Source: Panorpa germanica (taxonomy: Eukaryota; Arthropoda; Insecta; Mecoptera; Panorpidae). Taken from it: DNA of 64,000 bases. The stretch lies in contig OY783214.1 in assembly GCA_963678705.1 (NCBI GenBank), positions 15,934,001-15,998,000 on the forward strand. Direction: 5' to 3'. The notes beneath the pieces were generated by a model. The model ran no database searches, was not told the DNA's origin, and was given only the letters and a program-made list of their open reading frames with translations. Position numbers and translations under genes: made by a program. Positions within the stretch are counted from its first letter, which is position 1, and each line of letters starts with the position of its first letter. Below, in pieces: positions 1 to 64,000 of this stretch.

Positions 1-49
1 TTAAATTCTAACTTAAATGAATTATTTAATGAAAGTTAAATACTGTCTA

Positions 50-683
50 ATGGGCTGTGTCCTCATTTTTTTGTGGTCGATTTTTCAATTGTTGATTGAA
101 ATTGATGTTAATAAATGTGTATTGGTGTGTCTTTTTTATTAAATATCTAAATATTGACCGGAGATATAGCAATTAAAAGTTTGAATTGTAATTTTAGCGC
201 TAGAAATGGTCGACCATATTTGTATGACGTGAAATGCATTTTAAAGTCAGGTATTTGTTGAGTAAGTCAGTGCTGTGGTAATGTTCTGTAGCTGTTGGTA
301 GTCAAAATAATCAAGTCAAATCAAAGAATCATAAGCTTTTATATTATTTAACCCTGCTAAGGCAGACATAATATTTAAATTTTATTATTCCTTGAAATAG
401 CTGTAAATAATATTTGATATTTTGATATATTAATATAGCAGAGATTTATGAGCTGTATGGTTGGTAACCTTACACAAGGATTGTGATGTCACATGCACTT
501 GGAATGTGTACAACGTTGAATCCCTTTAATAATTAAAGAGACAAAATGACTTTTTTAATTGTTAATATCTCTTAACATATAAGGAGTTATTAAACAATAA
601 TTGAACATTTGAGGTTCTAGTAACCCACTTTATCAATATATGGTACACTTTTATAGAAATTAAGACATAGGACAAAAGCCCAT
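50..683 (+). mobile_element. MITE family A, copy 1 (634 bp)
   Basis: A non-autonomous DNA transposon with inverted ends (ATGGGCTGTGTCCT at the left, a matching GCCCAT end at the right) and a TA dinucleotide directly on both sides (48-49 and 684-685), which fits a Tc1/mariner-type target duplication. It has no coding capacity. Closely similar copies lie at 2908-3549 (inverted) and 29795-30398 (same strand), aligned end to end. The superfamily assignment rests only on the TA duplication. Confidence 0.82.
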
Positions 684-1240
684 TATAGATTGACCCAAAC
701 AACATTTGAAGTCATCATATTCATAGTATGATATTTTAATTTTTTAATTTATTTTATTAAATGTCAATCTATTTCCGAACGCCTTCTTACGGCCACATAT
801 ATGTGGGCTACACCGCTACCGAATAAGTTTGATTTGATATATTTTCATTTATTTCACATGATTTGTATTAGAAATAATGTATCAAAATTTAATCTTTCTT
901 ACCTGTATTTATTATATAGCGACACTTGACTCAATTAATGAAACAACTAAACTGGTTGGTACTTTCAAAGTTGTTCTTTACACAGTTTAAAGTTTTTATC
1001 TTATCGGGGATGACTCTTGTTTGTTCGTAGAAATGTACATGCAATCAAACAAATAATATAAAATGGTACAAATGTTACTTAGGATGTAAAGCCAATTCAC
1101 AGATTCTTGTCAGTGTATATTTGTTCACTGACAGTCCATAAGTGTAGCTTAGAATATTACGAATATAAGATAGCTGAAGCGGTTAGTCCCAGTCGAAACA
1201 ACCAAATAGCATCAATACAAGATAGCGCCCACATTTATTT

Positions 1241-1478
1241 TATATTTATTGTGTATTTAGAACCCGCGAATTACAGAAAAATATGAAAGAAAATGCAAAA
1301 TATGGCATTGGAAGAAAAAATTTGTAAGAGAGCGAGATTGAAAGAGTTAGGCATTAAAAAAGGAAAAATTGCGTTGGTGATTTGTATATAATAACTTTGA
1401 TAAAAAAAAAAATGTTGTAAAATAATTTGACTCTGAGAAACTACTGACGAAGGTAATTACACTCTATTTAAGATAAAC
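1241..1478 (+). repeat. Direct repeat pair, copy 1
   Basis: About 238 bp beginning near gtgtatttagaacccgcgaa and ending in tttaagataaac. It recurs at 1724-1956 at a spacing of about 483 bp with only a few substitutions and small indels in A-runs. No coding potential or terminal inverted repeat was seen. A local duplication or a small dispersed repeat are both possible. Confidence 0.8.
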
Positions 1479-1723
1479 AATAATCACACAAATCAATAAA
1501 TGAACATATCTGATGATGTTCAAAGTTCTACTGAAGCGCATGTATAAAGATTGATGAAATCAAGGTAACGTGACTGCATCTGGTATAATAATTGATTCTC
1601 ATTCAAATCAACTTCTTAAATAAACAATAATTATAAACAACAATGCATAACTTAAGTATTACACATTGCAAAATGTGAATCCTTTGTAGAAAATATTGAG
1701 AAAGCAAAGCGAACAAAAGACTA

Positions 1724-1956
1724 TATATTTATTGTGTATTTAGAACCCGCGAATTACAGAAAAATATAAAAGAAAATGCAAAATATGGCATTGGAAGAAA
1801 AAATTTGTAAGAGAGCGAGATTGAAAGAGTTAGGCATTAAAAGAGGAAAAAATGCGTTGGTGATTTAATAACTTTGATAAAAAAAATAAATGTTGTAAAA
1901 TAATTTGACTGTGAGAAACTACTGACGAAAGTAATTACACTCTATTTAAGATAAAC
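1724..1956 (+). repeat. Direct repeat pair, copy 2
   Basis: Second copy of the 1241-1478 unit in the same orientation. The copies differ mainly in poly-A length and in a ten-base stretch (gtatataata) present in copy 1 and missing here. Confidence 0.8.
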
Positions 1957-2836
1957 TATATAAAAATACTCATAGTAGATAACCTGCTACAGATAACGGA
2001 AATGTAGGCATATATTGTTGTAAACACGGAGAATTAATATATAGGAATATTTATTTATTTTTTATATACAGAATTTAAAAATAAATCAAGACAATACATA
2101 AAATGTATAGGCAAATTCATCTACGCCTGAAGTGCTAGCAACATAAATAACTTCTATACTAGCTTATATATAAATAATATGTTAAAGCAATAAATTTATT
2201 TTATTTTTATTGTTATTTTTGTTTGTTGCGTTTACCTTTAAAAATACAAATATAGATTCTGAACTATATATTGTCTAAATAGACAATAACGATCATCGAT
2301 AATTTCTACTAGTATATAATATGAAGACAAATTGTTCCGGCATTAATACAAAAAGTTGCGACATTTTTTGTTTCAAATGTGACCAAATTTTGATAACTTC
2401 ATTCATATAGGAATCAAGTCAAAATATCAATTTTGTGGATTACAGACAAACTACAAATGTATCAAATTTTACTTATAAAATAGTGCTTTGTGTTTGATGT
2501 TTAATAAAAATTCAGCGAAGATTTGAACCACTGTTGAGTTTAAACATATTGTTATGTAGTTAATATTTAATTTAATAGTTTAAAGAATGTTACTACAATT
2601 ACAAAAGATGAAATGTGAAACTGCATTCATGTATAAGCTGTACGGTTATGTATACATTATGTACAGCTCAATTGCTTTCAAGAAAGTGTTATATTTATTT
2701 TTATTTACATATTATATTTCATTAAGAAATTATTCGAATAGTTATTACAAATAGCACTCTGAATTATTAAACACTTCTTATAGTATAGGCAGACTAGTTT
2801 TGCTTCTTTACCAAGTTGGTTGTTAAAAAAATCATT

Positions 2837-4798
2837 ATGTTTTATCAAGTGTTACTGTTTGCCATTATATCAAGCGCTGCGGTTTCATTAAATGGTAACT
2901 AATTTTAATGGGCATAGGACACAATCCTATGTCTTAATTTCTATAAAAGTGTACTGTATATTGATAAAGTGGGTTACTAGAACCTCAAATGTTCAATTAT
3001 TTTTAATAAGTCCTTATATGTTAAGAGATAATAACAATTAGAAATGTCATTTTGTCTCTTTAATTATTAAAGGGATTCAACGTTGTACACATTTCAAGTG
3101 CATGTGACATCACAATACTTGTGTAAGGATACCAACCTTACAGTTCATAAATCTCTGCTATATGTAATTATATATCAAAATATCAAATATTATTTACAGC
3201 TATTTCAAGGAACAATAAAATTCCAATATTATGTCTGCCTTAGCAGGGTTAAATAATATAAAAACTTATTATTCTTTGATTTGACTTGATTATTTGACTA
3301 CCAACAGCTACAAAACATTACCACAGCACTGACTTACTCAACAAATAACTGACGTTAAAATGCATTTCATGTCATACAAATATGGCCGACCATTTCTAGC
3401 GCTAAAACTATAATTCAAACTTTTAATTGCTATATCTCCGTCAATATTTAGATATTTAATAAAATAGACACGCCAATATACATTTATTAACATCAATTTC
3501 AATCAACAATTGAAAAATCGACCACTAAAAAATGAGGACACGAGCCCATTATATAATACTCTGGTAAATTATTAATATTTTAAATACTCGTAAATATATC
3601 TCGGAAGCTGAGTCATAAGAAAACTGTAATCATATTAGAATAACTTGGTATGTATAAAAGAAACATTTCTAAGCAGGGGTGCCGAAAGTAACTCTTACAG
3701 AGTATTGCAAAACTTCAGATTTTATTGTATGTGGTTTAATTTTGATACAGATTCAATTCCATCTAGTGTAAAACTATCGTAGGACCTCCTACAATATTAT
3801 AGCAGTATTAATAGTATCGTCGACTATATGTGACGTTTCTTAATCTGATAACCAAAACCTAAAGCGTTGGTTTGAGGATCGAACCCCCCGACAGCAGCCT
3901 GGCGTTAAGCTTAAAATCAATCAGAGATGACCTTATTTAGCCTATACCTGCGGATACCTATATAACTGATGGTAACTTTTGGTATTATATTATAATATTT
4001 TCCAACTTTTTAAATAAAATACTGTAAGTATGGTTCCATTCTTATAACTGCAGGTTATTAATTTTTTCAGAAGCTGGCCCACCCGTTCACTTGCGTCCAC
4101 GTGTTCGTCGAATTGCAGGTGGCATACTGTTGACCTCCATCACTTCAGTACCTTTTCTAGTATCAATTAACCACACCATGGGTTATCTATGTACGGGAAC
4201 TATTATCGGTAAACAAGAAATCATTACGACAGCGGATTGCGTCAGCGACTATCGAGCCGAGGATCTCACCATAAGGTTTGCGTCTCTGGCTAGAAGCTAC
4301 GGTGGACGAACTGCATCTATTGAACAAATAATAATACACAAAGAATATGGTCCATTTAGAAACGTATATGATTTTGCAATACTAAAAGTAGCAGAAAACA
4401 TGTATTGTGATATGATTGGTTGTAAAAAAATTGATCTACCAGACACAATCGAAAATCTTATGCCAGATACTCTTGTATTAATTGCTGGTTGGGGTGCAAC
4501 ACAAGAAAATTTAGGTAACACATTTGAAGCATTTATAACTCAAGTTCCTATTGTTTCTAATCATAATTGCCAAAAATTATACAGTGAACTTATTAAAGAT
4601 AGTATGTTTTGCACTCACAAACTCGGAGCAGGGGCATGTCAAGGTGATATGGGCAACCCGGTGTTCAGGTTGGATGGGAAACATTTTATTCTTGATGGAA
4701 TAGTATCTTGGCGTCGGGGATGTGGATATAGGAACTACGCAGATGTTCACGCTAAAGTGTCTGTAGTTCTTGATTGGATTCTAACATTAATCACATAA
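2837..4798 (+). CDS. Secreted serine protease homologue (inactive S1 family), two exons
   Basis: Exon 1 is 2837-2894 (ATG, donor GGTAACT) and exon 2 is 4071-4798 (acceptor attttttcag). The junction forms a Glu codon and keeps frame, giving 261 residues. Residues 1-18 are a signal peptide. A trypsin-type activation site R33|IAGG follows a short pro-segment, and then one S1 domain. The disulfide cysteines are in place (60/76, 186/200, 209/237), as are GWG and the Asp of the triad (D120 in DFAIL). The other two catalytic residues are replaced: TAAHC reads TTADC (D75) and GDSGGP reads GDMGNP (M213). The pocket is also altered (Gly at the 189-equivalent; SWRRGC instead of SWGxGC). It should therefore be a non-catalytic homologue, of the kind that often acts as a cofactor or binding protein; the exact role is unknown. 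A MITE fills most of the single intron. No clear AATAAA follows closely. The frame is intact, so a functional gene is more likely than a pseudogene. Confidence 0.88.
2908..3549 (-). mobile_element. MITE family A, copy 2 (inverted, intronic)
   Basis: The reverse complement of the family A element at 50-683, flanked on both sides by TA (2906-2907, 3550-3551). It begins 13 bases after the donor of the serine protease homologue's exon 1 and occupies about half of that 1.18-kb intron. It has no coding capacity. Confidence 0.85.
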
Positions 4799-4892
4799 AG
4801 AATACCTTTTTATGCACTCTGCAATTTATAATGACCAATACATATATTTTTCTTTTATTTAAATTGGGTTTTAACTTAACCGTTAAAATATA

Positions 4893-5215
4893 GAATTTTT
4901 ATATGTAATTTATAATTTAGTATTATCTAAAAATTTAAATAGTTCACTTATTAATTTTGAATCACTTAACAAAAATTTAGTATTAATAGGAAAGGTTTTA
5001 ATCACATTTAATATTTTACTGATAAATTTTGATCTTTGTTAACTACAATTTATACATTCAAATATAATATGATCTAAAGTTCCTAATTAATTTTATAAAA
5101 ATGAGCTGGAATTTTGCAAGCATTACTTTTGTTTCTGATTGTAGTTGATATAATTTTGTGGGATTGGTTCTCTGAACCACCTTTTCTTACTTGAATTTGC
5201 ATGTAACAAATAATA
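4893..5215 (-). mobile_element. LINE 3'-end fragment (family L1)
   Basis: On the minus strand this aligns along its length with the LINE ORF2 tail at 39775-40062, but it has lost about 46 bases covering the Cys/His motif and has accumulated stops. It lies under 100 bp downstream of the serine protease homologue's stop codon, so it may contribute to that gene's 3' flank. Degenerate and non-coding. Confidence 0.7.
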
Positions 5216-5857
5216 ATTCTTTGCTTTTCGCTGATATTTTTAAATGAAAGCTTTGTTCCTCAAATTGAATTTCAATTTTTTAATTATACTATGATAATTA
5301 TCAATAAAAATAGAGTACATAACTTAATTTATGATATTTAGATGACATATACTCAAAATTCAAATACATACCTATTTTCTATTTTGTATTTAAATATCTT
5401 TTAAGAGTATAGAATTTTATATTTTATTTGAAAACTTTTACAAACCTATTTCCTATTTGGAAAATACAAAATACTTTTTCCATTTTTGTTACTTCATAGT
5501 GTTAATCAGTAAATATTATTTTTTGAATATAAACTTAAAACCCCACCAACATTAGCACATCTAAAAGTATCTGCACAATTGTGTTAATACCCCCTACTAC
5601 CCCCACATGCGACATCCAAAATTTATATATTTTCATTCATTCATATATGAGGCTACGAAAATGTAAATGCACCAAACATAGTAGGTCACAGGACTCGGCA
5701 TCAAAAATAAACATACGTTAAATAATTTTAATTTAAAAAAATATATATATTATAAAAATCCTATGATATACAAATTATTACGTTCAATATTAGGTGACTT
5801 ATTTTATATAAAACTGTAGAAATGTACAAACTCTGTTCATTTATTTTTATTTTCCAC
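5216..5857. other. Gap between converging genes
   Basis: AT-rich sequence between the tail of the plus-strand protease homologue and the 3' end of the minus-strand GMC gene. No open frame, RNA gene or repeat is recognised apart from the poly(A) signals at 5840-5851. Confidence 0.5.
5840..5851 (-). terminator. Poly(A) signals of the GMC gene
   Basis: Two adjacent AATAAA hexamers on the minus strand (5845-5840 and 5851-5846), starting only a few bases after the stop codon at 5858-5860. This would make a very short 3' UTR. A more distal signal may be used as well. Confidence 0.5.
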
Positions 5858-7869
<2,012 letters not shown>

Positions 7870-9417
7870 GTTCAATAAATTTTATTAAAGAATACTTGTG
7901 TAACCCTAGCTGTAAATAAATAGACAGATCATTTTTCTGGATATGTAATTTAAATGTAGTTGACTAAAACTAAAATAAATATAATTTATATATACATCGT
8001 AAGCTCGTATATTATGGTAAAATAGTTGTAATTAAAGTAATGTTTTAATCTTCATATTTTGCAATTATAATATAGAATAATGACCTAATATAGAAAAAAA
8101 CTAATAATATAAATAAATAAAGAAGTGTTATTGAAGTTGCGTTTTGAAAATCGCAGGCGCTGAAGAAATTTGAAAAATATATTTTTTGTCAGCTAAATGG
8201 TTTTGTACCAACCTTCAGTGGTAGTATGCCTTCTTTACATCGTATTGTATTTTTCGTATAGAAATAGAATCAATGTAACTAAGTGTATTAGATATATTTA
8301 TGACAATATTATATTAACATATGAATATAAGTTAAATTTATGCTGTTGACTTTGACATTCTGATACTTACTTTACATAAAGTAATGGAAGGAAATTATTA
8401 GATAATATTCCATTTATAGTTATTATTTCTTGAATGGAATTTTTTAAATACAAATGAAATAATGGACATTATACTTACATTATAATTTGACATTGTGTAT
8501 TATCAGGTACAAAATTATCAAGAAAAATGATTAACTATTGTTCCCTATTTACCCGCTAAATACAGTTATGTGTATTTAAGGTTTATCTAACTTAAAAAAG
8601 TTTTATGTTTCGTAAACAATGTTACCTAATATATAACGTTTTGAAAAATAAATCAAACTTTTTGCCCGTTGACATAATCATAAAACTTCTTATTATATTA
8701 TTCACTATAAAATCTTTCAAAAAACTGTTTTAAGGGTTTAAAACCCCTTTTAAAGCTTTTAATGTAGCCATAGAATAAAACCTTTGCAATTTAATTAATT
8801 ACTAGATTATGTTTAAATAAAATATATTACGTTATTGCACAGTAAACAATTTAGTCAAGTGTCTTGTTTTGTGACGTTTCTATCACTATTGCATTTCAGT
8901 TATAGTTCGCTGTTTACATTATCTTATTGTATTCCGAGGTTTCGCCATTTGTTGCCGATAAAATAGACATTTCATATGAACTACTGTGAAAAACTGAACT
9001 GTAAATGAAGTCTTTGATGACAAAAAAATCATACGCATCTCCAATATGATGGCAAAGTGACTCCAAAATGTTTACTGTGTGTAAGATCTATTAATTTAGA
9101 CGGTAGAATAGAAAATTGAAATTAATTACTAAAAAAAAGTCTGACAGTTTCTTATATTCACAATATCTTGCTTTTTACAGTCCTTTAAAATGTTTTGCAG
9201 ATAAATTAAGTGCGATAATAACAATTGTGTTTAATAAACAAAGCAGAAAAGTTGCACCTGCATTTGTATTTTTAAAAATAGAAAAATTAAAAATAAATGT
9301 ATTATACTTTGTGCAAGAATAGTACAAAATATTTTTAAATAGAAAACTCTATTTTCTAGTAAAGAATTTATTTTTTTAAATAGACTAAATATTTACCTTT
9401 TTAAAAAAAATTCTTAC
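7870..9417 (-). other. GMC gene 5' UTR and first intron
   Basis: On the minus strand the coding first exon begins at an acceptor TATTTACAG|CTA, so 7909-7870 is 5' UTR. The sequence from 9417 back to 7910 would then be a 1.5-kb intron running from the donor at 9418. It contains a family B MITE (8838-9079) and otherwise AT-rich sequence without open frames. Confidence 0.6.
8838..9079 (+). mobile_element. MITE family B, copy 1 (242 bp)
   Basis: Inverted ends CACAGTAAACA and TGTTTACTGTG, flanked by TG on both sides (8836-8837, 9080-9081). It is end-to-end similar to copies at 37880-38133 and 46435-46686. The interior has no coding potential. It lies in the first intron of the GMC gene. Confidence 0.82.
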
Positions 9418-9470
9418 CTGTTTCTAATTTAATTCCCGAACCGGTTGACTCACTGAATTTAGACAAATAC
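9418..9470 (-). other. Probable untranslated first exon of the GMC gene
   Basis: On the minus strand, a perfect consensus donor CAG|GTAAGA (exon end at 9418) follows a TATA box at 9500-9494. The expected start, about 30 bp downstream of TATA, is near 9470, giving an exon of roughly 50 bases. An arthropod initiator-like TCAGTG at 9456-9451 is an alternative start. The exon would splice to the acceptor at 7910. This is inferred from signals only. Confidence 0.5.
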
Positions 9471-9493
9471 TCTTAACGCATGGAACAGCGCAC

Positions 9494-9500
9494 ATTTATA
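9494..9500 (-). promoter_or_regulatory. TATA box, GMC gene
   Basis: TATAAAT on the minus strand inside GGGTATAAATG, with slightly GC-richer flanks than the surroundings and a consensus donor some 75 bases downstream. Confidence 0.5.
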
Positions 9501-12214
9501 CCCAACTCGATCACAATAGATAAAGTTGTTCCTTAGTAGTTAAAGTCATTATCACATTCATGAAAAAGTATCTAAAGCCTATTTACACGAATATTTAATT
9601 GTAGTATATATATTTATTATCTTTTTTTTAATTAACTTTTATATAACGTCAGTCTATTTACTATGAGACGCTGAGAGGTAAAAATTGAAACAAAATTATT
9701 TAATTTTGGTAGAAGTATAGTATTGTCTAATGTGAAATTGTTTTTAACTATTCTGACGTCATTTTGTTATTAAATGTTAATAGTTTGTAGCAATACGTCA
9801 GATTATGTTCTTTGTTTGATAGAATTACGTTGTTTTACAACCTGATTCTTATCACTGTTTAATGTTAAGAAACAATATGACGTAAATTTTTTAACGTACT
9901 CTAACTTTATTTGTGATTTCCTAATTTATTAGGAATTAAAGTGTTACCAGAAGTGACGATTATCAACCACTTAAATTCAATAAATTTTTTAAAATTACTA
10001 TCTGGCAACATAAATATAAACGCTAATATAAATTCCTAATTCGGCATTTTAGCTGGATTCTCATATTTATTGCCAGGTGTAGGGATTGTCAATAATTTAA
10101 ATTCTGTAAATTAATGAAAATCCACACATCTGGCAACACTATCGATAATTTGTTATTAAAAAATTGTTTATCATTTTAAAATTTTACTGTTTTTTAGTAA
10201 AATGCTGATAAAGAAATGATGGAAACAATGATTTATTCGCAGTAGAGAAGGGTGAGGGGGAGGCGTGTCGACGTGTAGATTTAATCGAGTGACCCTAATA
10301 AAATTAAAGCCACGGAAAAGTAATTAAAATAACTTAAAAAAATTAACATTGAATGAATTTCACGTTGCGATAATACTAAAAATAATATAGGTCAAAATAT
10401 GCTAATGAAAATATTTTTAAAGTGTATTTTTATAGTTGATTTTTGTTTCCACCTATAAACTTTCTTTTATCCAGTTTCTTTTCGCTGACATGTTTTGTCA
10501 ACCGATAGAAAACAAGGTATTGTGTTGACATGTCCAACTTAAGCTTACAAAGGATGAAATCGTACTACACCACTAATATTTTTTCAACCGACCTATGACA
10601 AGCTGAAATAATCCTATTACACAAATTTATCTTATCATAAATTACCGCAAAGACGCATCGCATCGAATATCGCAAGTTACTTCCGGCTATAATATTTGAA
10701 CTTCTTTTTATTTTTACCCACTGCAATTGTTATTTTAATTAAACACAAGTATTATTATAAATTAGTTATTAAATTATTTAATCTTATAATAAATCAATGC
10801 TTATTGTTTTTTATGCAAATTAAATAGAAAGAAGGTGGCTACTAGTACCAGTACTAGATTATAAAACGATATGTCGATAAGAAGATTTCTTGCACAATAG
10901 TTTTCATACAATTTTTTTATAAACTGTTTTCATAAATATAAACGTGTTTTAATAAAAGTTTTAATTTCCTTTTATAGCTTAATATTTTTGGACATAACAA
11001 AGTCAAAATATAATAAGTAAACGAATTTATTTATTATTGTATACTAATTCATAATATGAAAAGTGTTGCCGCAGCAGCTGCTAGCGCTGTGACTTTTGAT
11101 ATTATACTGCATTTCTTTTACACTTTATTTGTTTAACAGCGGTGGCAATGGTAGTGGGAACGAAGGTGAGGAATGCCTTTCATCATAAGGGTCAAAAATG
11201 ACTATTTCAATCGTTAATAATTTCTTTAATAAGTCGAATTAATAAATATAATTGTGTAAAATCGGACTACAAGATATCAACATCTGCATTAACATGTAAA
11301 GCAAATACTCTCAATGCCAAATTGAATTTAATACAGTTGTGACAATAATGACATATTTTTATAAATATTAAAACATACTTCTACTGAAATATGATAACAT
11401 CTGGTTGACTTGTGTTACCAACATAATAATTTAAAACATCACAGACTTAAGTTAAACTTATATTATTTAGAACCTTTTTGAAAAATATAGAAATAAATTT
11501 ATTGTAAACTAAATTCATAATTTTAGAGCTGCCGTATAAAAGACTATCAAAGAACCTCAAGGCTACCCCAATTATGCACTTATGTATATTAGACTACTTA
11601 TGCATACTTTATTTAAGGTCCGTGGATAGTTTTGGGCAAAGTAGACAAGCGCTTAAAACTTCACATATCGATCCATTTCCTTAAGTGCCTTACTGGGTCT
11701 GTAAAGTCAATTATTTCTATTTTTAAAATAATAAATGCAAAACACTGTTATGAAAGGAAACATATATTAATAGAACATGCTAGAGAAGCAGATAGTTAAA
11801 TAATATGAGTTAAAATATACTCAGTATTCATTTGAGCAATTATTTATAGAAAATATTGTTTTCATCATTTTAAATATTACATTTTATCTGTCGGTAAAAA
11901 AGGTATTCGAAAAGTAAAATTAGTAGATAATATATTTTGTAAATTTTAGCGAATATATAGTCTGTGTAATTAAAAGTATGACAGGTGGCTATGTATATAT
12001 TATATTCTTCAGTGATTATTATTGTTTTAAAACTCATTTATAGATTGTTAAATTCTTATTACTTTTGGTTTATATCATGGGTGTAATTGATTGGAATCCT
12101 TACTAACTGAACGTAGACTTATTAGAATTAGAATAATTTGCACACGGTCTTTAACTATAACTTTGTAGGATTCAAATAACTTATGTAAATAAATATTATT
12201 ATTACTGATTACAG
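9501..12214. other. Gene-poor stretch
   Basis: AT-rich sequence with no supported gene. It holds a diverged dispersed repeat (family E, about 11055-11290). Two short stretches contain the same tctggcaaca word (about 10000 and 10130, the second tctggcaacactatcgat), found again near 27735, which suggests relics of a repeat. Confidence 0.4.
11055..11290 (+). repeat. Dispersed repeat family E, copy 1
   Basis: Diverged partner of 45010-45330: both share a gccgcagcagctgctagcg-like block, a tttaacagcg block and a tail resembling the right half of MITE family A (a repeated atcgttaata motif). Ends are not defined. It may be an old relative of family A. Confidence 0.45.
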
Positions 12215-12362
12215 AAATTCATTGTTGATGCAGAAGGACATAGAATCACTCAACTAGTTCAAAGTTCAACTTGTGAAGATAGCACGTGACTACGACCAGA
12301 ACTCAAGCTCAATTACAACTGTAACAACAAAACCTTGTCGAATGCAAATCAAACAATAGCTG
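12215..12362 (+). other. Candidate exon of an unidentified transcript
   Basis: Bounded by an acceptor (tactgattacag, AG at 12213-12214) and a good donor (GCTG|GTAAGG). A further acceptor (tttgtttcag) precedes 12590, and AATAAA lies at 12625-12630. In phase 0 it reads 24 codons (KFIVDAEGHRITQLVQSS...) before a stop at 12287-12289, so it could be the C-terminus of a coding gene or a non-coding RNA. No upstream coding exon is recognised. Weak. Confidence 0.25.
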
Positions 12363-12590
12363 GTAAGGATTACGTATTTCTTAAGTTCTTCATTTTTAAA
12401 GATATAATTAATGATACATAATTCAATATGTATTACACACAATGTCTATAATGTATTTATATTATTTAATATTTTACATAATATGTAAAGTTAGTGCGTT
12501 GTTACGTTGAGATATGTCTGTATTATGTCGTCTAAAAGTCGGTATAGGAAAATAATAAATCAAATAATAAAATATATTTTTTGTTTCAGT

Positions 12591-14185
12591 ATTGCAGTGA
12601 ATTTATTGAAGTAATTGTTTTATTAATAAAGTGTTTCAAAGAAACTCAACGTAGACTTCAGCGGAGAACAGTTTATCTGAAATACCTAAAGAAATATCTT
12701 CTCTTGTGGATCTTCCGCTGAGAGGTGTCCAGCTTGCCGATGTATCAGGCGTAGTATATAGATCATATTTTTTAAGTCAATTAAATTTTTATATTTCAAA
12801 GTTTATATTTTATTTGTAAATAATATTTGAAAATTATGTTTTTAATGATTTTTGTTATTACCAGTAAATAAAATTTAATAAATTGTAAAACATAAAATCC
12901 CAAATTTTTGTAATCATTTATTTATGTCAATTCCATTCAAAATGTAGTTACCAATAACTAGAAAATAATGAATATCTGGATTTACAAGAAAGCATGTCTG
13001 GACTAAGACTAGTAGAGAATTGTCGGAGGGTATCCATACAATTTATATACACTTCCAGTATTTAAATTAAATAAATTATTATTTTTAATTTAAAAAAATG
13101 ATCTACTTTTATCTAAATGGCAAGACTCCTTTTTCTAGCTGCTATACGTTGTTGTATTTTTCATTTTAGCAATAATTACATTTTCTGCAGTTCTTCTGAT
13201 GAAAGAAGGTTATACTCTTGTTAAAATCAATAAAAAAATTATATTTTTAATTTTAGCAAAAATAGGATTTTCTAAATTTCTTAAGATGATAGAAGGTAAT
13301 TTCACGTGATAAACATTATAATAAGTTTATAAAACATATGTTGTATCATCGATCGTGTCAATAATGATCCACCGGTGCGGAATAGTCCAGTGTACGTTGA
13401 GCCCTAACGCGTAACGCCTAGCGCTAACCGAATCAAAGCCGTTGGTTCAAATTAGTGACCACATGTTTCAGCCGTTCATTCTTCACACATCCTCTGTCCT
13501 TCGTTTCTATTCTTCTTCTTCACTTCCAACTCCAAAGAGCAGCCTTTAAGAACACAACGATTTTGAACAACATATTTTTTATAACGGGTCAATAATATTT
13601 AATAATTATATCAGTAACAATAGACTAACCTTAAAATGAGGTTAACGTTATAAAGTTTATAATAGTGTTGCGGTCGACGACTTCCGCCAAAAATGTTGCT
13701 ACTCCTCTACTTAAATTATACTAAATTTAAATGAATGGGGTGCAGACATATACAACGATAGAAATAATTGTATAATAATAGGTTTAATAATAATAAATTA
13801 GTATAATAAAAATATTATTAGGGTCTTGCTCATCATATGGTGAATAGGGAAAATAAAAGCAAACAAAATGTTGAGGATATGCACTTTGTTAAGATGAGAT
13901 GTAATTCATCAGATATAATCATCATTTATCGGCTAATGTTTAATTAATTACCACTTATGTCATTATAAGATATTTCACGAACTGTCCCGAGTGTCGAATG
14001 CTCTAAGTACTGGAGGTTTGAAACTTGAATAGGAAGTTATAAGAAAATTAACTGTCATCTCTTTAAATTAAAAAATTACTTACATTTTACATCTTTATAA
14101 CAACAATTGACGATGTTAAACAATGATTGAACCGTTTTCAAATCGTTAAAACTTCATACTCTATTTTAAATACAAAGATTCAAAC
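12591..14185. other. Gene-poor stretch before the repeat complex
   Basis: Contains a partial copy of the direct-repeat edge motif (13155-13310, with agaaggttatactcttgtta) and a GC-richer island at 13365-13560 with a CT-rich tail. No open frame or RNA gene could be supported in either. Confidence 0.4.
13155..13310 (+). repeat. Partial copy of the repeat-complex edge
   Basis: Two degenerate units of the motif that closes the 813-bp direct repeats: a gcaataattacattttctg-like block followed by agaaggttatactcttgtta, then a second tttctaaatttctt and atagaaggta. It shows that the family extends beyond the 14.2-19.9 kb complex. Confidence 0.6.
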
Positions 14186-14998
14186 CTTTTACTTTGGGCA
14201 CTGTAACTAGTTGGTGTTCTTAATATTTACTGTTCCAATCTATCTATGAAACAAATCTTTAACCTATATGTTTCATCTGCTCTTTAATAGATATCTCGTA
14301 AAGTAATTTATAATTGATCTGAACGGCGACATCTATTGAAGAGTGGCTTTAACATATATTAATAACAAAGTTTGCTCAACAGATGGCACATCAATTTTAT
14401 TGCGCCTGGACAGTGTGCAACTTAACTTGCATCTATGAAAATACTAGATGGCTTTTGACACTTCACTATGACATACCTAATTCATGGAGATGGATTCTCA
14501 TCGATGACAAATCAATACAAGAAACACAAGAAATCTGTTAAATTGATTCTAGGTAATTATATTTATATAATTAACTAAAAGAATTCATCTTAAAATTTAT
14601 AAATAATTGTAGTTTCTATTTATTTTTAGGAGGGACAAGTTGAAGCTACAAAAAAACTTAATAATATACCAAATATATAATAATAATTACCAAATATAAG
14701 TTACACCATTGTACCTTGTTAATATACCTCACCTTAAAACAATGTTATCTTTATAATTAATCAATAAAGTTCTAAAAAATTAGGTAATACGTGTTTTCTT
14801 ATATTTATTACATGATATGTATATTAATTAAGCTTCCTGTAAGTTGAATAAACAGAATTTCAAGAATTATGCAAACGAGGAATTTAAATACAAACCTATG
14901 AGTTTTACAACCAACCATCCAGAAACCTCCATTTTCGCTAAAATGTGATTTTCTAAATTTCTTGAGATAATAGAAGGTTATACTCTTGTTAAAATTGA
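14186..14998 (+). repeat. 813-bp direct repeat, left copy
   Basis: Runs from cttttactttgggcactgta to the motif agaaggttatactcttgtta. It is nearly identical to 19122-19934 at a constant offset of 4936 bp, with a handful of substitutions. Inside is what looks like a processed gene fragment with a mini-intron: a 32-codon frame from ATG at 14468 (MTYLIHGDGFSSMTNQYKKH...) interrupted after GATTCTAG|GTAATT and resuming at ttatttttag|GAGGG, then AATAAA about 140 bp on. The peptide is not recognised. Confidence 0.85.
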
Positions 14999-15263
14999 TA
15001 AAAATGTTGTATTTTTAAATTAAAAAAAAGTACAGTTTTCGCAGATCTTGAGATAAAATAATTGCGCCTAGATAGATGGCAAACTAACTTGCACTGTACG
15101 AAAAGATACTTTGTAGAAATAAGATCTGCATTTATTGAGATGAAAGATGGTTATACTCCTGGTAAAAATAATAAACACTGATTTTATAGTATACACTAGC
15201 TATTCGGCCCGTCGCAAGACAACGAGTGTGAGTTATGTATTTCTTTTTTAAATAATTAATATT
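14999..15263. other. Spacer between direct repeat and inverted array
   Basis: About 265 bp with no counterpart beside the right-hand array. It contains degenerate copies of the repeat-edge motif (gatggttatactcctggtaa) and a GC-richer word (cggcccgtcgcaagacaacg) of unknown origin. Confidence 0.4.
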
Positions 15264-16930
15264 TCAAACGTGTTTAATTGATCTATATCCGCTACACTTT
15301 AAATTGATAAACTGTTTAATTAAATTTCCAACATCTACGCGATTCTGACTTTTATGCGATTTTTTTAAATTCATGGACTTTTTTTCTAATAATTTTTTTT
15401 GCATTTCTTTAATTTTTTTTATGCAGTTATGTTCGTTAGGGTTTAAATTAAAGAACTGCTTCATTACATTTTAAATATCCACGCGATTCTGCCTTTTACG
15501 CGACATTTTTTAAATTCATGGACTTTTTTTTCTAAAATTTTTTTTTGCATTTCTTTAAATTTTTTAATGCAGTTATGTTCGTTAGGGTTTAAAATAAAGA
15601 ATTGCTTCATTACATTTTAAATATCCACGCGATTCTGGCTTTTACGCGACCATTTTTAAATTCATGGACATTTTTTTTCTAAAATTTTTTTTTGCATTTC
15701 TTGAATTTTTTTGATGCAGTTATGTCCGCTAGGATTTAAATTAAAGAACTGTATCATTACATTTTAAATATCCACGCGATCCTGACTTTAAGGCGACTTT
15801 TTTTAAATTCATGGACTTTTTTTTCTAAAATTTTTTTTTGCATTTCTATAAATTTTTTGATGCAGTTATGTTCGTTAGGGTTTAAAATAAAGAATTGCTT
15901 CATTACATTTTAAATATCCACGCGATTCTGGCTTTTACGCGACCATTTTTAAATTCATGGACATTTTTTTTCTAAAATTTTTTTTTGCATTTCTTGAATT
16001 TTTTTGATGCAGTTATGTTCGCTAGGATTTAAATTAAAGAACTGTATCATTACATTTTAAATATCCACGCGATCCTGACTTTTAGGCGACTTTTTTTAAA
16101 TTCATGAACTTTTTTTTCTAAAATTTTTTTTTTTATTTCTTGAAATTTTTTGATGCAGTTATCTTCGCTAGGCTTTAAAGTAAATAACTGCTTCATTACA
16201 TTTTAAATATCATCGCAATTCTGGCTTTTACGCGACCTTTTTTAAATTCATGGACTTTTTTTTCTAATTTTTTTTTTTGGATTTCTTGAAATTTTTTGAT
16301 GCAGTTATGTTCGCTAGGCTTTAAATTAAAGAACTGCTTCATTACATTTTAAATATCTGCGCGATTCTGGCTTTTACGCGACCTTTTTTAAATTCATGGA
16401 CTTTTTTTTCTAAAATTTTTTTTTGGATTTCTTGAAATTTTTTGATGCAGTTATGTTCGCTAAGCATTAAATTAAAGAACTGCATCATTACATTTTAAAT
16501 ATCTGCGCGATTCTGGCTTTTACACGATTTTTTTTAAATTCATGGACTTTTTTTTCTAAATTTTTTTTTTGGGATTTCTTGAAATTTTTTGATGCAGTTA
16601 TGTTCGCTAGGCTTTAAATTAAAGAACTGCATCATTAGATTTTAAATATCTATGCAGGAACTCAAAAAATTGCATTGCTCTTAAAATCATAAAAGTGAAC
16701 CTTTTCATCATTTTTAACAAGATTATAGTCTTCTTTCTATATGGAGATATAATCTAAATTTTTTTTTGGATTTCTTGAAATTTTTTGATGCAGTTATGTT
16801 CGCTAGGCTTTAAAATAAAGAACTGCATCATTAGATTTTAAATATCTACACAGATACTCAAAAAATTGCATTGCTCTTAAATTCATAAAAGTGAACCTTT
16901 TCATCATTTTTAACAAGATTATAGTCTTCT
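15264..16930 (-). repeat. 146-bp monomer array, left arm
   Basis: Ten tandem monomers oriented on the minus strand. Their ATG codons end at 15464, 15610, 15757, 15903, 16050, 16196, 16342, 16488, 16635 and 16831, so spacing is 146-147 bp except the last (196 bp, carrying an insertion). Each reads, on the minus strand, a lysine-rich frame beginning MKQFFNLK..EHNCIKK or MIQ/MMQ variants. Frameshifts in the A-runs interrupt some of those checked (15757, 16635). The outermost monomer runs into flanking sequence as a 66-residue frame. The family is not recognised. Confidence 0.9.
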
Positions 16931-17521
16931 TTCATTTAGATTTAATATATTGATATATCATAAACTAAAATACTTATTTAAAAATGAATTATAAATTTGA
17001 AATCAGCATTCAAAATTAAGTTAAAATCCTTTATAAAATGACAAATATATTTTCTTCAATTTTTATGAAAAGTAAGAAGGTTATACTCTTGTTACTTCTT
17101 ATGAAAATCGAAATAAAATAAATCTTTAAACGCCGATTACTCATTAACCGCAAGTGGTAATTAAAAATGGATTTCAATTTTTGAATCAGCATACAAAACT
17201 ACGTTTGAAAACATATATTATACGTCAAAATAAATTTTGATTTTTTTAACAAAAGTAAGAAGGCTATAGCCTTCTTACTTTTCATGAAAATTGAAAAAAA
17301 TAATTTGTTTATTTTTTAATGGTTTTTAACGTAGTTTTGAATGCTGATTTCAAATTTGTTATTTATTTTTAAATAAGTATTTTAGTTTATGATATATCAA
17401 TATATTAAATCTCCATATAGAAAGAAGACTATAATCTTGTTAAAAATGATGAAAAGGTTCACTTTTATGATTTTAAGAGCAATGCAATTTTTTGAGTATC
17501 TGAGTAGATATTTAAAATCTA
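16931..17521. repeat. Centre of the inverted array
   Basis: The two arms continue into inverted unique sequence: 16943-16968 mirrors 17383-17408 (axis near 17175), and the attcaaaa/ttttgaat blocks at about 17000 and 17345 share that axis. A second, local axis at 17266/17267 has a perfect 32-bp palindrome (17251-17282) and weaker pairing out to about 17184-17351. The motif agaaggttatactcttgtta occurs again near 17076. No open frame. Confidence 0.8.
17251..17282. repeat. Perfect 32-bp palindrome
   Basis: AAAAGTAAGAAGGCTA followed directly by its exact reverse complement, with no loop. It sits about 90 bp right of the axis of the large inverted array. It could extrude as a hairpin. Confidence 0.9.
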
Positions 17522-19050
17522 ATGATGCAGTTCTTTATTTTAAAGCCTAGCGAACATAACTGCATCAAAAAATTTCAAGAAATCCAAAAAAAAAATTTAG
17601 AAAAAAAAGTCCATGAATTTAAAAAAGGTCGCATAAAAGCCAGAATCGCGCAGATATTTAAAATGTAATGAAGCACTTCTTTAATTTAAAGCCTAGCGAA
17701 CATAACTGCATCAAAAAATTTCAAGAAATCCAAAAAAAAAATTTAGAAAAAAAAGTCCATGAATTTAAAAAAGGTCGCGTAAAAGCCAGAATCGCGCAGA
17801 TATTTAAAATGTAATGAAGCAGTTCTTTAATTTAAAGCCTAGCGAACATAACTGCATCAAAAAAATTCAAGAAATCCAAAAACAAAAATTAGAAAAAAAA
17901 GTCCATGAATTTAAAAAAGGTCGCGTAAAAGCCAAAATCGCGCAGATATTTAAAATGTAATGAAGCAGTTCTTTAATTTAAAGCCTAGCAAGGATACCTG
18001 CATCAAAAAATTTCAAGAAATCAAAAAAAAATTTTTAGAAAAAAAAGTCCATGAATTTAAAAAAAGTCGCATAAAAGTCAGGATCGCGTGGATATTTAAA
18101 ATGTAATGATACAGTTCTTTAATTTAAATCCTAGCGGACATAACTGCATAAAAAAATTTAAAGAAATGCAAAAGAAATTTTTAGAAAAAAAAGTCCATGA
18201 ATTTAAAAAAGGTCGCGTAAAACACAGAATCGCGTGGATATTTAAAATGTAATGAAGCAGTTCTTTAATTTAAATCCTAGCGAACATAACTGCATCAAAA
18301 ATATTCAAGAAATGCAAAAAAAAATTTTAGAAAAAAAATGTCCATGAATTTAAAAAAGGTCGCGTAAAAGCCAGAATCGCGATGATATTTAAAATGTAAT
18401 AAAGCAGTTATTTACTTTAAAGCCTAGCGAAGATACCTGCATCAAAAAATTTCAAGAAATAAAAAAAAAAATTTTAGAAAAAAAAGTCCATGAATTTAAA
18501 AAAAGTCGCATAAAAGTCAGGATCGCGTGGATATTTAAAATGTAATGATACAGTTCTTTAATTTAAACCCTAGCGGACATAACTGCATAAAAAAATTTAA
18601 AGAAATGCAAAAGAAATTTTTAGAAAAAAAAGTCCATTAATTTAAAAAAGGTCGCGTAAAACACAGAATCGCGTGGATATTTAAAATGTAATGAAGCAGT
18701 TCTTTAATTTAAATCCTAGCGAACATAACTGCATCAAAAAAATTCAAGAAATGCAAAAAAAAATTTTAGAAAAAAAATGTCCATGAATTTAAAAATGGTC
18801 GCGTAAAAGCCAGAATCGCGTGGATATTTAAAATGTAATGAAGCAGTTCTTTAATTTAAATCCTAGCGAACATAACTGCATCAAAAAATTTCAAGAAATC
18901 CTAAAAGAAATTTTAGAAAAAAGTACATGAATAGCATAGATATTTGAAATGTAATGAAACGGTTTCTTATTTTAGAACATAAGGAACATAACTGCATCAA
19001 AAACTTTCAAAGAATGAAAAAAAGAATTAGAAAAGAAATGGCCATGAACT
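17522..19050 (+). repeat. 146-bp monomer array, right arm
   Basis: Ten monomers on the plus strand with starts at 17522, 17668, 17814, 17960, 18106, 18252, 18399, 18545, 18691 and 18838, then a partial one at 18954. Read by eye, the five nearest the centre are fully open for 48 codons (MKQFFNLKPSEHNCIKKF... ending IFKM-stop), and each stop overlaps the next start as TAATG. 18399 is open but starts ATA. 18252 and 18691 are frameshifted by an extra T, 18545 has a nonsense codon and 18838 is shortened. Because 146 is not a multiple of three, the frame changes with every unit. The encoded peptide is lysine-rich and probably helical; no family is recognised. It may be satellite DNA with accidental frames. 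Confidence 0.9.
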
Positions 19051-19142
19051 TAATAAAACGTCGACATCTTGCGCCTGACAGAGAGGCAACATTACTTACA
19101 AGCAAAATTTTTACAAGCAAGCTTTTACTTTGGGCACTGTAA
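18954..19142 (+). other. Open frame at the outer edge of the right array
   Basis: A 62-residue frame starting like a monomer (MKRFLILEHKEHNCIKNF) but continuing into non-repeat sequence (RRHLAPDREATLLTSK...) and ending just inside the right 813-bp direct repeat. It may preserve part of a longer ancestral reading frame from which the monomer arose, or be a chance extension. Confidence 0.25.
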
Positions 19143-19934
19143 CTAGTTGATGTTCTTAATATTTACTGTTCCAATTTATCTATGAAACAAATCCTTAACC
19201 TATATGTTTCATCTACTCTTTAATAGATATCTCGTAAAGTAATTTATAATTGATCTGAATGGCGACATCTATTGAAGAGTGGCTTTAACATATATTAATA
19301 ACAAAGTTTGCTCAACAGATGGCACATCAATTTTATTGCGCCTGAACAGTGTGCAACTTAACTTGCATCTATGAAAATACTAGATGGCTTTTGATACTTC
19401 ACTATGACATACCTAATTCATGGAGATGGATTCTCATCGATGACAAATCAATACAAGAAACACAAGAAATCTGTTAAATTGATTCTAGGTAATTATATTT
19501 ATATAATTAACTAAAAGAATGCATCTTAAAATTTATAAATAATTGTAGTGTCTATTTATTTTTAGGAGGGACAAGTTGAAGCTACAAAAAAACTTAATAA
19601 TATACCAAATATATAATAATAATTAACAAATATAAATTATACCATTGTACCTTGTTAATATACCTCACCTTAAAACAATGTATAACTTTATAGTTAATCA
19701 ATAAAGTTCTAAAAAATTAAGTAATATGTGTTTTCTTATATTTATTACATGGTATGTATATTAATTAAGCTTCCTGTAAGTTGAATAAACAGAATTTCAA
19801 GAATTATGCAAACGAGGAATTTAAATACAAACCTATGAGTTGTACAACCAACCATCCAGAAACCTCCATTTTCGCTAAAATGTCATTTTCTAAATTTCTT
19901 GAGATAATAGAAGGTAATACTCTTGTTAAAATTT
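19122..19934 (+). repeat. 813-bp direct repeat, right copy
   Basis: Second copy of 14186-14998 with the same mini-intron signals and the same 32-codon frame. It starts directly at the end of the right array, whereas the left copy is 265 bp from the left array. Sequence beyond the right edge (gaatcaataaaaagatatca) differs from that beyond the left copy. Confidence 0.85.
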
Positions 19935-21585
19935 TGGCGAAAATAAGATTAAGGAATCAATAAAAAGATATCATTTTTATAAGTAAAATTATTGGTATGG
20001 ATAATATATTTACTTGAGTGTATATATAGTAGCATTCTAATCAGGCGTTTTACAATTAGAAGCTGGTGTCATCACACTGGATAGAAGGAGATCGTGTTAT
20101 CAACTACGAAAATATTGATTTTTATCAAAAATAAGATTTTCTGCATTCTGTCTTTTTTGATATAGTATTAATTAAAAACCTGTAAATAATTGTATGCTTA
20201 TGTAAATAAATAAAGAAGACACAGAGATTTATAGTTGTATTATTTATTGCAGCTCAAATCATGACACATCCTCTAACACAGTACACATCGTGAAGTTCAA
20301 AATGAATTTGGAATACATTCACGACTTGTATTTGAATTTGAAATTTCACAATTTTCAGTTTATAATTGACTGGTAACTGATTCTAATTAACAAAGACATA
20401 AAAAATAATATTTGCTGAATTCCTATGATCTTCTTGCACTTGATTGTTGCAGATTAAATAAATAATTAACATTACATTACTCTTAATTGTGCTATTTTAT
20501 TTGTATTTTCTAAAATACTGACTTATCAAAGTGGAATAATTCAATTTATTAAAAATTAAACAAACATTAAAATCACTTTTACAATAATAGGACATTCAAA
20601 ATTTTACTAAAAAACTATTTATTGAATTGTTAACTTACTACTTTCAAACTAATCTAACCGGCGGTTAATAAGAGCTCAATATGAGCCGTTTAAAATTAAT
20701 CTTCCATCAACCCAAAACTGTATTTTGAATATTACAATAAAAACAGTAACCGGTTACACAATAACTAATAATTAAACAGAGATTAAATAAATAATCAACG
20801 ATTAGCCATATCACAGTAGTTGTGCAACGTGCCCTTATTGATTTGTTTCAGATTAAAAATACCTACAAAAATTCTATTATTATTTTTACAGTTAATTATA
20901 TATACAATAGAAATTAATAATTAATTTAGGAAATTACAATTACGTTTTATTTTGAAATCCACCCTCAATTGGACAATGGTAATTATTGGCGTCCTTTCAT
21001 TGATATTTTAGAAACATTCAGTCTCAATTTGTTTATTAAAGATAATTATTTGTTATACTTTAAAGGTCCTTTTTAAATTGGTCTAGTTCAATGTAACTCT
21101 TAACAGACCTGATATATTTCTTAAATAATGATTTTAGCCAAAATTGTTTTAATTGCAAAGGCTGGTCAATATTGCTGTCATTAGTTAAAAATTTAACTTG
21201 CGTTTGATTTGAAAATTTCCTCGTTTATATTATTCTAAAAAATACAATCAGACTGAATTAACTCATTATCTTATAATCGACGAATACGTCGCGTAAATTC
21301 TAAATATTAAAAGAAAGACAAAGTCTAGCTTTATCCTCTTCAATACTTGAAAATATAATTATAAAATGTCACAGCTTTGTGTATGTTCGCGTTAATACAT
21401 ATAAAATATCTTTTCTGTAATATGTACAAGATAAGGAATTACAATTTAAATTATAAACTGAGTATTCGTAATCCTTAGTCCTTTGTTCATTTACGATTTA
21501 ATTAATCCTAAGTCGCGAAATACATTATTATTATATATTACAAAAACAATTATTAATAAATTAATAATAATGGTTTAGATATTAA
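19935..21585. other. Gene-free stretch
   Basis: AT-rich. No repeat, RNA or coding signal was recognised. The end nearest 21586 is the 3' flank of the minus-strand gene described next. Confidence 0.4.
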
Positions 21586-24500
21586 CTAATACACGTAGAT
21601 GGTCTTAAGCTGTGGTTTGAGTTCTGGTGGAATGGTGTGTGGCTCTGGTTGTGGTTTGCCTTTGAAAAGACGACTCCATTTTCCGTTCATATTTTTTCGA
21701 AAACTAACAAATCCAGTACCGCCATTTGAATTTTGTACTATCGTATCCTGAAACAAAAAGAAATACTTATTAGAATATAATAATCTACAGTACAAAACTT
21801 AGAACTATGATAAAAATCCAACTAGAGATATTCTGGTTAAGATTATTGTAGTAAACATTTTTGAAAAGAGTAGTACACTCGTATACACATCTGTGACGAT
21901 GTGCCACATTTCTTAGTGTATTTTGCTGTGACTTAGGTTAACACACACCAGTGCACACCAGTAAAAGAATATTTCCGCCTAACAATACAATCGACATTCT
22001 CAAGTCTATACAATTTAAAAGGTATTTTTGTACCTGTAGAAACTCATATAACGAAGATTGTACGACATAATGTTTAGAACATTTTAGAATATCAAATATA
22101 CAATGTTAAAAAGAAACAAATTTTAATAAGCTACTGCTATTAATTCTAAAAATAATTTTGAAGGTAATAATATATACATCGGTGTCTGTATATATAATCC
22201 CAGTAACTATTAACTAGCTGACATTTTTTATAAACTGTTAAAAAGTAGTGGTCTGTTTAATAGTTTCTAGCAAATAAAATTTCAAAACCCACACATATGT
22301 TAAAAATCTGAGTTTGAAACTTGCCAGATCTTAAAGATGTTAAGTTATTGGTTAAACGGACTTTAATTTTTTATAATATACTGCTAAACAATTATAATAC
22401 ATAGAATGTTTTCCATATTACGGAACAAGTACAGCCTATTAAGACACTAATGACTTTTGAAACAGTGTTCGTTAAGTTTTTTAAATGTATGATTTATATG
22501 AATAAGTAATAACTCTTAACTATATAAAACAATAAGTTGTTTCTAAATATATCTTCAAGGAAACATTTGTCATAGTGTTCACACACGCAGACAGTATTAA
22601 TTGCCGCAAATACAAACAAATCGTATTGGCAGGGTCATTTTACGTATAGCATAATACATACATAAATCGGTTATACAGAACAAATATATAAATACATTAC
22701 ATATGTTATATTCGTATCAAGCGTGTTGCAACGAATTTTGCAATGTCAGCTAATTAAGTTTATATATTTTTATTTATAAAATATTATTCTTACAACATAT
22801 GTTTATGGAAAAACATTCGCTTCGAAATATATGAAAATGAATCTACATTATTGTCAAAAATTTAGAAAATATATTGTACTATACATGTAGAAAATATAAA
22901 ACTTTTAACAATTAAATGGGACTTTCTACTTTATGTGTATTTGTAATACATACACACATTTATATAATGGTACACTTGTATAGATCATGCTGGTTGTTCG
23001 TGACATTACATATAATATATAGGAAACAGGGTGTTCATTCAAGAATAAATAACTATAGAATGTTTGAAATAACTATCTCCTCGTTACTAAATAAATACAA
23101 CAGCTGACAATTAAATTTCTATACAAATATACTGGTACAATATCCAGTTTAAAGATTTTCAGAATACCCTGTCTTAACAAGTAATATTGGAAGGGCAACT
23201 CACAAATACAAGCATGTTTGTATATTATTACAAAATAAACTGAATGATTAAAAATGGAGGTCCCACACATGGAACGGCGCCTGTCCTCTCTTTCAAATAG
23301 AGAAGGGTATTCCTATTCCAGGCTTTTGAATCACGTTGCCAGAACCATGGTTAAATGAGTATGACTCACACAATTACTGTAACTTCTGAACACTCGATAG
23401 GAAATTATGCAAAAATAATGACTTGACTTGTATATACAATTAGATTTATATGTGTTTATAAATAAATGAATCAGATTTTGTTCTGAATTTACTTTGGTGA
23501 ATTTAAATTTATTTTAACTATACTTTAAGCAAATATTATTGTTTAAGAATAACAATAACATTCATAATTAAACGAAAACAATATAAAACAAACATTGTTC
23601 TCTTAAATAATTATTTTATATAAAATTGAAAATTGATTTGAAGTCGTGAATCTAAAGAAATACATTGTCGTACAAAGGAAAGAGCTATGTTTAATAACTT
23701 GACATCATTGATTGATAGGTTGTAATTAAAATCAAACGAAAATACAAAATCCTTGCACAATGTTAACATTAGATAAGGTTTTAATTTCAAAATTCCAATA
23801 AAAATCGATTCTCATGGTAAAAAGAGAATGGTAATATTATTGCCTTTTTTCACATATATTTGGCTATTTTTAGACCTGCATTTTGTAATGTTATATAAAA
23901 AGTTAACAATTGTATATAACATAACAAATTGAATACATACATGCAAAACTTTCATTTTAGAGAACGTTTGTGTTTAACAGTTTTTTTAATTTAATTATTT
24001 TAATACCAAGGCTTATGTTTTTGCGAAATATAGTAAATATAAGATACAAACAAGATTTAAACAAACGGATATACAAATACAAAATGTTTAAACAAAACCG
24101 CAAAATGCTGTTAATTTTAAAGTAAAAACCCGTATTTTATCTCCAGGAAAACCGTTACTTAGATAACGCTTACAAATGATGTTTTTAGTAACTATGATAG
24201 CTGTACATATGTGAAATTTGTATAAGCGCAATAATAACAGAACCACTAAATAAAACTACTTCAACGACTTTTTATGCTCTCACACTAAATTCAATTGCAT
24301 CCAGTCACAATTTACTGCAGCGTTACTGACTATGTAGTTAACGAATTGAACAACTTTATTTGGAGAATGGAAATTAATCAAAACAAAACTTTTTAACAAG
24401 TTATATAAATATACAAGTAATATAAGTAACTGTTTTTAATTTGAGTTTTTAACCTAATTTCTATTTAGAATGTTAAATTAGATATTGGAACATTAGAAAA

Positions 24501-24841
24501 CTTTTAATTAATCTCGTTTCTAAACATACAATCCAATCTATTTCATTATTAACTAGTTCATCTTAATAAGAAACTTAATAACAAATGTTTTGTTTGACAT
24601 AACCTAAAAATATATGAAAAAATCAACTAACCTGATTGCTGCAGTACAGGAAAGGTTGTGGCGGTTTTGGAGGAAACTCCCAGATGGATTGCTGTCTGTA
24701 TGCGACTGGTTCTGGAGGTGAAGGAACTCCTGGAGTAATTTGTGGAGCCTCCGGATGCACAGAATTACTGTGTTCTTCACGTTTTCGGAGTTTGCTGCGA
24801 ACAGCACGAATTGCCATTATTGTTCCGTTACTTCCAACCAT
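21586..24841 (-). CDS. Proline-rich basic tail protein, short form (two exons)
   Basis: Exon 1 is 24841-24632 (ATG in acaATGG context, donor CAATCAG|GTTAGT) and exon 2 is 21747-21586 (acceptor TTTGTTTCAG, stop TAG). The junction is in phase 0 and the product is 123 residues. It has a short start (MVGSNGTIMAIRAVR), a basic charged block (SKLRKREEH), a Pro-rich middle (QITPGVPSPPEPV..., EFPPKPPQPF) and a C-terminal part with GFVSFRKNMNGKWSRLFKGK and PPELKPQLK. No signal peptide or membrane segment is seen in this form. The family is not recognised. An acceptor inside exon 1 at 24794 would instead join the block from Ser-16 to a transmembrane exon at 36850-36757 in matching phase, making this the cytoplasmic tail of a membrane protein. 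The short form would come from the promoter at about 25250. The exon calls are good; the function is unknown. Confidence 0.72.
21748..24631 (-). other. Intron of the tail gene
   Basis: A 2.9-kb AT-rich intron between the two tail exons. It contains a possible small MITE at 23026-23172; otherwise there are no recognisable features. Short open frames near 22.9-23.3 kb look like chance. Confidence 0.6.
23026..23172. mobile_element. Possible small MITE with ACAGGGT ends
   Basis: A 147-bp segment with ACAGGGTGTTC at the left and GAATACCCTGT at the right, inverted with one mismatch in eleven. No clear target duplication. ACAGGGTGTT-type ends occur in mariner-like elements; a similar lone CACCCTGTATA is at about 33305. 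Tentative. Confidence 0.35.
24632..24794 (-). CDS. Cytoplasmic-tail exon of the long (transmembrane) form
   Basis: The same DNA as most of the short form's first exon, but entered through an internal acceptor (GCTGTTCGCAG|C, AG at 24796-24795). Exon length is 163 nt. The single leading C completes an AGC Ser codon with the AG that ends the transmembrane exon at 36757, and the frame then coincides with the short form (S-KLRKREEH). A positively charged KLRKR directly after the membrane segment fits the stop-transfer rule for a cytoplasmic side. Inferred from phase and chemistry, not from transcripts. Confidence 0.55.
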
Positions 24842-25247
24842 TGTTATAAGTTTTTTTATATTTTATAAATAAACGAATATTCAGTTCAAAAAAGATAAAT
24901 ATCTTTTTAAAGTTTTGTTTAATATTAAAAAGGTAATCACAATTATTTTATGAATGTGACACTTTCTTTAAAATCTTTTAAGTTTGTTAACTTTGTAGTC
25001 ACTGATATAAGATCGTAAGTTACGAGTAACACAATTAAATAAATACAATAAATATCACTTTATTAACACTTTTTTAATAAATAAGTCCCAGTATATCAAG
25101 CACTAATTATTATTTTAAAAATGCTTGTTAAATAGGATGACTAGAATATATTATATTTGAGATTAGGGAGCCTAAGCAACTTCGTGCCAAACTGCCTCTT
25201 GATTGTACTCGTCCATTCGTTCTGCGGCCCAACTTGCTGGCGCTCGC

Positions 25248-25271
25248 TTTATATATCTTTATGTGACGTCA
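25248..25271 (-). promoter_or_regulatory. TATA box plus CRE for the short form
   Basis: On the minus strand, a perfect CRE palindrome TGACGTCA (25271-25264) lies eight bases before TATATAAA (25255-25248). The predicted start is near 25223 in a locally GC-rich stretch (GGGCCGCAGA). A CRE next to TATA is the classic arrangement for CREB/ATF-responsive promoters. The leader to the ATG at 24841 is about 380 nt. It holds an upstream ATG at 25216 with a 14-codon frame only about 7 nt from the predicted cap. Confidence 0.6.
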
Positions 25272-28200
25272 CAGAGTTGTTTGTATCGGGTTTTACGAAT
25301 CCCCCGAATCGACGAACGCAATTGGATTCCCAGTGCTCAACACTAACAAACTTCACACGTATATGAAATATGTGTTCATACAAAGGCTCTGCTGGGCTTT
25401 GCTTTAACAAGCCCATAGAGCAAGAAATGTACCCCTATTTTTTGTACTTTTATTGTTATTTTTTGTGGGTATTTGGTATCTGACCGAACAGGATGGGATC
25501 GTCTGGATATATTAAAGATACTTCAACTGTTTTTTGCTTCTTAAACTTTGCTTTAAGTAATAAAAAATACAAATGCATCTCATCTTTAACTACAAAAAGA
25601 ATGTCTCGGGGTGGAATATAAATACGGATAAATTTAGTGTTTTTTGACTTTACTATAGCTAGAATAGAGTTCTTAGATGGAAAAAGAATCTCGGAAACTT
25701 ATATCTAATTTCCAGTTTTAGAGAATGCAAAGATGGCACCTTAGAAGTATTTAATGAATAACCATAAAGGTGAATGACGTTATTTGACGTCTATTTAGTA
25801 CAACAATAAACGCAAATGAATAAAATTAACATCGATGAAATACGGAAATTTCCTTATAAAATGTAATATAATATTTATATATGTACAAGATACCTTATCT
25901 TAACTTCTTACAACTCGTGTTTATTAAAAATCATATTTTATCAGTTTTATGTTTAATAAAACTTGAAATAATCAATTCAAATAAATTCTAACTCCCGCCA
26001 AACACAGTTATATTTAACATAACAAAAATTATTCTCTGCGTAAACAATGTCACTCAACATACAACATTTTGCTACCTTTTTTCCTCGATATTGAACATTT
26101 TTGCGCAGTAGTAGGTATAACCGTAATTATTGGTACGGCAAATACATTTTTAAACCAACAAAGCAAACCAAGGTAATTTCTTAAAACCATTTCTTGTAAA
26201 AGGTTCGTTGATAATATTCTTATATTTACTTTAAAGTTAATAAACCTTTTTGGAATGTACTTTGTGCTTTGTACATTATGAGAACCCATTAGAAAAGATC
26301 GATGTTGCCAAACCTAGCGTTACTAATAACCATTCCTCATTAACAATACATGCTTAAGAAAAAAAACCTAACCTAAGTCATAAATGCAAATTTAAGTTTC
26401 CAATACATTATTGGACACGGTTTAATTATAGGTTAATTCCATCTTTATTTTGAGGTTATAAAAATTAAGATCACCGCTTAATAAAATGGTATTAATGACT
26501 GGTATATTCCATTATAACATCTGATGGTATATGGATGATATTAATCAATAAATCTATATCGTTAAATTCAATTAAAAATATGTTTAATAATTAAAATAAT
26601 ATCATTATGAAAGTCGTTAGGTATAATTCCGTAATTGGTAGAACTGTTGCAAATTAATTTAAGGATTATGTAATTTAAAAGTAATACTTTTAAGTGATTT
26701 TAATTCGTCATACACGATCCTAACAAAAACAATTTAATTGTCAAATTCTTTATTTTCGATAACATAACCTGTTTACTCATAAAATAGTAAACAAAAAATA
26801 ATTTGTTTTTCTTTCTTATTTAAATTACACAGTAAACTGTAACTACAGTAAATAATTATAAGTCAATACATAATTAAATAATACAACCATGAAATCTAAC
26901 ATACGAGAAAATTCTTTTCAAAAAATTTTAAGGTTATGTTTTATAAAAATAAAAACACCTTCGATATTGTTATTTATAAAGTAATTGTAACTGTATTAAT
27001 GTAGAATCAACAATCAAGTTATCCTTGTAAACTGCAAATCTTTGTTCTGTTCTAACGTCAGGAAACTAGGGACACATAAATAAATTAATAATGTTTACAA
27101 TGGCAGCTGAAGCAGACCGATATAATTATGACTTTTCTATTTTAAAGTTACAAAAATAAAAATAAATTAAAAATAAGTATGAAGCAGGCATATATACGAG
27201 TATGTACCTATGTATAATGTCTATTTACTGACTGTGTTTTAATTGTATATAATCCAGAACCTTTATATTTACTCAGAAAGTGTGTAGTAATTCATATAGA
27301 GGGTATTTTAGGTATCTGCATATACAAATATATATATCAATAAATAAATCCGTAAAAGTTAGCTGTACTATTTATTTTTACAGCCTTAGCCTGATTTTAA
27401 TGTTCTTTTCGATTTGTTCTTGAATGTGTCTCAAATAAATATAAAGGACTAAAATAAAAATCAGACGCCAAAAATAACTTGTAACCGTTTAGTTAGTTAG
27501 TGTCGTGACATTAATTTAAGCTTTAATTTATTTAGATTGGTTCTTAAAATGTATTTAGAGTTGCCGCCTCTTAATATCAAGATATAATGTCTAGTCAATG
27601 GGTTTACTAATTATTTTTCTAATTTAAAATTGAAGTGGTGGATCGTCCTGCTCCTAGTTATATAATAAATAACTACCATACTGAATTTTGTACGAATTTA
27701 AAAAAAAACCATTTCTATTAATACTTCTTTTTTAAATCTGGCAACACTATTGATGATATTGATGCGTTGAGGGTTGCATATCGATCGACTGATAAAACCA
27801 TAAATAAGTACTTTTAGCACGTGAAACAGAGTCATAGTATTTTCTTACAGAAAAAGATTGTATTTGCGAATGAGTTACGATAGCAATTATGTATTACGTG
27901 TAAATATTGATAATATCAGTTGTTTCATACTTATTAATATTATGATGACGAAATTGATTTTAGCGATAGCAAGGTATTCAACGATATATTGTTATCTTTT
28001 AAACATTTGCTTGGAATTCATAATGTTAAAAAATCGTAATAGAATAAACATTTAGTCATCTAGATCACATGATATAGAATTCAATAAGAGCTAAGTATCT
28101 CGAATAAATTGAATTGGATAGCTTGATATATTGGACGGTCGCACAGAAAAGACAGTTTCGTCTTTGTCCTCGAGAGAAAGAGAAAACACAATATAAATAC

Positions 28201-29794
28201 ATTGAACAAACAAAGACAACGCTAACTATTTTGTTTGAAGATAAATTTGCTGCAAGTGTGCATTTTCAGACTATCTTTAGACAGTTATGGCTTAATTCAA
28301 CCCTCTGTCTGAATGGTAACGCATACAGAACATAAAAAGTTCTCAAAACCCTCCCCAAGTTCTCCTCCAGTTCTAGAGACATTAGAAAAGACTATTTTTC
28401 GGAAAGTTTTGAACAGATGTATTGTAAACAAATATCAGCCTATGAGCCCCTGGTCCCCCTTCACCGATTCAACATAAGCTCCTAATTTAGTAGCTAGGCG
28501 GTATTATGAACGAGACAAATATTTACCAAAATCTCTGTTTTTCGCAGATTGCATAGTGGTTAGTATGAATATTGGTTAGCCACATTACTCCAGTTAATTT
28601 ATTACTTAAAAATTGTTAAAATTTAGCGTACATATGCTTATTTTCTTTGCAAGCAAGTGCTAATAGACTATTTATTTTTGTGTTTATGGCGGTAACTCGC
28701 CGACAACGGGCTTTGGCCGTGAGCACATTAACATTAGAAAACTGAAACTTTTTCAAGGAAATTCACATGTGTTGCTTTAAGATTTAATATTTTGCTTTTA
28801 ATAATATTATTAAATAAAAAGGTATATTTTTGCAGATCTAATCAATAATTAATTAACAATTCCATATACTTTTAGGTTTATTTAACATACCAAATTTTAC
28901 CATTTACATACATTTTCTTTTAGGTAAATACAATATTACTCTTTAAAAGTTATACTGTGACAAAAATTTACGTTTTCTGATAATCATTATGATTAGTAAA
29001 TTAAACAAATATAATATTAAAAGATTTTTAATATCTTTTGCATGTATTTAATGGCAATGTATAGAATTATGTTAAACTTCGGTAAATAATAAAAAATGTT
29101 ACGTTAAATAATACATGAATTTACGTATTCTGTTTAGCAGGTATCGTAGCCAAGCTAATTAAACATTCTGGAACTAATATTGTTGTACGAAATTTTCTTA
29201 ATATTAACACGTTTAGCAAACCTTAGTCAAGAAATCGCAAACCTGTTCATTTATGTCATATATACAAACTGAGATATCGAACCTCATTACGAGCATCTCC
29301 ATCTCCCAGCCTCCGCCATCTCGAGGGGGGCGGTTCGTATGATATTAATAAGACAAAACATGTTCGCTCATTACCTAATCATTACCGTGGCTCAATATAC
29401 GTCACATACATTTCCTAACATTTAATTAATTGATGTAAATTGAATTCAGAAGCATCACGTTCATCATATGAATATAGAAATTCATTTCAAAAAAACGTTT
29501 TGATGCAGCTGAATGTATTTTATGTTTTTGCATTTGAGTGTTGCTGTATTGCATCTGTAACTAAGTCGTTCTAGTTCTAAAAATAACCTAGAATTATTCG
29601 CACTACATTTATATCCTACATGTTTATTTATAACCCAAACTTAAGTGAAATTAGCTGAAAAGTGGATGAACTTAATAAAGGTAAAACCGAATAATGAGGA
29701 ATCTCAAATTAGATGTAACATTATATGAAGAAACCATTTCAGAACAGTTGAACAGTGTAACAGGTCAACCGTAAATTGCATTTTCACTAGTTGA
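25272..29794. other. Upstream/intronic stretch without genes
   Basis: If the long form is real, this is part of its 12-kb intron. Mostly AT-rich with no supported exon. Slightly GC-richer words near 25.3 kb (promoter flank), 28.4-28.7 kb and 29.3 kb (ctccgccatctcgagggggg) have no assignable role. Short frames at 26.1 and 28.1 kb look like chance. Confidence 0.4.
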
Positions 29795-30398
29795 ATGGGC
29801 TTGTGTCCTCATTTTTTAGTGGTCCATTTTTCAATTGTTGATTGAAATTGATGTTAATAAATGTGTATTGGCGTGTCTATTTTATTAAATATCTAAATGT
29901 TGACGGAGATATAGCAATTAAAAGTTTGAATTGTAGTTTTAGCGCTAGAAATGGTCGGCCATATTTGTATGACGTGAAATGCATTTTCACGTCAGTTATT
30001 TTTTGAGTAGGTCAGTGCTGTGGTAATGTTCTGTAGCTGTTGGTAGTCAAATAATCAAGTCAAATAAAAAAATAATAAGTTTTTATTTTATTTAACCCTG
30101 CTAAGGCAGTCGTAATATTGTAAATAATATTTGATATATAAATACAAATAGCAGAGATTTATGGGCTGTAAGGTTGGTAACCTTACGCAAGGATTGTGAT
30201 GTCACATGCATTTGGAATGTGTACAACGTTGAATCCCTTTAATAATTAAAGAGACAAAATGACTTTTTTAATTGTTAATATCTCTTAATATATAAGGAGT
30301 TATTAAAAAATAATTGAACATTTGAGGTTCTAGTAACCCACTTTATCAATATATATAGTACACTTTTATAGGAATTAAGACATAGGACACAAGCCCAT
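29795..30398 (+). mobile_element. MITE family A, copy 3 (604 bp)
   Basis: Same orientation as copy 1, with ends ATGGGCTTGTGTCCTC and GCCCAT. Unlike copies 1 and 2, it is not bounded by TA on both sides (GA left, TC right), so its target duplication has decayed or the insertion was rearranged. A short internal block present in copy 1 near 380 is missing here. Confidence 0.8.
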
Positions 30399-33300
30399 TC
30401 ATGACGCATGATGACAAAGAAAAAGTTACAAAATAAGACCACATACAATTAATTTCGTGTGACATCTAAAAAAAAAAAGGTTAGACGAGATACAATTGAT
30501 TTTGCGGGAGATTCAAACAAAGTAACGGTTTGGCAATACACAATCAATTTTGCGAGGGATCTAAAAAGAGGATTTAGATAATTGTATTAGACACCTTTAT
30601 TGACTAATGCAACAAGCCTCCACCACTCGAGTAAAATACATTCAATCTACAAATGGTCTTAAGCGCCATTATGTTTATAACCTAGAAAACTCTAAACATC
30701 ATCTAGAAAATTTTACATTTCAACGGTTCACAAAATTGGTAAATCTTTTTCGTTTAGAGATACATATATCTAAAAAAATTTGATACCGTTTTGAGACTTA
30801 ATTTAAATACCATTATTTAATTACCGTTATTCAATCATTTTGAGCACCTGTTGATATTACTATTATTTTATATTAAAAAAAACAATTACAATTAAAACAC
30901 GTAATAAAATAAATTGTCTTCATACTTTAGAAAGACAATTAAATCGAACAAAAATATTAGTTTATACGAAATGACTTATTAAGAAGTGTGCATGTGACTT
31001 TTTCCTCATTTTAAATCATGTCCTGTATCTTATATTCTTCCAGGTAAACATCAAAGAATGTGAAATTTTTCCATAGTTACTTATATTTACAAATAATTAT
31101 ATTTAAATAGTTTAAATGAACAATAAATATTTTTTTGTAAAAAATAATCACGTAATCATGTACAAATGGTCGGTTAACACAAAAAATGAGTCACGTCTGA
31201 AGTACGGATACTGTACCAAGAGTAAAACATAAAATATTCCATTCATTTGGAAGTCCATTTGTAAATATGCAAATATATATGCTAATTACAATGGCAACAA
31301 GTGTGGGCTGTTCTTCTGGTAGAGTGTTAAGTAGTATTTCATTGAATTCCTGTTACCAAGACGTCTATCTCCAAGAAGAACATGAACAGGATCATCTTCA
31401 TGTTAGTCGAGTTATCGCTTTCTGCTTTTATTTACGAGTTTTGTTATTTAATTATTCTCATAGTAACACCCAAATACCATGAGTGGCAACAACTGAATTA
31501 TAAAACTGTAAACACTGAAATTAACATATTCTGTTATTCTGCTTCCGGTCTTCTTTGCTGGAGATCGTGAGATTTCTATTAAATTAGGTTACAGCCAGAG
31601 TCGTCGCGTGTAATTTAGTGAATAAGGAAAAAGTAACATAAGACTGAGATTGACACTGTAGAAGAAATAAAGGCTATGAAAAAGTAGTAATTACCAAAGC
31701 GACAATGACCCAGCTGGACACATTAATTATTCAATTTAAGTGGCAAAAAATCATATCTGTTGAAAGTAGAAACTCTCATTGGAAAATTTTACAGTTAAAA
31801 TAAATTATCTTCGGAAATAATGGTAGTAATAAACAAGTAAAAGATAAGTAATAAAAGGTAATGAATCACATTTTAACTTATGACATTTGAAACAATCAAA
31901 AATTAGTAAAATACATTTTCTGAGAATAATTTATTTTGAATTTCCCGCCATATCTTAAGTGTCATAACCTCAACTTCAAGTTTCAGTCATTGCGCAATAG
32001 TTCATTTTTATAAGAGAATCAATTTACGAGTATGTCATCGTGGATTCGTAGAATACGGTGGTCTTTTAAATTAATTACTTGAAATAAAATAAGACTATAC
32101 GTTTCTGTTGAAGGTAATACCCATTGGCAATGTCGCCGGCTACCACGACGACGAGTTAAGGTAGTTGATCCGAGATAGTCATGCTCAAAAGTATAACTCA
32201 GCAACCTAAAATTATAATGTAGCTGAAACGTTAGTGTCAAATATTCTCGTTAAAAACTTTTGTGAAAGTACAGTCTCACTGTTCTCACTACATGTAAATA
32301 GTATCTACACATACATACACGTATACACGTATATACATTCACGTATTCTCACTGTTCTCACTACATGTAAATAGTATCTACACGTATATTCACATACATA
32401 CACGATATACACGCATTTTCAATGTTTACAACATTTTATTTCTGTAATGGCGTGGACAATAATTTCCATTTTTTTTTATGTGATTAATAACTACTGTTTC
32501 TATAATATATTAAATTTTTATTGAATTCCTTTGAATCGTTTTTATTTTATTCGATAAAAATAACATTGAAATTACTATTTCCCATAAGAGCCTGTGTTAA
32601 AATAACAAAACTTTAATATCGTTTTTCTCAATAATGGAGTGGTAAATTTTAATCGACCTGAGGTCAATATGTCTTATAATTAATTAAAGAGCAATTAAAT
32701 GAAGTTTTATTAAAATCCTTTGAAAAGTCATTCCACGATACAACTACCTTAAGTTAGTTTTACCTCGATGTGGTGACACACTGGACTGGAGCCAGGTGAA
32801 GTACACCTCACAGGTGTAGCAATAGATGTATTATCTGTAGGGAATCCCACTATGAAAGCAAAAGATTTAATACTGTATGGGCTATTAAGAACTATTTATA
32901 GATTAAGAAAAATTATTAATAAATCTGGTAATACCAGTTATTTGTAAATGTTATTAATAAATTATAGTTTGTATATGTGGTTCTCCGAAAGCTTATCTTA
33001 AGACATTGATTAAAAGGTGAAATCTGATAAGAAATGGTGTATCAATACGAGCTGACTATTTTTAAGTTGCCGCCATTTTGCACAAACTTTAACATTTGAA
33101 ATTTTACAGATGTTGCTTAGAGACTTAGGCAATTAATTATGTAGTAATTTGTAGTCCAACAACGCGTTTGACTTATTATTAATTTACTTTATTTATTTTC
33201 TAGTTTACTTATTTTACTGAGATTGTCAATTAAATTTGGTAATTGCTTTGGTAAATGTACTATTCAATTTCTACTTTGTCTAAAATGACATTGATGTATA

Positions 33301-33420
33301 TAACACCCTGTATATTAATATAACCTTGGTGTTCTCAATATAAGTAATACATTTTTTGCTTAAACAGTTACAGTGCAATTTTCTACAAAATAAAATAAAT
33401 ACTGATCATTTTGAACACAA
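30399..33420. other. Intronic or intergenic stretch
   Basis: AT-rich. It holds one 72-bp tandem duplication (32274 onward) and otherwise no recognisable gene or element. Open frames at 31.3-31.6 kb and 32.0-32.2 kb lack supporting signals. Confidence 0.4.
32274..32417 (+). repeat. Two-copy 72-bp tandem repeat with CA/TA-rich spacer
   Basis: The block tctcactgttctcactacat starts at 32274 and again at 32346. Each is followed by a variable acatacatacacgtata-like microsatellite. A simple local duplication. Confidence 0.75.
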
Positions 33421-33550
33421 AATAAACCAACAGCTTTGAATATGTTTTAACGCTAACCGTTTGCCGTTATAAATAACTTTTATGGAACAAATAGCAATCA
33501 AAGAAGATGGGAGTCTAACATTAATTCTAATTTAGGTTTAGAGTTGAACC

Positions 33551-33862
33551 ATGTTCATGTTCATGTTCTCCGTTGGCTTCGTTTTTGCTTTTGTTGCTTT
33601 TTTTGCTTTAGTTCGTTTCGTTTCGTTCTGTTCAGCCTTTGTTGGGTGTTTGAACCCGGTTCGTTTCATTGGTAAGCGTAACTCATTTGCTGTGAGAACT
33701 CAGAAAAGGTTGCTGAACGAACAGATTCCTCTTGTTGTCGAAAGTCAAAGACCTAGGGTTCGACCGCCCCGTCATGTCGTGTCTGCCCCATCGTTCGGCT
33801 GCTATCCCAAGGATCGAAGAATCATCATGCAACATTTATTAAATAATGTATTATGTATATAA
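33551..33862 (+). CDS. Hypothetical 103-residue protein, possibly secreted
   Basis: An open frame richer in GC than its surroundings, starting with a very hydrophobic stretch (MFMFMFSVGFVFAFVAFFAL...) that could be a signal peptide or a membrane anchor. It then has two dibasic sites, the first preceded by Gly (NPVRFIGKR) and the second in AVRTQKR, followed by a Pro/Arg-rich part (SQRPRVRPPRHVVSAPSF). AATAAAG lies at 33894, 32 bases after the stop, with a GT-rich stretch following, as expected for a 3' end. The layout recalls a small secreted prepropeptide, but the hydrophobic start comes from simple ttcatg and tttgc repeats. A retroelement or LTR remnant is an alternative. Unrecognised. Confidence 0.3.
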   Translation: MFMFMFSVGFVFAFVAFFALVRFVSFCSAFVGCLNPVRFIGKRNSFAVRTQKRLLNEQIPLVVESQRPRVRPPRHVVSAPSFGCYPKDRRIIMQHLLNNVLCI

Positions 33863-34532
33863 GCCAACTAAATTTTGTAGGAAATGTTTAATGAATAAAG
33901 GTGTTCATTTTTGTAAAACTATTCACATTCATGCAGTGACGCTTTTAGACAACTGGAACCCATGACAGTAAAAGTTTTAATGCTCCTAAAACGTATTATT
34001 TATACAGAATGTTTAAATGAGACAATAGAACAAATTTAGTTAACCCATTTAGACCATGCGTGATACAGTATATTTAAGAGAATACATTGACCCTCTCTAA
34101 ACATAAAACATAAATATTATTTAAAATACATGTAATATATACTTAAACGAAACATATTACTAAATTACATATGCAGTTAATTCAAAAATGTCTCAATTTT
34201 ACCTGAAATCGAAAATTACTAATACTTTAATCCTTGAAAATGTCCTCTCAAGAAGTTTTACGATTCTATTAATCCGAAAAAGGGTAAAATACTTTTTAAA
34301 CATTTTGGAAAATCGTGTAAAATAAATAGACCTTATATCTAGGATCGATAAGGGTTAAAATTATTTCATCAGTGTTGTAGGAATGCTTTCATAATCATGG
34401 CGGTCTTAAAATGTAATAGCGATTTGAGTACGTCTAGAAAATTAAATGTATCACTAAATACAGCAAATACAATATATTTTAAATGTTACAAAGTCGAATT
34501 CGAGAAATAATTTCATTGATATTGTTGCTAAG

Positions 34533-34923
34533 CAGTGGCGTGGCCAGGCAACTAAGGGCCCCGGTGCAAAAAAAAATCTGGCTCACAGCAAAACTACTTA
34601 CTACATGTATGTGTATCCATACATACATACAAAAACGTTTCTTTTACTTCTATATCAACTGGCTGCCCATTTTCCGATCTAGTTATCACTCCATACCTCA
34701 CATTAGAACTAAATACCTAGTATACTATTTAAAATTTTTGTTATTGTTTATGTTTTTGTTATAAAAGTTTTGTATGCATTGTCGGGAATAACTATTTACT
34801 AAGAGTATTACTTCACGGTGAAACCGTTAAAATATAAATATAAGTTTTAAAAGTCCGAGGGCCCCCTGAGCTTGGGGGCCCCGGTGCACTGCACCGACTG
34901 GCCCATACCTAGCTACGCCAGTG
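34533..34923 (+). mobile_element. hAT-type MITE (391 bp) with perfect target duplication
   Basis: Left end CAGTGGCGTGGCCAGG and right end CTAGCTACGCCAGTG are inverted, and subterminal ggggccccggtgca blocks mirror each other. An exact 8-bp duplication TTGCTAAG lies at 34525-34532 and 34924-34931. An 8-bp duplication and CAGTGGCGT-type ends are typical of hAT elements. No transposase frame. The intact duplication suggests a fairly recent insertion. Confidence 0.92.
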
Positions 34924-34931
34924 TTGCTAAG

Positions 34932-36756
34932 AGCATTTGACTATGAGAAGAAAAGGAACCTTAACTTCAGTAGTTTTACTTTGACGATACTGCTTGTACA
35001 CCTTTTAACAGTAAATGTAAAAATATAATTTGTAATATAAAGGAGTGAAAGAGACAGATGCATATTCTGAGAAATGAATGGCAACATCGACAAACCTAAA
35101 GGAAACGAAGTGTAGTATAATCCATGAGATAAACTTAAATAATATTATTTAACTAAAAAACCCAGCAGTTGTGGTTACCCACTATATGCTGCACTCGAGT
35201 TTTTAACAGATAACCTCAAAAAATAATGCACGTGTTATGAAAATCCAAACATTTAAAAATTAATGATTGAAAAAACCAACGACGAAACACAACAAATTTT
35301 AAAACATTAGCATATTCATTAATTTAACTAAAAAATGTTTTCCTCAGAAACTGACAGCATCATACGAAATATACAGACTTGTGTTTTTTTATTTAAAGTA
35401 ATTATAAGTTCAATTCAAGGCTTAGTTCGTGTGATTACTTAATGAGGTCTTAATTTACTAATACAGATGTATTTGAAACGTCACGCCATGTAATATAGTA
35501 TGCTTCGATGAATTAAAAAAAAACTTATGTTCATAAAAATATAATCTGTCCTGTTGCCAGGCTGGTTTGGTCCCTGTCTGTGGCTGTGTGCAACACGAAT
35601 AGTTCTTTGTATGAGTGTATTGGTGCGCGTGGCTATGTTTGTGTGTGTGTGTAATTCCTATTATAAAGACTTTAAATATTCAATTGTTATGCTTTTACAT
35701 AATTATAATGTATCTGCGTTCTAGAATCCTAAATGCTCACTATTGTGTGGCCTGTATTGGGAACAATATGTACTCATTACAGACAGATAAAAATTTACGT
35801 AGCATTTACATTTCCACAGAGATAACCTTAGTATTATTGGCGCTCTTCTGCAACGAAATTTGAATTTGGGAAGTGGTATCTTAAGATTCGAAGGAAACAA
35901 AGAAGAGGAGAGTTAGATACTATCCTGTCATCTTATATTTTAAATCATTCATTTTAGGAACACATTTATTGATTTATATGTTTTTAAGTTTATTAATTTA
36001 GTTTAATATATTAATTAAGAACTATTTATATTAGTTTAATTTTTATTAAAAGTGATATTTATTGTATTTTAAAGTGTCACATTCATTTGGTATAGTTTAT
36101 ATAGTTTGGTATAACCTCAAAATTAGTGCCTTCACGAAAAATTTATGTCGGTAAAACAGTTATAATATAAAAATTTAATATATTTCTCTTTTAAACCAAG
36201 AGCAATAATATGCAGAGTCGAAATAAGATTCCAAAAAGTAAGGTCAAATTTCATTTGTCACAGTACAAATACAGGTACAAAATATCTAATCTTAAGAAGA
36301 ATATTAACCAATAGAAACACGTTGTTTTGTTGAAATTTTAAGGTTTTTTTTCTTGAAAGTATATTTTGTATTTAAAGTACGTATTTAGAAATTAAATTGT
36401 TGATGAAATTAGCTCAGCACGCAAAACAATCGTGATACGTCTAGAGAAAGCCACGCGCAATAAACCTTTGTTATTTCTTTTAGAAACATACAGACAATAC
36501 AATATTTATAGGTTATGTAATTATCAATTAAAATTTATTATTAATTACTTATTATGTATAAGATATTAATGATTAATATTTTAAAACGACATAAACTCTA
36601 ATTTATTTAACGATTAAAATATTTAGTATCTGTAATAAATTCTGTTTTATATTTATATAAGATAATTACGACTGTATTTATGTATGTATATAAATTTGAG
36701 GTTAGAGCACACATTTTGAGGTTATGTAGTTCTTATGTAAATGTATTCTAACTAAC
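34932..36756. other. Intron stretch next to the transmembrane exon
   Basis: AT-rich with a small (GT)n tract near 35638. No supported exon. The 82-residue frame at 35615-35863 is low in coding character. Confidence 0.4.
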
Positions 36757-36850
36757 CTTATAGTGACAGCCAATAGAACAATGATAAGTCCAACTAAGAT
36801 CATAGCAATCACGACGCCGCAAACCATGTATACAGTGTCATTTGGAGCAT
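36757..36850 (-). CDS. Transmembrane-helix exon
   Basis: A 94-nt exon on the minus strand with strong signals: acceptor CTTTTTGTTTCAG|AT and donor ATAAG|GTTAGT. It enters with two codon bases and leaves with two, reading APNDTVYMVCGVV then IAMILVGLIIVLLAVTI. That is a short polar lead with an N-glycosylation sequon (NDT) and a ~23-residue hydrophobic helix. The out-phase AG matches the internal acceptor at 24794 (AG+C = Ser), which leads into KLRKREEH, so an extracellular N-terminus and cytoplasmic tail are expected. Upstream extracellular exons were not found with confidence. Protein family not recognised. Confidence 0.75.
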
Positions 36851-37505
36851 CTGAAACAAAAAGATTCAATTTAATAAAACGTCAAAAAATACAAACACAA
36901 TGTCATGCATTTGTTATATATTTAGCATAATACAATTACTGTTTATTTATTACAAGTAATATATGACAAAATTGGATTTATTTTCTATATTTAAAATTAT
37001 TTGGAAAGTTTCATTCAATTATAAATGAAACATTATTAATTTAGAAAGAGAATATTTTTTCTCTCTTACCATTTCATATTTGTTTTCTCTTTCTACGTTA
37101 TATTTATTGTTTTATTACATCGATCGTTTTATATATAAACTACTATTTATATATTCGTATTTATAAGTGGTATTACATATTGTTTCCCATATTATTATTG
37201 ACTTTAACTTAGCGGCCAGCAGCAATTATTTTTATATATTATTCAGAGCACCTTGACATTGTGTGAAAAAGTCAATATCAAACGAAAATACAACGGGCTC
37301 ATAATTTGATAGCTGCAGACCTTAAGCTCACGGTTTATCGCAAGACTTTGTTTGTCCTTTTCTGATCCCAGGTGAATACAAACGTAAATAGAAATTAATT
37401 GTATTTAAATAATGAAATCGTCTACTTAAAGTAGCTTACATAATTACAAGTTAGGAAAATAAACTCACACTAAAGTACACGTACAAAAAATAAACAAATA
37501 GTAGA

Positions 37506-37648
37506 TTACACTCTGTACAAGCCAAAGGTTAAATTGGTGTAGAACCGTGCAGGGTACTCTACTGAATTGATCAATATTGATTTGGAATATGAATCCGTAG
37601 GACAAATATTGAACTGTGTATTTTGGTTGTTATTTTCTTTGTCATAAT
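37506..37648 (-). other. Weak candidate extracellular exon
   Basis: Open on the minus strand, reading YYDKENNNQNTQFNICPTDS then SILINSVEYPARFYTNLTF, a composition like a folded extracellular domain (slightly CUB-like around EYP..FYTNLT). The only nearby acceptors are poor and neither possible donor matches the phase of the transmembrane exon, so at least one further exon would be needed. Could be chance. Confidence 0.15.
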
Positions 37649-37879
37649 AACTTCGAAGTAGGGAAAATGATATAAACTTAGTCATTGTCCACAAGGCCTA
37701 AATCGCAACTTCACTAAATATGTCCGGCACCTCGGATCCGATCTCAGAGTCAAAAATAAACATGCCTTATTTCATTTCTATAAGTAAGGGGCGTACGCAC
37801 ACTGAAAGTATGACTGTTTTAAGATCTGGCTACTCAGGCTATTTCTATGTGCTCCACTACTCATAATCAGGGTTGCATT

Positions 37880-38133
37880 CCCAGTAAACAATTTGGTGAA
37901 GTGCCCTATTTAGTGACGTTTCTATCACTATTTCACTTCAATTATAGTTCGCATCAACTTTATCTTCATTTGTATTCCTACAAGTGGAGTAATTTCGCCA
38001 TTTGTAGCCGATAAAGTAGACATTTTATATGAAAAAATGTGAGAAACTGAACTATAAATGAACTCTTTCATGACAAAAAAATCAGGACGCATCTTCAATA
38101 TGATGTCAAAGTGACTCCAAAATGTTTACTGGG
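37880..38133 (+). mobile_element. MITE family B, copy 2 (254 bp)
   Basis: The best-preserved ends of the family: CCCAGTAAACA at the left and TGTTTACTGGG at the right, flanked by TT on both sides (37878-37879, 38134-38135). The interior aligns end to end with the copies at 8838 and 46435. Confidence 0.85.
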
Positions 38134-38368
38134 TTAAGACACTGGAGGCTACCGTTACTTCGAGCTCTATCTACATCCACTTCCTGTTTGAAATGGCTTT
38201 CATTATTTGTAATTACTCATTTTTAATCTCTATTCCTGTTGCACTTCCTAAATATGATTAAGTTTTTTACTCTAAATTAGTAAACGAATTCAACTAAAGT
38301 CTGTTAGAGATTTGTTTTAAAATCAGGTTCAAATTAATCAATTTTTGTCAAAATATATGTCGCAATAC

Positions 38369-38447
38369 CATCAAGGAAATGTTCCGCCACGTGTCGGCAT
38401 CAACTTGCACTTCTAGAGTAGCGCTGGGTCCGCAAACCACAACTGGA
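38369..38447 (-). other. Weak candidate extracellular exon
   Basis: A GC-rich island that on the minus strand reads PVVVCGPSATLEVQVDADTW then RNISLM between an acceptor (ATCCTTCTAG|T) and a GT (TTGATG|GTATTG). The alternating hydrophobic pattern and an NIS sequon suit an extracellular beta domain upstream of the transmembrane exon. The acceptor tract and donor are mediocre, and the plus strand is also open here. Confidence 0.22.
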
Positions 38448-39664
38448 CTAGAAGGATCTCATATTTCGCAGAATCACCGCGAGCATGCTTGCTGATTAGA
38501 GGCAGAAGTTTACAGTCTAGACTGCAGACAGAGTATCAAGATATCAAAGTATCAGTTATTGAAAAACATTCAAACTGGATATACTGTTTATATTTTCACA
38601 CGCTTTGTGATTTTATGTAAATTACGTTTTATCCTTTAGTAATTATTTACAGTGTATTAGCGATTTAAATGTTGCTGCGTAAAAAGGTGATTACAACAAG
38701 AGACGCATTGTGACTAGATAAGTGAGATAGCTCCATGTGCATTTGTGATAACTTATAAATGCAACCAAATAAAATGATAATGCAGATAAACTTGTCCAAT
38801 AGCGCTCGCATGCTTACAACTCAAATATTGTTTTTATGTATATATTTTCTATTTTATATCTCACTGATGAACTGAAGGATCGATATTTAAACGTATAGAT
38901 AAGTGCATTAGTACACTTAAGTTGAAGATTTGTTTACTTGTATACTTTCTAAACAAAAATAATAATAATTAATCGATGACATGGAAAAAACATTGAATAA
39001 CAAGAATCTTACATGCGTCTGTTATTGTTTTGATTTAAATCCGCATAACACCTAAACATTACCGATAATATTAATGTTAGAAATACATATTTACATGTTA
39101 TAAATAATATCGAACGATTATTTACAGGCCATACGTAATCACACAAAACAAAGTACATATATCGTATGAGCTATGTTAATTCTTGCATCATCTTTGTTTT
39201 TGAGGTTATGTCATGTTTCAATATTTGATAGGTTAGTTGTTTTTGACAGATCATTTGTTGTTTACTTCATGTCGTACTGGTATTACAAATGCATATATTA
39301 AACATAAACTATTTATGTTTAGGAGATCATTATAAACATAAATAACAATGGTACATATTTTGCTAATATTGTAATATCTATAAACAAACATCGATGTTGG
39401 TCTAGGTAATGGTACTGATGGTACGATGTTCAAGTTTATATATTTAGTAAATATTGGGATGGAAATATATAAGAGTATTCACGTCAACTACGTTAAATTG
39501 TGTTATTGGTGTTATAGTGTTGTGGTGCTGGAATTAATTAGGCTTAGGTCGCACAGCGGAATAATTCCGCGTGGTTTTATTTCCGTATACTAAAACGCAC
39601 TGAATTAAAACCGCAGTGTTCACGTTCATATGATTCCCTGTGTTACATAATTCGTTATTATTAT
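38448..39664. other. Gene-free stretch
   Basis: AT-rich sequence. A near-palindrome gcggaataattccgc at about 39558, near a gtcgcacagc word, hints at a decayed element but ends cannot be defined. Confidence 0.35.
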
Positions 39665-40075
39665 TTATTCTTTTTATATTTATTTATTTGCCTTGACTTT
39701 TATTCGTCATAGCCACCATCAAACATTTTTTATATATATTTTACATTTTATAATTCTATTTTACAAATTTCTAACTATTTAAATAATTCACTAATTAATT
39801 TTGAATCACTTAACAAGAATTTAGTATTAACAGGAAAAGTTTTAATCACATCTAATATTTCACTATTGAATTTTGATCTTTGTAAACTATAATTTATGCA
39901 TTCAAAGTTAATATGATCTAAAGTTCCTTCTTCACCACATTGGCATCTATCATCAGATTTAACATTAACTTTGTACAGGTGAGCTGGGGTTTTACAATGA
40001 TTACTTTTGATTCTGATTATAGTTGATATAATTTTGCAGGACTCATTTCTGAACCATCTCATAAATCGTTACTTA
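39665..40075 (-). mobile_element. 5'-truncated LINE (family L1), ORF2 C-terminus and tail
   Basis: On the minus strand a 95-residue frame (40062-39775) reads RWFRNESCKIISTIIRIKSN... then a Cys/His motif CQCGEEGTLDHINFEC (C-x-C-x7-H-x4-C), the hallmark of the C-terminal end of ORF2 in Jockey/I/R1-type non-LTR retrotransposons. The stop is followed by a 3' UTR and an A-rich aaataaataaat tail near 39690-39665. The rest of the reverse transcriptase is missing, so this is a dead 5'-truncated insertion. A decayed relative lies at 4893-5215. Confidence 0.82.
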
Positions 40076-41371
40076 TACGTAATATTTATGTAGTATATAT
40101 GTTTATAACTAAATAAATACTACGTAGTTGTCTTTAGTTGGAAGATTTAATCATTTGCAATCTTAGTTTTATTCTTATTCCTATGTTTATTTAAATGTGA
40201 TAGGTATATGCTTTTTTATTACTAATAGTTTAGCTTACTTGTTAGTTTAGTAGTTTACTAATTTAAGTAATACAGTCAATGTAATTGGTTGAATTAAATG
40301 TAAAAAGAAGGTAATACCTAACCTAACGACAAAAACGCAAATAAGTAAATACAATAAAATAGTTTAGCTAGAAGCTGAAGACCAAGTCTTCAAACCTGTA
40401 TGTGTGCAGCTATAGAATAGTATGTTTAATCAAAATCTATCTATGATAAATACACAACAAGTACATTTAATCATACCCTATAGTAAATTAATCAATAAGT
40501 AAATTTAATCATTTTAACATACTGGGCGTAATGTCAAAACAATTTGATTTAATATTTGTTTCTAATTGGCATTTGTTTTTCCTAAAACAAATAACATTAA
40601 GTCCATAAACAACATCTAAGACGTATTCGTGATAGCTCCTTTATTAACTGATTAAATAATCAGTGGCTAATTAATTCTTGTTATGAATTTCGTCTTTTGT
40701 AAGTCCTAAACAAATGCGCAGTAGATGTTGGTCGTACGACTTCGACGTGCCGATAACAAAAACATGTTATTTGTTTGAAATTTTTTGTACTATTTACAAA
40801 AAACACGTTATATTTGCAAAAAGTATTAAATTTATTTAACGTAGGAGTATTGGAGCATTTACGACGGAAATTTTTAACCACACATTGTGGTTGCAGGTTA
40901 CAGAGAGGTGACATAAAAGGGATTATGACATTAGGAAGATGAGTCTAACAAAACGTGTCAAACGTTATTCAATGTTTTATTGCTTGTGTTCTGTAAGAAT
41001 TCATGACTTTCAGTTTGATAATGTAATAACAACTTCATACAAAGCTTGGGATGCCAACCAGAGATGACGAGTGTTTTTACAACTTCAAGGACCCTTGTTT
41101 TCTGAAAGTAAGGTTAGAAACTAACTCATCACTTATTTCCGCCTTTTACAAAACACATCCACCTAATTTAGTTAATTGAAATCGAATAATTATCTATTAG
41201 TTTTATTTTTCAATCAAAACGTTGCCGGAGAATATTTCTGATGTCACGCAGCTTAGATATTTACCAACCTTCTAATATCAAAACTTTCTGTTGCTGGTGA
41301 CGATTATTGATAATATTTGACCTATTCATCGTATAGGGATGTTTTCTCTTTAGCATCTTGTTGTATAATAC
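40076..41371. other. Gene-free stretch
   Basis: AT-rich. A 77-residue frame near 40681-40914 (minus) has no coding signals. No repeat recognised. Confidence 0.35.
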
Positions 41372-41392
41372 ATATATATATATATATATATA

Positions 41393-41445
<53 letters not shown>
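41372..41445. repeat. (TA)n microsatellite
   Basis: Two TA tracts (about 41372-41392 and 41402-41445) separated by a short ttatatttta interruption. Likely polymorphic. Confidence 0.95.
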
Positions 41446-41450
<5 letters not shown>

Positions 41451-41495
41451 TTATAAACATTAACGTTAAAGCTATTTGTTTGCTCTGTAACATAA

Positions 41496-41883
41496 GGCCG
41501 TCTGCACACGGGTCGACTGATTGCAAACTCGAAGTTTCCAACGAAAAGAGAACGATGTCGAGCCGTGTTTCGTGATTCTATAGAATTTTTAACAATAGCA
41601 TAATAGGGGATTTTATTGTGTCGTATTTATATGTTCGTATGTATTTAAATACTTTTGAATAGTATTTCTGCACATCTCTGCTCATGATGTCGCCATCAAC
41701 AGCATGCAACGTAATTAATTGCCCTGCGACATAGAACCACAGTCGTTTAAAACCAATTTCAAATCAGTATTCTTTCATTCGTGCCGTGTGCGTTCTCTCA
41801 CTAACAACACAGTTGCATTTTCATTCGGTTCGGGCAGATTCGGGGCTCGCGTTTGCAATCAGTCGACCCATGCCCTGACTGTC
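41496..41883. mobile_element. Harbinger-like MITE (388 bp)
   Basis: An inverted pair GGGTCGACTGATTGCAAAC (41510-41528) and its exact complement (41851-41869), inside weaker terminal repeats GGCCGTCTGCACAC / TGCCCTGACTGTC. TAA occurs on both sides (41493-41495 and 41884-41886). A 3-bp TWA duplication is typical of PIF/Harbinger elements. No transposase frame. Confidence 0.72.
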
Positions 41884-41886
41884 TAA

Positions 41887-42072
41887 GAGGCTGGAGGAAC
41901 GGATGTTTGATGGGCAGATTACGCACTCTGTGATTGCAGCTTAAAATACGGTACGGACCCTTGGACACATAAGCTTCAGCACGATAATTTATCATATACA
42001 TGTTCGATTGGAATTGTTTCCTTATTAATGCATGCTAAAATAATTACTGATTTTTAATTGAGAGGACCCTAA
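41887..42072 (+). repeat. Unclassified repeat D, copy 1
   Basis: The 3' block ttcgattggaattg ... tttttaattgagaggacccta is shared with 43845-44086, 49560-49790 and 51605-51683, all on the plus strand. Upstream of it a ggaacggatg-like block also matches. This copy abuts the Harbinger-like MITE. Confidence 0.5.
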
Positions 42073-43844
42073 CTATTTGAAGTCTTGATAGCGAATTTAT
42101 CAATTTATGATACGATTTCTGTATGGAATATATATCAGTGAAATATTTTTAGATTGGATACATGTTCGTTGCTCGTATTCACACATGTAAATCATTCGGT
42201 ACTCATGCACCATTTGAATATACTCGTATTCTTATAATCGTATAGATAACAAAGAATAAATTATTAAAACATCACAAATTTTGCGAACTCATGCAATATG
42301 ATATCTGGCTTAGATGCTTCATCATTTCATTCATTAATTATGAAATATGGAGCAAACTTTGGACACACAGTCTAGGGTATCCTGCTAATGTTTACTTATT
42401 GTATGAGTGTGTACAGATTCATGTGTACGTTTATGTGTGTGTGAATTTAACCTAAATTACTTTTACCGTACTTTGTACATTTTGAAATACATTCAAGGAG
42501 CGAGACTAAATCTTAATCACAATTACTGGATTATGCACAAATATCGGTAAAATGGCAAAAACTACTTTTCATATTGTTAACGATATTTCGCCCAAGCTCT
42601 TAGTACAGTCCTAGACCTACTTCTAAGACGCTATTTCTAAAAGATTGATAACTAAGATTAACAAATACAAAAACAAATTAATAATTTGTAAGATTATTCC
42701 TGCTTTAAAACTTTTATAATCAAGAAACGTTTGAAAATAGAATTATAACCTATCTTGTACTTTGTAGATTAAGTACCTTTCTCATTCTAACATTAATATT
42801 TTTTTATGTTTTGTCTCAACAGCAATCGATACATTAAAATTATTATAAAGATACGATATACTCGTACGAGGAAATTTATTATCGAGTTCTATATTTATAA
42901 CATCGTAATCTAAGAGTTAATATCTTTTAAACAAACGGTTATTTTATCGTTACACACGTTGCAGAACCAGATAAGAAACCGGAAGTGTATAAACTAAGAA
43001 CGAAATCAACCGTGGTGAACATTAAAGTATATTATTGTCGAATACTTATATCGAATAACTATAATAGAGGCCATACATAAGTCTACACTCCCATTCGTAG
43101 GATATGAGCTTATGACATCATACGCAGTTTAGATTTATAGAAATTAAGATATTGTTCACAAATCTATTGGACATAACTTTTTCTTAACTTATTCATACAT
43201 TAATATGTTGGGTGAAGTTTGGCTTAAAACATTTCACTTTCCCCTTAAAAAAATGTATGTAATACTACCAACATAAAAAAAATTCACTAAACATTTTCGA
43301 ATCTAGTTCGGTCAAAAGTTCAAGTAATCGATCAATTGAGAAATGTCTTCAGTAATCATTGTTTTAGACAGACAATTAGAACAAAATAAACATATTGGTA
43401 ATTGTTAAACAATCTTATCTGTTTGCCTTCCAAACTACTATCAGTGACATGAATATCATTGTCTGCATTCCAAATTTTGGACCAAAGACATTGGTACATA
43501 AAAGTTCAATAGTTATACTTCTGATAATGTTATTTACACAGAGATTATTTAGTGGGAGTTCATATTACAGAATGTATTAACGATAATATTGTCTTAAGGT
43601 GTACAAAGTTTAATGTTGTAAGAATATATAGAAACTATGAGAAGTTTATTTCAACGCCTAAAAACAATATATATACATGTTTTTATAAATTATAATGGCA
43701 TTCAATTTCAACTACAACAAGGTTGGTTTGAGACTTGAATTCAATAGCTTATTTCACCCAGGAGTACAACGCAATATAATAAGCTTGTAGTAAGCTAGCA
43801 AGTGTGAAACTTCACTCACTGCAAGACCCTTTAGACACTCTCAG
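42073..43844. other. Gene-free stretch
   Basis: AT-rich with nothing recognisable beyond short low-quality open frames. Confidence 0.35.
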
Positions 43845-44086
43845 TACATTGCTGTGATTTCAACACAGACCTGATCATGATATGCAGGGGAACAGAGGTG
43901 CCTATTCTCAGAATGCTGATGTAGGGACTTATGGACCAGAGCATATGAACCTTCACGTGTCTGGGAACACGTGCGACACATACAGATCGGTTAAAATACC
44001 TGATAATATACATATTCGAATGGAATTGATTATTAATCAATGATTGTTATATAATTATTGACTTTTAATTGAGAGAACCCTAGAAA
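43845..44086 (+). repeat. Unclassified repeat D, copy 2
   Basis: Aligns with 49560-49790 over about 240 bp (ggaacagaggtgcctattct, acttatggacc, then the common end attgacttttaattgagaga). Its reading frame is interrupted. Perhaps the 3' end of a larger element. Confidence 0.6.
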
Positions 44087-45009
44087 TAGTAACAAATTGA
44101 AAGCATTTTATGCACATTATAGATTTATGTATGAAAGTAAGTTGTAAATGTTATTTCTTGTTTGTTGAATTACAATATTTACAGAGAGTTATCATACTGG
44201 CGTCGGTTACACCTTAAAATCGAGAATTGGGTCGTTGATTTTGACAAATGATAAAATAAATCAGAATTCAATGTCACAATAAGCGTAAAACAAGCTTACG
44301 CAAATAGTCAATTACTTACTATCTCAAGAATTAAAAAAAAGTTAAATATTTTGTATCTAAGTAACTGATAACACTGCTATCCAGCCTTGTACTACTCTGC
44401 CAATCGACATCGTCAGTGTAATTTCATACGCAACGATGAGACGTTTTCCTTATCAGTGCGTTGATTGCTTTAGAGGCTACAACCCACATAACACACTCCT
44501 ACACGGAACCACACGTGGATGTATGAATACGAGTTTTATCTCTTTTAATCTCACTAGTTAACATATAGCACTAATTACACACACACACATAATGAATAAT
44601 GCTTTTTAATGTATGCTTGAATGTTAATAACACTTGTATGTGTGGATTTAATTCACTGCAATAATTATGAGACCCACATCCTGGTTAATAAAATAAAAAC
44701 CCCCTTGCTGTAATTATGTGTACTAATTCAAATACTAATTTTAGGATTTATATTCATCATTTACAAGTTATTCAAGATGATATAATTTGGTTGTGAAATG
44801 ATGTGTTAGGAATAGATTTTTTAATTCTTTATTGAAATATTGGGTAATTAATATATATTGGTGGTTTCGTTTTATTTAGCATTCAAAAATTAACAAAGAT
44901 ATATCTATTTAAAGTTGGTATTTCGTTTTTCCGTCTAATATTTGTAGCTACTCAATAGAATATCATAAGCAAGCCTACTTATTTATCGTTGTATATCACG
45001 ACATTATAT
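44087..45009. other. Gene-free stretch
   Basis: AT-rich; a short (AC)n tract near 44580. No supported features. Confidence 0.35.
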
Positions 45010-45330
45010 TAAAATTTTATGGATTGTCGCAGCAGGTGCTAGCGGGGTGACGTTTAATTCTGCATCTCTTTTATACTTTTATGGTTTAACAGCGAAGGCA
45101 AAGGTAAGCGAATGCTAATGGGAAAAAAAAATATAATTTATATAAAAATATATAAAAATTCAGCCTGCATATGTTTGTGCTCGCAAAAAAGCGTGGCGGG
45201 GTTTAGGTAGTTTTTAAAATAAATTTTTACCCCATTAATTATTAAAAAGACAAACATTACTATTAAAATCGTTAATAGCTTTTATAATATTACGAATTGA
45301 ACAAAAATAATTGGATATTTGATGTGGAAT
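45010..45330 (+). repeat. Dispersed repeat family E, copy 2
   Basis: Shares the gtcgcagcaggtgctagcgg block, tttaacagcg and an aaatcgttaatag tail with 11055-11290. The tail also resembles the right half of MITE family A. Ends undefined. Confidence 0.45.
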
Positions 45331-46434
45331 ACAGTTTTATATAAATCCAGTTATGATTCACAACCCATAACTCAATAAGAAAATCCCCGTCTTCTTATCT
45401 TATAGATGTAATGTTTTCCAGTAGATCTTCTTCATATATGTTACATAATATCAGGAGTTGACATATATTAAAGGTTCTTTCTTTACGTGCTGTTGACATG
45501 TATGACGTCGTTGAATCCTACCGATATTTCGATTTAAGAAATAGTCAAACTTTCGCTACGAGAAACATCGTCATAAGAGTTACATAACTTTTTACTGACG
45601 TACGACCATTTTAAGAACTGTCAATACCTCTTGTTTGTACAACACATCTATGCTACTGCCTACAAAATACTGTAGCAAACAATATTTGAGAGATATGATT
45701 TCTTTCGTAGAATATTTGAAGGTACGTATATTACGGTTCGTTTTGATAAAGTACGAGTATTATCATCGCGCGCGTCATTCTGGGAAGTGAAGTCAGATGT
45801 TTTTGAGTGATGTCTATTCAGCGACGTATAGCAGAATATTGGCAGGACTGTCATGCTCCGGACACGTTTATTGATAGTAGATATCTTCGTTTGTAAATTG
45901 TAGGAGAAATTTGCACTGAGTCAATAATAATTAAATTAGGAGATAGTGACACATTGTTTGTAATAATACCTCATGTTATTGACTCATAAGTCTACTTCTG
46001 TAAATGCGCCTAGTGGTTTGTAGAATTATTTGTTAGAATTGGGTCAATTCCTTAGTATTAATTTCATGTATTTATTAATTTAACATATGCGCCGTTAGGC
46101 AATACATAAGATCTCTATCAGGTTTACTATAGCGCTCTATAGTATTACTATATGTGCTCTAAGTTACGATTTGTGCATCAAGTTATAGATCTTTGTTATT
46201 ATTCAAATATTATTTGTTGACATTCATGTCTGTATTGACATCTAAGGATTGTCAACTTTGTTCTTTCAAAACAGTCTTAACGGTTTTAATTATATGTAGA
46301 TTGAGATTATAACGATTAAAACTTGCAACATTGAAGTTTCTCTTACAATTTACCTTAGTATAATATATGTAGTTATAAGTAATACTTTGAAGTAATTGTT
46401 GGAAGTGAATAGTAAAAAGTCTCCATAGCTATAT
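45331..46434. other. Gene-free stretch
   Basis: AT-rich with a small GC-richer patch near 45770 (atcgcgcgcgtcattctggg). The 64-residue minus frame there has no gene signals. Confidence 0.35.
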
Positions 46435-46686
46435 CCCAAGAAACAATTAGGTGAAGTGTCCCTTTTTGTGACATTTCTATCACTATTTCACTTCAATTAT
46501 AGTTCGCATCAACTTTATCTTCATTTGTGTTCCAACAGGTGGAATGTTTCGCCATTTGTAGCCGATAAAATAGACATTTTATATGAACGACTGTGAGAAA
46601 CTGAACTGCAAATGAACTCTGTCATGACAAAAAAGTCATGTGCATCTTCAATATGATGGCAAAGTGAATCCAAAATGTTTACTGGG
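46435..46686 (+). mobile_element. MITE family B, copy 3 (252 bp)
   Basis: Left end CCCAAGAAACA (mutated) and right end TGTTTACTGGG, flanked by AT on both sides (46433-46434, 46687-46688). Closest to copy 2. Confidence 0.85.
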
Positions 46687-47284
46687 ATGTGTTCTTGAGA
46701 ACTACAGAGTCTGATTGATCTTGCAACAAAAGATTTGATAGCGTCTAAGTCAGAATAATATTTACATCATATGAATAATTTATTTAAAAGGTTAAATGTT
46801 GTTAGAGTGTATTTAACTTTACAGACTATAAAATAAAATGCTGAGTAAAGTGATGCTGCAGAAGTAAAGATTTCTGAGGTTTAAGTTCTTACAATCACTA
46901 CCCCCGCAATATCCCACCCCACACCGCAGCACCGCGCCACTAAGAATCAACTAGAGTGAATGACTTTTATACGCCATAAATATTTTTTCTAGACATTTTT
47001 ATATTAATTTATAACATTGCATTGTTTAACTGAGGTATTGTATTAAATTTATGATACGTACTATCATTGAAACGGATTATTTATTTATTTAAATATAAAA
47101 ATATGTCACGTACTTGTGATGCTAATATGATCTGCTTTTGTTCGCTATTAGGATGGTCGCACTCTAAATATGTACTGGAGTTATTATTTTATGATATATG
47201 ATAAGTATGAAAATTTACACGCTATCAACCTAGTGATATTAAAAAATATTTAAAAAATAATATCTAGTTACTTTTTTTTTCTTA
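46687..47284. other. Gene-free stretch
   Basis: AT-rich, with a GC-richer patch at about 46905-46945 (cccaccccacaccgcagcac) of unknown meaning. Confidence 0.35.
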
Positions 47285-47470
47285 TCCTTCTTTTATCTGG
47301 CAATCCTTCTCATGTTATTTGTGTCTTTTTCTCTTAAGAATTGTGGTATCTCTCTCTCCCAAATCCTTTTATATCTTGTGTTGTGTAATTGCTCTTCTCA
47401 ATTTTTTCCATTCTTTCCTGTTGCTGTATCTCCCTGTCTCTTCTCCTTAGCTCCTCTTCCTTTTTTTATA
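47285..47470 (-). pseudogene. LINE ORF2 fragment (family L2), coiled and IARF-upstream part
   Basis: On the minus strand this pyrimidine-rich stretch decodes as KKEEELRRRDREIQQQERME then KIEKSNY, and after a two-base frame change YKRIWEREIPQFLREKD then TNNMRRIAR and a stop. A charged helix followed by Y-x2-I-x3-IP-xLx..M-x-RIAR is the pattern of the C-terminal region of insect LINE ORF2 proteins, just before the ARF-x-GNE segment. One frameshift and a stop make it dead. Confidence 0.65.
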
Positions 47471-49022
47471 AGAATCTAGTTACTTTTTTTTCTCTTACCT
47501 TTTGCAATGTTTTCACATTAAATCAGTTTTCTTACCAATTAAAACCATCTCTTAAGAATAAAAAAAAACACGTACTGCACAATGTGACATACATCAAATG
47601 CATAAGAAAGAGTACTATTTAAGAAAGAGATTTGTAGTTAAGGCCTTAAGTTTTTATTCAAACACTGACTGAAGTAATAAAATTTCTAAATCTTTCTCTG
47701 TGTAATTTCTTTAATGGCAGGGTGGTGGACGAAATCTTATATCATCCATGTTCCATCTAGAGCTTTGATACTAAACCTGCAAAGTTTGGTATCCATAAGT
47801 GATATGTAGTTTTTCTTTAAATAGGGAAGAATAACCTTGAAAATGTTTTTTTAATTTGTAGTACAGGTAAATACTGATTCTCTTTAAACACCAGCTAAGA
47901 ACATAAACACAGAATCTGTGTTTATTCTATTTAATTAAATATTATTGAAGTTCTCAAGATGTCTGTCAATGTCAACAAAATGAACGTATTATTTGAAATA
48001 GACTAACAAACAATCAATATGGATTGTGAACGGCAATGACCTTGCACGCCAAGCGTTCATGTTACTGGTACATAAAACATCTCTAAGTATACTAACTTCA
48101 TGTATGTATCATACTGTGCTTGTAGTTGTACTAGTTTACTGTAATAAAACGGTGTACAAGGTTTTTCTCTAGGTGGAAAATGCGCAGTCGGTGGAAATAC
48201 AGCGTGCATCGAAAATAATGGTCAATGAATCTCATATTTTGTCAAATGATTATCGAGAAAACATTGTTTTATATTTACAGTTAGTACATTTACATAACAT
48301 TTCGAATTGAATCGTACTATAGTCGTACTACAATTTAATTATTTTTGTCTTTTTCAGTAAATACCTAAAGTACTGGCAGACGTATCCAGTTCCGGCCTTC
48401 TTTACTTCATGATATACAGACTCGTACATGATTTCGTAAATATGTCATAACAAGGAAAAATGTTTCTACTTATATCGATCGACTCTGTTTACATTCTCGT
48501 TAAATAGATAGTTATTACTTTTACGACACCCTATCAGATAACGCCTTCAACTTGAAACAAAGTATAACTAGGAAAATAAACCATTATTTCCGGATTTATG
48601 TTTATAAGTACGATTAAAAATAGTCTATCAACATTTCACGGAAACTAATTATTTGTTCACGATTCCCGAAAGCAATCAAGTTGATATAAAATTGTAGCAA
48701 AACAAGGCGAACGCAGACGTGGATTAAATAATAATGAATCCATCGTCAAACGGTATAATCAATGCTAACTTCTGTGTACTTCAGTTTATTTATTGCGCTG
48801 CTGACGTGTTTAGTTTTATTGGAAGCGATTTAGATTGCCAGCGGCTTAATCACAAAATTATATTGATTGTATTCTGCATAAATGCAATATTTACGTAACC
48901 TTTCTGTATCAGATACGTTTAGACGTAAATTGTACGTAAAAACTCAATAAAAATGAGATACCATAAGCAAAGCGAATGTGAAACTGAATAACGGAATATT
49001 CCCTATTTTAAACTAATTATAA
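47471..49022. other. Gene-free stretch
   Basis: AT-rich. No supported features; small GC-richer patches near 48160-48220 and 48390 have no assignable role. Confidence 0.35.
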
Positions 49023-49229
49023 GTGCGCTTAATTGTCTCTCAAACAAGTCATCGGGATTTTCATCATTTCTTTTGTTTCAATGCCGTTGATTTGGATGAC
49101 CACAAACTTATTCTTCCCAAACAAATGTTGAAAAGACAATTGATGGATGAGACAGCTGCGTTTAGTTTGTTTGACCTTGTATATGTATTTAAGACAAGAG
49201 ATTTATCTAAAAATAACATAAAACAATAG
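49023..49229 (+). other. Open frame of doubtful status (68 residues)
   Basis: Reads HRDFHHFFCFNAVDLDDHKL then ILPKQMLKRQLMDETAAFSL. The balanced composition is more protein-like than the surrounding chance frames, but no start context, splice signals or family can be named. The opposite strand is open too. Confidence 0.15.
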
Positions 49230-49559
49230 TTGTATTCGTATTGTTTAATTGTTACAAAGTGCAATGATTGTTACTGTAGTAAATCCTCAATTTGGCAGAT
49301 TGCATTTGGGTGGAATTCTGCCAAAAAAATACTCTTATTACATGACACGTTCACTTTGTTTAATCTTCATACAAAAAATCAACATGGGGAAATACCAAAA
49401 GCAGCATTGGTATTTATATTTTCTTTGTTTTTATGGCACACGTCTTTAAACCGAATGGCTAGTCATATTTAAGACCATACAAAAAGATTCAAGAAATGTA
49501 TTGAGCATTCATAATCTACAAGATATTTATTTTTACCTCATCCTGGTAATTTATGTTCA

Positions 49560-49790
49560 GAGCTCTTTGGGCTATGAATACTTCCAGTACATCGGCAGAG
49601 GAACAGAAGCGCCCATTCATCAGAGATGTGTGATTCGGGATTTATGGACCACAGAACTTTTGTCATACGTGGAACACGGGAGTTCGATTTGGGAGATCTT
49701 TCGACACGTTCATATTCAACATAATCGATTGGAATTGATTAGAAATAAATAATTGTTATATAACTGTTAACTTTTAATTGATAGAACGGT
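49560..49790 (+). repeat. Unclassified repeat D, copy 3 (longest open frame)
   Basis: Contains an open frame ending GTEAPIHQRCVIRDLWTTEL then LSYVEHGSSIWEIFRHVHIQ and the common repeat end attgacttttaattgaga-like (here ttaacttttaattgatagaa). Matches copy 2 over its length. Probably the 3' portion of a transposable element of unknown class. Confidence 0.55.
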
Positions 49791-50690
49791 AATATTTTCT
49801 TAATTTAACTAAGCTCAAAGTAATTTCTCTTAGGGATATTATCTGTTATATTCATGCAAAACAACAACACATGCGTAATACATATGCAGTTCTAATAATT
49901 AGTTAAACATCTGCTCTCGAATATAAACAAAGAAGGTAATACGAATGACCAAATATTTGTGTTTACTATACGAATATATTATTACGCAGATTTCAATCTT
50001 TTCGAAGAAGTATCGCGTGATATTTTGTGAAAATAGTTATGGCAATAAATTTAGTGATAAACAACTTATTTATCATCTTCGCTAAAACGATTTAAGTGGA
50101 TGACCAATGTAAACAGAAGTGTCCACGGGATATAGATTACCAATGTTGATGCAATATGTATTTACTCTCGAATCGATTTGCGGAAGACGACCCCCCACAC
50201 CATCGCGTCGCTAAATCAAAACAAATCACTCCACATAAGTCTACGTCGCAGACTAGATATTGTTATTTTATGTTTACGGCGAACAGGGAAACAATTTGGA
50301 TGTTTACGTTAGGAGTTTGTTGTGATCCAACTTATTAGATGATATTTGGATGACTAATGTTATCTATTCTGGATAACAAAATACAGGTGTTTAATCTAAT
50401 GAGAGACACAACGTAAATAAAGAAATTCCAAGAATTATTGAATATCTAAAAACAAATTTGGCAGGTTTGTAGTATAATGGCTATCTCAAAATAATATTGG
50501 ATATTTTATGCGCAGTTGAATCGAGTTATCAACATATCGTTTTTCACACGGAAAATCAAATGTATTTATAGTAGGCACGTAGACCAATACTTAACGCAAC
50601 GGGAGCCCAGATTTAATAACTTTTTATGAATTCAGGAAAATAGCTCTGATATTTACGATAATTATTATCCTTATACCTTTCCAAATAAAT
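49791..50690. other. Gene-free stretch
   Basis: AT-rich; a GC-richer patch at about 50175-50260 has an open frame without gene signals. Confidence 0.35.
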
Positions 50691-50906
50691 ATGATGACAG
50701 AATTGCGGTTTTCCTTATTTGGGGGTCCAGATACAAGAAAGTCCTTTGCCCCTTTCCCTTCTTATATAAAATTAGAAAAACGAAAATTCTGTGGTACAAG
50801 ATACAGAGTTACCTGTCCTAAATTGGTAAAGAAAATGAAGAAAACTCTCCAGAATTCTAGAAGTGAAAATCAAAACGACTATAAAGACTTTTTAAACCAA
50901 TGTTAA
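50691..50906 (+). other. Open frame of doubtful status (71 residues)
   Basis: Reads MMTELRFSLFGGPDTRKSFA then PFPSYIKLEKRKFCGTRYRV and a Lys/Gln-rich tail. Composition is plausible for protein, but no splice sites, promoter or family support it. Confidence 0.2.
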
Positions 50907-51386
50907 TGTTTGTCTGCATTAAAAATAGATCTGGCAGGTTGACAATTCTCCGTACCTCGTACACGAATATTACTACAAGATCGTAAATTTATAAGAAATA
51001 TCGTTTAGACTAAGGCCACATCTTTAGACCACATGATATTGACTAAAGATTACTATTAATAGATAACATAATATCCTTGTTTTATTTATAAATATTATCT
51101 CTATGTCAGATCAATTATTTATAAAATATATTGTAATCTGTTGAGCATATGTCCGTCCGACTCAGATAGTTCAAAGTATTCGAAATAAATTTCAAAGATA
51201 ACTAATACATACAAAGTTTTATGTAAAATAATTTGAGATATTGCATCAAAAAACTATGAATAAATATACGAGAAAATTGCGCCATTGTAATGGGAGTAAC
51301 TACACATTATATTGAAAACAATAAATGTAAAGAAAATGTTAAAATTAATGTAAGTAAATTCCGCAGTATAAATTAAGTCAAGGAAA

Positions 51387-51600
51387 TAGGGAGATCAGGA
51401 TGTCGCAAGGTTTAGTCTGGGGAATGAAGAGAAAGACGAAAGAAGTACCTATTGGGGATGGAGGAAAAGGTATGCAGGATATACCGAGAAGAGGAAAAGG
51501 TTGGAGCAAGGTTGAGAAGGAAGTAATGGATGTAGAACAAAGTAAGACAAGGGATAAAAATGAATAGGGAAGAAACGCAAGGAAAGCAACAGTATAAATG
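51387..51600 (+). pseudogene. LINE ORF2 fragment (family L2), ARF-x-GNE part
   Basis: This purine-rich stretch decodes on the plus strand as DVARFSLGNEEKDERSTYWG then WRKRYAGYTEKRKRLEQG and a stop. It matches the ARFRLGNE...YW...C..C pattern that follows the RIAR segment in insect LINE ORF2 C-termini, with the zinc-binding cysteines lost. It is the next part of the domain seen at 47285-47470, but on the other strand. A 55-codon frame in another phase (51400-51567) is a shadow. Confidence 0.6.
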
Positions 51601-51604
51601 AAAT

Positions 51605-51683
51605 AAATTAATTCAATTGGAATTGATTATTAATAAATGAATGTTATAAAATTATTGACTTTTGATTGAGAGAACCCTAGACG
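51605..51683 (+). repeat. Unclassified repeat D, copy 4 (end only)
   Basis: Only the terminal block (caattggaattgattattaa ... gattgagagaaccctag) is present, directly after the LINE fragment. Confidence 0.6.
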
Positions 51684-54600
51684 CATTTTAATTACATCAG
51701 AGATATAACATTTACTTAATGGATTCGTTTGAACGTATCACGTACGCTACATACTCGTAAACATTGCTTTCATGCTGCTAACCCATCTCTTTTAAATTGT
51801 GTTCTTCCTTGAATTGTTCCTATTTATGTTTCTAAACATAATCAAATGTTTATTATCGCCATGCAATGTGCGTATTTGATTTGCCGTGTTATTTAGACAT
51901 AATTAGCAACTGCGATTCCCTTCCAAGGTTTATTGTTAACACAAAACATCTTTGTTTATATCAGCTCTGTCGTTAACACCTTGGCAAACGTTACCGCGTC
52001 AGATAATGATGATTTTTTATTAGTAAAAGTTATAAAAGTGTTGGTTTGTTTTTCAAAAACATCATGGTACTGTTTTATAGGCTTAATTTTAATTATATAT
52101 ACAAACAGTTTAATCTGTATAAAAGTAACGCATTATACGCCTAGGCCTGGGCCCCTGTGGTACTGTCAGGGACCATACGAACCTTGTCATTATAGAAAAT
52201 GATAAGCATGTACACTGACAGTTTAAGCACAATCTTGTCAAAGGTTTGACGTGCCAAAATGTGATTGTCAAACTGTCAATTTGTAAAATACTGAAAAGGA
52301 TAGTTAAAAATGGGTTTCTATGCTTCATTCCTATTGCTGATCCTTTTATCGATTTATTGCTTTAGAAATGATGTTTAGAGAAACACATGTTAAGAAAACG
52401 ACTTCTATACAGAAGTTTTAAAATTCCGTTATATAGAAATTTGATTCCCGTGCAGTGAAACCTAATGAACAGATGACTTGAATCTATCGCACTAATTACA
52501 TCCTCGTCTTTGTAAAGAGCAACCATATTTTCTTTGGAAAAAGACAAAACTATCTTTACAAACTAACTATAAAATAAACTGAAGAGTTATGCCTACATGC
52601 AGCCGTTGGGACAAGTTTTATTTATAGTTTTAAGACATTTTTATAATTATTATAAAGCAGATCTTAGTGCCTTAGTTTCTAGCTAAGTATTTTACTCCTT
52701 TTTTTATTTAACTAGGTGTTTAAGAGTATGGACCTACTATTGTATAAAAGAAAATACACGGAAGTTAATTTAAAATAAAAATAAATTGTAAATAATAAAT
52801 TATATAAAAAATGAACGCACACAAAATTGTTATTGCTATTAAAAAGTAATCAAGCCAAATCATTGCGCATAATTACTACATATGTAGGTGCGCCTGAACA
52901 AAGTACAGGGCCAAGGATTATCTAAAGAATAACGCAGTTGTTTCAAATTGTTGAAGGTTTTAGACCAAGCCATAATACTATACATAATACATAATGCTAT
53001 ATGATACAGGAATCTATATTATCTAATATACTATATTTTTATTACATGCACAATAATTATTTTTATGATGCATTTTAAGATATGATCTGTAAAATTTAAA
53101 ATATAAAAAAATTAATAACCAACATGACTATAAATTGTTTAAATATATTATCTATATTAAAATAACGTAAAACTTAATATTTAATTATCTTCAAATCATT
53201 TATACGACGTGAACTTTTCCATGCAATAAAAGTTAAAGTACAGCAATTAAAAGTAGTGAAATAAAAGAAACTGAATGTATACAGTTGGTTGGCATGGCAA
53301 CATCATAAAACATAAAATATGACATACTCGTATGTCGATGACCATGTCAACAAAGTCAGTTAAGCTACAAAAAAACAAAAACAATTTTCAATTACACTAC
53401 CATAATTACGCTAATTCACGTATTTGTAAATTAAATAAATACTTACATATATGTACATATGTTTAGTCGTATTAGATAAAGTTATTAGGTCAACAGAAGA
53501 TTGACCCACTATGAGCAAACAAGAACTTGGTTGGCATCAAATCGCATCACGGAATTTGTATACAGCGACATTTTTAGGTGTATTATTTCTTACAATAGAA
53601 TTTTTTTGCAAGAGTATTACAAGTTTACAACGTTAAAACACAGAGAAAAAAATAGTGGAGCGAGATTCTAAACTAATCCCATCTTCTTAATTCATTCACA
53701 ATTTCTATTAGTACCTTGCGCGATAGCACCGCCAATTAATAATTAAAGGAAACTTTTTTGACATTATATTCGTAGCAATTAATACAGGTTAATGCGATTT
53801 AGTTATAAGAAAATTCAATTTTGTTTTCAGGAGTGTGGTGTCATGGCGTTATATATGTGCAGTACAACGCTGTCTAATAAGTTTATGATCAGATATATAT
53901 ATATATATACATAATCAGTTTAACTTCATATTAACCAAACCCAGAAAATTAACTCTATCGGGGTCGAACTTGAAGACACTACAGTCAGCAGTATTTTTGA
54001 ATTCACTGGAATCAGTTTTATTCCCTAACAATGAAATCCGCATGGTCCTTTAAGTCATTTATGTCAAATATGAAAGGTAACACAGATGTTTTAACGGACA
54101 GTCCTGCAAATAATTAAATTGTTGCCAATTTTAATTATACCATTGCAAAATGATCTTTAAATGTTATTGTGTTCCATTAAATAGTGTCCATTTTGCGTTA
54201 AATTAAAATTTAGGACAATTGACTTCAGTTTAGTCGATTTGATTTGCAGTGAAATTGTAAAAAATATGTTGTTTGTTAATGTATAAAATGTAATTAATAA
54301 TCTTTTCAAAATAATAAGGAACCATATTTAAAAAGAGAATAGGAAAATGTGCAATCTAGTATTGGATTTTCACGCATCACGAAAAGAAAAGACCCCAGGT
54401 CTTTGGATGTAATAATACACTTACATGAAATAAGAATATAAATTACGCTGTATTCAAATAGACGTACAATTAGCATAGTCTGATAACTCAGTCTCGTCCT
54501 AATAAGAGACATATGGTGGGTCATAAAGCGTTGCTATGCAAAACGGGCATCTCTAACTCAGCTGAAGCAAACAATTACCATAGCGTAATGAAACAAGCAT

Positions 54601-57492
54601 CAGTACGCTGAGAGACTGTGGTTATGAACGATAACAATTATGCAGCTGTTGCCACCTACCGTGGACCACAGGTACTGATAAAAGATTACAAATGCTGTTT
54701 GTGGGTGGCTTCGAGTACGACGAAGCTTTGAATAAATGCATTCAGTTATGTAATATGAATACTCGTTTCGTTTATTATTATGGTTTCGAATGCTTGAGGA
54801 GAATATGATATCTACTAAAAAGGCATTACGCGTGTGAAATTATTTTATCGAGATTTTAATTGTTTGCTTTTATTAAATAATGATAATAAGAAATATTTGA
54901 CTTTAGATTACGATGCTATTTTATTGCATGTGCACCTGTGTTGTTCTGAAGGTAAATAGTGCATTCACTTGTATTCAGTCAAATGCGTAATATCTTTATT
55001 TTGAAAATGTATAATAGTCGAATTACATTTGTGTAATGTTACACAAGTGATTTTAATAAACTGTCTTTACAATTTTCCTAAGCTAGACGAAACGTTTTTG
55101 AACTACCATAGAAAATTCTATATCAAACGTATAAGAATACAAACATATTAATTAATTTAACTAATAAATTATAAGCAAATAAATTAATTGAAGCATCATA
55201 AATTAAACGATTGTTATTAAAAATTCATAAATCAACTACGTACTAACAAAATAATTATTTGCATAACTGCGTTCACCAATAAAATTAATTATAACTTATT
55301 TTTTATCACGTCGCTTGTTTTTGTTTTTAAATAATTATTATTAGCGGAATGGCTTGTGTTGGCACGTTTTAAAATTAGCCGATAAGCAAAGCTAATTACA
55401 GAATTGTGTATGCACGTGTTGAATTTTATAGTAAAAAAAATTATGGAAATTCGTAACAGCCGTTCATAACATTCGTACATGTCCTCTAATGATCCCACAC
55501 CCTATAGCTATGCAGAATGTGTCTTGAAAAGAAATTTGTAAAAGATAATGTACTCGCATAAACAAAGTTAAAAATGTATTAAAACAAATTCGTTAAATTC
55601 AAAACTAAAAGTAATGTGATGTAAAATTAGTATACTGTATATTCAAGCATAAAAAATTGTATGTTTTTTAAATTCGAGAATTTACATAAACCATAAATTA
55701 AATTTAAATGTCTCCTATTCCAATCATGAACCAATTTAAAATTCAACGCTCCAAAAACTCCAGTGAATCATGTTGTCAAAACTATCCCATTATCCATGAT
55801 GTTACAAATATATTAAGCACGGCTTCAGTTTCCGTTCTAGGTTCGACCAGAGACATTCAATCTAGATCTGGGCAGACATTATGGCGGACTTGCGGAGGGT
55901 GGGGAAAGGAACACAGCTGTGAAGTGGGCCGCATCTAATTTGATTCGTTTGATAAATTAAAACAAGTTTCACTAAAACACATTTATATTATAGGTTATGT
56001 CAGATTATTTATGCATTTTATTTCCCAACGACGTCTCTGACGTCAGAACATAAAAAATATGTTTGTATATTTTATTTTATATATATAAGATGTTGTAAAA
56101 ATAACTAAAATAGATTTTTATACAACTAGTAAATTTTGAAATTAAGATCAAAGCTGGTTTATTTTTTATGATTATTTATAATAATTTTTCATTTTATATT
56201 AATTACATATTGATTGTATTTGTTTCGTTTAAGTGTTCGTTTATTCAACTCTCGCTTAAACTGCAGTTACAATGTACCTGTACTAGTGGGACACAAAAAA
56301 CAAAGTTATATAAAAGTTCTTGGTATATATTAATTCATTCAAGAACACTTTTACTAAAAGTTAGGTTAGAAATCGCAAGCATTTTCATGTGCAAAACGAG
56401 ACCAGAACTTACGCGATCCTGGCGAACTAAAATCAAACCATGCAACCTAAATCCCATTAAGAGCGTCACTTTGAACCTCCCCTTTGCCAGACAGCTTTGC
56501 TTGTACAGGATCATGTTTTTCAACTAAAATAAGACATTAAAAATAAAGTATTTTAAAAAACAATTTATAATAATTGTATTTATATATAATTTATGGTGAT
56601 TTCATTATGTTTCATTAACCCAATTTATAACATTACGTATGAAATATTACTTCAATAAATTACAAAAGTGAATTAATTTTATTAATAGGTTAAATTTTAT
56701 TGGTAAAAAAGAATTTCCTCATTTAAAACATCTGGTGAATATGAAGACGATGAAGATAAATACTAAATTAAAGGAAACTGACCTGTGTCACATGCATGAA
56801 GACATGACGTACATAAAATTTCTGAAAATCATTGCATGAAAACAGAGTAGAAAATAAAACAATAACGTATTTTTACGAATAATTGCTAAAAGCATAAAAA
56901 CAACGATTTATTTTTACAAATAGAGGAGCACAGTTGGCACTCATATCAGCGCGGACGTATGAGGTTAACCAAGAAGCAGACTTAATTATCTTTTCACATG
57001 TTTAAATGTTTTTTATTTTTTTAGAACACGGAAAATGTTTTTACAATTTTTTCCGAGTATTCAGGTTTGTTAATACGATATGTCTCGCTTTCTATGTTAC
57101 TAAATCATGAGTTGAGATTTCGGAGATGTTAGAAGTTGAAAATTGCAAATTGCTTGCATCAAACGCATTTGATATATTGAATAAAACGTAGAAGATAAGG
57201 GAAGCGAGTGGGAATGTGTATGCAGGGACAGCTACGATTGTAGTATTATCTGTATGGTTGAGGTTACTTCAAAAGCAACCCTTGCAATGCATGGTGACCT
57301 TCCTTCCTCCATTCCTTATGCCACTTATTCGGTAACATTATTTAACAATGTTTACTTTTTATTGTTCAACATATACAATAAGCAAAACGATGAATTCGGG
57401 ATGGCACAAACTGTATTAATTTTTGTGATAGTGTGAACTTATAATTAAAAAATCAGTGGAATCTTAGATAGACAGCTTTAATAATAAATATA
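51684..57492. other. Long gene-poor stretch
   Basis: AT-rich, 5.8 kb. No supported gene or complete element. Notable only for a GC-rich word at 52140-52160 (aggcctgggcccctg), a (TA)n tract at 53893-53910, and GC-richer islands at 55800-55935 and 56395-56515. Their open frames lack splice or promoter support. It could be a long intron. Confidence 0.35.
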
Positions 57493-57627
57493 GGGTCTTC
57501 TTTCAATAAGAGTGCCACATTTTGAGTATCATCTTATATAAAACAAATACCACGTATATCCATATAAGTTGTATCAAGGTGTTTTATATGAGATGATACT
57601 AAATGTGGCACTCTTATTGAAAGACCC
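57493..57627. mobile_element. Hairpin MITE (135 bp) with ~50-bp inverted repeats
   Basis: Left end GGGTCTTCTTTCAATAAGAG and right end ctcttattgaaagaccc. Inverted similarity continues inward for about 50 bases with few mismatches, so the whole element can fold into one hairpin. No clear target duplication. A lone related end (ggtctttcgataagagtggg) is at about 58410-58440. Confidence 0.82.
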
Positions 57628-60600
57628 ATTTTGTAATTTTTAACGAAGTCTTTTACAAATAGACGATTACGTAATGACCAATTTCTGACAAAATAATGAC
57701 TTATGACCGTAATTACGGAATGGGGTAAAACTTTAAGGTTCACATTTTCCGTGAAATTATAAAAAGCAAATCCGTCTTTAATAAACCTCAATGTGGCAGT
57801 ATGTCAAACATTTTAGATATGATATAACCCACAAATGATTTGGTAATATTTAAAAAAAAATATAGTCGGTAATATTAAACCAAACCCCGTCTCCAGACGG
57901 ATAGCTTGGTTAAGATTGCAAAACCACGAACAGAAAAACATAAAATTTTCTTCGAAATCTTCTAAAATCATCTATTTCTATTATATTTTAGTATCAATCA
58001 CTTAAAACCTTTGCCAAAGTGCCATGTTGTCAGACTGTTGTCAGTTTTGTTTTTATTTGTTGGCTTCAGTGTTATTTAGTTCATCTTAATGACGTCAATA
58101 GATGGTGGCGTGTCTCAACGTAATAAAAAATGGTGACGTATTTCACGTAGTCACACTAAAAGCATCACCACAGGCTTTGGCTGTAGCATCTACCATGTAC
58201 CATTGGCAACACATTATAACGTTCTATATATACGATAGTTGAAAGGTCATATCACAGCTCAGGCCTTCTACGCGGTTATAAATAAGTTTAAAGTGCTCTA
58301 GCAGGGTGAGCGTTTTAATATATTGAGATTATTTTTAGATATCGATTGAACCGAATGTGCGTCCAATGTAATGATATTTAAAAAAGGAATCGGAACTTGA
58401 TAACGCGATAATGGTGGTCTTTCGATAAGAGTGGGCGATTAGAGAATATAAGTAAAGTCGTACGAGTATATTGATTTGTGCCCTCGGTATATGTCAGTAA
58501 ATACATTACTTACTAGCATTAATAAAACTGTGTCATATCGATATTGAAACAAACTTATGTATAACAAAGCCGCTGAAAAAAAAAGCATAAGAAATTCCAT
58601 TATGAGTCTCTTTTGTTCTAATTTAATCAGACTTAGTATTATTCCATTGTCAAAGCCACATTATATTTATTTATGTTAAAAGATAGCCTTATGTATGACA
58701 ACATTTCTTCAAGAAAAATAAGCAATTAAGGTTGCTTCGTGCTATAATAAGCCTCAATGATAGAATACTATTTTTTGTATACAATTAGAAAGGATATCGT
58801 TAGCTAAGTATTCTGAAAATTTGAAGTTGATTAATCGTTTCGAATTCGAGATAAATTTTATCAAAGTTCGAATCATTTGTCATGACCTTAAATACCTTAA
58901 ACACCAATCCGAACATCGAGGCGCTCTACTTTAAATTTCGTATGCACTATCTCAAATTCGATTTTAACTCTAGCTCTGAACGTTATGTCTACTAAACTAC
59001 TTTTTCGCAGTGCAGCCTTAGCCTAAGAAAAAGGTATCTAAAGTATTTTTTTGATCGATTCTCTTTTACTGCACAATAATGGAGTCGTACTGGGCACACT
59101 TACGTACTTATAATTACACCATTTCACGTAACTAAGGACGCGGAAGTTTCCATGTCGCTTTGCCAAACAACTTTTTATTGGCCGCGAGTTGAAGCAATTA
59201 TGCCTTGCAGAAATGTTAATAGAGATTTCACAATTGCTATTTTAATCTTTTAATGATCGTATATTATACACTTACATATATTATTAAGAATACTCATAGT
59301 CATAATCGAATTTTGACTCTCTCTCTCTCTATCATCTGATCATTTATTTTATTGGATATTAAAAAAAAATCTAAACATTATTTTTAAATTAAATTTCGTT
59401 TTTATTATAGTGATTTAGGTTAGTGCCAAAAATTCGATCAAATCAACAGTTGTTCATTCTTTGGATGATTGGTATTCTTGAATTAGATGTCACTAAGGTT
59501 TACGGGGAGAGAGGGGAAGTTATACATTTATAACGTGTTGCTAACCGTAGAAATTTAAAGTTAGTTAAATTTGATTATCATGTTACATTAACTTTGCTTC
59601 TAAATTTTGAATGAGTTTGTGAGCTCTAATTTCCGGGGTTTTTTTTCTAAATTTCGCATTGCGATATACCTCAATAACAAGCTATAAAAGGACGATGGAT
59701 GGTTAATATGACCTAGCAGTTGAAATCGCTGCAAAACAATAAAGATCCTTATGATTGCATCATTAATTAAAAATAATAAAACATCTGAAAGTTTGAAAGG
59801 CAGATTAATCAGTAATCATAACAATTTTAAAACAAATGAAGAATTCGATGTAATGATTCTTTAGATATTAAATGTGAATAACAATACTTTCCCGACAACT
59901 CGTCAGATTACATCTGAGACTCTGACTAGACGCAAAAAGCGTCTATCCGTGCGTCCGTGAATCATTTTTCTTTGTATGATGTGAAATACGAATACGAATA
60001 GTAGACTCACTGATAAAAATAAAACCATTAGTCTCTCATTCACACGTGTCTAGACATCAAAATCACGTGCAAAATTTTAATAAAAACAATTCTAGACGAT
60101 GGATGCGATTTCTTTAGAAGCAAACCCTATGTAATGACGCTAATAAAAGCGTCGGGACGGAAATTCCCGCCATCCAATGGTATATTTATAACACATCAAG
60201 TATTATCTGGTTTATGATATATGAAGGTCTATCTCAGGGGTTAGCAACTTATTTCTTACTACAATTTCAGTTAATGACATGGTTGATCGTTACATACGCT
60301 TCTTTTTTCAAATGAAGCAAAATTCTCAAGCTTAAATTACACCTTGAAATCAAGGCCAATAACAGAGCATGTTTTTAAAAAAGATTTGAACGATCGAGGT
60401 TATTTTATTTACTTTTCTAAATGCTATAAACTGCGCAGCTTTTTTTAATTTTAAAAGTTTTTACGACTTCAAAAGGGTCTAGTATTTTTTTTTTAAATAA
60501 GACAGATGCTTGGAACTTTGGGTACGCAAGCGTTAACTAGAAGACCTAAGAGGAAGAAACCCTTCGAACTACAATGACAATTATAAAAGTAGTGTAAAAA

Positions 60601-60667
60601 CAAAACTATGAATAGTGTAAATTAATGAGATGGCAATGGACGATCCTTAATATCGTATATTAGCACG
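57628..60667. other. Gene-poor stretch
   Basis: Contains the lone MITE end near 58410, a short (CT)n tract near 59317 and a small hairpin (gacgctaataaaagcgtc, about 60137). No supported gene. Confidence 0.35.
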
Positions 60668-61452
60668 TCTCTCAATAAGTTCGTAGGATGAGATACAGAT
60701 GGCGCATGATAATTCTATCTTAAGACAAACCTATCGTGTCTGCAGTATGCAGCTATTGTAATAGATTAGAAAGCATGTTGTAGCCAAAATGTTTGAAACC
60801 GCTGTATAAAAGACACATCGAATCTGATATTAAAAATATCTATATTCAATATGTTATAGCCTCAGGTCTGATTGTGAGTAATAGTATTCATGACTAATGG
60901 AAACTGGAGAAATTGACACAGATGTTATTTATTATAGCTTTTCCTTTCCGTGACCTAAAATCATCTTCTGTTCACGTGGCCACGTCTTCGTGGCCTATTC
61001 TTTGACTCATCAAATAAACACATTATCTGATTCAGCGATCTGAATAGGTATTTCCAGATTGGAGCAATTTCAACATTGTATTGATTCTTCTTTGTCTCTT
61101 TTTATTTTATATATATCATATATTTTTATTTTAATAGCATACCACAACATAGCTTTATAACTGATACATTTTTAGATAATACCAACGATCCGAGTCCAAA
61201 TATCACTTTTTAAGCCTTTGCTTTGCTTGAACATATTTTTTCCATTAGAAAGCAATGCTTTATCAACATACGAAATTGTTTTGAAAATTACAAAAGTAGC
61301 GTCACTAAAATCACTGTATTTTGTAAACTAATGGTCGCCATGTCATGAAACTTTGCCACATATCGTTTGAAGATTGGTACTACTTAATAATCATATGAAT
61401 TCATCAATAGTGGCGCTATTTATATGTTATCCTACCAACTTATACACAACTA
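60668..61452. mobile_element. Mariner-like remnant (~785 bp)
   Basis: The left end contains AATAAGTTCGTAGGATGAGA then tacagatggcgc. The complement of the right end reads GTATAAGTTGGTAGGATAAC then atataaatagcgcc. This gives imperfect inverted repeats of about 37 bp. The interior has no transposase frame. The exact boundaries and a TA duplication could not be fixed. Confidence 0.55.
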
Positions 61453-64000
61453 TAGTACAATTTCCTTGTGTTATATTTCAAGTAGTTTAAACTTATCTAC
61501 GTTTTAATATTATTTGTATTATAGGTTTATTTTAAAACGTAATGAACTCAAGAAATAAAGATTTGTGTTGTGTGTATTTTGTCTGGCAGATAATTAACTG
61601 TACTATTGCACCATATTACGAACTGAATCATTTTCTTTATAAAAATATCTAATAAGTTCTTAAAATAGATCCGTGTCGTCATAACCGTGGTGTGTGCTTT
61701 ACAGGTACTGTACAATGTGGTGCAATTGGTCCAGCTTCACAGAGGCTCGTCCGTCGCTACAGATAACAGAATGGGCGCGTGTACTGTGTGTACTGTGTTT
61801 ATCTTAAGCCACGAGTTGGATTTAGCCAATGACAACAAGTGTTTTACAGATGAATAACGTACGTGGGTGCTTGGTTCTGGTTTTAAATGTTTATACAAAT
61901 ATAAAAACAACGTATATCAGGTATTTGTACAAGAATTGCGACGCTTCAGTAATATCTAAACAAAACACGAACATTTTTCTAGATTTTAGTTTGCAAATAA
62001 AATGTAATATACTTATAAACATTTTACATAAATAATACGTAAAGAATTAGTGTCAGGAATAATTAGGATTTACTAATTACTAATAATAACCCGACTTATA
62101 TTGTTACTGACTTTGTCAATAAAACTAGAATGTCTAGAACTACTAGAATTCTAATTCTAGAACTAGAATACTAAAACTTTGTCAATGCTAGAAGAGTAGA
62201 TATAATTCTATTAACTGTTAGATAAAAATGTGATTCTTTCTAACTTTCAACCCAGTCTCAAATTTTGAATATTGATATTGGCATCAAGCGACTGATTTAA
62301 TTAAAAAAATATTAGCTATTCTGAAAGCCTATAATTCTTAAAAAGGGCTTCTTAAGGTTCTAAAATCCTTAAAAAAGTGATCTTAAGGATTTTTATGGGT
62401 GTACTAATTTTCTAAAAGACCAAAGGTGTGAAACATTGTAAGTTAAGGAAAATCGTTTATACTCGATTTAGATTTTAAATACACGTAACTAGTGGGTAAC
62501 TTCTAAATACAAATACAAGGAAACAAATGTATGAAATTACGTATATAAATTTAAATAATTCCAACTAAAACAATAAAACAAATTTCACAACATTAGTAAC
62601 TGTATCATGTGATCCGCTTACACGAGTAAATTCAATATAAATTAAACATGAGTCAGAACAGAATATTAATAAAGATGTTATTAGACAAGTAAGTAATAAG
62701 TAAGACTGTTTAAAGGAGAGGACGAGTGGGGAGGGGGGGGTTCCGTTCGCCCAAAACAAGACGTCATTTACAGTAGCACCGTCTCGTGCCGAGCCGTCCA
62801 CGTCAGACTAATTCATTGAAACAAATTGTTTTGTTTTCTAATCGCTATTAGCCGATTGTTCATTACGGGTGACCGTGGGCGGAAGGAAATCTACTCCCAA
62901 TAACTTTTTTGTAAACAATTCAAAGTAACACCGGACTTATGGGACATGACGCGACTGCTACCACTATATGTACGTATACGCTTTAAGTAAAAGCCATAAA
63001 TTTGAAAAATATCGTTATGTTTATGTTAAAGTTGTGAAAATCGGATAAACAAATTTTCGTATGACCATTAATCATGTCGGTAATACCAGGAAATGAGTTA
63101 ATTTTTGCCATTTAATCTGCATTTTCAACGCTTCTGTTTTTCTTTCTTTAACTCACCGAGGAATAAAACATCAGGTTTGTGTATACTAAGATAATTTATG
63201 AGCTCTAGCATTAGACTGCATCTCGCGGTAGCGATCGTGGCCGGCGCTTAATTACAAAACCAATACCCCGTTTATTTATGGGTTACTTCCTCATTTTCTG
63301 TGTTTTTCTTTCTCTCCTAATTCAACACTCGATATACATCTGTCTACGAAACGTATTTACATAATATCATGACGTCAAACTCTTTTTTATATTGTTTTTT
63401 GTTTTCTAATTTGGTCTAGGTTTGAAGTGCATACGCATCTCGAGGTGTTTCTAAATTTCAGAGGCGTGCATATGATAGTATTATAGAAATATTTACTTAA
63501 AACAACATTGCTTGTATAGGTAGATATCACGCGCTTTTGAATCAACGCGATAATTCGCCACAGACCTTAGGTGTAATATTTCAGATTTTCACTGAACTTC
63601 TCCTTACACTAGACATTGTGAATTCTATTGCTCAGAAACCAACATATTATATTCAGAAAGTATAAAAAGAAGGTTTTCTTTATATTTATCTATAGTGCAT
63701 CAACTATTGATAGTTATTGGCACTTGAACTAATATATATCAACATTTTATAGGACATAATCTATACAACTTATAATTTTCTATTTTTTCAGCTTATTTCA
63801 CCATTCTATTTAAATCGTTACTTCTTTCCATTATCCATCTCTTTCTATTTCAACTATAACTGCATCACGATCTGATACATCGCCTCCACTATGTTGACAC
63901 TCATTGCATTCTCTGATTCTTTCTTCTATTAGTATTTTTCTTTGTCTACCAATTGTATACTACTACTCTTCTATTCTTTCAACTATAATCCATTTCCTTT
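61453..64000. other. Right end, GC-richer islands without a named gene
   Basis: Islands at about 61700-61800, 62700-62900 and 63215-63250 stand out from the AT-rich background. The first is open on both strands between splice-like signals (plus: gtgctttacag; minus reading GRASVKLDQLHHIVQYL). The second includes a minus frame starting MDGSARDGATVNDVLFWANG. They could be promoter or exon sequences of a minus-strand gene, possibly the transmembrane gene, but nothing links them. Confidence 0.25.
63798..64000 (-). pseudogene. Possible decayed coding fragment at the window edge
   Basis: On the minus strand one frame reads KILIEERIRECNECQHSGGD then VSDRDAVIVEIERDG, with stops before and after. The composition is protein-like, with an acidic/basic alternation. 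It may be part of a degraded element continuing beyond the window. Very tentative. Confidence 0.15.

Follow-up and report, generated by a model that had tools for sequence, protein, structure and literature searches.

A dispersed family of palindromic paired 146-bp repeat arrays in Panorpa germanica, probably the body of a non-autonomous Helitron

Structure of the palindromic block

The window (the whole 64,000-bp stretch of Panorpa germanica DNA analyzed here) contains two arrays of ~146-bp monomers that diverge from an inverted center, one on the minus strand at 15.28-16.85 kb and the other on the plus strand at 17.51-19.06 kb. GMC oxidoreductase and trypsin genes lie near this block (Pfam matches); Rfam (gathering threshold) and ARAGORN gave no matches in the window. 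TRF places the period-146 arrays at 15290-16650 and 17507-18922, and monomer dissection resolves nine full monomers per arm, flanked on both sides by degenerate or shortened edge monomers, as well as a partial monomer at 16755-16846. Based on both analyses, the left array (15336-16650, minus strand) comprises nine full monomers of 144-147 bp, while the right array (17507-19063, plus strand) comprises nine full monomers and two shortened or decayed edge monomers. The twenty monomers of the original prediction are thus roughly right, and the regular period it described holds across the 21 loci dissected, where 400 of 413 monomers measure 145-147 bp and 286 are exactly 146 bp. Its suggestion of a link to nucleosome length is not supported, as the monomer consensus (the consensus only was analyzed) lacks a ~10-bp AA/TT periodicity.

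The arms align in inverted orientation at 92.1% over 1,477 columns (15284-16756 vs. 18874-17401, axis 17,079). Aligned with its own inverse, the block matches at most over 15369-18932, with the axis at 17,150, close to the predicted 17.17 kb, and the 658 bp separating the arrays self-align in inverted orientation at 81.7%. TRF, monomer dissection and inverted alignments therefore all bear out the proposed head-to-head palindrome, including its continuation through the non-repeat center. Monomer dissection also agrees with the prediction that the arms, which differ monomer by monomer, are not mirror images, and a single recent inversion is not supported.

A junction segment, E, links each array to the center. 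On the left (16651-16949, minus strand) it occurs twice (16660-16756 and 16846-16949) with the partial monomer in between, representing a ~196-bp local duplication; on the right it occurs once (17401-17506, plus strand), and the two arms are identical at 95/97 and 101/104 positions of E. The self-inverted core (16931-17400, strand undefined) has a homolog between the arrays of all 20 other loci compared. Within it are a hairpin-prone motif, AAGAAGGTTATACTCTTGTTA (17074-17094, plus strand), which is also found within an 87-bp minisatellite, and a near-perfect palindrome of ~30 bp around AAGTAAGAAGGCTATAGCCTTCTTACTT (17256-17286, strand undefined).

Outside the left array, a 3' subterminal region that includes a decayed edge monomer (15228-15335, minus strand) is common to L010, L015, L019 and L026. 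It leads to a Helitron-type 3' terminus, ...ACTCGTTGTCTTGCGACGGGCCGAATAGCTAG (15196-15227, minus strand), followed by a host T at 15195; this is the only exact match in the window, with a shuffle expectation of 0.00. While the 3' side is intact, the 5' side ends at about 19110 within a type B segment (19063-19110, minus strand) that stops before the 5' end, and the window copy, which has lost its 5' end, gave no match to the family 5' pattern at ≤3 mismatches. An 814-bp flank lies beyond the 3' end (14183-14996, plus strand) and again, at 97.3-97.4%, at the expected place of the 5' end (19119-19933, plus strand); the two copies form a direct repeat (793/814 identical). Since the stretches read of L012 and L019 contain this flank only once, its duplication in the window is probably secondary. 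We considered whether the repeat could represent LTRs, but it has no TG/CA ends, its left copy runs into an 87-bp-type repeat, and the single flank copy in the stretches read of L012 and L019 also opposes this reading. The 3' end at 15196-15227, the 814-bp direct repeat flanking the block and the dispersed copies described below were absent from the original prediction.

A dispersed family of palindromic loci

We searched the 464-Mb genome (249 contigs). With the block as query, 231 matches were listed (best 36 of 1,669 candidates scored), and these were merged by hand into 36 loci, including the window. Twenty loci besides the window, chosen for array similarity by their score with the palindromic query, were read, yielding a 21-locus sample that is biased because the query is itself a palindrome. 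Palindromic status was counted only where arrays were read, as matches on both strands to a palindromic query are not valid evidence. The order minus-array, core, plus-array was recovered in 21/21 loci, with core lengths ranging from 357 to 959 bp and 7-14 full monomers per arm. The window core matches those of L009, L010, L011, L013, L015 and L016 at 94-99% when compared one way round and at 80-82% when reversed, which indicates that the palindrome, slightly asymmetric as it is, was passed on whole.

A search with a single monomer (222 matches; best 40 of 935 candidates scored) added 15 loci with listed matches on one strand only, by hand count. As a counter-test, four of these one-strand loci were read at the inner edge of the array, and all four were palindromic; three of them had also been picked for a nearby listed 3' end. 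Of two loci chosen by their 3' ends, L039 is palindromic and L040 is not: in the latter, five diverged monomers (about 80% identity to those of the window) form one array of a single orientation ahead of a family 3' end. A 637-aa ORF at L040 had no significant Pfam match (best E 0.12). In total, 26 of the 27 related loci examined, window included, are palindromic and one is single-array. At least one further locus among the 36, C7:15247314-15249034, spans only one array's length among the matches listed.

Some copies are related through their surroundings. L010, L012, L019 and the window copy have common flanks on C11 and, judged by these flanks, are segmental duplicates rather than independent insertions. 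In L028, inverted identity continues ~3.9 kb past the arrays at 97.4%, demonstrating that inverted duplications of larger size arise at axes of this kind, and in L012, L017 and L020 it continues about 0.1-0.4 kb; as these alignments show, palindromes grow through local inverted duplication as well. On C2, part of the core also occurs as head-to-tail arrays of about 302-310 bp.

Helitron-type ends and insertion site

The family 3' end carries ACTCGTTGTCTTGCRACGGGCCGAANNGCTAG. Searching with the 3' motif including the T (≤2 mismatches) gave 135 genome matches (67 forward, 68 reverse) and none with the reversed-pattern control; the T follows the motif in 100/100 of the matches listed of the 135. 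A CTRR terminus is present in 10 of the 11 3'-end rows, with nine CTAG (window included) and CTAA in L025, while L015 departs from it with TTAG. A listed 3' end lies no more than 1.5 kb from at least 11 of the 36 array loci, and 11/11 of these ends point outward (chance expectation 0.07); this count used 100 of the 135 3'-end positions, among which no nearby 3' end was found for the other 25 loci. L039, with a family 3' end at both outer edges, is an exception to the asymmetry of the ends. In the three copies folded, a candidate 3' hairpin with a 7-bp stem and 5-nt loop (19 nt) ends 12 nt from the terminus and is maintained despite a G/A change in one arm, with a stability no greater than that of shuffled sequences (z 0.35, -0.87 and 0.50). 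The 3'-end pattern had no match in viral contigs.

The 5' start, TC(A/C)TATATTATAATGT, is present in L021 and L024, in L009 with one base different, and at two places in L038, where one TC directly abuts the CTAG of another element; L023 and L019 start without TC. Allowing ≤1 mismatch, the 5' pattern TCMTATATTATAATGTYCCA matched the genome 5,327 times (2 for the control), so this motif is common far beyond the palindromes. Among the first 100 perfect 5' matches, which all lie on C1, the TC has an A before it in 74 cases (hand comparison). Elements with both ends are L021 (3,662 bp), L024 (3,990 bp) and C21:10633362-10637000 (3,639 bp; edges read, interior known from block-query matches), and L023 has both sides with the TC missing. 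L021, L023 and L024 share one pair of end sequences, and their flanks beyond these ends do not match each other.

No target duplication was found in the flanks of L021 and L024. As a query for an empty site we used the joined 70-bp flanks of L024 (40 matches; best 40 of 823 candidates scored). The joined flanks match a dispersed repeat, with two of the 40 rows being L024's own halves and 29 containing a single match that runs from query position ≤26 to 140 and crosses the junction. A paralogous empty site at C11:8400205-8400335 reads from AAAAACTA straight into TATTA, with no base inserted, lost or duplicated at the junction, and closes exactly between A and T for the 3,990-bp L024 copy. The first bases of the element resemble the L024 target (TATCCTATATTATAA vs. 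TATATTATATTATAA); the 5' boundary was therefore set by the CTAG side, the other copies and L038.

Genes encoding RepHel proteins are abundant in this genome (893 candidates, best 150 scored). A comparison by eye placed no listed 3' end less than 100 kb from any of the 150 scored, and no matching 5' or 3' end was found within the 3,543-bp stretches read at RepHel loci L029-L036. One RepHel gene has a putative 3' end 298 bp past the ORF, a hairpin and CTAG followed by T, of the same type as that of the palindromic family and different in sequence.

The copies are dispersed, have a common core orientation and TC/CTAG ends, and are inserted between A and T without target duplication, with one empty site recovered. 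The window block is very probably a 5'-truncated non-autonomous Helitron, with a 3.6-4.1-kb palindromic body consisting of a core and two divergent 146-bp arrays. It is unlikely that the family is instead a dispersed satellite that turned palindromic and was propagated through segmental or inverted duplications or reinserted DNA circles, with the Helitron ends being accidental neighbors. The 25 of 36 loci without a 3' end among the 100 listed of the 135, the segmental duplicates on C11, the large inverted duplication at L028 and the head-to-tail arrays of core sequence on C2 would all fit such a history; against it, accidental neighbors would not be expected to point outward in 11/11 cases, to supply L021, L023 and L024 with the same two ends between flanks that do not match, or to leave an exact empty site for L024.

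Palindrome axis, arm-to-arm identity and a possible origin

In L019 and L024 the axis reads AAGTAAGAAGG(C/T)TATA..TCTTCTTACTT. Two pairs close to the center are mismatched, and 97/101 (96%) and 94/101 (93%) positions, respectively, are paired. Six other cores are 57-77% paired over 100-101 positions, leaving a clean axis in two of eight (ungapped test). The single form of the motif, AGAAGGTTATACTCTTGTTA (or one to two bases off), is found in the window at 13203, 14971 and 19908; the axis motif, which is part of the 87-bp minisatellite, includes a short inverted repeat (AAGA..TCTT).

Within a locus (18 loci with both arms), E is on average 98.1% identical between the two arms, and between loci the average is 96.9%; the observed within-locus identity was reached by 1 of 5,000 random pairings. 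Because E segments mostly have their nearest relative in another locus (25/36, with eight ties and only three uniquely in the opposite arm), arm-to-arm conversion is possible but weak at best as judged from these sequences. Within-locus identity above that of random pairing could also be produced by selection, as expected if the palindromes persisted on account of transcripts that form long hairpin RNA and feed an siRNA/piRNA pathway, and the window copy could encode such a hairpin, each arm measuring about 1.5 kb. As gene conversion or common ancestry can account for the same identity, we regard maintenance through hairpin RNA as very unlikely.

From the axis anatomy we infer a fold-back origin of the palindrome. 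The element would have begun as a Helitron with a single array, such as that of L040. A strand end may then have paired with itself at the short inverted repeat AAGAAGG..TATA..CTCTT and served as its own template, generating an almost loopless center, after which proteins of an autonomous Helitron would have mobilized the palindromic unit by rolling-circle transposition. As the unit spread, unequal exchange would have altered array lengths, perhaps with some arm-to-arm conversion, and a later rearrangement could have removed the 5' end of the window copy and left a duplicate of the 3' flank in its place.

A role for the palindrome in the life cycle itself seems unlikely, whether the displaced strand snaps into a ~1.5-kb hairpin and is replicated or integrated via a fold-back intermediate or, as a variant, hairpin RNA from the palindrome protects the element. 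Under snap-back, the double 3' ends of L039 and the near-loopless axes of L019 and L024 would be its products. Were the palindrome to act in transposition, this would bear on how Helitron single strands get copied.

In eukaryotes, long palindromes with almost no loop are considered unstable; here a transposon whose body is a long palindrome would carry it to many loci. With this family, palindrome decay, arm-to-arm conversion and inverted duplication at an axis could readily be measured, and it suggests a further way in which satellite-like repeats become dispersed. Among the papers listed by a text search of the open-access literature, no title or abstract opening described a Helitron with paired inverted arrays, and we provisionally consider a Helitron built as an inverted pair of arrays to be novel.

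Relationship to known elements

Foldback/Galileo elements are defined by symmetric termini and target-site duplications. The original prediction linked the window block to this group. Its recognition of a mobile-element-like inverted structure without a visible transposase stands, and the kinship does not, because complete copies have neither symmetric termini nor target-site duplications but asymmetric TC...CTAG ends inserted between A and T. It is most improbable that the arrays are the long terminal inverted repeats of a Foldback/Galileo/Tetris-type DNA transposon cut and pasted by a TIR transposase: the outer ends of complete copies are asymmetric (TC side vs. CTAG side), the outer edges of the two window arrays end at different monomer phases, and L021 and L024 lack a target duplication, as does the empty site, which already contradicts such an origin. 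What the family does share with Tetris/Galileo/Foldback elements, based on the portions of PMC4079207 available to us, is the Tetris-like anatomy of long inverted tandem-repeat arms with copy numbers that vary between arms; unlike these elements, it has no terminal inverted repeats at its true ends and no target duplication. Inverted arrays are difficult to assemble, but with 26 palindromic loci on several contigs, 21 of them measured and varying in core (357-959 bp) and array length, the chance that the palindrome is a collapsed or chimeric inverted contig is practically negligible.

HINE/Helentron elements (oyster Cg_HINE, DINE-1) carry central satellite-like arrays, according to the available parts of PMC7492417 and PMC4067079. 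Like the family described here, they are dispersed rolling-circle elements with short satDNA-like arrays, and the oyster cluster CL6 even has monomers of ~146-147 bp (PMC7492417, available text). As far as these texts go, HINE/Helentron elements have one central array between left and right modules, in contrast to the two opposed arrays around a core in P. germanica, and they are characterized by subterminal inverted repeats and by insertion into T-rich TT sites, whereas insertion here is between A and T with CTAG, which argues against membership in this group.

Canonical Helitrons, as described in the accessible portion of PMC4067079, have a 5' TC, a 3' CTRR and a stem-loop, and insert between A and T without target duplication; their hairpin is 16-20 nt long and lies about 11 nt before the 3' end. 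The family resembles canonical non-autonomous Helitrons, as characterized in that portion, in its 5' TC, its 3' CTRR (here mostly CTAG) and its insertion between A and T without duplication, and it may do so in its candidate stem-loop about 12 nt from the 3' end. It differs from canonical Helitrons in its body, which is a multi-kb palindrome of two minisatellite arrays.

Variants of the palindrome and its termini

Elsewhere in the assembly, the palindrome (a minus-strand and a plus-strand array of ~146-bp monomers around an inverted core) has a symmetric version, the stretch L039 (contig C6:1043900-1047250), both outer edges of which are the Helitron 3' end (CTAG|T). On contig C7 (about 18.9616-18.9730 Mb; L028 together with L046/L047), the inverted identity continues ~3.9 kb past both arrays, at 97.4%, giving a total palindrome of ~11.4 kb, flanking DNA included.

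On contig C1, Helitron 5' termini are stacked 48 bp apart (e.g., at 1125917, 1125965 and 1126013), as if the 5' end had been reiterated. Among the matches listed, neighbouring 3' termini in L040 (contig C19:10979250-10985150) are separated by ~5.2-5.7 kb; the L040 unit has two open frames, of 479 aa and 637 aa, with no significant Pfam match for the latter.

Related and local repeats

On contig C2 (24.991-24.995 Mb and 25.333-25.337 Mb), a portion of the palindrome's core (query 174-467) builds head-to-tail arrays with a unit of ~302-310 bp, and the motif at the palindrome axis also lies inside the unit of an 87-bp minisatellite in two other stretches of the assembly (L014:8217-8890 and L027:6572-7120).

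Within the window, the palindrome is flanked on either side by the copies of an 814-bp direct duplication (14183-14996 and 19119-19933), which are 97.3-97.4% identical. The window also carries two dispersed repeats, one of ~630 bp in three copies (48-672, 2925-3551 [inverted] and 29794-30399; 89-94%) and one of ~250 bp (8840-9086, 37882-38139 and 46441-46684; 82-89%).
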